From: Lamprocystis purpurea DSM 4197
GTDB lineage: Bacteria > Pseudomonadota > Gammaproteobacteria > Chromatiales > Chromatiaceae
Assembly: GCF_000379525.1 (NCBI RefSeq)
Contig: NZ_KB902497.1
Span: 1 to 47,990, forward strand
Length of the DNA stretch: 47,990 nt
Direction of reading: 5' to 3'
In this document: piece after piece, positions 1-47,990 of the stretch
How positions within the stretch are numbered: the first letter of the stretch is position 1
Layout of the letters: each line of letters begins with the position of its first letter
Notes under the pieces: generated by a model
The model's database searches: none
What the model was told of the DNA's origin: nothing
Seen by the model: only the letters and a program-made list of their open reading frames with translations
Made by a program: the position numbers and the translations under genes

Positions 1-140
<140 letters not shown>

Positions 141-264
141 AGTCTCTTTCAACCGCTTACGCGGCCAATCCTGCTCGACGGAATCTTCTCATCGAAGATG
201 CTCGTCGCTATCTCTAGAACTCTCCAGAGACGCCAGAGCACCCACACAAGTTATCTAAACGAAT

Positions 265-276
265 TGTTAAAGATCT
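265..276 (-). promoter_or_regulatory. rRNA leader boxA-like antitermination site
   Basis: On the minus strand the sequence reads AGATCTTTAACA, followed by an ACTTGTGTGGG stretch, closely resembling gammaproteobacterial rrn leaders (boxA core GCTCTTTAACA). It lies about 125 nt before the 16S 5' end and about 35 nt after the expected P1 start. The likely role is binding the NusB/NusE antitermination complex. The role is inferred from position and similarity. Confidence 0.8.
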
Positions 277-315
277 GTCGCTTGACTCAGCGCTTTTTCG
301 CTGCTGAGCTCTCAA

Positions 316-343
316 ATTCTACAGCATCCCGCCGTGTTGTCAA
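316..343 (-). promoter_or_regulatory. rRNA promoter P1 (proximal)
   Basis: Minus strand: -35 TTGACA (338-343), 16-bp spacer, -10 TAGAAT (316-321). It is the nearest of four promoter-like pairs to the 16S gene, and transcription would begin near 309. The near-consensus hexamers and short spacer suit a strong, growth-rate-controlled rRNA promoter. Confidence 0.75.
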
Positions 344-400
344 CCGCACTGGTTGAGATTTCCTAGCACACTGCTGCGCTTCCATCACAGCAAGCCGACT

Positions 401-428
401 ATTCTACATCCGTTCGGCTCCGTGTCAA
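401..428 (-). promoter_or_regulatory. rRNA promoter P2
   Basis: Minus strand: -35 TTGACA (423-428), 16-bp spacer, -10 TAGAAT (401-406). The -10 box is followed by a GC-containing discriminator (AGTCGGCTTGC). The architecture is the same as in the three neighbouring pairs. Confidence 0.7.
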
Positions 429-496
429 ACTCCTTTTTCGTGCATCCTGCCGCTTCGTTCCGTCCGTTTTGTCCGCTTCTCCTTAGCGAGCCGCCT

Positions 497-524
497 ATTG
501 TACATCATCCTTGTGGGCTGTCAA
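497..524 (-). promoter_or_regulatory. rRNA promoter P3
   Basis: Minus strand: -35 TTGACA (519-524), 16-bp spacer, -10 TACAAT (497-502). The following start region contains CTCGCTAAGGA (480-490), which recurs after the -10 of P4 at 606-616. This suggests the promoters arose by duplication. Confidence 0.7.
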
Positions 525-622
525 CTCCATGCTGAGCCAAAAGCCAACGCGGGAGACTCACCTACGCAACGTCAGACTCGCCTTGCTGTGCGCCACGCCC
601 GCCAGTCCTTAGCGAGCCCGCC

Positions 623-650
623 ATAATACAACCTTGACCGAGGGCGTCAA
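623..650 (-). promoter_or_regulatory. rRNA promoter P4 (distal)
   Basis: Minus strand: -35 TTGACG (645-650), 16-bp spacer, -10 TATTAT (623-628), then a GC-rich discriminator and CTCGCTAAGGA. The -35 box begins only 7 nt after the tyrS stop codon, and no tyrS terminator is visible. tyrS transcripts could therefore read into the rRNA operon. Confidence 0.65.
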
Positions 651-657
651 GCCTTCT

Positions 658-1869
658 TTAAGCGTTTGGTGCAACCCGCACCTTGGCGACCCTGCGCTTT
701 CCCACCTGGTAGATGTGGCCCGCGTCAACCGGACACATCAGATGCGGATCCTCAACGCGGTCACCATCGATCCTGACCCCGCCCTGCCCGATCAGACGCA
801 GCGCCTCGGAGGTGCTCTTCACCAAACCGGCATCCTTCAGGAGCCGGGCGATAGACAACCCACCGGAATCATCCGCGGCAACCGTGATCTCGATCAGGTC
901 CTCCGGGATGACACCCTGCTGGAAGCGCGCGATGAAGCGCTCCTGGGCGACGCGCGCCGCCTCGGCGGAGTGGAAGCGGGTGACCATCTCGGCCGCGAGT
1001 TCAAACTTGATGTCACGTGGATTGGCGCCTTCCCGGACCGCTGCCTGCCACGCCTCGATCACTGACATCTCGCGCGCGCTCAGCAGTTCGAAGTAGCGCC
1101 ACATCAGTTGGTCCGACAAGGACATGATCTTGCCGAACATGGCATCCGGCGGCTCGGTGATCCCGATATAGTTCCCGAGCGACTTCGACATTTTCTGGAC
1201 GCCGTCCAAGCCCTCCAGCAGCGGCAGGGTGATCACCACCTGAGGCTCCTGCCCGTACGATTCCTGGAGTTGCCGCCCCACCAGCAGGTTGAACTTCTGG
1301 TCCGTCCCACCGAGTTCGATGTCAGCCCGCAGGGCGACCGAGTCATACCCCTGAATCAGGGGATACAGAAACTCGTGGACGGCGATCGGTTGCCCGCCCT
1401 TGTACCGCTTAGCGAAGTCGTCGCGCTCCAGCATCCGCGCGACCGTGTGCCGGGCCGCGATCTGGATCAGCCCTGCCGCACCCAAGGCATCCATCCATTG
1501 GGAGTTGAACACGACCTCGGTCCGCGCCGGATCGAGGATGCGGAAGACCTGCTCCTGGTAGGTAGCCGCATTCGCCGCAATCTCTTCGCGGGAGAGCGGC
1601 TTGCGGGTCGCGCTCTTGCCGGTTGGATCGCCGATCATGCCGGTGAAGTCGCCGATCAGAAAAAGAACCTGATGGCCGAGTTCCTGGAACTGACGCAACT
1701 TGTTGATCAGTACCGTGTGCCCCAGATGCAGATCGGGCGCGGTGGGGTCGAAGCCCGCCTTGACGCGGAGCGGGCGACCCTCTTCGAGTTTTTTTCTTAG
1801 GGCTGCTGGGAGCAGGATTTCCTCAGTTCCGCGCTGAATCAGCGCGAGTGATGCTTCGACTCTTTCCAC
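658..1869 (-). CDS. tyrS: Tyrosyl-tRNA synthetase
   Basis: Charges tRNA-Tyr with tyrosine in the cytoplasm. The 403-residue protein has the class I signature HLGH at residues 48-51, the KMSKS loop at 226-230, and an S4-type RNA-binding tail at about 335-395. The length and KMSKS context fit the TyrS type common in Pseudomonas and purple sulfur bacteria. The start is a GTG at 1869 preceded by AAGG; no in-frame ATG lies close by. It is transcribed toward the rRNA operon, with erpA 160 nt upstream on the same strand. The tyrS-before-rrn arrangement is familiar in gammaproteobacteria. Confidence 0.96.
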
Positions 1870-2029
1870 CGGTCTGACCAGCCTTGCAAGTAACGTAAAC
1901 GCGGCAGGCTACGACGCCGAGCCACATTCACGCAAGTCCAAGGCGTACCTGCAATCCCGGCCCCGGAGCGCACCGGACCCGCGGGGACCAATGACCGACG
2001 GCAAACGCCTGGGCGCGGACCAGGCAGCA

Positions 2030-2404
2030 TCAGGCTGAAAATGAGGAGCCGCACCCGCAGGTCGTGGACGCATTCGGATTGCGGATCACGAACTGGGCAC
2101 CCTGCAACCCTTCCGTGTAGTCGATTTCGGCACCCATGAGATATTGCATACTCATCGGGTCGATCAGCAACTTGACGCCGTCCGTCACAACTTCGGTATC
2201 ACCGTCCTGAACCGCCTCGTCGAAGGTAAACCCGTACTGAAAGCCGGAGCAGCCGCCACCCTGGATATAAACCCGCAACATCAATGCAGGATTTCCTTCT
2301 TCCACGATCAGTTGGGCGACCTTGGAGGCAGCCGAGTTGGTGAAAACCAAAGGCGTATCGGACGTGGTTTCGATGGTGTTTGCGGCGGTCATTGGAGTGC
2401 TCAT
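2030..2404 (-). CDS. erpA: Iron-sulfur cluster insertion protein ErpA
   Basis: A-type carrier that hands Fe-S clusters to apo-proteins; in E. coli it is needed for isoprenoid synthesis. The 124-residue protein has the three conserved cysteines: Cys52 in GGGCSGFQ, and Cys116 and Cys118 in the CGCGSS tail. The ATG at 2404 gives a normal N-terminus with the usual short variable region. It sits between a DUF6776-type gene and tyrS on the same strand, in an argC-erpA-tyrS order seen in related bacteria. A second A-type carrier lies at 4501-4878; the [13 protein letters not shown] tail makes this copy the ErpA one. Confidence 0.93.
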
Positions 2405-2471
2405 GATGGCTGAAGTAACAATGGCGGATTAGATGTGTCCGCGGGCAACAGCGTTCAAGCGCCGCGGCCGA

Positions 2472-3206
2472 TCACTGGTCATTCAGGACCCAGGGAAAGC
2501 TCTCGAAGGTTTCGGCCAGTTGATCCCCTTCGGGTACCAGGGTGAGCGCGAGCATGGTCGGGACCAGGTCCGCGGGGAGGCTGAACTCGCCCTGGATTCG
2601 CTGGAAGTGCTCGAAGCGCATCGTCAGGTGTCGGGGATCGGCGTGCGGCAGTTGGCTCAAGTCGAACGAGCGCTCTTGCCCCTGCGCGGTGCCCGTCACC
2701 AGGAGCTTGACTTCACCCCGCGACTCCCCGAAGCCGGGACTGAGCTGGGTCAGGGTGAACGCATAACGCACAACCCCCTCGCCCCGCGTGAGGCGCAGAT
2801 CCGCAACGCGCACCGCACCGCGGCCGCCCTCCTGAATCAATCGCTTGAGATACGAAGCCTCCTTGATCAAGGCAAGGCGCTCGCCCTGAACCTGCTTCAA
2901 CTGATCCTGTAGGGAGCGATTGGTCTCCAGCGCGATCTGTCGCGTACGCTCGAGCACCACGCCTTCCTGACGCAGGGCCGTGATCTCCTCCTGAAATTTC
3001 ATCGTCGCCTCCGCGCTCACCGCGCCCGGATCGGGCGACCCATCCGCGGTGATGGTCGTCGCGTCGCGCTGACCCAATTCGAATCCAAGCCAGAAAGCCG
3101 CGGCCACCAGCACCGCATAGCCGGCCAAAGCGAGCAAGTGCCACCACAGCCGCGGCGAATGCCCGCTCACGGCCGCACGCCTGTCCGGCGTCCGTGGCGC
3201 GTCCAA
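2472..3206 (-). CDS. DUF6776-type inner-membrane coiled-coil protein
   Basis: A 244-residue protein of unknown function. Residues about 23-45 form one membrane segment (WHLLALAGYAVLVAAAFWLG). Residues about 68-115 are Glu/Gln/Leu-rich with coiled-coil character. The rest is a beta-rich domain expected in the periplasm. Family and context match the uncharacterised protein often found between argC and erpA. The start is taken as the TTG at 3206, which directly follows an in-frame TAG; a GTG at 3170 is the alternative. No enzymatic motif is visible. Confidence 0.72.
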   Translation of the reverse strand: MDAPRTPDRRAAVSGHSPRLWWHLLALAGYAVLVAAAFWLGFELGQRDATTITADGSPDPGAVSAEATMKFQEEITALRQEGVVLERTRQIALETNRSLQDQLKQVQGERLALIKEASYLKRLIQEGGRGAVRVADLRLTRGEGVVRYAFTLTQLSPGFGESRGEVKLLVTGTAQGQERSFDLSQLPHADPRHLTMRFEHFQRIQGEFSLPADLVPTMLALTLVPEGDQLAETFESFPWVLNDQ

Positions 3207-3271
3207 CTACGCTGCCTGCATCCAAACAGCGGCCGCAAACGGGCCAAGGCGTACGATGGCGAATCCTGGAA

Positions 3272-4309
3272 TCAAGGCAGCAAAGCGATCGCTTCCAGAC
3301 CGGTCGTCTCGCCCAGGTCGAACATCAGGTTCATATTCTGGATCGCCTGTCCGGCCGCACCCTTGACCAGGTTGTCGATCACCGACTGGACGATGACAAC
3401 ATCCGAACCGGCTTGCCGCGTCACCGCGATGCGACACAGGTTCGAACCGCGCACCGAGCGCGTATCCGGATTGGCACCCGCCGGCATGACATCGACGAAG
3501 GACTCGCCCGCGTAAAACTGCATATACAGATCCGTCAGATCAAGCATAGCGGCAGGGTCCTTGAGGCGGGCATAGAGCGTCGCCTCGATGCCGCGAATCA
3601 TCGGCAACAGATGGGGCACGAAGGTCAAGTTGACCGGCGTGCCGGAGATCTGGGTCAGGTTCTGGGTGATCTCGGGCGCGTGCCGGTGCCCCTGCACCGC
3701 GTAGGCTTTGAAGCCCTCCCCGATCTCGGCCATCAGCAGCCCGGTTTCAGCCTTGCGCCCCGCGCCGCTGGCACCCGACTTGGCGTCGGCGATCAACCAC
3801 ATCGGATCAACCAGTCCGGCGGCCAGCAACGGGGCAAAGCCCAGGGTCACCGCGGTCGGATAACATCCCGGATTGGCGATCAGTCCGGCGGTGCGCACCG
3901 CCGCCCGGTTGAGTTCCGGCAGCCCGTAAACGGCGTCGGCAAGCAGTTCCGGACAAGCATGCGGCATCCCATACCACTGCTCCCAGACCGCCGCATCCTC
4001 CAGCCGAAAGTCGGCAGCCAGATCGATGATGCGCACGCCGTGCGCCAGCAGCTCAGGGGCGTGTTGCATCGCCGTCCCGTTCGGTGTGGCGAAAAATACC
4101 AGGTCACAGGACCGCAGCGTGGCCGGATCGGGCGCGCTGAAGCGCAGATCGAGCAGACCGCGCAGATGGGGGAAGAGGTCGGCGACCGCCATACCGGCCT
4201 CACCGCGGGAGGTGATCACGGCGACACCGACGCGCGGATGGCCGATGAGGAGACGCAGCAGTTCGGCGCCCGTGTACCCGGTTCCGCCGACAATTCCGAC
4301 CTTGATCAT
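3272..4309 (-). CDS. argC: N-acetyl-gamma-glutamyl-phosphate reductase
   Basis: Reduces N-acetylglutamyl-5-phosphate to the semialdehyde with NADPH, the third step of arginine synthesis. The protein starts with the Rossmann motif [10 protein letters not shown] and carries the catalytic Cys149 in NPGCYPTA. Length (345 residues) is normal. The ATG at 4309 is chosen although the frame is open 30 codons further up, because the Rossmann strand begins there and AGGG precedes it. It heads a same-strand series with the DUF6776 gene and erpA. A terminator for the upstream gene lies just before it. Confidence 0.95.
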
Positions 4310-4399
4310 AATTGTGCCCTGTGAAACCAACGGCTGAAAGTGGAACCGGCGCGCGCGATGCCGGCCATGGCGGCCTTCAAGCACGTCATCCGGCGGCAA

Positions 4400-4422
4400 T
4401 AAAAAAGCGGCCGAGGCCGCTT
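4400..4422 (-). terminator. Rho-independent terminator after the HesB/IscA-like gene
   Basis: Read on the minus strand, AAGCGGCC and GGCCGCTT form a GC-rich stem followed by a run of six T. It lies about 80 nt past the stop of the Fe-S carrier gene at 4501-4878 and separates it from argC. Confidence 0.85.
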
Positions 4423-4500
4423 CTGAGTGGGACGCTCTTCGATCGTTTTGTCGTTAGCCGAAAGGCATCGCGGGCCGCGTCCGACGCGACCGGCGATACA

Positions 4501-4878
4501 TCAGGAACAGCCGCCGCCGGACGAACCGCCGTTCGAGGACCCGCAACTGCCGCAACCGCCGCCCATCTGGGGCAGGTTGTTGAACACGAAGGTGGCGTTG
4601 CCTTCGCCATCTTCCACGAAGTCGATTTCCACGCCGCGCAAGTAGCTCAGGGTCCCGTCATCCACGACGACCTTGAAACCGTCACAGGCCAGGACGCCGT
4701 CGTCCGCGTTGATCTCGTCGGTGAAGGTCATGCCGAAGCTGATACCGCTACAGCCGCCGGGGGTTGCGAAGACACGCACGCCCTGAATATTGTCATCGAC
4801 TTGGCTGAAGAGCTCGCCCATCTTCGCCGTTGCCGGCAGGGTCAGCGTCAGCTCCGCGTTGGTCAGGGATGCGGGCAT
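4501..4878 (-). CDS. HesB/IscA family A-type iron-sulfur carrier
   Basis: A 125-residue A-type Fe-S scaffold/carrier. Cys43 lies in TPGGCSGISFG; the tail has Cys109 and Cys112 in GGGCGSCG, plus an additional Cys124 in a Gly/Ser-rich end. The spacing differs from ErpA and from standard IscA (CGCG), so the paralog may serve a different client or bind its cluster differently. It is transcribed alone, with its own terminator at 4400-4422. No isc or suf genes lie nearby. The start ATG at 4878 has GAGG about 10 nt upstream. Confidence 0.85.
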   Translation of the reverse strand: MPASLTNAELTLTLPATAKMGELFSQVDDNIQGVRVFATPGGCSGISFGMTFTDEINADDGVLACDGFKVVVDDGTLSYLRGVEIDFVEDGEGNATFVFNNLPQMGGGCGSCGSSNGGSSGGGCS

Positions 4879-4983
4879 AATACATGGCCTCAGTGGTCTA
4901 AAACACGGCCGCAGACTCTAACAGAAAGGCCGCCGCACAATCCAGCGCAGAAAGTGCGCCTATCACATCAGTCGCCGTCCGGA

Positions 4984-5487
4984 TCACATCCGGTTGGCGG
5001 CCGCCAGGTTGGCCAGATGGCGCTGCGCATCGACCAAATGCTGTCCCCAGTGGGCCTCGTAGCCGAGGAACCAGGTTTCCAGGGCACGTTCGGGATTGGC
5101 ATCGAAAGCGTCCAGCCCGTGCTTGAGTTCACAGTAGATATCGGTCAGGTCGTCGGCCAGACTGCCGGTCATGGCATCCGCCCCGTCATGGGCCCGATCG
5201 AACTCCAGAAAATACCCGTCCCGGTCGGCCAGCAGCGCCCGCAAGTGCGAAAACAACTCGAAGCGCGCATCAAGATCCACCGGATGATCGTGTTGCGCGT
5301 GCAGGACAGTGCGGTGAACCGAGGTCATGGCGGCGTGCAGGTGCGGAAGCAGCACGGCGATTTCACCCAACCAGGCGGCGACGTCCGGTCCCGACGCGTT
5401 GATCAGTGCACAGTAACGCCTGGCGGTGTTCAGTAACGACTGGACGCCGGCATCCGGATGACGGGAGGGATCGATCGGTGCATTCAT
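4984..5487 (-). CDS. DUF5063 domain-containing protein
   Basis: A mostly helical, acidic, soluble protein of 167 residues, with no signal peptide or membrane segment. It matches the general pattern of DUF5063 proteins (central LLADRDGYFLEFD and ALETWFLGYEAHWGQH segments), whose function is not known. The frame is open further up, but the ATG at 5487 gives a natural start, because the upstream residues run into the intergenic spacer behind the rubredoxin gene. It follows rubredoxin on the same strand after 64 nt and may share its transcript. Confidence 0.7.
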   Translation of the reverse strand: MNAPIDPSRHPDAGVQSLLNTARRYCALINASGPDVAAWLGEIAVLLPHLHAAMTSVHRTVLHAQHDHPVDLDARFELFSHLRALLADRDGYFLEFDRAHDGADAMTGSLADDLTDIYCELKHGLDAFDANPERALETWFLGYEAHWGQHLVDAQRHLANLAAANRM

Positions 5488-5551
5488 GAGACACAGTGTA
5501 GACGGCCGGAACTTGAATGCCTGGTTCCGATACCTGAAAATCGGATGGCCG

Positions 5552-5716
5552 TCACACTTCCACCATTTCAAAGTCGTCCTTGCCCGCACCGCATTCCGGA
5601 CACTTCCAGGTCAGCGGGACATCGTCCCAGAGGGTACCGGCGGCGATCCCGTCGTTTGGCCACCCCTGTGCCTCGTCATAGATCAATCCACAAATCACAC
5701 ACATATACGTCTTCAT
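5552..5716 (-). CDS. Rubredoxin
   Basis: Small one-electron carrier of 54 residues with a single iron held by four cysteines: CVICG near the N-terminus and CPECG near the C-terminus. The Tyr, Trp and Asp positions typical of rubredoxin are present ([19 protein letters not shown]). The start is the second of two adjacent ATG codons (5716); 5719 is equally possible. It is divergent from thiD. A rubredoxin beside thiD-thiE-hemL is a recurrent arrangement in proteobacteria. Its partner is not evident here. Confidence 0.95.
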
Positions 5717-5912
5717 CATCGGCCCTGTCTGGTCGACCGGCCTCCTGATCCTCGCACCGATAGGGAAGCGCGGGTGGACGAACGCACGGTCGGGTGGCGC
5801 CTGACCAGTCGCGGCAGGCACAATCGTCTTTCCGAAATCTGGGCAAGGCCCACTGATTGCAACGGGTATGATGCGGCCCGCGCCGGCCCAGGCTCCCCCT
5901 AGCGAGGCTTCA

Positions 5913-6755
5913 ATGCACCCAACAACTTGGCCCCCAACCGTACTCTGCGTCGGCGGCCACGACCCCAGCGGCGGCGCCGGTATCCTCGCGGACGCCGAGG
6001 CCGTGCGCGCCGCCGGCGCCTTCGCGCTGACCGTGGTGACCGCACTGACCGATCAGGACACCTGCGGTCTGCGCCACCTCTACCCCCAACCGGCCGCTCA
6101 GGTCGAAGCCCAATGCCGCGCCCTGATCGCCGACGGCAACCCCCGAGCGATCAAGATCGGGTTGATCGGCGATGAGCGCCTGGTGCCCGCACTGTGCGCG
6201 GTGATCGACGCCAATCCGCAACTGCCCGTGGTGCTCGACCCGGTGCTGGCATCCGGCGCCGGGCAGCGGCTGGGGAACCAAGCCCTCATCGAGGCCATCC
6301 TGGGCCGCCTGCTCCCCCGCATCACCCTGGTGACACCCAATCTCCCCGAGGCCCGTCAGTTGAGCGGCGCCGTTGATGCAGGCGACTGTGCCCGGCACCT
6401 GCTGGCGCTGGCAGTTCCCTGGGTCCTGATCACCGGTACCCACGCGGAATCCGCGGATGTCACCAATCGACTCTACGGGGTGGACGGCAGCGCGCACACG
6501 GCAACCTGGCCGCGACTGCCCGCGGACTACCACGGGTCCGGCTGCACCCTGGCGAGCGCCATCGCGGCCCGCCTGGCGCTGGGGGTGCCGCTGCCGCAGG
6601 CGGTGGCGGCCGCCCAAGCCTTCACCTGGTCCAGTCTGGCGCACGCCTGGCGCACCGGCCGCTGCCAACTCACACCCAATCGGCTCTACGCGCTTCCTGC
6701 CGACCCGCCGCCGGGGCTTCGCGCACCCGGCGACCAACCCGGAGCCGGCCGATGA
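5913..6755 (+). CDS. thiD: Hydroxymethylpyrimidine/phosphomethylpyrimidine kinase
   Basis: Phosphorylates HMP and HMP-phosphate to HMP-PP for thiamine synthesis. The ribokinase-type fold is marked by [10 protein letters not shown] near the N-terminus and by [14 protein letters not shown] in the C-terminal half (anion hole and catalytic region). The ATG at 5913 follows AGCGAGG at good spacing; an upstream in-frame ATG at 5868 would add 15 residues without a good site. The stop overlaps the thiE start by 4 nt (ATGA), so the two genes are translationally coupled. I looked for a TPP riboswitch upstream and saw none. Confidence 0.95.
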
Positions 6756-7429
6756 ATCGGCCATGGCGCGGGCTCTACGCCATCACCCCCGACACCCTTC
6801 CGGAACCCACCCCGGAGACCCAGGACAGCGCCGATCGCCGCCTGGTCGCGCAGGTGACCCAGGCGATCACGGGCGGCGCCCGGCTGATCCAGTACCGGGC
6901 CAAGGGCCTGGACGAGGCGCGGCGCCGCGCGCAAGCCGCCGCCCTGGCGAGACTCTGTGACGCGACCGGCATCCCACTGATCATCAACGACGATCTCGAA
7001 CTGGCGCTCACCGTGGGTGCGGCCGGTGTCCATCTGGGCCGTGACGACGGCGACCCGGCCGCCGCCCGTCGGCGACTCGGCGACGACGCCATCATCGGCG
7101 TCTCCTGCTATGACAGCCTCGACCTGGCGCACACCGCGGCCGCGGCCGGCGCCAGCTATGTCGCCTTCGGCAGCTTCTTTCAGTCGACCATCAAGCCGCG
7201 GGCCGCGCGGCCCACTCCGGACCTCTTGACCCGGGCCAGGGGCAGACTTGCGGTGCCGCTGGTTGCGATCGGCGGCATCACACCACAGAATGCCCGCCTT
7301 CTGATCGCCGCCGGCGCCGACCTGCTGGCGGTGATCACCGGAGTCTTTGCCGCCCCGGACGTCGCCGCGGCGGCGCGGGCCTTCAGCCAACAATTCGAAC
7401 CGGGCCTGCGCCCGCCGGAGCACCTATGA
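6752..7429 (+). CDS. thiE: Thiamine-phosphate synthase
   Basis: Joins HMP-PP, made by the preceding gene product, with thiazole phosphate to give thiamine phosphate. The 225-residue TIM barrel shows the family motifs [34 protein letters not shown] and [11 protein letters not shown]. The phosphate-binding loop is VAIGGIT. It overlaps thiD at its start and hemL at its end, both by 4 nt. The three genes therefore form a compact operon linking thiamine with tetrapyrrole synthesis. Confidence 0.96.
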
Positions 7430-8715
7430 TGAATCGATCCCACGAACTCTTTTCCGCCGCCCAGGTCCACATCCCCGGCGGGGTCAATTCCCCGGTGCGC
7501 GCCTTCCGCGGGGTCGGCGGCGACCCGGTGTTCTTCGAGAGCGCCCTCGGCCCCTACGTCTTCGACGCCGATGGCAATCGCTATGTGGACTACGTGGGCT
7601 CTTGGGGCCCCATGATCCTCGGTCATGCCCACCCGGACGTCCTGGCGGCGGTCGAGTCCAGACTGCACAAGGGACTGTCTTTCGGCGCCCCGACCCAGCT
7701 CGAAACCACCATGGCAGACACGGTCTGCTCCCTGGTTCCGAGCATGGAAATGGTCCGCATGGTCAGTTCCGGCACCGAGGCCACCATGAGCGCACTGCGG
7801 CTGGCGCGCGGCTTCACCGGACGGGACAAGATCGTCAAGTTCGAAGGCTGCTATCACGGCCACGCCGACTCGCTCCTGGTCAAGGCCGGCTCCGGCGCCC
7901 TGACCTTCGGCGAACCCAGCTCACCGGGCGTCCCTGCGGCCCTGGCCGAACTCACCATCACCCTGCGCTACAACGACCTGGAGCAGGTCCAGGAGACCTT
8001 TGCCAAGATCGGCCACGAAATCGCGTGCATCATCGTCGAACCGGTCGCCGGCAACATGAACTGCATTCCCCCGGTTCCCGGCTTCCTGGAGGGCCTGCGC
8101 GCCGTCTGCGATCAATCCGGCGCCCTCTTGATCCTTGATGAAGTCATGACCGGTTTCCGCGTCGCGCTGGGCGGCGCCCAAGCCCATTACGGCATCCGTC
8201 CGGATCTGACCGCGCTCGGCAAGGTCATCGGCGGCGGCCTGCCGGTCGGCGCCTTTGGCGGACGGCGCGACATCATGGAGCGGCTCTCCCCCCTGGGTCC
8301 GGTCTATCAGGCCGGCACCCTGTCCGGGAACCCGATCGCCATGGCGGCGGGGCTCAAGACCCTGGAACTGATCTCGGCCCCCGGCTTCTATGACCGCATC
8401 ACCGCGCGCACGGTCGAGCTCACCGACGGCCTGCTGGCGCGTGCCGCCGCCGCCGGGGTGCCCCTGGCGGTGAACCGGGTCGGCGGCATGTTCGGCATCT
8501 TCTTCACGGAGGCCCCCCAGGTCACCAACTACGCCCAGGCCACGGCCTGCAATCAGGATCAGTTCCGCGCCTTTTTCCATGCCATGCTGGAGCGCGGCGT
8601 CTATCTCGCCCCCTCCGCATTCGAGGCCGGATTCGTCTCCATCACCCACGAAAAGCCCCAAATCCAGGCGACCCTGGACGCGGCGGAACAGGCCTTCGCC
8701 CAAGTCGCCGGCTAA
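7426..8715 (+). CDS. hemL: Glutamate-1-semialdehyde 2,1-aminomutase
   Basis: PLP enzyme that makes 5-aminolevulinate in the C5 pathway, feeding haem, cobalamin and, in phototrophs, bacteriochlorophyll. Residues [26 protein letters not shown] and the [11 protein letters not shown] aspartate are typical. The PLP lysine is Lys266 in ALGKVIGGG. At 429 residues it is full length. It starts within the end of thiE (ATGATG; the second ATG is equally possible) and ends 21 nt before a large membrane-protein gene. No regulatory site of its own is visible. Confidence 0.97.
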
Positions 8716-8736
8716 GCGGCGCGCCCGATCGACCCC

Positions 8737-10731
8737 ATGGAAGACCTCTTCCACAACCTCCATGCCTGGGTGGCCAGCCACCCGGGCTGGGCCTATGTGA
8801 CCGTATTCCTGATCGCCATGGGCGAATCCATGGCGGTGATCGGGGTGGTGGTGCCGGGGGTCATCTCACTGATCGGCACCGGCGCCTTGATCGCCACCGG
8901 CGCCATCGCCTTCTGGCCGGCCTTCATCGCCGCGACCGCGGGCGGCATCGCCGGCGACGGCCTGAGCTACTCGCTGGGGCGCCATTTCAACCAGCACATC
9001 CGCGAGTTGTGGCCATTCTCGCGCTATCCGCAGCAACTCGAATGGGGCGTGGCCTTCTTCGACCGCTACGGCGGCTGGAGCGTCGCCCTCGGCCGCTTCG
9101 CCGGCCCCGGCCGCGCCATCATTCCGCTGGTCGCCGGCATGATGCGGATGCCGCCGCGGCGCTTTTATTTCGCCAATGTCACCTCGGCCGCCGCCCAGAC
9201 GCTGGTGTTCTTCATTCCCGGCATGATCTTTGGGGCCTCACTCAAACTGGCCGCCGAGGCGGCCTTGCGGTTAGTGATCCTCGGGCTGCTCCTGGTCGGC
9301 GCACTCTGGTTCACCTTCCGGCTCGCGCACCTGACCTACCGGCTGCTCGCCCCCCGCGCCAGCACCTGGCTCCAGGCACTGCTGCGCTGGGCCGACCTGC
9401 ACCCGAATATGGGGCGCGTCGCCCTGGCGCTGGCCGACCCCGGGCACCCGGACGCCCGCGCCCTGACCGGTTTCGCCTTCTTGTTGATGCTTGCCTCGCT
9501 GCTGGTCGGGGCCATCACCGGCCTGACCCTGTTCGGTTCGCCCGAATCGGCACTCAATCAGGCCGCCCTGGACCTCGCCCAGAGCCTGCACAACCCGCTC
9601 GGCGACCGCCTGATGGTGCGGCTCGCCGCCCTGGGCGAGCCCGCGGTCATCCTCCCCATGGTGGCGCTGGTGTTCGTTTGGCTGCGCTGGCAGAACGCGG
9701 ACCGCCATGGCAACTACTGGCTGGCCGCCGCGGCCTTTCCGCTGATCGCCACACCGGTCCTCGGCGCCTTGCTGGCGGTCCCGCGGCCCGATCTCGGCCT
9801 GCAATTGCTCCTGCCCTGGTCATTTCCCAGCGGCACGGTGTTGTTGGCGACCTGTGTTTACGGCTTCCTCGCCGTCTCCATCGCCCGCGGCCTGGCCGAA
9901 CGGCGGCGCTGGGCGCCCTACGCCCTGGCCACCACCACCGTCGCCGCGGTCGCCGCGGCGCGCGTCTATCTGGGCGCCGAGTGGCTGACCGGGATCATCG
10001 ACAGCATCGCCCTGGGACTGGTGTGGGTCGCGGCCCTGGGGCTGGCGTTCCATCGCCACAGCCGCGGCGCACTGCGCTCCGGCATCTTCGGTGCCGTCGC
10101 GCTGAGCGGCCTGGCGGCCGGCTTCGTTTTCCACGGCTGGATCACCGAGGACCGCAATCTGGCCAACCTGACCCCCCAGCGGCCCATCGAGATCCTGGCG
10201 CACGACGCCTGGCGCGCCACCGACTGGGCCCGCCTCCCCGACCGTCGGGAGGACCTCAGCCAGCGTGACCAACACCCCCTGACCATCCAGTATGCGGGCA
10301 ATCCCGCCGCGCTGGCCGACGCCCTGGCCGGCGCCGGCTGGGCACCGGTCGAGCAGCTCGATTGGGGCAATGCGATGCGGCTGCTGTCGCCCTCGCTCAC
10401 CCTGGCTGAGCTGCCCGTGATCCCGCAGGTCCACGATGCCCGTCACGAGGCCCTGGTGCTCGGCCGACCAGCGGGCGCCGACAGCCGCGAGGTCCTGCGC
10501 CTGTGGCCCACGCAGTTCAAACTGGACGACGGCGCACCCCTGTGGGTCGGCAACGTCACCCACCAGCATAAAAAGGTGTTGCTCGACCTGATCGTCTTCC
10601 CGGCCACCTCACCGGAGGAATTCGCGCTGCCGACTGAACTCGTCGGCGGGGCGGACAACCTGACGATCAGCACCGTACCGGGTGCGCGGACCGTGCTGAT
10701 CGAAGCGCTGCCGGCTGTGGCGGACCCTTGA
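8737..10731 (+). CDS. DedA / PAP2-like / LssY C-terminal fusion membrane protein
   Basis: A 664-residue multi-pass membrane protein in three parts. Residues 1-195 form a DedA (VTT) domain with GE (29-30), VVPG (38-41) and the GRFAGPGRAIIPLVAG arm (119-134). Residues 240-440 are a PAP2-type phosphatase fold. Residues about 470-664 form a soluble LssY-C domain. The PAP2 active-site motifs are degenerate: Lys of KX6RP is Gly343, the PSGH His is Thr367, and the second catalytic His position is Glu415 (GAEW). It is therefore probably not a phosphatase. DedA proteins are linked to undecaprenyl-phosphate and lipid flipping. It follows hemL by 21 nt, but no strong ribosome site is visible. Confidence 0.88.
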   Translation: MEDLFHNLHAWVASHPGWAYVTVFLIAMGESMAVIGVVVPGVISLIGTGALIATGAIAFWPAFIAATAGGIAGDGLSYSLGRHFNQHIRELWPFSRYPQQLEWGVAFFDRYGGWSVALGRFAGPGRAIIPLVAGMMRMPPRRFYFANVTSAAAQTLVFFIPGMIFGASLKLAAEAALRLVILGLLLVGALWFTFRLAHLTYRLLAPRASTWLQALLRWADLHPNMGRVALALADPGHPDARALTGFAFLLMLASLLVGAITGLTLFGSPESALNQAALDLAQSLHNPLGDRLMVRLAALGEPAVILPMVALVFVWLRWQNADRHGNYWLAAAAFPLIATPVLGALLAVPRPDLGLQLLLPWSFPSGTVLLATCVYGFLAVSIARGLAERRRWAPYALATTTVAAVAAARVYLGAEWLTGIIDSIALGLVWVAALGLAFHRHSRGALRSGIFGAVALSGLAAGFVFHGWITEDRNLANLTPQRPIEILAHDAWRATDWARLPDRREDLSQRDQHPLTIQYAGNPAALADALAGAGWAPVEQLDWGNAMRLLSPSLTLAELPVIPQVHDARHEALVLGRPAGADSREVLRLWPTQFKLDDGAPLWVGNVTHQHKKVLLDLIVFPATSPEEFALPTELVGGADNLTISTVPGARTVLIEALPAVADP

Positions 10732-10759
10732 ACCTGTCTTCGGACGCCGGAGGCCTTGG

Positions 10760-11480
10760 TCATGAACCCGGCCACCTCGCGATCTGCACGGTCGTCGCTC
10801 CGCACAGCGGACCCAGAGCGCGGTCTTGCCGCAGGAGCCGCTGTGCGGATCGCTCACGGCCGAGGTGCGCTGCCTCATAGGCCACCACCGATCCGAGTGA
10901 GTGACCAATCAGTACCCGGGTATCGGGGCCGACCAGCCGGAGCACGGAGTCGATGGCCGCCGAGCGGATGGTGTCGTCGGTGAGATAGCGCGTCACTTGG
11001 GCGAGGGCGCGATTGACGAAGCGCTCGGCGAAACCCATGCCGTGTGGGGCAAACCACGAAATCCGCGAAAAGCCACCGATCGCACTGCGGGCCACTGCCC
11101 CGGCGCCCTGCTCGGCGCCCATCTGTCCGCTGAGGTAAGCGCGTTCGCGCTGACCAGCGACCCGAGTCTTATCCTTAGTGGCGCGCTCGGCGACGTGCCC
11201 CAGCCATTCCCGTGCCAAGGCCTCGGCAAACTGCGACTGTGCAGATGTGAAATCGCCCGGGTCATCGCCCTGCTGGCCGGGTTCGAGGAACAGGTCGCCG
11301 TAGAAGGCAATGCGGGTCTCGATGCCGCCCGGTTTCGCACCGCAGCGCCAGATACGGTCCGCCACATCGGCGAATCCCGCCCCGGACACCACCCGCAAGC
11401 GCGGGTAGCCACCGACTCTCCAACTTGTCCACGGATTGCTGCTGCTGATCGATTCCATGTACGAGAACAATCGCAGCCAA
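10760..11480 (-). pseudogene. Alpha/beta hydrolase, frameshifted and probably 3'-truncated
   Basis: The N-terminal frame starts at a TTG (11480) behind GAGGGTGAGG and encodes AAIVLVHGIDQQQQ, the first strand and oxyanion region of a hydrolase. The frame is lost at a run of four C (11380-11383). Removing one base joins ALAGGVR to AGFADVADRIW and continues to the nucleophile elbow GHSLGSVVAYEA near 10890. After that elbow the sequence no longer resembles a hydrolase, and the Asp and His of the triad are not recognisable. One base in a homopolymer could be a sequencing error, but the lost C-terminus suggests real decay. Confidence 0.7.
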
Positions 11481-11730
11481 AATTGTAACCTCACCCTCTC
11501 AAGATTCTTCGTTTACGGGCGCCGCAAGGTGGATCTGCCCAACAAATCTATTAGTAGTCGCTGCGGGATGATGACTATCTGCCTGAGTCTGGCGGATGTC
11601 GCTGCGCCGGTGTTGGGGCTTCGCTAGGCTAGGTCGGCAGAACCTCGAGGCAATCGGCGCCTACCCGTCAATGCCCGTGCCTGACAACCGACCACGGAAG
11701 GCTCACCGCTTCCCCCCGTAACGCACGAAA

Positions 11731-11745
11731 TATGATATTATCATA
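11731..11745. promoter_or_regulatory. Palindromic operator and -10 region of the ParD/ParE pair
   Basis: TATGATATTATCATA is a perfect inverted repeat of 7-bp arms around one base, in a very AT-rich patch. It ends 3 nt before the parD ATG. ParD-type antitoxins usually repress their own promoter through such palindromes. The site also contains plausible -10 hexamers, so the message may be nearly leaderless. The role is inferred from position. Confidence 0.7.
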
Positions 11746-11748
11746 CTT

Positions 11749-12036
11749 ATGAGCACCATCGAACGCATCACCATCACACTCACCGCCGAGATGGCCCAGG
11801 CCGTGCGCGGCGCCGTGCAGGCGGGTGAGTACGCCTCCAGCAGCGAGATTATCCGCGAGGCCCTTCGCGACTGGCGGCATAAGCGGGCCTTGCAGGAGCA
11901 GGAGTTAGGGGGACTGCGCGCGCAGGTTCAGGAGGGGCTGGCCGACATCGCGGCCGGGCGCGTGCGCGACTTCGACGCCGAGCGCATCATCCGCAAGGGA
12001 GAGGAACAATTAGCGGTTCGCGACGCCTGCGCATAA
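11749..12036 (+). CDS. ParD-like ribbon-helix-helix antitoxin
   Basis: Antitoxin of a type II toxin-antitoxin pair, 95 residues. Residues 1-45 form the ribbon-helix-helix DNA-binding fold (ITITLTAEMAQAVRGAVQAG, then SSSEIIREALRDW). The C-terminal half, rich in Glu, Arg and Gln, should wrap the toxin. The ATG at 11749 lies just downstream of the palindrome, which it probably binds for autoregulation. The 3' end overlaps the toxin frame by about 28 nt. Confidence 0.9.
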   Translation: MSTIERITITLTAEMAQAVRGAVQAGEYASSSEIIREALRDWRHKRALQEQELGGLRAQVQEGLADIAAGRVRDFDAERIIRKGEEQLAVRDACA

Positions 12037-12323
12037 CCGACAGCGCCGAACAGGATCTCGTCGACATCTGGTGCTTCATCGCCCAGGACAATCGCCGGGC
12101 CGCATCGAAGCTGATCCGCGAGATCGAAGGGCGTTTCGCGACGGTCCAGACGCATCCGGAGATCGGCCCGCGCCGCGAGCGTCTGGCTGCGGGGTTGCGG
12201 GCGCATTTCCACCACGACTACGTGCTGTACTACCGCTTCACTGACGAGGAAGTTATCATCGTACGCGTGGTGCACGGTGCGCGCGATGTTCGGGCGCTGA
12301 CCTTCGATGATGGCACTCAGTGA
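12009..12323 (+). CDS. ParE-like toxin without a canonical start codon
   Basis: The frame encodes a complete RelE/ParE-fold toxin: RLRITDSAEQDLVDIWCFIA at the start, then HPEIGPRRERL, and the C-terminal YYRFTDEEVIIVRVVHGARD. It ends in TGA at 12321-12323. There is no ATG, GTG or TTG upstream in frame before the conserved region or within the preceding 100 nt. The best candidate is ATT at 12009-12011, behind GGGAGAGGA; CTG at 12027 is a poorer choice. The gene is therefore either started from the rare AUU codon or silenced by an ATG-to-ATT change. ParE toxins of known action target DNA gyrase. Confidence 0.8.
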   Translation: MSGSRRLRITDSAEQDLVDIWCFIAQDNRRAASKLIREIEGRFATVQTHPEIGPRRERLAAGLRAHFHHDYVLYYRFTDEEVIIVRVVHGARDVRALTFDDGTQ

Positions 12324-12580
12324 CCCCGCGAGGCCCGCCGTGTTGTTCCCGCTCCACTTCACATAACCAAACTTATCGGCCATTTTGCACGGGAAGAGGC
12401 GGGGGCCATCCGCGCGTCCGCACCATGCCGTGAGACCGGCCCGCGGGCCACTTGCCGCCGAGCCTGGACACGCTCAGCCACGCGGGCTGCGTACCGGGGC
12501 GAACAGCAAGACCACCGTCTCATTCGTCACTGATTGATCGGCATTCCCGCAAGCAACCGCTGGATACGGTCCCACAGCGG

Positions 12581-12813
12581 TCAGGATGCCGCGCCGTGGC
12601 CGGCGGCCTTGTCGAGCAACTCTCCAGGCCACGCGCCTCCCGTCCGGCACCCCGTTGCGCTCGCCGGCGAAACCGGGTCTCGGCATCGGCTTCGGCAAGC
12701 ACGACCGTGGACATCTCCTCGAAGAGTTGGGTGACGTTGGTGCCACGGGCCTGGGCGAGAACCTCCAGTCGGCCCAGCTTCTCATCAGGCAGGTCAAGGG
12801 TCAGCGCGGTCAT
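12581..12813 (-). pseudogene. Antitoxin gene, frameshifted near its 3' end
   Basis: The minus-strand frame from ATG 12813 encodes MTALTLDLPDEKLGRLEVLA and continues to RGAGREARGLE, as in antitoxins paired with PIN toxins. After about 64 codons the frame reads ESCSTRPP. Removing a duplicated AG at the junction (about 12618-12623) restores ELLDKAAGHGAAS and a stop at 12581. The upstream toxin remnant ends within its ATG (ATGA overlap). The truncated frame as it stands runs far past the normal end. The DNA-binding N-terminus could still be made. Confidence 0.65.
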
Positions 12814-13088
12814 CGGCGCACCTCTCGTAGAAACATTTCGGGCGCGAGCACCTTGAGTGTGGGGAAACGCAATTCCATCCGCAACAGGTCTCACAGGTTC
12901 CGCGTCACGATCGCCTGAGCACCCCCGGTGATCGCCAGTTCGACCAGGTGATTGTCGCCCTCGTCCGGAACATTCGGACGCCATCTGAAATAGACCCGAG
13001 TCCAGCGACACTGGGCGAGAAAGATGTCGAGCAATTCGTCCCGTTCGGCCGCGGACAGGATCGAACGGCGGGCCATGTGGACTCCCAT
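12810..13088 (-). pseudogene. PIN-domain toxin remnant (5' truncated, internal stop)
   Basis: The surviving part encodes the C-terminal two thirds of a PIN-family toxin: ILSAAERDELLDIFLAQCRW, then VPDEGDNHLVELAITGGAQAIVTRNL. It is followed by an in-frame TGA (12891-12893) where an Arg codon would be expected. The frame continues as DLLRMELRFPTLKVLAPEMF to the natural stop at 12810. The N-terminal strand with the first catalytic Asp is absent; the sequence abuts the araC gene instead. The toxin is almost certainly inactive. Its stop overlaps the antitoxin start, as in intact PIN modules. Confidence 0.75.
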
Positions 13089-13091
13089 CGC

Positions 13092-14114
13092 TCAACCCAG
13101 CAGGCCCGCCCCGTGGTAGGTCCACTGCCGGGACAGCGTGGCCGACGGCAACTCGCCGAAGACCGCCCGGTAGTCCGCGGCGAAGCGGCCGAGCTGATAG
13201 AAACCAAAGGTCATGGCAATCGACGCTACCGTCTCATCCTTGCGGCTTGCCGCCAACAGGGCGCGGCGCACCCCATGCAGCCGCAGCCGGCGGATGAACT
13301 CCATCGGTGAGACCCCCAGCCGCTCCCGGAAGGCGTACTCCAGCGTGCGCTGACTGACGCCAACCTGGGTACACAGATCCGCGACGTTAAGATCATCAAG
13401 GTCGGCCGAGCGGATGGACTCAATCGCAAGTTCGAAACCCCGTTGTCGTCGGTGCATCACCTCCAACGGCGCCGGCGGGCTGCCTGGGCACAGGGTACGC
13501 AGCAGCCCATCCAGCAGGTCCTGTTCCAGAGCGGTCACGACAGCGGGATAGTCCAAGATCTGCGGCTCGGCATGGATCCGGTCCACCAGGCGCCGCAGCC
13601 AAGTCCCCAGCGCGCCCCGCTGCCGGGCGGAGGCCGGCAGCACCCGGCTGGCCGCACAGCGTTCGATGGTCCAGGCGGCGACCGGATCGAGTTGGCTGCG
13701 CAGCCAGTCCAGCCGCGTCAGCGCGACAATCTGCTCCTGACCGGCATCCAGCACGGCATCCAGGGACCCCGGCAAAGAGGCGGGAAGCCCGTGCTCGTGA
13801 AGTGCCGCCCCCCAGTAGCTCGATCGACCACCCAGACGGAACGGCACCGTGAAGCCGAGCATCCCGGCCGGGGTCCAGCCCTGAACATGCAGAGCGCAGC
13901 TGAAGGACTCCCGATAGATGAGCCAGTTGGGGGTAACCAGGATCCGCTTGATGTTCCGGAAAGGACCACACCCGATGGGTGAGGCGAGCACCTCCCACGG
14001 GGGCGATGCCGCCTCCCAGACGCAGGGGTCGTCGATGTCCTGAAAGACGACGAAGGAGCTTGGTGCCGCGGCGGCGGTCCGCACGGCGGCAGGCGTTTGT
14101 CTCGATGTCTGCAA
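13092..14114 (-). CDS. AraC family transcriptional regulator
   Basis: A 340-residue regulator. Residues about 230-335 carry the double helix-turn-helix of the AraC family (LNVADLCTQVGVSQRTLEYAF, then VSPMEFIRRLRLHGVRRALL and IAMTFGFYQLGRFAADYRAVFGE). The N-terminal ~200 residues form an effector domain without a recognisable ligand motif. The start is a TTG (14114) preceded by GGGGGAG at about 5 nt. The 3' end nearly touches the PIN remnant. It is divergent from the small ORF at 14273, with a long hairpin between them. A 20-nt motif in its promoter recurs at 15979, before the barrel/sulfatase genes. Confidence 0.88.
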   Translation of the reverse strand: MQTSRQTPAAVRTAAAAPSSFVVFQDIDDPCVWEAASPPWEVLASPIGCGPFRNIKRILVTPNWLIYRESFSCALHVQGWTPAGMLGFTVPFRLGGRSSYWGAALHEHGLPASLPGSLDAVLDAGQEQIVALTRLDWLRSQLDPVAAWTIERCAASRVLPASARQRGALGTWLRRLVDRIHAEPQILDYPAVVTALEQDLLDGLLRTLCPGSPPAPLEVMHRRQRGFELAIESIRSADLDDLNVADLCTQVGVSQRTLEYAFRERLGVSPMEFIRRLRLHGVRRALLAASRKDETVASIAMTFGFYQLGRFAADYRAVFGELPSATLSRQWTYHGAGLLG

Positions 14115-14117
14115 CGG

Positions 14118-14176
14118 TTCTCCCCCGGTTGCGGAAAATGCATAGACCGCGCGCGACGCTTGCCCTACCGTTCACG
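14118..14176. repeat. Dispersed element, copy 1 (araC promoter region)
   Basis: Contains TTGCGGAAAATGCATAGACC (14129-14148), matched by 19 of 20 bases at 15979-15998. Weaker similarity extends over about 59 nt (14118-14176 against 15968-16026). Copy 1 covers the upstream and ribosome-site region of araC. It could be an AraC operator or the residue of a duplicated promoter. Confidence 0.6.
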
Positions 14177-14194
14177 TCAGTTTTAGATAACCAT

Positions 14195-14225
14195 CTCAAA
14201 GTGACCGCGAAGCGATCACTTTGAG
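14195..14225. promoter_or_regulatory. Long hairpin between araC and the divergent small ORF
   Basis: CTCAAAGTGA and TCACTTTGAG are perfect 10-bp arms. The inner CGC/GCG pair extends the stem to about 14 bp with a GAA loop and one mismatch. There is no T-run, and the site lies between divergent genes, so an operator or transcript-end structure is more likely than a classical terminator. Confidence 0.6.
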
Positions 14226-14272
14226 CAGTGTAGCAGATCAACCAAACCACCAAAGCGGAGCGGAGATTATCG

Positions 14273-14446
14273 GTGGCGAACCTAAGCGAGCTCGTCGGCA
14301 CCTTCGTGCAGAACACGATGTCCCAGTCCGGCGGGGAGCGTATCGGCAACGTACTCAAAGACCTACAGGCCAATGTCGGGAACATGGTCGCAAGTGCGGG
14401 TGGAACGAGCGGTATCCTGAACGTAGACCTGCGACTGCCCGGCTGA
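14273..14446 (+). CDS. Small protein resembling a DUF533 N-terminus
   Basis: A 57-residue frame from GTG 14273, preceded by GGAGCGGAG. It encodes ANLSELVGTFVQNTMSQSGG and ends ILNVDLRLPG before a TGA. The start resembles the first helix of DUF533 (TerB-like) proteins, whose main domain is absent. It could be a remnant, or a short partner of the DUF937-OmpA gene 170 nt downstream. It was missed by a simple ATG-based search. I have no functional assignment. Confidence 0.45.
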   Translation: MANLSELVGTFVQNTMSQSGGERIGNVLKDLQANVGNMVASAGGTSGILNVDLRLPG

Positions 14447-14617
14447 CATACCACGCGCTGAGCCGCGGATCAGCGCGATGGTTTCGATCTATTATTGTCG
14501 GCGCCCCTGACGTCCGCGGCAGGCCGTGCTCCGCAGCGGCCGCGCGCAGTCCTGCCAACGGGTTCACAGAAGGCGTTTGGTGCGCAGCCCGTAACAATCC
14601 AACCCCGAGGGTTCATC

Positions 14618-15898
14618 ATGGCATTTAATCTCTTCAGCCTGTTGCAAAACGAGTTCTCCAGCGACGTGATCGGCAAGATCGCGTCCTTCGTCGGCGAGAC
14701 ACCGGCCAAGACACAGACCGCACTCACCGCTGCGGTTCCGGCCGTCATGTGCGCAGTCCACCAGAAGGTCGCGAACACGGGCGGGGCGGACGACCTGTTG
14801 GAGATGCTCCAGCGCGGCGGTTTCGACGGCAAGACGATCGGGACCCCGGCCAACGTGGCCGACAGCCCGAGCGGGCTCGCGGACCTGGTCAAGCGCGGTG
14901 CGCCATTGGTCACGTCGCTCTTCGGGTCGCGGGTCTCGGGTCTGGTCGACTGGCTGGCGGGCGCCGCCGACATCGGCAAGTCGGCCTCGTCCTCGCTGCT
15001 CGGCCTCGCCGTGCCCTTCGCCCTCAACCTGATCGGCCGGCAGGCGAGCAGCAGCGGCGGCCTCAACGCCGCAGCTGTCGCCGAACTGATCACGGGACCG
15101 GGGTCCTTCCTGGGCGGCGCCGCGCCGCAGGGCCGCGCGGCGCCGCTCGGCGTCAGTCAGTTTGCTGAGGCACCGGCACGGGCCTATGGCGCGGCGGCCC
15201 CGGCGGCCCCGGCGGCCTATGGCGCGCCGGCGGATGCGGATGGCGACACCTGGAAATGGGTCGTCCTCCCGGTGCTCGGGATGATCGCGCTCAGCATCGC
15301 GACCGTCTGGTGGTTCGCTCACCAAGCCGAATCGGTTCACGCAACGACCGCCCCGCCGGTCGCGGCCACGACCCCGCCGCCGGCGGCAGTCGCCCGCGCT
15401 CCGGCACCCGCACCCGCACCCGCACCGAGTCCCGCCGCGGCGGCGTTGGTCAAACAGACGATCTGTGCCGGCCAATTGATCGAGGTCGGCGCCAATGGCG
15501 TCGAGTCGATGCTGATCGCTTTCCTCGACGACAAGACCTCGGTCATCGGCCCGAACACCAGGTTCTCCTTCGATCGGATCGAGTTCGAAACCGATTCGGC
15601 CGCGCTCAAACCGTCCTCGCGCGCCCAAATCAAGAACATCGCCGAGATCATGAAGTGCTACCCGACCCTGGAGATGAAGATCGCCGGCCACACCGACAGC
15701 AAGGCCGACGACGCCTACAACCTGAAACTGTCGCAAGAGCGTGCGGACAACGCCAAGAGCGACCTCGTCGCGCTCGGCGTCGCCCCGTCGCGCTTGGCGG
15801 CGCAAGGCTATGGTGAGGAATTCCCCATTGCCGATAACGACACCGAGGAAGGGCGCGCGCGCAATCGGCGCACCGATATCGTCGTCACGAAGAAATAG
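14618..15898 (+). CDS. DUF937-OmpA C-terminal domain fusion protein
   Basis: A 426-residue envelope protein. Residues 1-180 are a helical DUF937-like domain (AFNLFSLLQNEFSSDVIGKI, FVGETPAKTQTAL). Residues about 215-235 are a single membrane segment (WVVLPVLGMIALSIATVWWF). An Ala/Pro-rich linker at about 245-280 is followed by a peptidoglycan-binding OmpA-type domain at about 310-425 (IEFETDSAALKPSSRAQI, IAGHTDSKADDAYN, LSQERADNAKSDL, RRTDIVV). The ATG at 14618 follows GAGG. It probably anchors a cytoplasmic or membrane module to the wall. A perfect hairpin follows 27 nt after the stop. Confidence 0.88.
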   Translation: MAFNLFSLLQNEFSSDVIGKIASFVGETPAKTQTALTAAVPAVMCAVHQKVANTGGADDLLEMLQRGGFDGKTIGTPANVADSPSGLADLVKRGAPLVTSLFGSRVSGLVDWLAGAADIGKSASSSLLGLAVPFALNLIGRQASSSGGLNAAAVAELITGPGSFLGGAAPQGRAAPLGVSQFAEAPARAYGAAAPAAPAAYGAPADADGDTWKWVVLPVLGMIALSIATVWWFAHQAESVHATTAPPVAATTPPPAAVARAPAPAPAPAPSPAAAALVKQTICAGQLIEVGANGVESMLIAFLDDKTSVIGPNTRFSFDRIEFETDSAALKPSSRAQIKNIAEIMKCYPTLEMKIAGHTDSKADDAYNLKLSQERADNAKSDLVALGVAPSRLAAQGYGEEFPIADNDTEEGRARNRRTDIVVTKK

Positions 15899-15925
15899 CC
15901 GCGCCGGGATAAGCGGCAGCCATCG

Positions 15926-15955
15926 GATGGCCCACCTCGTCCGAGGTGGGCCATC
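15926..15955. terminator. Perfect 14-bp hairpin after the DUF937-OmpA gene
   Basis: GATGGCCCACCTCG and CGAGGTGGGCCATC flank a 2-nt centre. The position 27 nt after a stop suggests a transcript end, but no T-run follows on either strand. It may instead be a REP-like palindrome. Confidence 0.55.
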
Positions 15956-15967
15956 GCGCGTGACCGG

Positions 15968-16026
15968 GTTTCCCCTGGTTGCGGAAAGTGCATAGACCCC
16001 GGACGGCGATTACCCTAGAGTCCATG
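15968..16026. repeat. Dispersed element, copy 2 (upstream of barrel/sulfatase genes)
   Basis: Second copy of the element at 14118-14176, with core TTGCGGAAAGTGCATAGACC at 15979-15998. It lies about 240 nt before the probable start of the first beta-barrel gene. Confidence 0.6.
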
Positions 16027-16104
16027 TCAATCTCTAACGACATTCGTCCAAGCGCGCTCGCCCATCTATAGCCTTCGCACCTGAAATACGGACATGGCGT
16101 TGGC

Positions 16105-16133
16105 GTAGGGGCGGGTTTGAAACCCGCCCCTAC
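16105..16133. repeat. REP-like palindrome
   Basis: GTAGGGGCGGGTTT is followed after one base by its exact complement, giving a 29-nt near-perfect palindrome in an intergenic region. Short GC-rich palindromes of this kind are commonly dispersed in GC-rich genomes. No function is assigned. Confidence 0.6.
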
Positions 16134-16237
16134 ATCCGGTTATCGCGTTGGACGCCTATAAGTCTTGTGCTTGCATGACAGACTGCAACTGCGAAACCCA
16201 GCCCAACTCGAACGTGAATCCGAGCAGCCTGATCCTC

Positions 16238-17035
16238 ATGTCCAATCCGTCGATTCCGCCCCGCACTGCCTTGGTTTTTCTCATCCTGGCTACCGCGGCG
16301 GGAGCGGACGGCGCCGCCACCGTCCCCGGCGGCCAGTCCCTGGACCAGGCCGCCAACGACCCCACCGCCTCGCTGATGGCGGTGCAGTTCCAGAACATCT
16401 ACTCGGGCAACTACTACCACCTGCACGACGCGAGTGGCAACACGGTGTTGCTGCGACCGGTGGTGCCGTTCACGACCGGGCCAGTCAGCCACATCGCCCG
16501 CGCAACCATCCCTTACGCGACGCTCAGCCCCTCGGGCAAAACCGGCCTTGGCGACTCCGTGCTGTTCGACCTGATCGTGTTCAATCAGTCCTGGGGCCGC
16601 TGGGGCATCGGCCCGGTTTTGCTGCTGCCCACCGCCACCGATGACGCCCTGGGTGCGGAGAAGTGGGCGGCCGGTCCGGCGCTTGGCTTCGTCGCCCGTC
16701 AGCCGTCACTCATGTGGGGCCTGTTCAACCAGAACCTGTTCTCCTTTGCCGGCAATGACCAGCGCGATGAGGTGAAGCTCAGCATCCTGCAGCCGATCCT
16801 CAACTATTCACTCCCGCACAAGTGGTCCATCGGCACGTCCGAGATGAACATCACCTACGACTGGAACAAAGGCGCCTGGGCCAATCTTCCGCTGGGAATC
16901 AAGATCTCCAAGCTGCATAAGTTTGACAGGTTGCCGGTGCAGTTCAGCGGCAGCTACGAGTACAACTTTGCGAATGCCGAGGTGGCCCCCGAGTGGTCGG
17001 TGAACCTGACCATCAAATTCCTGTTTCCAATCTGA
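16238..17035 (+). CDS. Outer-membrane beta-barrel protein (MetA-deg/SphA-like)
   Basis: A secreted protein of about 265 residues. The N-terminal RTALVFLILATAAGADGAA segment is a signal peptide. The mature part alternates amphipathic strands (GKTGLGDSVLFDLIVF, WGIGPVLLLPTATDD, KWAAGPALGFVARQ) and ends in Phe-Leu-Phe-Pro-Ile, as in small outer-membrane barrels of the phenol-MetA-degradation type. The ATG at 16238 puts the signal peptide near the N-terminus; open frame continues to a TTG at 16148. It ends 23 nt before a sulfatase gene, so the barrel may let substrates or products cross the outer membrane. Confidence 0.75.
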   Translation: MSNPSIPPRTALVFLILATAAGADGAATVPGGQSLDQAANDPTASLMAVQFQNIYSGNYYHLHDASGNTVLLRPVVPFTTGPVSHIARATIPYATLSPSGKTGLGDSVLFDLIVFNQSWGRWGIGPVLLLPTATDDALGAEKWAAGPALGFVARQPSLMWGLFNQNLFSFAGNDQRDEVKLSILQPILNYSLPHKWSIGTSEMNITYDWNKGAWANLPLGIKISKLHKFDRLPVQFSGSYEYNFANAEVAPEWSVNLTIKFLFPI

Positions 17036-17058
17036 TCATCCTATCCGGAGTCCAGCCC

Positions 17059-18615
17059 ATGAAGCGATCCCTGCCCGGTCTGCTCGCCATCGCGGCGCTG
17101 CTGATCCACTTTCCCGGTCTTGCCGCGACGCAAACCCCGGCGCCGCCGCCGGCTAAGCCCAACATCCTCGTCATCATGGGCGACGACATCGGCTGGATGA
17201 ACGTCTCGTCCTATGGCGCCGACATCATGGGGGTGGCCACACCCAACATCGACCGCATCGGCCGCGAAGGGCTGCGGCTCGGCGCCTTCTACGCCCAGCC
17301 GAGTTGCACCGCCGGGCGGGCGGCTTTCATCACCGGCCAATTGCCGGTGCGCACCGGGCTGACGACGGTCGGCACCCCGGGCTCCCCCGCCGGGCTCAAG
17401 GCCGAGGACATTACGCTCGCCGAGATCCTCAAGAGCAAAGGCTACGCTACCGCCCAATTCGGCAAGAACCACCTGGGCGACCTGGACGAGCACCTGCCCT
17501 GCCGGCATGGCTTCGACGAGTTCTGGGGCAACCTCTATCACCTGAACGCCAACGAGGACCTGGAGGACCCGGATCGGCCGACCAACCCCGAATTCCTGGC
17601 CAAGTTCAACCCGCGCGGCATCGTCTCCTGTACCGCCGGCGGGCCGGCCGCGGACGAAGGGCCGCTGACCATCGAGCGCATGAAAACCTTCGACGACGAA
17701 GTGGCCGCCAAGTCAGTCGCCTTCCTGGAGCACCGCGCCCAGGACGGCAAGCCCTTCTTCCTGTGGCACAACGCGACCCGTCAGCACGTCTTTATCCACC
17801 TCAAGCCCGAGTCCCAGGGCCAGTCCCGCGCCGGCCGCGAGGACATCTACGGTCAAGGACTCAAAGAACACGACGGACATGTGGGCCTGCTGCTCGCCGC
17901 ACTCGACGCGACCGGGCTCGCGAAGAACACCATCGTCATCTACACCAGCGACAACGGCGCCTACCAGTATATGTGGCCCGAGGGCGGCACCTCGCCCTTC
18001 CGCGGCGACAAGGGCACCACCTGGGAGGGCGGCGTGCGCGTGCCCTTCCTGATGCGCTGGCCGGGGGCTCCGGCCGGGCGGGTGAGCGGCGAGATCGTCG
18101 ACATGACCGACCTGCTGCCGACGCTGGCGGCAGCCGCCGGCGAATCCGATGTGGTGACCAAACTCCAGGCCGGCACGACCTACGGCGACCGCAGCTACAA
18201 AGTGCATCTGGACGGCTTCGAGCAAACCGCCTTCTTCAGCGGCCAGACCGAGAAATCTGCACGGAACTTCGTCTTCTATTACGACGAGAGCACCCTGACC
18301 GCGATCCGCTACAACCAGTTCAAAGTCACTTTCTCTGCCAAGCTGGGTGGTCACTGGGACGACCCGCTTCAGAACCTGGGGCGCCCGGTCATTGACAACC
18401 TGCTGATGGACCCGTTCGAGCGCCAATGGGGCGACCTGAATCGGCAGTACGCCGAGCACAAAGCCTGGGTGTTGACTCCCATGGTCGGCGTCGTCGAACA
18501 GCACTTCGCGAGCTTCAGGGACTTCCCCATCCGGCAGGTCGGACTCTCCGCGCAGTTCGGCAAGACGATCGAGGGCATCCAGTCGCAACTACTCAAGATG
18601 CAGCAGGCGAATTAG
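17059..18615 (+). CDS. Secreted sulfatase (formylglycine type), CxAxR motif
   Basis: Hydrolyses a sulfate ester in the periplasm; the substrate is unknown. A signal peptide occupies residues 1-24 (LLAIAALLIHFPGLAA). The metal aspartates Asp42-Asp43 lie in IMGDDIGW. Cys83 in PSCTAGR fits the CXAXR form of the formylglycine motif. The GKNHLGD and YTSDNGAYQ motifs are also present. At 518 residues it is normal for a large arylsulfatase. The ATG at 17059 follows GGAG. It sits between two beta-barrel genes, 23 and 3 nt away, in one likely operon. No formylglycine-generating enzyme gene lies in the window. Confidence 0.9.
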   Translation: MKRSLPGLLAIAALLIHFPGLAATQTPAPPPAKPNILVIMGDDIGWMNVSSYGADIMGVATPNIDRIGREGLRLGAFYAQPSCTAGRAAFITGQLPVRTGLTTVGTPGSPAGLKAEDITLAEILKSKGYATAQFGKNHLGDLDEHLPCRHGFDEFWGNLYHLNANEDLEDPDRPTNPEFLAKFNPRGIVSCTAGGPAADEGPLTIERMKTFDDEVAAKSVAFLEHRAQDGKPFFLWHNATRQHVFIHLKPESQGQSRAGREDIYGQGLKEHDGHVGLLLAALDATGLAKNTIVIYTSDNGAYQYMWPEGGTSPFRGDKGTTWEGGVRVPFLMRWPGAPAGRVSGEIVDMTDLLPTLAAAAGESDVVTKLQAGTTYGDRSYKVHLDGFEQTAFFSGQTEKSARNFVFYYDESTLTAIRYNQFKVTFSAKLGGHWDDPLQNLGRPVIDNLLMDPFERQWGDLNRQYAEHKAWVLTPMVGVVEQHFASFRDFPIRQVGLSAQFGKTIEGIQSQLLKMQQAN

Positions 18616-18618
18616 GCC

Positions 18619-19611
18619 ATGCCGGAGCGACTCAAGATGGCGAACCCGTTATCGTGGCTCTGCCGGCGCACCGCGCCGCCCTTGATGTTGGTGCAGGCAA
18701 TCGCCCTGGGATGTCCGGACGCGGTGCTCGCCGCGGAGGGCGGGACCGGACACGCTCTGCCGGGCGGCACTGCAACCCTGATCGACCTGCCGCCGACCAA
18801 GCCCGGCTGGGTCGTGGAGCCGATCTATCTGCATTACGAAGGCACGGCATCAACGTCTAAAACGATCCCCATCGCCGGGACCCTGACCGCGGGCCTCGCG
18901 GCGACCAGCGACGCTCTCCTGCTCGGCGGTCTTTACACCTTCGAGCAGACCCCGCTGGGCGCCCATTACAGCCTGGGCGCCTATCTACCCTATGTCTGGA
19001 TCAGGGTCGACGCGGACCTCGAAACCCCGTTCGGCACCGTTCGGCGTCGCGACAGTGCCTCCGGGATCGGTGACCTGACGCTGATTCCCGCCATGCTGGC
19101 CTGGAAGATGGGGTTCTGGCAACTGAGCGCTTTGCTCCCGGTCTACGCCCCCACCGGCGACTACCAGCAGGGCCGGTTGGCCAACCCCGGCCTCAACTAC
19201 TGGACTTTCGACCCGACGCTGGGCGCCTCCTACAACAACGACAAGAGCGGGCTCAATGCCGCGCTCTACCTGGGGATCGGCATCAACACCGAGAACCCCG
19301 ACACCGACTACCGCAGCGGCTCCACCCTGCACCTGGACGGCAGCATCCAGCAATTGCTGCCGGTCGGACCGGGCTTCCTCGGTATCGGCGCGGAAGCCTT
19401 TTACCTGGATCAAGTGACCGCCGACAGCGGGCGGGGCGCACGCCTCGGCGACTTCCAGGGCCGAACCGCCGGCATCGGCCCGGTGCTGACCTATCTCCTG
19501 CCGCGCGGCAAGAACACCTTGGTCGCGGAGCTACGCTGGCTGCCTGAGTTGGAGGTGCACAACCGACTGGAGGGCGACTACGTCTGGCTGAAGGTCGTCT
19601 ACCAGTTTTGA
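18619..19611 (+). CDS. Outer-membrane transporter-like protein (MetA-deg/SphA family)
   Basis: A 330-residue barrel-type protein: an N-terminal hydrophobic export region (residues about 18-39, ending in AVLAAEGG), then LPPTKPGWVVEPIYLHYEG. The strand pattern includes GIGDLTLIPAMLAWKMG and LLPVYAPTGDY, hallmarks of the phenol-MetA-degradation/SphA-like family. It ends in Val-Val-Tyr-Gln-Phe, a beta-signal terminated by Phe. The gene begins 3 nt after the first sulfatase stop, so translation is likely coupled. Family members are associated with uptake of hydrophobic compounds; here the neighbours suggest sulfated or desulfated molecules. Confidence 0.85.
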   Translation: MPERLKMANPLSWLCRRTAPPLMLVQAIALGCPDAVLAAEGGTGHALPGGTATLIDLPPTKPGWVVEPIYLHYEGTASTSKTIPIAGTLTAGLAATSDALLLGGLYTFEQTPLGAHYSLGAYLPYVWIRVDADLETPFGTVRRRDSASGIGDLTLIPAMLAWKMGFWQLSALLPVYAPTGDYQQGRLANPGLNYWTFDPTLGASYNNDKSGLNAALYLGIGINTENPDTDYRSGSTLHLDGSIQQLLPVGPGFLGIGAEAFYLDQVTADSGRGARLGDFQGRTAGIGPVLTYLLPRGKNTLVAELRWLPELEVHNRLEGDYVWLKVVYQF

Positions 19612-19682
19612 GAGGGCAGTGGACTCAGACCCGAGTACCGAATGACGCTTAACCCACCACCACGAGAGAAAACGGAGACCAC

Positions 19683-19946
19683 ATGATGAAGCGCACGACC
19701 CTACTCGGCTTGACCTTGTTGATCGCGGCCGGTACCGCCTGCGCCGGCGTCCTCGACCCGGAATGCACCGCGCAGAAGGCGGCCAAGGGCGCCGCGGCCA
19801 AGGCCACCGTCGGTGTCGGCGGACGCTGCTCGCCCGCCGAGGCGGTGAAGGACACGGCCAAGCGCGCCACCGGCATTGAGGACAAGGGAACGCTCAAACC
19901 AGGGGCCGATACTGAAAAAGGCGCGGCCAAGAAGACCGCGAAGTGA
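19683..19946 (+). CDS. Small secreted Lys/Ala-rich protein
   Basis: An 87-residue protein with a clear signal peptide (RTTLLGLTLLIAAGTACAG, cleavage probably after ACA). The mature part is rich in Lys, Ala and Gly and has two cysteines (in PECTAQ and GRCSP), so one disulfide is possible. The signal lacks the Leu of a good lipobox. Two adjacent ATG codons follow GGAG. It lies between a barrel gene and the second sulfatase in the same run of rightward genes. The family is not recognised. The very basic tail may bind anionic sulfated or cell-wall polymers, which is a guess. Confidence 0.75.
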   Translation: MMKRTTLLGLTLLIAAGTACAGVLDPECTAQKAAKGAAAKATVGVGGRCSPAEAVKDTAKRATGIEDKGTLKPGADTEKGAAKKTAK

Positions 19947-20038
19947 TTCAGCTTGCAAGGTCCACGGCGCGAACGCCGGGCCTCCCGGCGACTCCGCCCA
20001 CCCGAATCAACTCACCCAGCCGACTTCAGGACCAGCCC

Positions 20039-21535
20039 ATGAAACCCCGTGCCTTAGCCGTTTGCGCCCTCGTCTGGCTCGGCCTGATCGCCGTGCCGCT
20101 CGCCCAGGCCGCAGCCGATACTCCGCCCGCAACCGTCGGTAAACCCAACATCGTCATGATCCTGGCCGACGACCTGGGCAACGCCGACCTCGGCTATCGC
20201 GGCAGCGACATCCAGACACCGAACATCGACGCGCTGGCCAAAGATGGGGTGCGCCTGGAAAACTTCCACGGCATGCCGGTCTGCACCCCCGCCCGCGCGG
20301 CCCTGATGACGGGTCGCTATCCGATGCGCCAGGGCCTCCAGACCCTGGTGATCTTTCCCAACCACAAGTACGGCCTGCCCACCGATGAGCGGACCCTGCC
20401 GCAAGCGTTGAAAGACGCGGGGTACGCGACCTACATGGTCGGCAAATGGCACCTGGGCCATGCCGACCGGAAATTCTGGCCGCAGAACCGCGGGTTCGAT
20501 CACTTCTACGGCAACACCGTCGGCGAGGTCGATTACTTCACCCATAAGCGCTCCGGCATCATCGATTGGCAGCGCGACGGCACCTTCATCGACGAGGAAG
20601 GCTATTACCTGGACCTGATCGGCAACGAGGCGGTCAAGATCATCGAACACCAGGCAAAGGACCAGCCATTCTTCCTCTACTTCGCCTCACTCGCCCCGCA
20701 CGCGCCCTATCAGGCGCCCAAAGCCGCCGAGGACCACTATGCCGACAGCATCGCGGACCCGACGCGCCGCACTTACGCCGCCATGATCAGTTCGCTCGAC
20801 GCGCAGGTCGGGCGGATCGTCAAGGCACTGGATGACCGCGGCATGCGCGATAACACCCTGATCATCTTCTCCAGCGACAACGGCGGACCCCGCAGCGCGG
20901 TGGTGGCCAGCGGGGCGCACTCTCCGGAGGAGCGCGCCGCGAGCGGCGTTACCCAGGATGTGCTGCCGGCCAGCAATGGCGACCTGCGCGGCGGCAAGGG
21001 CAGCCTGTATGAGGGCGGGGTGCGCGTCCCGACCATCTTCAACTGGCCGGCAAAGATCCAGCCGCGGGTCGTCGATGACGCGCTGCACATGGTGGACATC
21101 ATGCCCACCGCACTGGCACTGGCCGGCGCCCCCGCCAACCCCGCCGACAAGCCGCTCGACGGCAAGGACATCTGGACGACCGTCGCGACGGGTCAGGCGT
21201 CGCCGCACGACGACATCCTGGTCAACGTCGAGGCCTTCCGCGGCGCGGTCATCAAGGGCAAATGGAAACTGGTCAAGGTCGCGCTACTGCCGGGCAAGAC
21301 CGAATTGTTTGACCTGAGCGCCGACCCCAGCGAAAAGAACAACCTCGCCGAACAGCACCCGGAGGTCGTCCGTGACCTGGAGGACCGCCTGATCGCCTAC
21401 GCCAAGCAGCAGAAGATGAGCGAGTGGATGAAGGCGCAGCCGGACTACCTCGGCGCCCAGGGGCAGACCCTGTTCGACCCGGACTTCGACATCGACGACG
21501 GCGGGATGCCGCAACTGAAGGCGGTGCTGCCCTAG
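20039..21535 (+). CDS. Secreted arylsulfatase, CxPxR motif
   Basis: A 498-residue periplasmic sulfatase. A signal peptide covers residues 1-25 (ALVWLGLIAVPLAQAAA). The metal Asp pair is in ILADDLGNADLGYRG. Cys82 in VCTPARAALMTGRYP is the residue to be oxidised to formylglycine. GKWHLGH, APHAPY and FSSDNGGPRS complete the active site. It resembles arylsulfatase A/B and N-acetylgalactosamine-sulfatase types. The ATG at 20039 follows AGGA. The gene is the last of the barrel/sulfatase run; spacing from the small secreted gene is 92 nt. The natural substrate cannot be read from sequence. Confidence 0.92.
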   Translation: MKPRALAVCALVWLGLIAVPLAQAAADTPPATVGKPNIVMILADDLGNADLGYRGSDIQTPNIDALAKDGVRLENFHGMPVCTPARAALMTGRYPMRQGLQTLVIFPNHKYGLPTDERTLPQALKDAGYATYMVGKWHLGHADRKFWPQNRGFDHFYGNTVGEVDYFTHKRSGIIDWQRDGTFIDEEGYYLDLIGNEAVKIIEHQAKDQPFFLYFASLAPHAPYQAPKAAEDHYADSIADPTRRTYAAMISSLDAQVGRIVKALDDRGMRDNTLIIFSSDNGGPRSAVVASGAHSPEERAASGVTQDVLPASNGDLRGGKGSLYEGGVRVPTIFNWPAKIQPRVVDDALHMVDIMPTALALAGAPANPADKPLDGKDIWTTVATGQASPHDDILVNVEAFRGAVIKGKWKLVKVALLPGKTELFDLSADPSEKNNLAEQHPEVVRDLEDRLIAYAKQQKMSEWMKAQPDYLGAQGQTLFDPDFDIDDGGMPQLKAVLP

Positions 21536-21782
21536 CCGTGATCACGTCCTCTACCCGATTCCCGATGCGTTGGCGCCGGCCGGGTCTCGGCGCGGACCCT
21601 GGGCACATCCAAGCAGCGCAGCGGGATGCTGGGTGGGGGATAGACCAAAGAGTGGTACTGGTGGCGAACCCTGAAAACCGCTGAATCGCGGCCTCCCAAG
21701 TGTCCGCTATTGTGGCCTTCCGGAGCTTTGGTGAGCACTCGCACCCGTGTCAATACTCATGTCATCCCACCTGGGACCCACC

Positions 21783-24056
21783 ATGCCCTCTCTGCGCGAC
21801 CAGACCGATCGCATCCTGGCTGAACTGCTCGCCGCGCTACGTCGCGAAGCACCCAACGCGGCCGACCCCGCGGGCGTGGCTCATGACTTGGAAGTCCATC
21901 AGATTGAACTGGAACTTCAGAACCGGGAATTGCGCCAGGCGCAGCAGGCGCTGGAGGAATCCCGCGACCGCTACGTGGACCTGTACGACCATGCGCCGGT
22001 GGCCTATGCCAGCCTCACCGGCGAGGGGCGGATCACCCAACTGAACCTGACCGCGGCCCAGTTGTTGGGGATCGAGCGGGCGCGAGGGGAGGGCCTGTTC
22101 TTGGGAACACGGCTGGCCCCCGGGGACGGCCGCGTCCTGCTCAGCAGCCTCGGGCGGGTGCTGTCGACCGGCGAGGAGGAGTCCCACGAGGTCGGTTTGG
22201 GCCGTCCGCCGGCAACCCGGCGCGACCTGCGCCTGACCATCCGTCGCGAGACCCCGCGCCCGGCCGAGGCGACTCCGCCCACCTGCCGGGTGATCCTCTC
22301 GGACATCACCGAGATCACGCAGGCGCGCGCCGCGCTCCTCGCTGAGCGGCATTTCCTCCAGTCGGTCGTCGACGGGGTCAGCGATCCCATCGTCGTCATC
22401 GGCACCGATTGTCGGCTCCTGCTGATGAATCAGGCGGCACGGCAGGCGGCGAACGTGCCGGTCGAGGGCCGCTGCGGGCTGCCCTGCTACAGTGCCCTTA
22501 ACGGCCGCGACGCCCCCTGCGACAGTGCGGAGCATCCCTGCCCGGTGCCGCAAGTGCTGGCCGGCGGGCTACCGGTGAAGGTGGTCCATCGCGACCTGTG
22601 GGCGGACGGACGGACCCATTGGATCGAGGTCATCGGCTCGCGACTGCTCAGCCACACGGGCGAGATTCTGGGCGTGATCGAGTCCTCGCGCGACATCACA
22701 GAGCACCTGGACCTGACTGCCCGGCTCCAAGCGCGTGAACTGCAACTGGCGCATCTCGCCGAGCACGACCCACTGACTGATCTGCCCAACCGCATCTTAT
22801 TCGCCGACCGCCTACGCCAAGCGATGCGTCACTCGCACCGCGAGCGCCGCAAGGTCGCGCTGCTCTTCCTCGACCTGGACCATTTCAAGTCGATCAACGA
22901 TAGTCTGGGACACGCGACCGGAGACCTGATCTTGCAGCAGGCCGCCCGCCGCATGCGCACCCTGGTGCGGGAGGGCGATACCGTCGCCCGCATGGGGGGC
23001 GATGAGTTCACCGTGATCTTGGGGGCCTTGACGCAGGGCAGCGACGCCGGACTGATTGCGCATAAGCTGATTGCGGCCTTTGATGAGCCCTTCGAGGTCG
23101 CCGATCGGCTGCTCTATGTGACCGCCAGTATCGGCCTCAGCCTTTACCCCGATGATGGCACTGAACTGGAGACCCTGGTCCGCAACGCCGATTCGGCCAT
23201 GTATTGTGCCAAGGCGCAGGGCCGTAACACCTTTCGCTTCTACACCGAGGATATGACGGCGCAAGCCCTGGCGCAGGTCGCGTTGGAGTCCGACCTGCGC
23301 CAGGCGCTGGCCCGTGCGGAGTTCGTGCTCCACTACCAGTCCCAGATCGAGCTCGCGACCAGCCGCCTCGTCGGCTGCGAGGCCCTGATCCGTTGGCAGC
23401 ACCCAACGCTTGGGTTGGTCGAACCGGGACGCTTCATCCCCTTGGCGGAGTCCACCGGGCTGATCGTCCCGATCAGCGCCTGGGTGGTGCGCACCGCCGC
23501 CGCCCAGATCAAGGTCTGGCAAGATCAGGATCTACTGACTGATTCGGCGATTTGGATCAACCTGTCCGGGCGCGACACCCAAAACCCGAACCTGGCCGCG
23601 ACGATTGCGGGCATCTGCGGCGAGGTGGGTATAGACCCCGGCGACCTGGCGGTGGAGATCACCGAGACTTGGATCATGGCCAACCCCGACGTGGCGGCCG
23701 AGAATATCCGACGCCTGGAGGCCTTGGGGGTCGCGGTCGGCATCGACGACTTCGGCACCGGCTACGCGTCCTTGGCCGCCCTCAACCGGTTGGCGATACG
23801 CGAGATCAAAATTGACCGCGCACTCGTCGCCGGGCTACCGGCGGACCCGGGCGGCCGTGCCATTGTCCGCGCGGTGATTGCCCTAGGCCAGACACTGGGG
23901 TTGCGCATCGTGGCCGAGGGGGTCGAGACGCCAGCCCAGGCGGACTTTCTCAAGGCCGAGGGGTGCGGCATCGGCCAGGGTTACCTGTTCAGCCGGCCGC
24001 TCCCGGCAGCAGAGTTTGAGATCTGTGCTCGGGGTGCCAGCCGAAATGGCCCCTGA
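21783..24056 (+). CDS. PAS-PAS-GGDEF-EAL cyclic-di-GMP protein
   Basis: A soluble sensor of about 757 residues. Two PAS domains cover about residues 60-180 and 190-310. A GGDEF domain follows (RMGGDEF at about 403-409), then an EAL domain (CEALIRW at about 532-538). All EAL metal and catalytic positions I could check are present (INLSG, EITETW, IDDFGTGYASL, AEGVET), so it may both make and break c-di-GMP. The second PAS has four cysteines (C-x3-C-x10-C-x6-C) that could hold a metal or sense redox. The start is uncertain: GTG 21747, ATG 21759 or ATG 21783. Its TGA overlaps an ATG leading into the next sulfatase. Confidence 0.92.
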   Translation: MPSLRDQTDRILAELLAALRREAPNAADPAGVAHDLEVHQIELELQNRELRQAQQALEESRDRYVDLYDHAPVAYASLTGEGRITQLNLTAAQLLGIERARGEGLFLGTRLAPGDGRVLLSSLGRVLSTGEEESHEVGLGRPPATRRDLRLTIRRETPRPAEATPPTCRVILSDITEITQARAALLAERHFLQSVVDGVSDPIVVIGTDCRLLLMNQAARQAANVPVEGRCGLPCYSALNGRDAPCDSAEHPCPVPQVLAGGLPVKVVHRDLWADGRTHWIEVIGSRLLSHTGEILGVIESSRDITEHLDLTARLQARELQLAHLAEHDPLTDLPNRILFADRLRQAMRHSHRERRKVALLFLDLDHFKSINDSLGHATGDLILQQAARRMRTLVREGDTVARMGGDEFTVILGALTQGSDAGLIAHKLIAAFDEPFEVADRLLYVTASIGLSLYPDDGTELETLVRNADSAMYCAKAQGRNTFRFYTEDMTAQALAQVALESDLRQALARAEFVLHYQSQIELATSRLVGCEALIRWQHPTLGLVEPGRFIPLAESTGLIVPISAWVVRTAAAQIKVWQDQDLLTDSAIWINLSGRDTQNPNLAATIAGICGEVGIDPGDLAVEITETWIMANPDVAAENIRRLEALGVAVGIDDFGTGYASLAALNRLAIREIKIDRALVAGLPADPGGRAIVRAVIALGQTLGLRIVAEGVETPAQADFLKAEGCGIGQGYLFSRPLPAAEFEICARGASRNGP

Positions 24057-24070
24057 TGACACGATCAGTC

Positions 24071-24125
24071 ATTCCTCCATTCCTCCATTCCTCCATTCCT
24101 CCATTCCTCCATTCCTCCATTCCTC
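24071..24125 (+). repeat. Octanucleotide tandem repeat (ATTCCTCC), about 6.9 copies
   Basis: Six perfect copies of ATTCCTCC (24071-24118) plus a seven-base partial copy. The tract lies between the EAL gene stop and the sulfatase start at 24149. An ATG at 24056 reads through it in frame into the sulfatase. Because the unit is 8 bp, each gain or loss of a copy would shift that frame. The first 6 copies are uninterrupted. Confidence 0.95.
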
Positions 24126-24148
24126 GAAATCGCCAGGAGAATCCATCG

Positions 24149-26527
24149 ATGCAACGACGTTTCTTCCCAGCCCTGATGATCACTTTGGTCTTAGGCACTC
24201 ACACCGGGGTCAGCATCGCGGCCGACCCTGCGCCCGTACCCGACGACGGCTCGGTGCTGCCCTTCCCGCCGCCCCCCTCGGCCAGCATCGCCGGCCAGAC
24301 CCTGCAGGAGTCGACGATGATCCGCCGGGCGGCACCCAACCACCTGCCCGCCGATGCGCCCAACATCCTCATCATCCTGCTCGATGACGTGGGCTTTGGC
24401 CTGGCGGACACCTACGGCGGCCCCATCCATACGCCGACCCTCTCGCGTATCGCCAACGCCGGCATCAGTTACAACGCCTTTCACACCACCGCGATCTGCT
24501 CGCCGACGCGGGCGGCGCTACTGACCGGGCGCAACCACCAGCGGGTGGGGTCCGGCACCATCGCCGAGCGGGCGGTCGACTGGGACGGTTACACCGGCGA
24601 GATTCCCCGAACCTCGGCCACACTCGCGAAGGTGTTGGGGGACTATGGCTATGCGACCGCCGCCTTCGGCAAATGGCACAATACGCCCGCCACCCAGACC
24701 ACGGCCATGGGTCCATTCACCCTCTGGCCGACCGGCGAGGGCATCGGTTTCGACTATTTCTATGGTTTTCTGGCCGGCGAGACGTCCCAATGGGAGCCGC
24801 GTCTGGTCGAGAACTTCAATCCGATTGAACCGCCCCACGATGCGCGTTACCACCTGAGCGAGGACCTGGCGGGCCAGACGATCACCTGGCTGCGCAAGCA
24901 CCGCGCCTTTGCCCCCGACAAGCCGTTCTTCGTGTATTGGGCTCCGGGCGCGGGACACGGCCCGCACCACATCTTCAAGGAGTGGGCGGACAAATATCAA
25001 GGTCAATTCGACCACGGCTGGGATCAACTGCGCGAGCGGACCTTCGCGCAACAGCAGGCGCTCGGTTGGATTCCCGCGGCGACGCAACTCACCCCGCGGG
25101 CAGAGAGTATGCCGGCCTGGGAGAGCATCCCTGAGTCCGAGCGGCCATTCCAGCGACGGCTGATGGAGGTCTTCGCCGGGTTTGTGGAGCATGTCGACAC
25201 CCAGGCCGGCAAGGTCATCGACGAACTTGAGCGCCTGGGTGTGCGCGACAATACCATCGTTTTCTACGTCTTCGGCGACAACGGATCGAGCGCCGAGGGC
25301 CAGCAGGGGAGCATCAGCGAACTGCTGGCGCAGAACCAGATCCCCAACACCATGGCGCAGCAACGCGCGGCGCTGGATCAGCTCGGCGGCCTGGACGCAC
25401 TCGGCGGCCCCAAGGTGGACAACATCTATCACGCCGGCTGGGCCTGGGCGGGCGACACGCCGTTTCAGCACACCAAGCTGATCGCCTCGCACTTCGGTGG
25501 GACGCGCAATCCGCTGGCCGTCTCCTGGCCGGCGCGCATCCAGCCCGATCGGACGCCGCGTCCCCAATTCCATCACGTCAACGACATCGCGCCGACCATC
25601 TATGACATCCTGCATATCCAGCCGCCGCGAGTGGTGGACGGCTTCGCGCAAGACCCGATCGACGGCACCAGCATGGCCTACACCTTCGCGGACGCCAAGG
25701 CGCCCGGCCGCAAGCTCACCCAGTATTTCGACAATAACGGCAGCCGCGGCCTCTATCAGGACGGCTGGTACGCCTGCACCTTCGGCCCGCTGACACCCTG
25801 GCTCACCGTCAGTCCCGGGCTCGCGACCTGGGACGCGAATCAGGACCCCTGGGAGCTTTACAACCTCAAGACCGATTTCTCACAGGCCGCGAACCTGGCC
25901 GCGCAGGAACCCCAGCGGCTTGAAGCGATGAAGACGCTGTTCCTCGAACAAGCACAAGAGAACCAGGTCTTCCCCATCGGTGCTGGGATCTGGCTGCGCC
26001 TCCACCCCGAGGACCGCATCAAGACACCCTATACGCGCTGGCAATTCGACTCGACCACGACCCGCATGCCGGAATTCACGGCGCCGGGCCTCGGTCGCGA
26101 GAGCAATCATGTCAGCATCGACGCCAGCCTTGGACCGGACGCATCCGGTGTGCTCTACGCCTTGGGCGGCGCCTCCGGGGGCCTGGCCCTGTACCTGGAC
26201 CGGGGCGTCCTCGTCTACGAGTACAACATGATGATCATCGAGCGCTATACGGTACGATCACAAGAGAAGCTGCCGGCCGGACCACACCGGATCGAAGTGG
26301 ACACGACGATTGCCAAGCCCGGCGCCCCGGCGGAGGTGGTGCTCAGCGTCGACGGTCAGGAGGTCGCCCGCACGACGGTCAAACGCACCGTGCCGGCCGC
26401 CTTCACGGCGAGCGAAACGCTCGATGTAGGCACCGACCTGGGCTCACCGGTGTCGCTCGACTACTTCGATCGGCGACCCTTCACCTTCGACGGAACCATC
26501 GACTCGGTCAAGGTCGTTCTGAAATAA
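24149..26527 (+). CDS. Large secreted arylsulfatase with C-terminal beta-sandwich
   Basis: A 792-residue sulfatase with a signal peptide (FFPALMITLVLGTHTGVSIA, residues 5-24). Metal aspartates are in LLDDVGFGLADTYGG, formylglycine Cys117 in ICSPTRAALLTGRNH, and the second metal site in VFGDNGSSAEGQ. After about residue 620, a lectin- or LamG-like beta-sandwich follows (GRESNHVSIDASL, PFTFDGTIDSVKVVLK). This matches the large arylsulfatases of environmental proteobacteria. The ATG at 24149 has a strong CAGGAG site. An earlier in-frame ATG (24056) would add 31 residues translated from the tandem repeat and is unlikely to be the main start. Confidence 0.92.
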   Translation: MQRRFFPALMITLVLGTHTGVSIAADPAPVPDDGSVLPFPPPPSASIAGQTLQESTMIRRAAPNHLPADAPNILIILLDDVGFGLADTYGGPIHTPTLSRIANAGISYNAFHTTAICSPTRAALLTGRNHQRVGSGTIAERAVDWDGYTGEIPRTSATLAKVLGDYGYATAAFGKWHNTPATQTTAMGPFTLWPTGEGIGFDYFYGFLAGETSQWEPRLVENFNPIEPPHDARYHLSEDLAGQTITWLRKHRAFAPDKPFFVYWAPGAGHGPHHIFKEWADKYQGQFDHGWDQLRERTFAQQQALGWIPAATQLTPRAESMPAWESIPESERPFQRRLMEVFAGFVEHVDTQAGKVIDELERLGVRDNTIVFYVFGDNGSSAEGQQGSISELLAQNQIPNTMAQQRAALDQLGGLDALGGPKVDNIYHAGWAWAGDTPFQHTKLIASHFGGTRNPLAVSWPARIQPDRTPRPQFHHVNDIAPTIYDILHIQPPRVVDGFAQDPIDGTSMAYTFADAKAPGRKLTQYFDNNGSRGLYQDGWYACTFGPLTPWLTVSPGLATWDANQDPWELYNLKTDFSQAANLAAQEPQRLEAMKTLFLEQAQENQVFPIGAGIWLRLHPEDRIKTPYTRWQFDSTTTRMPEFTAPGLGRESNHVSIDASLGPDASGVLYALGGASGGLALYLDRGVLVYEYNMMIIERYTVRSQEKLPAGPHRIEVDTTIAKPGAPAEVVLSVDGQEVARTTVKRTVPAAFTASETLDVGTDLGSPVSLDYFDRRPFTFDGTIDSVKVVLK

Positions 26528-26530
26528 CGG

Positions 26531-26660
26531 ATCAGCGTCCGTTCGGTCGCTGCTGTGCAGCGACCTGCTCCATTCGCCCAGTTCGGCAGGCCACGGTTCT
26601 CCCGAGTCGCCTCCAACCCATCCAAATGCGGCATCTGCATATCCTCCAGGCCCAATAAGA
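26531..26660 (-). pseudogene. Remnant of a hybrid kinase receiver domain
   Basis: The minus frame reads [15 protein letters not shown], nearly the same as the receiver core of the hybrid kinase at 27448-30426 ([17 protein letters not shown]). It then jumps to sequence matching that kinase's 3' end (CGGTCGCTGCTGT and neighbouring bases). The receiver segment between these parts is missing. It is therefore an internally deleted copy of the kinase's 3' part, separated from the intact gene by a toxin-antitoxin pair. Confidence 0.75.
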
Positions 26661-26665
26661 TCTCG

Positions 26666-27097
26666 TTATTGTTGTGATTCTTCGCCCCACGGACTGACCA
26701 CGGGCACTGTCAGTCCGCTGAAATGCCGTAGATTGCGCGTGGCGATGGACGCCCGGCGGGCCAGCGCAATACCGGCGATCTGGGTGTCTCGGATGTCAAC
26801 GATGATCCCCGCCCGCTGTCTGGATGCGGCAAGCGTTGCGGCCTCGCCGGCCGCGACTGCATCGAAACTCAGGATGCGACCATCCAGGTCCTCGACCAAG
26901 AGTCCCTCGAACGCTTGTTCGAGTTGCCGCCGACGTCGACCGTCCGGCAACAGGACGAGACCGAACCGAATCTCCAAGACGGTGATGCTGGTAGTCCAGA
27001 TCGAGGTTGCCGCTTGCCCGTCCAGCCAGGCCACGACACCGGCGTCCGGCGCATCGCGCATCAGGGCGGACAGCACATTGGTGTCGAGGATGATCAC
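26666..27097 (-). CDS. VapC/FitB-type PIN-domain toxin
   Basis: A 143-residue PIN ribonuclease of a type II pair. It has the first acidic residue in MIILDTNVLSALMRDAP, a Glu in TSITVLEIRFGL, and the C-terminal acidic site in DIRDTQIAGIALAR, followed by IATRNLRHF. It is thus apparently complete. The FitB-like spacing and the partner's RHH fold favour the FitAB subgroup. Its ATG overlaps the antitoxin stop by 4 nt. Such toxins cleave RNA, often tRNA, when the antitoxin is degraded. Confidence 0.92.
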   Translation of the reverse strand: MIILDTNVLSALMRDAPDAGVVAWLDGQAATSIWTTSITVLEIRFGLVLLPDGRRRRQLEQAFEGLLVEDLDGRILSFDAVAAGEAATLAASRQRAGIIVDIRDTQIAGIALARRASIATRNLRHFSGLTVPVVSPWGEESQQ

Positions 27098-27342
27098 GGC
27101 TCAAACGTGGCCGGTCGCGGCGCCTGTCCGCGCAGTTCGGGCAGATCATCGAGCAAGCCCTGGCCGATAAAGCGAGCGGCAATGCGCGAACCCAGCCCGG
27201 AGGTGGGTGCCCCCTGGTCGGCCAAAGACTGCCGCAGGATCGTGCGGATCTCCTCCTCCATGCTGTGGCCATGCTGACGGGCGCGCTGTTGCAACCGTTC
27301 CTTCACGTCGTGGTCGAGATTGCGAACCAGCACTTGGGCCAT
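27094..27342 (-). CDS. FitA/VapB-type Arc-fold antitoxin
   Basis: An 82-residue antitoxin. Residues 1-45 form an Arc-type ribbon-helix-helix (AQVLVRNLDHDVKERLQQRA, then HGHSMEEEIRTILRQSL). The C-terminal residues probably block the toxin active site. The ATG at 27342 follows GAGGAG; open frame upstream gives an implausible N-terminus. It should bind the palindrome at 27367-27382 and repress the operon. Confidence 0.9.
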   Translation of the reverse strand: MAQVLVRNLDHDVKERLQQRARQHGHSMEEEIRTILRQSLADQGAPTSGLGSRIAARFIGQGLLDDLPELRGQAPRPATFEP

Positions 27343-27366
27343 GGATGATCTCCTCAAAGTGACAGA

Positions 27367-27382
27367 TGCTATCACGATAGCA
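27367..27382. promoter_or_regulatory. Palindromic operator of the FitAB-like pair
   Basis: TGCTATCACGATAGCA is a perfect palindrome (7-bp arms, 2-nt centre) about 25 nt upstream of the antitoxin start. The arms resemble those described for the Neisseria FitAB operator, which are set further apart. The autoregulatory role is inferred. Confidence 0.75.
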
Positions 27383-27406
27383 GCGACTGGATGCCCAGGC
27401 AAGTTG

Positions 27407-27432
27407 TCGACGATGATCCGCCGGGCGGCACC
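27407..27432 (+). repeat. 26-bp exact duplicate of part of the third sulfatase gene
   Basis: These 26 bases are identical to 24311-24336 within the sulfatase coding region (codons for STMIRRAAP). The copy lies between the toxin-antitoxin operator and the kinase stop. It suggests a recombination junction involving both genes. Confidence 0.75.
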
Positions 27433-27447
27433 GAAGCGTCCCTGAGG

Positions 27448-30426
27448 TCAGCGGTCGCTGCTGTCCGGCGACCTGCTGCATTTCCCCATTTCCGTCTCGG
27501 CCGCCGGCGGCTCGTCCGGGCTGGCCGCCGCGCTCGCCTCCGAGAGCCAGGTCAACAGCGTGGCATAGAGGATCGCGGGGTCGACCGGCTTGGCGATAAA
27601 GCCGTTCATGCCCGCCGTCAGACACCGGTTGCGGTCCTCGGCGAAGGCGTTGGCGGTCATGGCCAGGATCGGCCGCCGCGCCCAGTGCGGCAGGGTCCGG
27701 ATTTCCCGCGTCGCCTGCAGCCCGTCCAGATGCGGCATCTGCATGTCCATCAGGATCAGCGCATAGTCCCCCACGCGCGCTTTCTCGACCGCCTCGCGTC
27801 CGTCGCGCGCGGTGTCCGCGCAAAGTCCGACATCGTGCAGCAACTCCAGGGCAACCTCGCGGTTGATTGGCTCGTCCTCGGCAAGCAGCAGCCGCTTGCC
27901 GCCGTGCAGTCGACGCAGGGTCGCCTCCACATCCTGCTCCCGCCGCGTGTCGCCACCAGCGGGTAGGGGCCGCACACCGCGGCCGAGGCGCGCCGTGAAC
28001 CAGAACAGACTGCCGCGCCCGGGTTCGCTTTCCGCGCCCGTCTCCCCGCCCATCAGCCGGGCTAACCTGGCGGTCAGAGCAAGCCCCAGCCCGGTCCCGC
28101 CGAAGCGCCGGGCGGTGGAGTCATCGGCCTGCTCGAAGGCGCCGAAGAGTCGGGCCAAGGCGTCCGGGGCGATGCCGATCCCCGTGTCCTGAACCTCGAA
28201 GCGCACGAGGAGCCCCTGCGCATCTTCGGCCAGCAACCCGCAACGCAGGGCGATCGCGCCGCGCTCGGTAAACTTGACCGCGTTGCCCGCGAGGTTGAGT
28301 AAGGCCTGGCGCAGCCGGGTGGCGTCCCCGCGCAGCCACTGGGGGACACCCCCGCGGTCCACGGTCAGCACGATTCCCTTGGCATCGGCCGCGGCCGAAA
28401 CGATGGAACGCACATGATCGAGCAGCTCATCCAAGGCGAAGTCGGTCTGCGCCAGCGCGATCTTGCCGGCTTCGATCTTGGAGAGGTCGAGGATGTCGTT
28501 GAGAAGGGCAAGCAGGTGATGTGCGGCTGTATCGACCTTGGCGAGACGCTCGGCCTGGATTGTGGTCGTCCGGTCCTGGCGCATCAGGTGGGTCAGTCCG
28601 ATGATGGCGTTCATCGGCGTGCGAATCTCGTGGCTCATGTTGGCCAGGAAGGCGCTCTTGGAGCGGTTGGCGGCCTCCGCCTGCTCGCGCGCCTGCACGA
28701 GCTGCCCGGTGCGCTCATCGACGAGTTGCTCCAAATGATCGCGGTAGCGGTTCAGCTCATCCTCGGTCCGCTTGCGCTCGGTGATGTCGCGCCCCGTCAC
28801 CACCGCGCCGACGATGCGGCCGTCGTTGTCCAGGATGGGCGCGAAGCTGTAGCTGCCCACCCAGGCCGCCCCCGTGTCGGTGCGCCGCAGCGCATACTCG
28901 ACATTGCTGGCCGTCTCGCCCCGCAGTGCCCTGGAGACCGGCCAGCACGTCAAAGGCGCGCGCTCGCCATTGTCCATGAAGACCTCCAGGATCTCGGCAG
29001 ACTCGGTCAGGGTGTGGAAGCACTCCGTCTTATCCGCGAACTTATGAAAGGTGGCGAAGGCGTCGTTGAGGTCGATGAACCGCCCCTCGGCATCGGCGAT
29101 GACCACGGCATCATTCATGCTCGCCAGGGCCGCCTCCAGGCGCTCTTTGGCCAGATCGAGCCGCTCCAGCGCCAGGCGAAGACGCATCTCGCTCTCGCGC
29201 AGTGCCGCCTCGGCGCGCCGGGCGCGCAATACGGCAATCGTCAGCACCACCACCATGGCCAACAAGAGCGCGAGGGCGGCCAGCACGCCATGCACCAACG
29301 GACGGTGGAGACTGTAGAGTGTTTCCGGGCGATTGATGACCCGGCTGTCGGGGGGCAAGGTGCCGGGGTCCACCCCAAAGCGACGCAGTTGGATGTCGTC
29401 CAGCGCCGGGCGGGCCGTGCTTTGCTCCACCGGGATCCGGGCCGGGTCCTCCCCGGCCAGGACCCCCAAGGCCAGGGCCGCCGCCTGCCCGCCGTGCTCG
29501 CGGCCATCGAGCAGCAGGCCGCCGACGATGCCCTGGCCAAGACGGGTCCCGTGCATCGCATAGACCGGTGCCGGACTGGCGTCGGCGATGCGCCGGGTGC
29601 TCTGCGCCCGGGGAAAGACGTGGCCGGCCGCGTCGGTCACATAGGTGAGGATCAGCACCAGAGTGTCGGGCGGCAGGGCGTCGAGTTGTCGTTCCAACTC
29701 CGGTAAGGGGACATCGGGGGAGAAATCGATCTCGAGGCGATGACGCAGATCGGGCAGGATGTGGTCCATGTCCTGCCGCAGCGCCAGCCCGGAGGCGGTG
29801 TAGTCGTGCACCACCAGCACCCGGCGGGCCCCGGGATGCAGGCGCAGCGCCAGGTCCAGCGTCCCGGCGATGTCCTGGATCTCCGCCACCCCGGTGATGC
29901 CGGGCCTGTCTTCCAGCATCTCGGAGCGAAATCCGTTGATCCCGGCGAAGACCACCGGAACCACGGGAAAGAGTTCCGCGGGGTAGGCGCGCAGCAGGTC
30001 GAGTGCCGGATTATCCAGCGCAATCAGCAAGTCCACCGACTGACCCCGGTACTTGCGCACCAGCGTGTCCTTCAGGAAGGCGAGATGCTCGGGCCCGGGG
30101 AAGCGCTTGGCGTCGAGATACTCGACTGCCGGCACCTGGTCCGGATAGGCGGTCTTCAACCCCGCCAGCAGGCCGGTCAGCTCGTCGTCTGCCCAGGCGT
30201 CCCCGGGGTGATATGCGTTCAGAATCACAATGTGTGGAGCAGGCTGCGGGACCGCGGCAGGCGCGCCAGGTTCAGTCGCCGCGGCGCGGGTGCCGGGCCC
30301 GGTCTCTGAGCCGATGCCTGAACCAGCGGCGGACGCGGCCCCGGCGGCACCCCCGATCACGACCAAAGGGCAGCACGGGCCGAGGACCCAGAGCAGAAAG
30401 ACCGCCGCGATGAGTCGCCACGACAC
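27448..30426 (-). CDS. Hybrid sensor histidine kinase with periplasmic ABC-type binding domain
   Basis: A 992-residue membrane sensor. It has an N-terminal hydrophobic segment (1-30) and an ABC substrate-binding-like domain at about 65-360 ([27 protein letters not shown]). A membrane helix at about 378-400 is followed by a helical linker and a PAS domain at about 430-550. HisKA has His599 in [14 protein letters not shown]; HATPase runs about 700-815 ([27 protein letters not shown]); the receiver has Asp894 in LILMDMQMP. The GTG at 30426 is chosen for its GAGGAG site, though an ATG at 30498 is in frame. Its ligand is unknown, and no output regulator gene is adjacent. Confidence 0.92.
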
Positions 30427-30671
30427 CTTATGAAATCTCCTCAAGGCCGGCGACGTACGCCACCAGCCGGTCGGCCGCGCCAAGTCGCAGTATGACATGA
30501 CGGCTTGCGATAAGGCGATTGCCGGAAGATCCGGTACCCAGCGGGCCGGTCATGGGTCGGAATACCGACCAACCCGAGAAACAGGATGCAGGGATGTGAC
30601 GGCCATCACAACCCCAACACAGGGCCGCGTTAAGATTGAATGCATAGTTATGGCACCTGCCAGAGCATCCG

Positions 30672-30914
30672 ATGAACGACCCGACTGACAACACTGAACG
30701 CGCACGCACCGCCATGATTGCAGAGGCGCTGGCGCTGCTCCGCATCATCGACGCGGAGCAGGGTAACGAAGACATCAACGAGAGTCCGCAGGCCCGCGAG
30801 ACCCGCTTGCTGCTGCAAGCCAAGGCCCGGCAGTTGGTCATCACGATGATCGCGGAACTGCGGGCGCCGACCAGGGAACAGACGCCGGCCCGGCGTTTCG
30901 CGGCGGCGGCCTAA
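30672..30914 (+). CDS. Small acidic helical protein, unknown function
   Basis: An 80-residue protein, predicted helical and soluble. It begins MNDPTDNTERARTAMIAEAL and contains EDINESPQARETRLLLQAKA. No signal, membrane segment or cysteine is seen, and I do not recognise a family. The ATG at 30672 has only a weak AGAG site. It is divergent from the hybrid kinase (245 nt apart) and 69 nt upstream of another small gene on the same strand; the two may be expressed together. Confidence 0.6.
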   Translation: MNDPTDNTERARTAMIAEALALLRIIDAEQGNEDINESPQARETRLLLQAKARQLVITMIAELRAPTREQTPARRFAAAA

Positions 30915-30983
30915 GGCGATTTCCGTCCGATCCTATCGCATGATTTTCCGGCAATCGCCTGGACCCTTGGAGACTCGCCCATC

Positions 30984-31175
30984 GTGACCACGAAAGAGGC
31001 GCAACTGCGGGCCAACCAGGCTTGGCGCGAGCGTACCGGATTACAACTGGTGCAAGCCTGGCTCCCGAAACACGTGGTCCAGCGTTTGGACCGACTGGTC
31101 ACGGTGACCGGCGCGCGCGGGCGCGCCGGCGTGTTGACCAAGCTGATCGAGGACGCGCCGACAGCGCCTGAGTGA
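30984..31175 (+). CDS. Small protein, possible ribbon-helix-helix
   Basis: A 63-residue basic protein starting at GTG 30984, with TTGGAGA upstream. Sequence: TTKEAQLRANQAWRERTGL, then LVQAWLPKHVVQRLDRLVTV and RAGVLTKLIEDA. The strand-helix-helix order (QLVQAWLP / HVVQRLDRLV / RAGVLTKLIE) is compatible with an RHH DNA-binding fold, as in antitoxins or plasmid repressors. No toxin gene is next to it. Function is not assigned. Confidence 0.6.
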   Translation: MTTKEAQLRANQAWRERTGLQLVQAWLPKHVVQRLDRLVTVTGARGRAGVLTKLIEDAPTAPE

Positions 31176-31359
31176 AGACGCGATGACGAGTGCCGACCAT
31201 CTCGCGCACGTGGCCGATGTTGATGGGCCAGTCTCTCAATGCAGGTACAGCAGCGCGCGCGTGCTAAATCCGCACCGATGAGCACCGGACATTGCCTGAG
31301 CGTAGCGGCGGGCTGAAAACCCTCCACCCTGCATCCGGTGATCACCTGGGGCACCGAAA

Positions 31360-32346
31360 TTACTGATCCTCCGCAAACCAGGCCGCCAGTCGTTCTTTGA
31401 CCTCCCGGAACCCCGGCCGCGCAAAGATGAAATGTCCACCGGGGAAAATGACCTGGTCAAACGATGCGAACTGTTTGGGAACCGAGGAGCCCCATTCCAC
31501 GATCGATGCCGAGGGCATGACCAGGAAATCATGTTCGCCCACCAGATTGAAGAAATGGATGTTGGTCACGTCACCGTCGAAATGAAATGCTTCTTCTGTT
31601 GCGTCGGCCTTTTGCGCGAACCCCTCCTCCAGAATGTCCATGAAGGCGGCGAACGGCACCAACCGGTCATCATAGGTTAACGTGAGCGCCTTCGTAAAAG
31701 TTTCGGGCCCGGCTTCCCAGAAGCGCTGCCAGAACCACTCGATCATCGAGATGCCGGTGCTTTGCATGATAACCATATTCATGGCAGACAAAGAGATACC
31801 GGTATTCTCCAATGCCGGACGATAAGGCTTCACGGCTTGATAGAATTGCAGGAAGCTTCTGGCCATGCCCAGATCACGGGCGCCCATGATCGGCGATCCG
31901 TAATAGGAAATCTTGTGAAAGCGTTTGCCGTAGTCCTTGTTCTTCTTCAGCTCACGATTGATGAGATGCGAGGTGATCAAACCACCGATACAAATGGCGA
32001 ACACGTTGAGGTTATCGACATCGTAGTCGTTCAGCAGCGGCGTCACAGCCTTCTCATCAAAGGCATCGGCTAGGTCGTTCAAGGTCCAGCCGCTGAGCGT
32101 GAATAGCGATTCCTTGCCCCAGTCCATCAGGAACACATCGAAACCCTGCCGGTTGAAGAACTCGATGAAATTCTCCTTGTTGAAACAAGTCCCGTAGGCT
32201 CTTGTCATTATCGAGTAATTCAAGATGATAGGCCGCTTCTGCCGCTTGTCGGCGGTCGCCTCCGCCGCGAATTTCCAGATGTTGAAATTCGCATCTTCGT
32301 AATAGATCTGTGCTTTGGTGTTCGCGAAATATAAACGGTCTAACAT
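31360..32346 (-). CDS. PhaC-like alpha/beta hydrolase (class III PHA synthase type)
   Basis: A 328-residue protein resembling class III polyhydroxyalkanoate synthases. Nucleophile Cys119 lies in FAICIGG (the lipase-box-like site), the putative catalytic Asp273 in LVGEHDFLV, and His305 in PGGHFIF. The N-terminal region is shorter than the about 355 residues of the Allochromatium enzyme. No phaE or other pha gene is adjacent. The coding sequence looks clearly more AT-rich than its neighbours, suggesting transfer. It may be a diverged synthase or a related acyltransferase. The ATG at 32346 follows GAGG. Confidence 0.8.
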   Translation of the reverse strand: MLDRLYFANTKAQIYYEDANFNIWKFAAEATADKRQKRPIILNYSIMTRAYGTCFNKENFIEFFNRQGFDVFLMDWGKESLFTLSGWTLNDLADAFDEKAVTPLLNDYDVDNLNVFAICIGGLITSHLINRELKKNKDYGKRFHKISYYGSPIMGARDLGMARSFLQFYQAVKPYRPALENTGISLSAMNMVIMQSTGISMIEWFWQRFWEAGPETFTKALTLTYDDRLVPFAAFMDILEEGFAQKADATEEAFHFDGDVTNIHFFNLVGEHDFLVMPSASIVEWGSSVPKQFASFDQVIFPGGHFIFARPGFREVKERLAAWFAEDQ

Positions 32347-32393
32347 ATCAGCCTCGGCTGTGATAGATTAGGGTCTTTGCTGGAACGTGCCGC

Positions 32394-33899
32394 TCAGCAT
32401 TCCACCATCGTGACGCCCAGACCACCGGTACCCATTTCCCTGAGCCGCGCCGGCATAGCGCGGCCGGCGTCGGCCATCGCCGCAATGACCCGATCGAGGT
32501 CTTCCCAGTGCTGGGAGGCGATTTCATTCTTGGCAATCAGCCAGGCGTTATACGCCTTGACGGCACCAAAGGCGTTGCGCTCAATGCAGGGAATCAGGAC
32601 GAATCCCCCTACTGGATCGCAGGTCATGCCCAGGTGATGCTCCAAAGCGATGGTGGCGGCGTTCTCGGTGACATCCAGGGGCGCGCCTGTGGCATAGGCA
32701 AGCAGGGCGGCGGCCATGGATGAGGCCACGCCGATCTCAGCCTGACACCCCATCTCGGCCCCGGCCACGCTGGCGTTCGTCTTGCATATCAGACCCACGG
32801 CCCCGGCCGCCATCAGCCCCTGACGCACTGCCGCGCGGGGGATTTGCAGTCGATGGTTCAGCGTATAAAGCACCGCCGGCATGGTCCCGGCCGAGCCCAA
32901 GGTAGGCGCGGTCACTGCCAGGCGCCCCGCGGCATTGCCTTCCGCGACCGCCAGGGCAAAGCTGCTCAATTCGCCCATGAAGCCATCGCCGCCATCCGCG
33001 ACGGCTTTTTCATTGATTCGCTTGGCCTTGCGATAAAACGCAAAAGGCCCCGGCAGCAGCCCCTCCTCGGTCAATCCGAGCGTGACACCCCGATCCATGG
33101 TGTCGATGACCAGGTCGAGGTGGTCATTGACCGCCTGCTCACTGACGCCCATGATCGCCATTTCGTTGTCCAGCATGATTTGGTGCAGCGGCAGGCCGCT
33201 GGCGGCAGCCGCTTGCTTCAATTCAGTCATGCTGCCGAAGCGATGCACCGGCTGGCCGCGATCGGGCGGGGGCTCACCCTTCCAGGTGTAGAAGCCGCCG
33301 CCGGTGGAATAATATTCGCGCGCGAAGATACTGGTACCGTCGCCGGCCAGTAGACGCATTATGAGGGTGTTGGCATAAGGAAAGGCGTGGTCCCCCCGGT
33401 CCCAGACGATCGTGTCCCCGGACAGCCGGAACTGCTTGCCCCCGATCTGCGTCGTGCGCACCTGCGTGGTGTCCTGCAGGGCATCCATCAATGCGGTGTC
33501 GCAGGTCTCCGGCTGCTGTCCGAGCAGCCCGGCCAGTAAGGCACGATCGGTCCGGTGCCCCTTGCCGGTGGCGCTGAGGCTGCCAAACAGCGTCACCTCG
33601 ATCCGCTCGGCTTGGGCCAATTGGTCCACGGGCAGCGCGGCCACTGTGGCCCGGAAGTTACTGGCAATTCGAATCGGCGCTACCGTATGGGAACTGGAGG
33701 GTCCGGGTCCGATCTTGAACAGATCCTTAAGGGTGCTGGCGATGCTGCCGGTCGGTGGTCCCTGGTAGCAGAGGCCCATGGGTCGCCCACCCATGGACTC
33801 GGCGGGGATGCCCCGCGCGCCAACGACTCGCGGGAGCAGCAGCGCACTACCGACCACAGGCGCGATGGCGGACAGCTTGAGAAATTCGCGACGGTCCAT
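32394..33899 (-). CDS. sdaA: Iron-sulfur L-serine ammonia-lyase with N-terminal Tat signal
   Basis: Converts L-serine to pyruvate and ammonia with a [4Fe-4S] cluster. The one-chain SdaA type is shown by KIGPGPSSSHTVAP (residues 62-75). Cys385 (MGCQAEIG), Cys427 (MTCDPVGG) and Cys438 (LIPCIERN) are the cluster ligands. The final residue, Cys501, matches the C-terminal Cys that closes the site in the Legionella enzyme. Unusually, residues 1-30 read MDRREFLKLS plus a hydrophobic stretch ending in Ala-Arg-Gly, a twin-arginine export signal. The protein is about 45 residues longer than E. coli SdaA. The start has GGAGC 7 nt upstream. Export of a serine deaminase is not the known norm. Confidence 0.9.
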   Translation of the reverse strand: MDRREFLKLSAIAPVVGSALLLPRVVGARGIPAESMGGRPMGLCYQGPPTGSIASTLKDLFKIGPGPSSSHTVAPIRIASNFRATVAALPVDQLAQAERIEVTLFGSLSATGKGHRTDRALLAGLLGQQPETCDTALMDALQDTTQVRTTQIGGKQFRLSGDTIVWDRGDHAFPYANTLIMRLLAGDGTSIFAREYYSTGGGFYTWKGEPPPDRGQPVHRFGSMTELKQAAAASGLPLHQIMLDNEMAIMGVSEQAVNDHLDLVIDTMDRGVTLGLTEEGLLPGPFAFYRKAKRINEKAVADGGDGFMGELSSFALAVAEGNAAGRLAVTAPTLGSAGTMPAVLYTLNHRLQIPRAAVRQGLMAAGAVGLICKTNASVAGAEMGCQAEIGVASSMAAALLAYATGAPLDVTENAATIALEHHLGMTCDPVGGFVLIPCIERNAFGAVKAYNAWLIAKNEIASQHWEDLDRVIAAMADAGRAMPARLREMGTGGLGVTMVEC

Positions 33900-34120
33900 T
33901 TGATTGCTCCGGTCAATAGGGCTCAGGGGCGCAAAACTGTGCGCCGTATGGGAAGACCCTCAATAGTCTAGTTGGGCCTCACCGCAACCCGCCGAGCAAG
34001 CGGTCACAAATCAACAACTACGCCGGGGGAAACCTGGTGGCGCCTTGGCCTGATTGCGCCGGGGAATGGCCGCCGGATCGACCAATTCCTCGACACAGCA
34101 AGTCTCCGGTGTCGGATCGA

Positions 34121-34792
34121 TCAACGGTCCAGCACCTGCCCCGCGTCGCGCACCAGCACGATCAACTCCTTGGGTCCATGCACACCATAGGTGAGGGTCT
34201 GCTCGATATCGGCGGATTTGGACGGGCCGGTAATCAGCAGGGCGTTGGTCGGCAGCCCCGGCGCCCAGCCTTGGACGTGCAGCAATTCAGCGAAGGTGGT
34301 GAAGATGGCACCGGCATCCAGCAAGACGACATGGATCGGCGGCACCAGTGAAAGCAGCCGGGGCTCATGGATATCCGGCCACAGCACCAGGGTTCCGGTC
34401 TCGGCAATCGCGCCGCGGCATCCGGTGAAGCCCGCCTGGACCTGATCGAACAGTTCACCCCGCCAGCGCTCGATCGGCTCCTGGTAGGGTTGCAGCCGGA
34501 TGGCGGCCGGCACGGGCCAGGCACCTTGCAGCTCGGCCACGACGGGCCCGCCGGCGCCGCACAGCAGATCCGTCACCCCGCGCCGACGCAGCAGGTCGTG
34601 CAGAACCAGCGGCCAATCCGCGCCGACCCGCTGCACTTGGCCGTGGACCGCCTCCAGCCGCTCCTGGAAACGTGCCAGCCGTTCTTCCGAGTCCCAATCG
34701 AAACGGCGGACCGCGAACGCGGCTGCCGAACTGACCGCGGGCGGCACAGCCGCGCGCAGGCGCGTGAGAATTCCTGCCTTTGCATCGGTCAT
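34121..34792 (-). CDS. LUD domain protein, LutC/YkgG-like
   Basis: A 223-residue protein of the LUD family. LutC acts with LutA and LutB in lactate oxidation in Bacillus. Here it carries LAETGTLVLW-type residues (AIAETGTLVLWPDIHEP), SLVPPIHVVLLDAG and LLITGPSKSADIEQTLTYG, followed by HGPKELIVLV. No lutA or lutB lies in the window, so its electron or substrate partner is unclear. The start is the ATG at 34792, with GGAGG 9 nt upstream, rather than frames reaching into the upstream hexanucleotide repeat. sdaA is next on the same strand, after 220 nt. Confidence 0.85.
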   Translation of the reverse strand: MTDAKAGILTRLRAAVPPAVSSAAAFAVRRFDWDSEERLARFQERLEAVHGQVQRVGADWPLVLHDLLRRRGVTDLLCGAGGPVVAELQGAWPVPAAIRLQPYQEPIERWRGELFDQVQAGFTGCRGAIAETGTLVLWPDIHEPRLLSLVPPIHVVLLDAGAIFTTFAELLHVQGWAPGLPTNALLITGPSKSADIEQTLTYGVHGPKELIVLVRDAGQVLDR

Positions 34793-34816
34793 GATCACCA
34801 TCCTCCGGATAAGCGC

Positions 34817-34840
34817 GTTGTCGTTGTCGTTGTCGTTGTC
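34817..34840 (-). repeat. Hexanucleotide tandem repeat upstream of the LutC-like gene
   Basis: Four perfect copies of GTTGTC on the plus strand (GACAAC on the minus), about 25 nt before the LutC-like start. A related CGATTACGACAACGAC stretch occurs in opposite orientation at about 35043-35058, making an imperfect inverted pair. As a 6-bp unit, it would change leader length rather than reading frame. Confidence 0.85.
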
Positions 34841-35114
34841 GTAATCGGAGCGATTCAAATCGGACATGAGCGGCCCGATGCCGATCGGGTTTCGATTGGC
34901 GACACACCTTGGACGTACAAAGCCACCAAGTCTCTGCAATGCTTCGCTCGTCGCGTCCAGGACTAACGAACCGTTGCGCTGCTGTCAAAGCTCGGAGAGC
35001 GAAACGACGCGGTGCGAGGGCATCGTCGCGGGTATCCTAAACTCGATTACGACAACGACCGAGACGCCAAAGAAATCCCCTAATAGACTTGTTTAACTTA
35101 TTATTGAACGGTTC

Positions 35115-37574
35115 CTAAGCCAACGCCAGCGGACGCGGCACTTCCACGGATTCGGCATGGGGCGCCGGACGGCCGAGATAATAGCCCTGCGCACAGTCGA
35201 CCCCAAGCTCGCTCAGGACGGCGTAGATCTCGGCGTTCTCCACATATTCCGCAATCACCCGTTTTCCCATGCCGTGAGCCATGTCGGTGATCGCCTTGAC
35301 GAAGATCCGGTCCTCCCGGTTGGTTGCGAGGTCACGGACAAAGGCGCCGTCGATCTTGACGTCGTCGACCGGGAGCTTGCGCAAATAGGCGTAGGAGGCG
35401 TAACCGGTACCGAAATCATCCAGAGCGAAACGGCAACCGAGTTGCCGGATGCCCTGCATCAGCTCGGTCGCCCTGGCGATACTCCCCACCGCGGCGGTTT
35501 CAGTCACCTCGAAGGCCAGGCGCGTCGGCAGCACCCGGTGCCCCGCAAGCAAGCGCTCGACATCAGGCAGCAGCGAATCGTCGTCCATGGCGCTCCCGGA
35601 CAGATTGATCGCCAGCCGCAGGCGCGGGTCCAGGCCGAGCAGCGTGACGGCCTGCGCCAGCACCCAATGATCGATGGCCCGAATCTGACCGGTTTTCTCC
35701 GCGATCGGGATGAAGCGATCCGGATAAACCAACTCGCCGCGCGGGTCGCGCAGCCGCAGCAGGGCTTCCCAGTGTTGCACGACCCCGCTCGCGATATCCA
35801 CGATCGGCTGGAAATGCAACTCGAAGCGGTCCTCGCGCAGACCCTCGGCGATCTTGTCCCGCCAGGTCACGCGGGCATCCGCCTGCTCGCGCGCGCGGTC
35901 GTCGGCGGAGAACAGATGCCAGCGTCCGCGCCCCTTCTCCTTCGCCTGAAACATCGCGAGATCCGCATTCGCCAGGAGTTCGTGCGCCTCCTGGCCCTGA
36001 TCGGGGAACAGGGCAATCCCGATACTGGCGGTGACCCGGTGGACACGGACATGCTCACGCACAATGATGGAGCGCACCGCGGCCTGGATGCGTTCGGCGC
36101 ACTCCAGGGCGGCGTCCTCATTGCATTCCGGAAGCACCAAGGCAAACTCGTCCCCGCCCAGGCGGGCCAGGATGTCGCTCGGATGCGCCAATTTGCCCAA
36201 TTGGTCGCCGACGCGCTGCAACATCAGATCGCCGACCTGGTGCCCGCTCAGATCATTCACATCCTTGAACTGGTCCAGATCGAGAAACAGCAGGGCACCG
36301 CGGTGACCGAAGCGCATTGCCGCATCCAGTACACGGCCGAAGTCATCGTTGAAACGCCGCCGGTTGAATAAGCGCGTCAAGGGATCGTGGTCGGCCAACC
36401 ACACCAACCGCGCTTCCGCCTCTTCCCGATCGCGTTGCAGCAGTTCCATCCGATCGGTCAGCGCCTGGGCGGTCTCGCTGAGTTGATCCAGTTCGTCCTT
36501 CGGGACCAGCCTGCCGCCGACCGGGGGCAAACGTGCCCGCAACTCCCGATAGCGATTATCGGCCAGGAGCGGCAAGGCGACCGCGATCCGCTGCAGCCGC
36601 CCCACCGAGGACTGCGCGACCCAGAAGAGCAGCGAGCCGGACAAGATCAGCCCACCCAAACCGAGCAGGATACTGATGCGGGTCGCCGCCTGAATCGCCT
36701 GACGTTCGGCCGTCACATCGTTCACTAGGAGGGCGCTGATGCCGGGGGCCAAGGCATCGACACGGAACACCTCGAACCATTGGCCGCCCAGCGCACCGAG
36801 CACGGGCTGGCCCCCACCCGCGCTACCGCCCTGTGCGCTGACGAGGTCGGCGGCGATGGCGTGAATGATCGGTTCGGTGCGGCTGGGGTGGGTCATCGCC
36901 GGATAGCGGACCGCGGTACTCATGTCCGCGGAGTCCGTTGCCGCGTCGATGAAAATGGCCACCTCGGCCCCGGTCAGGGCATTGAAGGCAAGCAAGGCGT
37001 CGGCCAGTGAGCGTCCAAGGACCAGTGTCCCCCCGGTCTCGCCCTCCCAGAGAATCGGCGCGGCCAGGAACTGGAGGCACTCGGGCCGACACGTGAACAG
37101 ACGGGCGACGCCCTCGTCCGCACCGCGCAGTCCGGCAAACAGCGCGGCGTCCGGTGTCTGGACATCCGCCGGCCAGACCAGCACGGGCACGCCGACCGGG
37201 TTGATCCAGAGCACCAAACGAATATCCCATTCCAGGCCCAGCAAGGCCCCTTCGCTCTCGAGTCCGCGCGCCAGGCGGGCACCGAAGTCCCGGCCGTCCG
37301 ACGTATCGGCCGGCGCATTCTGACCTAGGGTCCGCACCACGCTCACCAGCCGGGTCATCTCCTCGTAGTTGTTCTCCAACAACCCGCGCAATTGGCGAAC
37401 CTGATTCGCCCGCACCCCCGATTGCTGGAGTTCGAACTGAGCGAGCGATTGGTGGTAGGCCATGAGCGCGAGCGCGCCATTGACCAGCAAGAGGATCAGC
37501 GACAGTGCGATCAACGCCTGCCAGCGCAGGCTCAGGAACCCCGACCTCACTCTGTCCCAGCGCGGGCTTCCCAC
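35115..37574 (-). CDS. Membrane GGDEF-EAL cyclic-di-GMP protein
   Basis: An 819-residue sensor with two membrane helices (about 17-39 and 301-320). Between them is a periplasmic sensory region of about 260 residues, CHASE/Cache-like in outline (YEEMTRLVSVVRTLGQ). A HAMP-like linker is followed by GGDEF at 473-477 (RLGGDEFALV) and EAL at 603-605 (WEALLRLRD). The EAL residues INLSG, FEVTETA, LDDFGTGYASY and AEYVEN are present. The cyclase and esterase domains thus both look intact. The start is a GTG at 37574 with a weak ribosome site; a later start is possible. It is monocistronic, convergent with nothing and 500 nt from prpE. Confidence 0.9.
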   Translation of the reverse strand: MGSPRWDRVRSGFLSLRWQALIALSLILLLVNGALALMAYHQSLAQFELQQSGVRANQVRQLRGLLENNYEEMTRLVSVVRTLGQNAPADTSDGRDFGARLARGLESEGALLGLEWDIRLVLWINPVGVPVLVWPADVQTPDAALFAGLRGADEGVARLFTCRPECLQFLAAPILWEGETGGTLVLGRSLADALLAFNALTGAEVAIFIDAATDSADMSTAVRYPAMTHPSRTEPIIHAIAADLVSAQGGSAGGGQPVLGALGGQWFEVFRVDALAPGISALLVNDVTAERQAIQAATRISILLGLGGLILSGSLLFWVAQSSVGRLQRIAVALPLLADNRYRELRARLPPVGGRLVPKDELDQLSETAQALTDRMELLQRDREEAEARLVWLADHDPLTRLFNRRRFNDDFGRVLDAAMRFGHRGALLFLDLDQFKDVNDLSGHQVGDLMLQRVGDQLGKLAHPSDILARLGGDEFALVLPECNEDAALECAERIQAAVRSIIVREHVRVHRVTASIGIALFPDQGQEAHELLANADLAMFQAKEKGRGRWHLFSADDRAREQADARVTWRDKIAEGLREDRFELHFQPIVDIASGVVQHWEALLRLRDPRGELVYPDRFIPIAEKTGQIRAIDHWVLAQAVTLLGLDPRLRLAINLSGSAMDDDSLLPDVERLLAGHRVLPTRLAFEVTETAAVGSIARATELMQGIRQLGCRFALDDFGTGYASYAYLRKLPVDDVKIDGAFVRDLATNREDRIFVKAITDMAHGMGKRVIAEYVENAEIYAVLSELGVDCAQGYYLGRPAPHAESVEVPRPLALA

Positions 37575-38077
37575 GATTGCGGTCAGCTAGCAGCAGGTGG
37601 CGACTGGCGGCGCGAACCGCCGCCAACACTTCACCACTCTGGACGGGGAATACGCATGGTTGCGCAGCGCATCGCTGCTCGGATGTCGTTCGTGGTCGGG
37701 TCTAGACATGACGTGTTGAGCGATGTCCCGGCGGACCCGAAGGTCCGACCATTGTCGAAGTCGTCGAACGCGGCAAGCCACCCGCCGCGGACCGCGGGTG
37801 TCGGCTGCCGCCGCGGACCGGCAGTGTGCCGTCCGCGGACCCGGGAGAGTGGCCGCGACGACCAGCGGGCAGCCCAATTTCCCCGACGCCTCCATGCGGC
37901 ACCGACGAAGGTGTTCAGGATAGCCCGGAATGGCTCGCGCGAGTAGTGGATTCAGGTGACGCCGTGGATGACGGAACCATTGCAAGCGCCCCCGGAAGCA
38001 GCTAGGGTTGCGACGCCCAAAACGAAGACGCCTCGCACCGTGCCGAGGCCATGTTCTGACCACCGGAGGAAAAAACG
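37575..38077. other. Intergenic region between the GGDEF-EAL gene and prpE
   Basis: Divergent intergenic stretch of about 500 nt. I find no convincing coding frame and no known RNA. It contains several overlapping GC-rich palindromic patches (around 37780-37855, CCGCGG-rich). The prpE ribosome site GGAGG lies just before 38078. It should hold both promoters, but no clear sigma-70 pair can be named. Confidence 0.5.
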
Positions 38078-39970
38078 ATGGGTTACCAAGCTATCTATGA
38101 CCGCTCCATCAAAGACCCCAACGGCTTCTGGGCGGAAGCCGCCGGCCTGATCGACTGGGTCCGGCCCTGGGACCGCGTGCTCGACGACTCCCGCCCGCCC
38201 TTCTACCGCTGGTTCAGCGGGGCGGAACTCAACACCTGCTACAACGCCGTCGACCGCCACGTGGCGGCCCGCGGCGACCAGCCGGCGATCATCCACGACA
38301 GCCCGGTGACCAACTCCAAGGAAATCATCACCTACCGTCAACTGCAGGACCGGGTGTCCCACTTCGCCGGGGCGCTGCGTGACCTCGGGGTCACCAAGGG
38401 TGACCGGGTCATCATCTACATGCCGATGGTTCCCGAGGCCGTGATCGCCATGCTCGGCTGCGCCCGCATCGGCGCCATCCACTCCGTGGTGTTCGGCGGT
38501 TTCTCCTCCCTGGAACTGGCCACCCGCATCAACGACGCCAAGCCGAAGGTGATGGTGGCCGGCTCCTGCGGCATCGAAACCACCCGCGTCATCCAGTACA
38601 AGCCGCTGCTCGACGAAGCGATCAACCTGGCGAGCCATAAGCCCGATCACTGCATCATCTACCAGCGCCCGCAAGGACCCGGCGCCCTGATCGAAGGCCG
38701 CGACGTCGGCTGGGCCGAGGCGGTGGCGGCGGCGCAACCCGCCGACTGCGTCCCGGTGGCGGCAACCGACCCGCTCTACATCCTCTATACCTCAGGAACG
38801 ACCGGGGTGCCCAAGGGTGTGGTGCGCGACAACGGCGGACATGCGGTGGCGCTGGCCTGGAGCATGGGCAACGTCTACGGCGTGAAACCCGGTGAAGTCT
38901 ACTGGGCGGCCTCCGACGTGGGCTGGGTCGTGGGCCACTCCTACATCGTCTATGCGCCTCTGTTGATGGGCTGCACCACCATCGTCTACGAGGGCAAACC
39001 GGTCGGCACCCCGGACGCCGGCGCCTTCTGGCGCGTGGTCGAAGAGCACAAGGTTTCGGTGCTCTTCACCGCCCCGACCGCGTTTCGCGCCATCAAGCGC
39101 GACGACCCCAACGCGGAATACGTCAAGAAATACGACATCAGCAGCCTGCGCACGTTGTTCCTGGCCGGCGAGCGTTGCGATCCCGACACCCTGGGCTGGG
39201 CCGAGCGCATCCTGAAGGTTCCGGTGATCGACCACTGGTGGCAGACCGAGACCGGTTGGGCCATCGCCGCCAACTGCATGGGGATCGAGCAACTGCCGGT
39301 GAAGCCGGGCTCGCCCACCCGGGCCGTTCCCGGCTATGCCGTCGAGGTACTGGACGAGAACGGAGAATCGGTCAAGCCCGGTGACATCGGCCGGATCATG
39401 ATCAAGCTGCCGCTGCCGCCGGCCTGTCTACCCACCCTGTGGGGCAACGAGGAGCGCTACTTCCAGTCCTACCTCGCCATCCAGCCGGGCTACTACCTGT
39501 CCGGTGACGCGGGCTATATCGACGAGGACGGCTACATCTTCGTGATGAGCCGCATCGACGATATCATCAATGTCGCCGGCCACCGCCTGTCCACCGGCGG
39601 CATGGAAGCCGTCCTGGCCGGTCATCAGGATGTCGCCGAGTGCGCGGTGATCGGTGCCGCGGACCAACTCAAGGGCGAGTTGCCGCTCGGTCTGGTGGTG
39701 CTCAAGTCCGGGGTGACGCGGGATCACGCGATCATCCAGAAGGAACTGGTGACCAAGGTCCGTGACGAGATCGGTCCGGTGGCCGCCTTCAAGACCGTGG
39801 TCATCGTGCCGCGCCTGCCCAAGACCCGCTCCGGCAAGACCCTGCGCGGCACCATGAAGAGCATCGCCGACGGCAAGGAGTACAAGGCGCCGGCCACCAT
39901 CGATGATCCGGCCATTCTGGACGAGATCGAGGCCGCACTCGCGGCCATCGGCTACGCCAAGCACGGCTGA
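38078..39970 (+). CDS. prpE: Propionate-CoA ligase
   Basis: Activates propionate to propionyl-CoA with ATP; the entry to the 2-methylcitrate cycle. The 630-residue acyl-CoA synthetase has the P-loop YTSGTTGVPKG, the adenylate motif WWQTETGW, YLSGDAG, and the catalytic Lys region KTRSGKTLRG near the C-terminus. MGYQAIYDRSIKDPNGFWAE is typical of PrpE rather than Acs. The ATG at 38078 has a good GGAGG. prpB and prpC follow in the same direction, separated by a hairpin, a REP pair and a regulator gene. Confidence 0.93.
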   Translation: MGYQAIYDRSIKDPNGFWAEAAGLIDWVRPWDRVLDDSRPPFYRWFSGAELNTCYNAVDRHVAARGDQPAIIHDSPVTNSKEIITYRQLQDRVSHFAGALRDLGVTKGDRVIIYMPMVPEAVIAMLGCARIGAIHSVVFGGFSSLELATRINDAKPKVMVAGSCGIETTRVIQYKPLLDEAINLASHKPDHCIIYQRPQGPGALIEGRDVGWAEAVAAAQPADCVPVAATDPLYILYTSGTTGVPKGVVRDNGGHAVALAWSMGNVYGVKPGEVYWAASDVGWVVGHSYIVYAPLLMGCTTIVYEGKPVGTPDAGAFWRVVEEHKVSVLFTAPTAFRAIKRDDPNAEYVKKYDISSLRTLFLAGERCDPDTLGWAERILKVPVIDHWWQTETGWAIAANCMGIEQLPVKPGSPTRAVPGYAVEVLDENGESVKPGDIGRIMIKLPLPPACLPTLWGNEERYFQSYLAIQPGYYLSGDAGYIDEDGYIFVMSRIDDIINVAGHRLSTGGMEAVLAGHQDVAECAVIGAADQLKGELPLGLVVLKSGVTRDHAIIQKELVTKVRDEIGPVAAFKTVVIVPRLPKTRSGKTLRGTMKSIADGKEYKAPATIDDPAILDEIEAALAAIGYAKHG

Positions 39971-39989
39971 TCCGTCCCGCCTGGAACCA

Positions 39990-40018
39990 CTCACCGGCGG
40001 GATGTGCCCGCCGGTGAG
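39990..40018 (+). terminator. Hairpin after prpE
   Basis: A 12-bp perfect stem (CTCACCGGCGGG) with a 5-nt loop, 20 nt after the prpE stop. It lacks a T-run, so it may stabilise the 3' end or pause transcription rather than act as a full terminator. Confidence 0.6.
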
Positions 40019-40134
40019 CCGCCTCAACGGCCCCGCCTCGCGCACCAACCCATCGCGTTGCACATCGCGACGGGCTTCCGGTCGCCAATCGCATCCGCTC
40101 GGCAAGTGACCGCGAACGTCACACGACGACCACC

Positions 40135-40233
40135 CCCGTGGGAGCGGCCTCCGGCCGCGATGCGGTGCCGTGCTGAACACCACTGGTCGAGATCCCGCGC
40201 GGCCCCATCGCGGCCCGAGGCCGCTCCCACGGG
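40135..40233. repeat. REP-like inverted pair between prpE and gntR
   Basis: Arms at 40135-40162 and 40206-40233 (CCCGTGGGAGCGGCCTCCGG and onward) are 28 bp with one mismatch, around a 43-nt spacer. A third copy lies at 47957-47984. The two-arm form resembles a REP doublet. Confidence 0.85.
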
Positions 40234-40278
40234 AGACTTTGAGCTTTACCGATGAGTCGTCGGCATCAATGCTCTGTA

Positions 40279-40288
40279 TTGTCGACAA
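40279..40288. promoter_or_regulatory. Putative GntR operator 1
   Basis: TTGTCGACAA is a perfect palindrome lying 6 nt upstream of the -35 box at 40295. It shares the TGTCGACA core with the second palindrome at 40339. Confidence 0.7.
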
Positions 40289-40294
40289 AGACGC

Positions 40295-40322
40295 TTGACA
40301 ACCCGGATGTTTCAGCTATCTT
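40295..40322 (+). promoter_or_regulatory. Sigma-70 promoter for gntR-prpB
   Basis: -35 TTGACA (40295-40300), 16-bp spacer, -10 TATCTT (40317-40322). It is flanked by two TGTCGACA palindromes, suggesting repression by the GntR protein it expresses. Confidence 0.65.
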
Positions 40323-40338
40323 TACGCTGAATTACGAT

Positions 40339-40354
40339 AAAGTGTCGACACTTT
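40339..40354. promoter_or_regulatory. Putative GntR operator 2
   Basis: AAAGTGTCGACACTTT is a perfect 16-bp palindrome downstream of the promoter, 2 nt before the gntR ATG. A bound repressor here would block transcript elongation or translation initiation. Confidence 0.75.
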
Positions 40355-40356
40355 CA

Positions 40357-41064
40357 ATGGAAGCTCACGTGGACGTTCAACCCGACGAAGCGTCCACCAT
40401 CGCCGACCGCGTCTTTGGGCAACTCCGTCAGGCGATCGTCGAGGGGAATATCCCCCCCGGCAGCAAAATCAGTGAACCGGAGATGGCCGCGCGCTACGGG
40501 ATCAGCCGCGGACCGCTGCGCGAAGCGATGCGGCGACTGGAGTCCGCCAATCTGGTGGAGCGGCGCCCGAACCTGGGCGCGCGGGTCATTACGCTGTCCA
40601 GCGAACAGTTGCTGGAAATCTACGTGATCCGCGAGGCGCTGGAAGGTCTGGCCGCCCGCCTCGCCGCGGAACGGATGTCGGCGGCTGCCATCGCCGACCT
40701 CAAAGCCTTGCTGGAACAGCACCGCGGAGAGATCGCCCGTGAATACTGGCAGGCGTATTTCCAGAAGGAAGGGGACATGGATTTCCACTACCGCATCGTT
40801 CAGGGCAGCGGCAACCAGCGCCTGATCGGCATCCTGTGCGACGACCTCTACCACCTGGCGCGCATGTACCGCTGCAAGTTCGGGATGGTCAGCAACCGGG
40901 CGCGCGATGCCTTGAAGGAGCATGAACTGATCGTCGATGCCATCGCCGAGCGGGACGGCGAACTGGCCGAACTCATGATGCGCCGACACATCCGCGCCTC
41001 GCGGCGCAACGTCGAGCGCCGTCTTGCCACCGAGACCACCACCCAACAACGGACCGACCCATGA
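40357..41064 (+). CDS. GntR family regulator of the prp genes
   Basis: A 235-residue regulator. The winged helix at about residues 10-75 is GntR-type ([20 protein letters not shown], then [19 protein letters not shown]). A FadR/FCD-type ligand domain follows ([43 protein letters not shown]). Its gene overlaps prpB by 4 nt (ATGA). It is therefore probably the local propionate or methylcitrate regulator. The ATG at 40357 sits right at the second operator and lacks a strong Shine-Dalgarno site; open frame reaches further back to 40252. Confidence 0.9.
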
Positions 41065-41945
41065 CCCAAGCGAACACCCCCGGCGCCCGTCTGCGCCAGG
41101 CCATCAAAGACGAGCACCCACTCCAAGTCGTCGGCGCCATCAACGCCTACCACGCCATGATGGTGGAGCGTACCGGCTATCGTGCCGTCTATCTCTCCGG
41201 CGGCGGGGTCGCAGCGGGTTCCTTCGGGGTGCCGGATTTGGGGATCACCAGCCTCAACGACGTGCTGGAAGACGTGCGCCGCATCACCTTCGCCACGCAA
41301 CTCCCGCTGCTGGTGGATGCGGACACCGGCTGGGGCGGCGCCTTCAACATCGCCCGCACCGTGCGTGAGATGGCGCGCGCCGGGGCCGCCGGCATCCATA
41401 TCGAGGATCAGGTCGCGGCCAAGCGCTGCGGACACCGCCCGAACAAGGCCATCGTCTCCAAGGAGGAAATGGTCGACCGCATCAAGGCCGCCGTCGACGC
41501 CCGCACCGATGACCTGGTCATCATGGCGCGCACCGACGCCCTGGCTGTCGAGGGCATGGAATCCGCCATCGAGCGCGGCATCGCCTGCGTCGAGGCCGGC
41601 GCCGACATGATCTTCCCCGAGGCCATCGTGGAACTGGAGCAGTACCGCCGCTTCGTCGCCGCCGTCGGCGTGCCGGTGCTCGCCAACATCACCGAGTTCG
41701 GCGCCACCCCGTTGTTCACCACCCAGGAGTTGGGCGAGGCCGGATGCTCGCTGGTCCTCTATCCGCTCTCCGCCTTCCGCGCCATGAACAAGGCCGCGCT
41801 CAACGTCTACCAGGCGATCCGCCGGGACGGCACCCAGGCCAAGGTGGTGGAGACCATGCAGACCCGCATGGAACTCTATGACTATCTCAATTATCACAGC
41901 TTCGAGCAGAAGCTCGACGCGCTGTTCGCGACGGACAAGGATTAG
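41061..41945 (+). CDS. prpB: Methylisocitrate lyase
   Basis: Cleaves 2-methylisocitrate to pyruvate and succinate. The 294-residue barrel carries catalytic Cys123 in [10 protein letters not shown] and the metal-binding Asp residues in VDADTGWGG. It also has [18 protein letters not shown] and [10 protein letters not shown]. Length equals that of the E. coli enzyme. It starts inside the end of gntR and is followed 84 nt later by prpC. Confidence 0.96.
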
Positions 41946-42029
41946 ACAACTCCGGTGCGCCGGTGAACGCACTGTTGTTCACCGGCCGACCAGCCCCTCC
42001 TACATCACTGAACCAAGAGAGAGATCCGC

Positions 42030-43181
42030 ATGGCCGAGCAAGAGAGCCTATTGCCGAAGGCGAAGAAGTCCGTCGCACTCTCCGGCACCGCCGCCGGCAA
42101 CACCGCCGTCTGTACCGTCGGGCGCACCGGCAACGATCTGCACTATCGGGGCTACGACATCCTCGATTTTGCCGATCACGCCGATTACGAGGAGATCGCC
42201 CATCTTTTGATTCACGGGCACCTGCCGAGCCGGGCGGAACTCGTCTCCTACAAGCACCGACTGCGCACCATGCGCGGCCTGCCTGCCGCGATGAAGACCG
42301 CGCTGGAGCAACTCCCGCCCTCGTCCCATCCGATGGACGTGCTGCGCACCGGAACCTCGCTGCTCGGCACCCTGGAGCCCGAGAAGGAGTCGATGCCCTT
42401 TGCCGGCGCCCGCGCCATCGGTGACCGGCTGATCGCCTGTGCCGGCTCCATGCTGCTGTATTGGCACCACTATGCCCATCATGGCCGGCGCATCGAGGTG
42501 CAGACGGAAGACGACTCCATCGGCGGACACTTCCTGCACCTGCTGCACCAGCACACCCCGTCGACGGCTTGGGTGCGCGCCATGCACACCTCGCTCAATC
42601 TTTACGCCGAGCACGAGTTCAACGCCTCGACCTTCACCTCGCGGGTGATCGCCGGCACCAACTCCGATATCTACTCCGCCATCACCGGCGCCATCGGCGC
42701 CCTGCGCGGACCCAAGCACGGCGGCGCCAACGAAGTCGCCTGCGAAATCCAGCAGCGCTACACCGATCCGGATCAGGCGGAAGCAGACATCAAGGAACGC
42801 ATGGAGCGCAAAGAAATCGTCATCGGCTTCGGCCACCCGGTCTATACGGTCGGCGACCCGCGTAACGAGGTCATCAAGGGCGTCGCCCGGCGGCTGTCCG
42901 AGGCCAACCAGGACACTCGCATGTTCGAGGTCGCGGAGCGACTGGAAACCGTCATGTGGGATCTCAAGAAAATGTTCCCCAACCTGGACTGGTTCTCCGC
43001 CGTCGCCTACTCCCAGATGGGCATCCCCACCGCGATGTTCACACCCATCTTCGTGATGGCGCGCATCGCCGGCTGGACCGCCCACATCATTGAGCAGCGT
43101 CAGGACAACAAGATCATCCGTCCGAGCGCCAACTATGTCGGGCCGGAGAACCGCCGGTGGGTGCCGCTCGACCGGCGTTAA
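42030..43181 (+). CDS. prpC: 2-Methylcitrate synthase
   Basis: Condenses propionyl-CoA with oxaloacetate. The 383-residue citrate synthase family protein starts [18 protein letters not shown] and has the family's YRGYDI loop, [21 protein letters not shown] and IGFGHPVY with the catalytic His. The PrpC subgroup is supported by the short length and by prpB/prpE nearby. A purine-rich ribosome site (AGAGAGAG) precedes the ATG. No prpD, acnD or prpF follows; instead a repeat-rich stretch begins within 75 nt. Confidence 0.95.
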
Positions 43182-43255
43182 TCGCAGCAGTGCCAATTTT
43201 GGATGGCTGCCGCCAACGGCGTGGCGGCAGCGAGGCTGATGGTGGATGCGCTGCG

Positions 43256-43298
43256 CTTATCCACCCTACAACACCGGCACCGTTGTAGGGTGGATAAG
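43256..43298. repeat. Perfect 17-bp inverted repeat
   Basis: CTTATCCACCCTACAAC and its exact complement flank a 9-nt loop. The GTAGGGTGGATAAG-type palindrome is of the sort dispersed in many GC-rich genomes. It may end prpC or bglA transcripts, though no T-run is seen. Confidence 0.85.
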
Positions 43299-43420
43299 GC
43301 GCGCCGCTCGGTGTCAGGGACCCGGCACGGCAATCGCGCGCGCCGCATCCACCAGAGGCTGCGCGATGCCGCCCAAATGTGGAATTGCTGAGGACCCAGA
43401 TCGCTTGCAACAAAGAAGGC

Positions 43421-43480
43421 CTGGAGTCCAAGGCTTTCGCCTTGGTGCCCACTGTCCAAGGCTGACGCCTTGGACTCCAG
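43421..43480. repeat. 25-bp inverted repeat (CTGGAGTCCAAGGC arms)
   Basis: Arms 43421-43445 and 43456-43480 begin CTGGAGTCCAAGGC and match with about three mismatches, around a 10-nt loop. Each arm contains a shorter internal palindrome (CCAAGGC...GCCTTGG), so the element can fold as a cloverleaf-like structure. Confidence 0.85.
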
Positions 43481-43636
43481 CGGGCTGGTACCGACACCGG
43501 TCCGGTCGTTCCGTATGTCACCCACAGGCAGGGCGCTCAGTGCCTTGCGCTCACGCGGCCGGAATGATCAAGGCCGGCCGACGGTCTCTCGAATCCCGCC
43601 GGATCGGATCACGGAGGCGATCCCCTAAATATATTG

Positions 43637-45109
<1,473 letters not shown>

Positions 45110-45152
45110 TCATCTGGGGCGGACGACAAAAGCCCTGGCGCCCGATCCGGAG

Positions 45153-45980
45153 TCACGATCCTGCCACCGCCAGAACCACATCGGTCTGCATGAAGTGGAA
45201 GGTGTAGCGTTCGCCGAATGCGGCATCGATCACCGCAAGATAACGCTGCATCACCTCTTGGACGAACGTGCGGCGACTCGCTTCAGGCAACACCTGCGTC
45301 CAGGCCCCAAAGCCGGCATTGCAGAAGCCGAAGAAGGCTTCTTCGGTTTGGAAGTCCCAGCGCTTGGACTCGCTCCGGCTGGAGATCCGTTTCAGCCCCA
45401 GGCTTTCAGCCAGCGCCAGGTACTGTTCGGCACTCAGGCGCAGATAGGGGTCGGTGAAACCAGCGAAAGCGCCGGCCCAGTGCGGCTCCCGGCGCACCGC
45501 TTCGGCCACCTCTTCCAGGCTGGTGAGCGCAGCGCGCGTGACCAGGCGCAAGTGCGCCGGCGCTGACGGCTTCAGTGCCCGGCGGATGCCGCGTAACGCA
45601 TCGGCCTGCTGCGGCACCCAGTGCAGGGCGTTGAAGGATACCAGGAGGTCGAAGCGCGCGTGAAACCCGAGGTTTCGCGCGTCGGCCACCTCGAATCGCA
45701 GGTTCGGCCATTGTTCGGTGCCGAACTGCCTGTGCGCATAGGCCACCATATCGGCCGACGCGTCGACGCCGAGCACCGACCCTCGGGGTAGCTGCGCGGC
45801 GATGCGCGCACTGATCTTGCCGTCCCCACAGCCCAGGTCAAGGACGTGCTCGTCGCCGCGCAGCACCAGTTGCGACAGCACCTCGTCAGCCATCGCCGCC
45901 TGCAGACTGGAGTGGTGCGCATAGTCGGCACCATGCCACGGGTTCAGCGCCGGATTGGTTGGTCCGGAGATTCTCGACAT
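45153..45980 (-). CDS. Class I SAM-dependent methyltransferase
   Basis: A 275-residue methyltransferase. Motif I VLDLGCGDGKIS at about 48-59 and the acidic VLGVDASADM loop bind S-adenosylmethionine. SFNALHWVPQQ and LRGIRRALKP follow. The overall form recalls trans-aconitate methyltransferases, but the substrate cannot be assigned. The ATG at 45980 has GAGG about 9 nt upstream. Its stop lies 55 nt from the glucosidase start, on the same strand, so they may be cotranscribed. Confidence 0.85.
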   Translation of the reverse strand: MSRISGPTNPALNPWHGADYAHHSSLQAAMADEVLSQLVLRGDEHVLDLGCGDGKISARIAAQLPRGSVLGVDASADMVAYAHRQFGTEQWPNLRFEVADARNLGFHARFDLLVSFNALHWVPQQADALRGIRRALKPSAPAHLRLVTRAALTSLEEVAEAVRREPHWAGAFAGFTDPYLRLSAEQYLALAESLGLKRISSRSESKRWDFQTEEAFFGFCNAGFGAWTQVLPEASRRTFVQEVMQRYLAVIDAAFGERYTFHFMQTDVVLAVAGS

Positions 45981-46314
45981 GCTCGCGTACCTCACTATGA
46001 AGTCGTGACCGCCAATGTCAGGGGGCGGGTTACAGTGCCCGCCCGGTTCGCGCTGGTGCCGCTGATCGCGTCGGTCCGCTGACCATGCCGGCGATGCTGT
46101 CCGTGACGGTCGGCGTGACGCGGACGGCGGGCGAGAAAACGCGAGTCGGCAAACAGTGCCCGTTCAGCGAGGCGATCAACCCGACCGATCGCCCGACACT
46201 GGAGCAACATCCGCGGTGTGGGCATCGCACCGGGCGGCCGAGCGCAGGATCACGCCAAACCGAGGATTCACGGCTACACTGAAGCCGTGATCTCCATCCT
46301 ACAAGGTATCGATC
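45981..46314. other. Intergenic region with a small hairpin
   Basis: About 330 nt between divergent genes. No plausible gene or RNA is seen. A hairpin TCACGGCT...AGCCGTGA lies at 46268-46290, shortly before the next start, and may affect its translation. No sigma-70 pair is clear. Confidence 0.5.
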
Positions 46315-46533
46315 GTGATTGACCGGCTTGATCTCGCGGAACGGGTCCGATTGGCTTGCGTGCAGGCCGCGTTGGATGGCTATGAGTGGGCAGGAGAGAG
46401 CGGTCTGTGCGGCGAGGGCCGCTGGGAAATCGCGGTGCAAGCGTTGCGGGATCTTGATCTGATGCAAGTGCTCGCCGCGGATACCGAGTCCAAGCGTCAT
46501 CCACCGGCACCTGTCGATGAGCGGAAACCATGA
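46315..46533 (+). CDS. Small conserved-looking protein, unknown function
   Basis: A 72-residue acidic protein from a GTG at 46315: IDRLDLAERVRLACVQAALD, then GYEWAGESGLCGEGRWEIAV and LRDLDL. Predicted mostly helical, soluble, with two cysteines. No family name can be given with certainty. AAGG lies about 8 nt before the GTG. It precedes the hemerythrin-like gene by 72 nt on the same strand and may share its promoter. Confidence 0.6.
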   Translation: MIDRLDLAERVRLACVQAALDGYEWAGESGLCGEGRWEIAVQALRDLDLMQVLAADTESKRHPPAPVDERKP

Positions 46534-46605
46534 CGTGAAGCCATTGGTTCGAACACATGCGTACCCGTGGCGTCCGCCTGACCCCGGTCAGCGGAGGGCA
46601 TGCTG

Positions 46606-47043
46606 ATGCAGCGGTGCGCGGCACTCAAACGGCTGTCGAGCGAACATCACAGCGGCTTGGTCATCGCCCGCCGAGCACGGATCGTAGCCACGTCACCGGA
46701 AACCGCCTGGGCCGAGCTGAGGCAACGCTTCGCCGACGAACTGGCGCCCCATTTTCAACTTGAGGAGCGCGGCCTCTTCCCGGCGCTGCAAGCGGCGGGT
46801 GAGCAGGCGCTGGTCGAGCGCACCCTGGCCGAGCATCGTGCCCTGCGCGACCTGATCGACGGCGGCGGCCCCGAGGACCTCGACGCCTTCGCCCAATTGC
46901 TGACCGAGCATATCCGGTTCGAGGAAAACACGCTCTTCGCGATGGCCCAACGCGTGCTCGGGCCGGACGCTTTAGCGACCATTCAAGAGCTTCATGAGCG
47001 CGAGGCTGGGCCATCGTGCCGCACGGGCGAGAGAGGTCGGTAG
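46606..47043 (+). CDS. Hemerythrin HHE-domain protein
   Basis: A 145-residue four-helix protein with the HHE iron-binding pattern. It has His residues in SSEHHSGLV, His and Glu in PHFQLEERGLFPAL, His in AEHRALRDLI, and His/Glu in EHIRFEENTLFAMAQ. Such proteins bind a di-iron centre and sense or store O2 or NO, or aid Fe-S repair. GGAGG precedes two close ATG codons; 46606 has the better spacing, 46600 is in frame. The C-terminal tail (HEREAGPSCRTGERGR) is basic and probably disordered. Confidence 0.88.
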   Translation: MQRCAALKRLSSEHHSGLVIARRARIVATSPETAWAELRQRFADELAPHFQLEERGLFPALQAAGEQALVERTLAEHRALRDLIDGGGPEDLDAFAQLLTEHIRFEENTLFAMAQRVLGPDALATIQELHEREAGPSCRTGERGR

Positions 47044-47399
47044 CTGGTGAGTAGATGGAACTCGCATATCGTACGTCCAAAAAATCGTACGTTGAAAATG
47101 CCGTATAAATTGGCCTCCGAGACTGCTATTTAATAAAAAACAGAGTTTTATCGACGAGTTGCCAGGGTTCCGGCCAGAGACTGAGCCTCGCGCACTGGAG
47201 GTCGAGGCTTTAGCCGGACCAGGGCCGCGCAAACGCGAGTCGACCGGCTAAAGCCTCGACCTCCGGTTGTCTGGTGGCCGGAACGATGATCAAGGCCGCG
47301 TTGGCGGCAGGGTTCGGTATCTGTGCATCCGGTACAATGTCTGCCGATGCCGGCCGCTCTATGCGGCTGGCCGAGCCCGCCAAGCGCAGGATCCACTCT
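47044..47399. other. Intergenic region: AT-rich patch plus inverted repeat
   Basis: The first 120 nt (47070-47160) are markedly AT-rich compared with the window, with runs of A around 47140. The rest holds the inverted repeat at 47195-47266. No coding frame is credible here. The AT-rich patch may be a foreign remnant or a promoter region. Confidence 0.5.
47195..47266. repeat. Inverted repeat (CTGGAGGTCGAGGCTTTAGC arms)
   Basis: Arms 47195-47217 and 47244-47266 are 23 bp with one mismatch. A partial third copy occurs at 47919-47935. It flanks the broken ATPase/DUF4276 genes and may mark the ends of a lost or mobile segment. Confidence 0.8.
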
Positions 47400-47677
47400 A
47401 TGAGCGCCCCAGTCTTTCTCACCCGAGTCGTCCTGCGCAATTACAAGAGCATCGGCGACTGCGATTGCAGGCTGCAACCGCTCACCTACCTAGTGGGTGC
47501 CAACGGCTCAGGCAAGAGCAATTTTCTGGATTGGACGAGGCGTCGCGATCGATGATGCGCGAGCATCTGTTTTCGGCCGGCGAGCTGCTGCGGCTAAATC
47601 AATTGGCGCCCGATTCAAATGTGCTGGCGCTACAGTCCCAGGGCCAGGCGGACCTGTTCGGCGAGTCTAAAACATGA
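47400..47677 (+). pseudogene. AAA family ATPase with most of its middle deleted
   Basis: The frame from ATG 47400 encodes APVFLTRVVLRNYKSIGDCD and the Walker A motif GANGSGKSN, the first 40-odd residues of an OLD/RecF-like AAA_21 ATPase. It shifts frame near 47528. The other frame then gives LDEASRSMMREHLFSAGELL and ends LFGESKT, matching the usual C-terminal end of this kind of ATPase. The Walker B and signature regions are missing. The product would be non-functional. The start has CAGGA upstream. The stop overlaps the ATG of the next fragment. Confidence 0.75.
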
Positions 47678-47766
47678 GCGCGGTCGTGGCCATCGTCGAG
47701 GGCGACGGCGAGGTCGCCGCGTTACCCGTCCTGCTGCGGCGCTTGAGCGCATCGATCGTTCCGTAA
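47674..47766 (+). pseudogene. DUF4276-like fragment
   Basis: A 30-codon frame beginning MSAVVAIVEGDGEVAALPVL, the recognisable start of DUF4276 (possibly TOPRIM-related) proteins found beside such ATPases. It stops at a TAA (47764-47766), whereas family members are much longer. Overlap with the ATPase end (ATGA) shows the original two-gene order. Confidence 0.65.
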
Positions 47767-47956
47767 GCTGTGCAGCGAATGGCTGAAGCAAACGAGGCGA
47801 AGACTGCTGACCGAATGATGCAGTCGGCGGCGAATGGCACCAAGTCGGCTCTCCAGTATCTCGGTAGGCTACAATACCGCCTTGATCACGACTCCAGCCA
47901 GTGCTCGGGCGTCGTACACTGGAGGTCGAGGTTTACCGTGAAAATCGCGCAGCGAC

Positions 47957-47984
47957 CCCGTGGGAGCGGCGTCCCGCCGCGATG
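47957..47984. repeat. REP-like element, single arm
   Basis: Same 28-bp unit as the prpE-gntR arms at 40135-40162 (CCCGTGGGAGCGGC, then CCGCCGCGATG), differing by a few bases. The partner arm, if any, would lie beyond the window end. Confidence 0.8.
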
Positions 47985-47990
47985 GGGCCG

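Follow-up and report, generated by a model that had tools for sequence, protein, structure and literature searches.

A one-chain serine ammonia-lyase (SdaA) encoded in the genome of Lamprocystis purpurea DSM 4197 carries a Tat-type signal ahead of a complete enzyme core, and it belongs to a clade of SdaA proteins with the same architecture. Tat-dependent export of the enzymes of this clade is well supported by sequence and very likely, though unproven. SdaA is generally regarded as breaking down serine in the cytoplasm, and none of the open-licence papers listed describes an exported serine dehydratase, as judged by titles and the beginnings of abstracts. If true, the exported clade would mean that the use of amino acids at low oxygen includes a periplasmic step, would place a non-redox, oxygen-labile Fe-S lyase among the cargo of the Tat system, and would offer a simple system for asking why a cell should deaminate outside its inner membrane.

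The reading that we consider probable has several steps. The enzyme would fold and acquire its [4Fe-4S] cluster in the cytoplasm, the Tat translocon would export the folded protein, and the signal would be cut after residue 28 (between VGA and RG). In the periplasm, the mature lyase would then release pyruvate and ammonia from serine or from a closely related beta-hydroxy amino acid.

The gene (501 aa) occupies positions 32394..33899 of the window, by which we mean the whole 47,990-nucleotide stretch of contig NZ_KB902497.1 that was analyzed; it lies on the minus strand, as do all features of the gene given below, and its 501 codons contain no internal stop. The product matches TIGR00720 over its full length (374.5 bits against an equivalog cut-off of 345.1), shows the Pfam order SDH_beta then SDH_alpha (PF03315, PF03313), and aligns with the Legionella pneumophila enzyme 4RQO at an E value of 9.3e-81. 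The profiles, the 4RQO alignment and the fold delimit a serine dehydratase core at residues 57-501 (32397..33731), with the beta domain followed by the alpha/catalytic domain. The initial annotation had described the cluster cysteines and the C-terminal cysteine as intact, and the 4RQO alignment bears this out. The cluster ligands are Cys385 (32745..32747), Cys427 (32619..32621) and Cys438 (32586..32588), whose Legionella counterparts we take to be residues 343, 385 and 396, and the C-terminal Cys501 (32397..32399) is the counterpart of Legionella Cys458. On the same alignment, His115 (33555..33557) corresponds to His61, proposed as the likely catalytic base of the Legionella enzyme (PMC12647591). 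The cluster cysteines, the C-terminal cysteine and the base histidine are kept across the Tat clade, with the frame of one copy (L005) stopping short of the last two cysteines; another copy (L146) reads TGRGH in place of TGKGH and keeps the base histidine. Judged by these sequence features, the open reading frame encodes an L-serine ammonia-lyase of the TIGR00720 type (one chain, [4Fe-4S]) in its complete form, with L-serine as its presumed substrate.

Ahead of the core is an extension of 55 residues that begins MDRREFLKLS and contains the predicted cut between VVGA and RG (residues 1-55 read MDRREFLKLSAIAPVVGSALLLPRVVGARG...); with ordinary relatives, the alignment of the core mostly starts around residue 45-58 of the window protein. 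The elements follow one another in the order D-RR-E-FLK, hydrophobic stretch, VGA. Motif and conservation together mark residues 1-28 (33816..33899) as a predicted Tat-type signal peptide, which contains the twin-arginine motif DRREFLK at residues 2-8 (33876..33896). The following linker, residues 29-56 (33732..33815), is fast evolving by dN/dS and of low confidence in the structure model.

Distribution and gene neighborhoods

The architecture was found in the window, in three other Thiodictyon genomes, in two members of another gammaproteobacterial family, and in the family of a more distant genome (G697), which has seven copies in six genomes. A search for further SdaA proteins with the extension, proposed in the initial annotation, thereby brought the number of copies to 13, in three families and two classes. 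Within the window's order, 61 of 210 genomes match at E <=1e-20 and only four Thiodictyon genomes align from residue 1; the three sisters with the same architecture are 94, 88 and 83% identical to the window protein. The window's class (126 of 369 genomes at E <=1e-60) gave one new full-length match, G407 at 65%. Across the phylum (198 of 398 genomes) there was one outlier among the matches listed, G697 at 48%, with 431 bits versus 302 bits for the next. No further carrier appeared in G697's class, where 61 of 337 genomes matched and the next best stood at 43%. Carriers make up six of the 75 genomes of G697's family, in which one more genome has an ordinary SdaA, and the same six are the carriers among the 76 genomes of its order; G407's order has two carriers in 40 genomes. 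A contig-wide scan returned, among the matches listed, two Thiodictyon and two Bacteroidota records. Examination for the Tat motif covered the retrieved loci, at most 30 per search, a range in which divergent exported versions could be missed. G697's class is probably Alphaproteobacteria: it was the best-matching class for the SdaA of Azospirillum (74%), Sinorhizobium (63%) and Agrobacterium (61%), while Roseomonas SdaA matched the window's class slightly better (62% versus 60%) and Burkholderia SdaA had its best match in the window's class.

Among the eight genomes of the window's genus (the window's own and seven others), the gene is present in four, decayed in one and absent from three. One of the four copies, in G003, has a frame broken at about residue 431 (L154 near 7027), which is either a real break or an assembly error. 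T. syntrophicum (G007) retains only a remnant consisting of residues 1-59 and 445-501 (L108, 9825-10171), with the pieces in different frames and the middle of the gene gone, as expected of a decayed copy. G001, G002 and G004 gave no SDH_alpha match. Because it has been lost in T. syntrophicum and is absent from three other members of the genus, the Tat-type gene is dispensable. The main text of the T. syntrophicum genome paper mentions TAT genes and has no word beginning with "serine" (PMC5944118). A plasmid search found no match of at least 60% identity with L078; with P0001, one piece at 60-80% was counted, and it was not recovered with the C-terminal 66 residues.

The window's genome has a single SDH_alpha gene, and none of the 12 carrier genomes has an ordinary SDH_alpha gene alongside the Tat-type one. 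Nine of the 11 other carriers have one SDH_alpha place, the G003 gene is split into two pieces, and both copies found in G1325 are Tat-type. The two G1325 copies (L148, L149) are very similar, and each lies behind a Porin_4 gene.

In G697's family, an outer-membrane porin gene adjoins the Tat-SdaA gene on the same strand at all seven copies, as OprD (PF03573) downstream in five (L104, L147, L150, L151, L152) and as Porin_4 (PF13609) upstream in two (L148, L149). The retrieved stretches of this family (up to 20 kb) also contain genes for an AspT-type exchanger (5/7), a pyruvate formate-lyase (PFL) activase (5/7) and PFL itself (4/7). None of these was found in the L148 stretch or in the 12-kb L152 stretch, and in G1325 all three accompany the L149 copy only. 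The exchanger and PFL genes are on the enzyme's strand in only two of the five loci (L104, L149). In L150, L151 and L147 they are on the opposite strand: nearby in L150 and L151, and at a distance of 6-8 kb in L147, where it is the exchanger and activase genes that are present and the stretch ends before any PFL. At L104, PFL and activase exceed their equivalog cut-offs (1109.4 over 994.2 and 292.5 over 231.75, respectively), and the exchanger exceeds that of the general AspT/YidE/YbjL domain (199.9 over 71.95) while falling under that of the aspartate-alanine antiporter model (186.6 versus 546.95). L150, the one locus searched in this respect, has a PF01226 formate/nitrite transporter gene between exchanger and porin.

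The sequence TTGA-N6-TCAA, which we take to be the FNR/FixK pattern, occurs within 300 nt upstream of four of the seven G697-family copies, counted from hand-set, approximate starts. No FNR-like box was found upstream of L148, L149 or L150, nor upstream of any of the six gammaproteobacterial copies. As background, there are 15 occurrences in the 255,524 bases of all 13 loci, upstream boxes included, and 14 in the 131,406 bases of the seven G697-family loci, or 0.032 per 300 nt. The L147 stretch has six boxes in 19.9 kb, together with FabI-like and DUF3141 genes, which suggests a low-oxygen gene island. The G407 copy follows a FixH gene, in a run that by eye resembles cytochrome cbb3 genes.

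The neighbors of the G697-family copies suggest a route that would lead from porin to deamination, pyruvate uptake and PFL. In this family, the amino acid would enter through the outer-membrane porin and be deaminated in the periplasm, the resulting pyruvate would be imported, with the AspT-type exchanger as a possible carrier, and PFL would split it under low oxygen; we infer both the pyruvate uptake and the low-oxygen use. The route agrees with several of this family's loci. The fuller proposal is a porin-fed periplasmic serine fermentation module, in which the Tat-exported lyase, AspT-type pyruvate import, PFL and a formate channel would be switched on at low oxygen. It is tentative, and we think it possible without expecting it to hold in full. 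If true, the cell would take up the pyruvate and leave the ammonia outside, and an oxygen-labile, non-redox Fe-S enzyme would have been placed in the periplasm. Purple sulfur bacteria of stratified lakes are described as inhabiting the oxic-anoxic border, where an oxygen-labile periplasmic cluster might survive.

The annotated Thiodictyon neighbors of the gene include no porin, PFL or AspT, and the window's genome has no AspT-type exchanger over the cut-off (there are two sub-threshold matches), so the module is not directly transferable to Thiodictyon. The same exchanger result, and the lack of a pyruvate-uptake or PFL gene among the annotated Thiodictyon neighbors, would fit an enzyme that is Tat-exported for the removal of serine or for the external release of ammonia (in connection with pH, toxicity or signaling) and not for pyruvate feeding. 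Most copies of G697's class have genes for PFL, its activase and the exchanger nearby, which argues against this purpose, and we regard it as an unlikely one.

In the window, the gene is followed by one for a PhaC-like alpha/beta hydrolase (31360..32346, minus strand; assigned by profiles and neighbor comparison), which begins 47 nt past the SdaA stop. Such a gene also adjoins the Tat-SdaA gene in G006 and, on the opposite strand, in G1353, as well as the remnant in G007, and hence occurs beside it in two families; neither the 9.2-kb G003 contig nor the G407 stretch of 19.9 kb was found to contain it, and in G005 the contig stops right past the Tat-SdaA gene. The hydrolase scores 57.5 against the class III PhaC model, far under the cut-off of 365.3. 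A promoter and terminator scan of 31200-34950 returned weak consensus matches only. Two repeats were seen elsewhere in the window. Seven perfect tandem copies of CATTCCTC at 24070-24125 come shortly before an ATG (about 24149) and are a possible slippage-prone switch. The hexamer CGTTGT is present in 4.5 copies at 34816-34842, close to where a LUD-domain gene, read from TTG, begins; since the Tat-SdaA loci of G005 and G007 have a comparable repeat nearby, this TTG start may be wrong.

Sequence signature and substrate

A tree of the 13 Tat-type cores and 62 of the 117 others, with the extension left out, places the 13 together on a long stem (SH-aLRT 99, stem 1.36). The tree was made by a quick method and the program warns of long branches meeting, so that the uncertainty concerns where the clade attaches more than whether it is one group. 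On this evidence, the 13 Tat-type proteins are one separate, patchily spread clade. They have a private motif, GPGPSSSHT, found in 13/13 Tat-type and 0/117 other sequences, the latter having I, V, L, H or Q in place of P; 12 of the 13 were counted in the alignment, and L140, which had been filtered out there (as had L008), was read separately. The 115 ordinary pseudomonadotal rows have 132 columns conserved at 95% or more, and the Tat clade retains 93 of these.

Asn334 and Ala336 are each present in 115/115 ordinary pseudomonadotal rows. In what is the most telling of its changes, the Tat clade has Leu or Gly at the first position and Ser at the second, giving the motif PTLGSAG or PTGGSAG, and the window protein has Leu334 and Ser336. 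Further clade-specific changes are R291 to K (12/13), F361 to G and G285 to P. With Asn334 and Ala336 altered, the substrate may differ, and all five changes would suit an exported enzyme acting on some other beta-substituted amino acid, such as cysteine or threonine. Set against this are the retained base histidine, cluster cysteines and C-terminal cysteine, as well as the score above the TIGR00720 equivalog cut-off. Moreover, two Bacteroidota relatives read TAPTCGSCG, with Cys and Ser at positions 334 and 336, so that Asn334 varies within the wider family and its replacement is not by itself a sign of a new substrate. A substrate of this other kind is thus doubtful, and deamination of serine or a close beta-hydroxy amino acid is the reading that we retain.

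The predicted export signal and its start codon

The initial annotation had described RREFLK plus a hydrophobic stretch as a Tat signal. Both elements were confirmed, and an RR-signal proved common to the 13 copies: RR.FL is invariant in six aligned sequences, and by inspection all 13 combine the motif with a hydrophobic stretch and an end that is AxA-like. The formal Tat prediction that had been suggested gave a divided answer, with the motif architecture in favor and the TIGR01409 (Tat signal) score of 15.1 bits narrowly under the curated cut-off of 16.7. The three sister Thiodictyon genes score 15.0 (L003), 26.7 and 25.7, and 7 of the 10 N-terminal pieces of relatives that were scanned, a set that left out L142 and L145, are above the cut-off; the N-termini of L054 and L146 gave no TIGR01409 match. 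A profile search found TatC in the window's genome at 240.4 bits.

The cut after residue 28 was read by eye from the AxA-like pattern. This manner of placing it, together with a linker of about 28 residues that would be suitable for a tether, leaves some room for an uncut signal that holds the enzyme at the outer face of the inner membrane. By inspection, position -1 of the predicted cut is Ala in all 13 copies and position -3 is either Val or Ala, which argues against a tether and makes it quite improbable. A Tat lipoprotein was rejected, the relevant Cys44 lying 16 residues past the predicted cut and not at it.

The export reading depends on the start codon. The good ribosome-binding site claimed for this start holds up: GGAG at 33907..33910 (minus strand) lies 7 nt before the ATG, recurs with equal spacing in the three sister genes, and is thus kept in four genomes. 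Purifying selection acts on the Tat signal. Across the four Thiodictyon copies, codons 1-30 have dN/dS values of 0.18-0.32 and the core 0.07-0.24, and the linker is less constrained (0.18-1.45). For codons 1-30, the pair L054/L146 gives 0.22 and the six copies of G697's class give 0.04-0.25, counted from the residue before DRR; single values are rough because thirty codons are few. In the 60 nt upstream of those start points, only 18-32 of 60 sites match without gaps; in G697's class, this stretch may include coding sequence ahead of the motif. BLAST similarity to the window ends 34 nt (G005) and 25 nt (G003) above the ATG, and with G006, the closest relative, it extends to 114 nt above. An internal start past residue 30, the case named at the outset as refuting export, is thus countered by the selection on codons 1-30 and the weak similarity above the ribosome-binding site, and a wrong start was rejected on these grounds.

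An automatic test for an RR motif and a hydrophobic stretch ahead of the core flagged nine of 125 SdaA loci, eight of them in the Tat clade. Before this count, 20 loci, mostly duplicates, had been set aside; nine more failed the motif filter (L008, L022, L024, L025 and the Tat-type L139, L141, L142, L143 and L145), of which the Tat-type ones were added later. The ninth flagged locus, L088, was read as having its RR in untranslated sequence ahead of an ordinary start, and in L038, L044, L045, L048 and L049 an ERR right before the ordinary start, without a hydrophobic stretch, was taken as a chance RR. With the RR-signal present in 13 copies from three families and two classes, it is very unlikely that the start is wrong or that the match arose by chance. 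A cytoplasmic enzyme, with the RR-stretch a chance feature or a relic or with an internal start, would explain why each carrier genome has a sole type of SDH_alpha gene, as expected for an ordinary cytoplasmic job, and why the window signal scores just under the Tat cut-off, but the conserved ribosome-binding site and ATG, the selection on codons 1-30, the recurrence of the architecture in three families and the porin neighbors make it highly improbable.

Comparison with known systems

The closest known enzymes are the SdaA/SdaB proteins represented by 4RQO, with which the window protein shares domain order, the three cluster cysteines, the base histidine, the C-terminal cysteine and the fold. 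It differs in its 55-residue Tat signal and linker, in GPGPSSSHT and PT[LG]GSAG, and in belonging to a separate clade. An AlphaFold2 model from a 4-sequence alignment (mean pLDDT 63) was used only for the overall fold and for the low confidence of residues 1-55. Its best solved match in Foldseek is 4RQO (E 1.8e-22, TM 0.67/0.74, 37% identity), followed by the L-cysteine desulfidase CyuA (9FYI; E 3.9e-7, 11% identity). CyuA has the same superfamily fold and is also a [4Fe-4S] lyase, but its base residues, Cys23/Glu25, are reported as not conserved in SdaA/B (PMC12647591). A closer relationship to CyuA than to SdaA was rejected on the identities in the fold comparison (11% for 9FYI versus 37% for 4RQO). 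The Bacteroidota-type L-serine ammonia-lyases (L028, L029) have K291, A299 and S336 in common with the Tat clade; unlike it, they have no extension in the aligned part and read GxGPSSSHT with H or Q, and their identity is 38%.

To our knowledge, an amino-acid dehydratase is unusual as Tat cargo. Most Tat cargo of E. coli is described as binding redox cofactors (PMC3712460). With Tat-exported cofactor enzymes, the window protein shares the RR motif, the hydrophobic stretch and the AxA-like end, and insertion of its cofactor before export would be expected, as for them.
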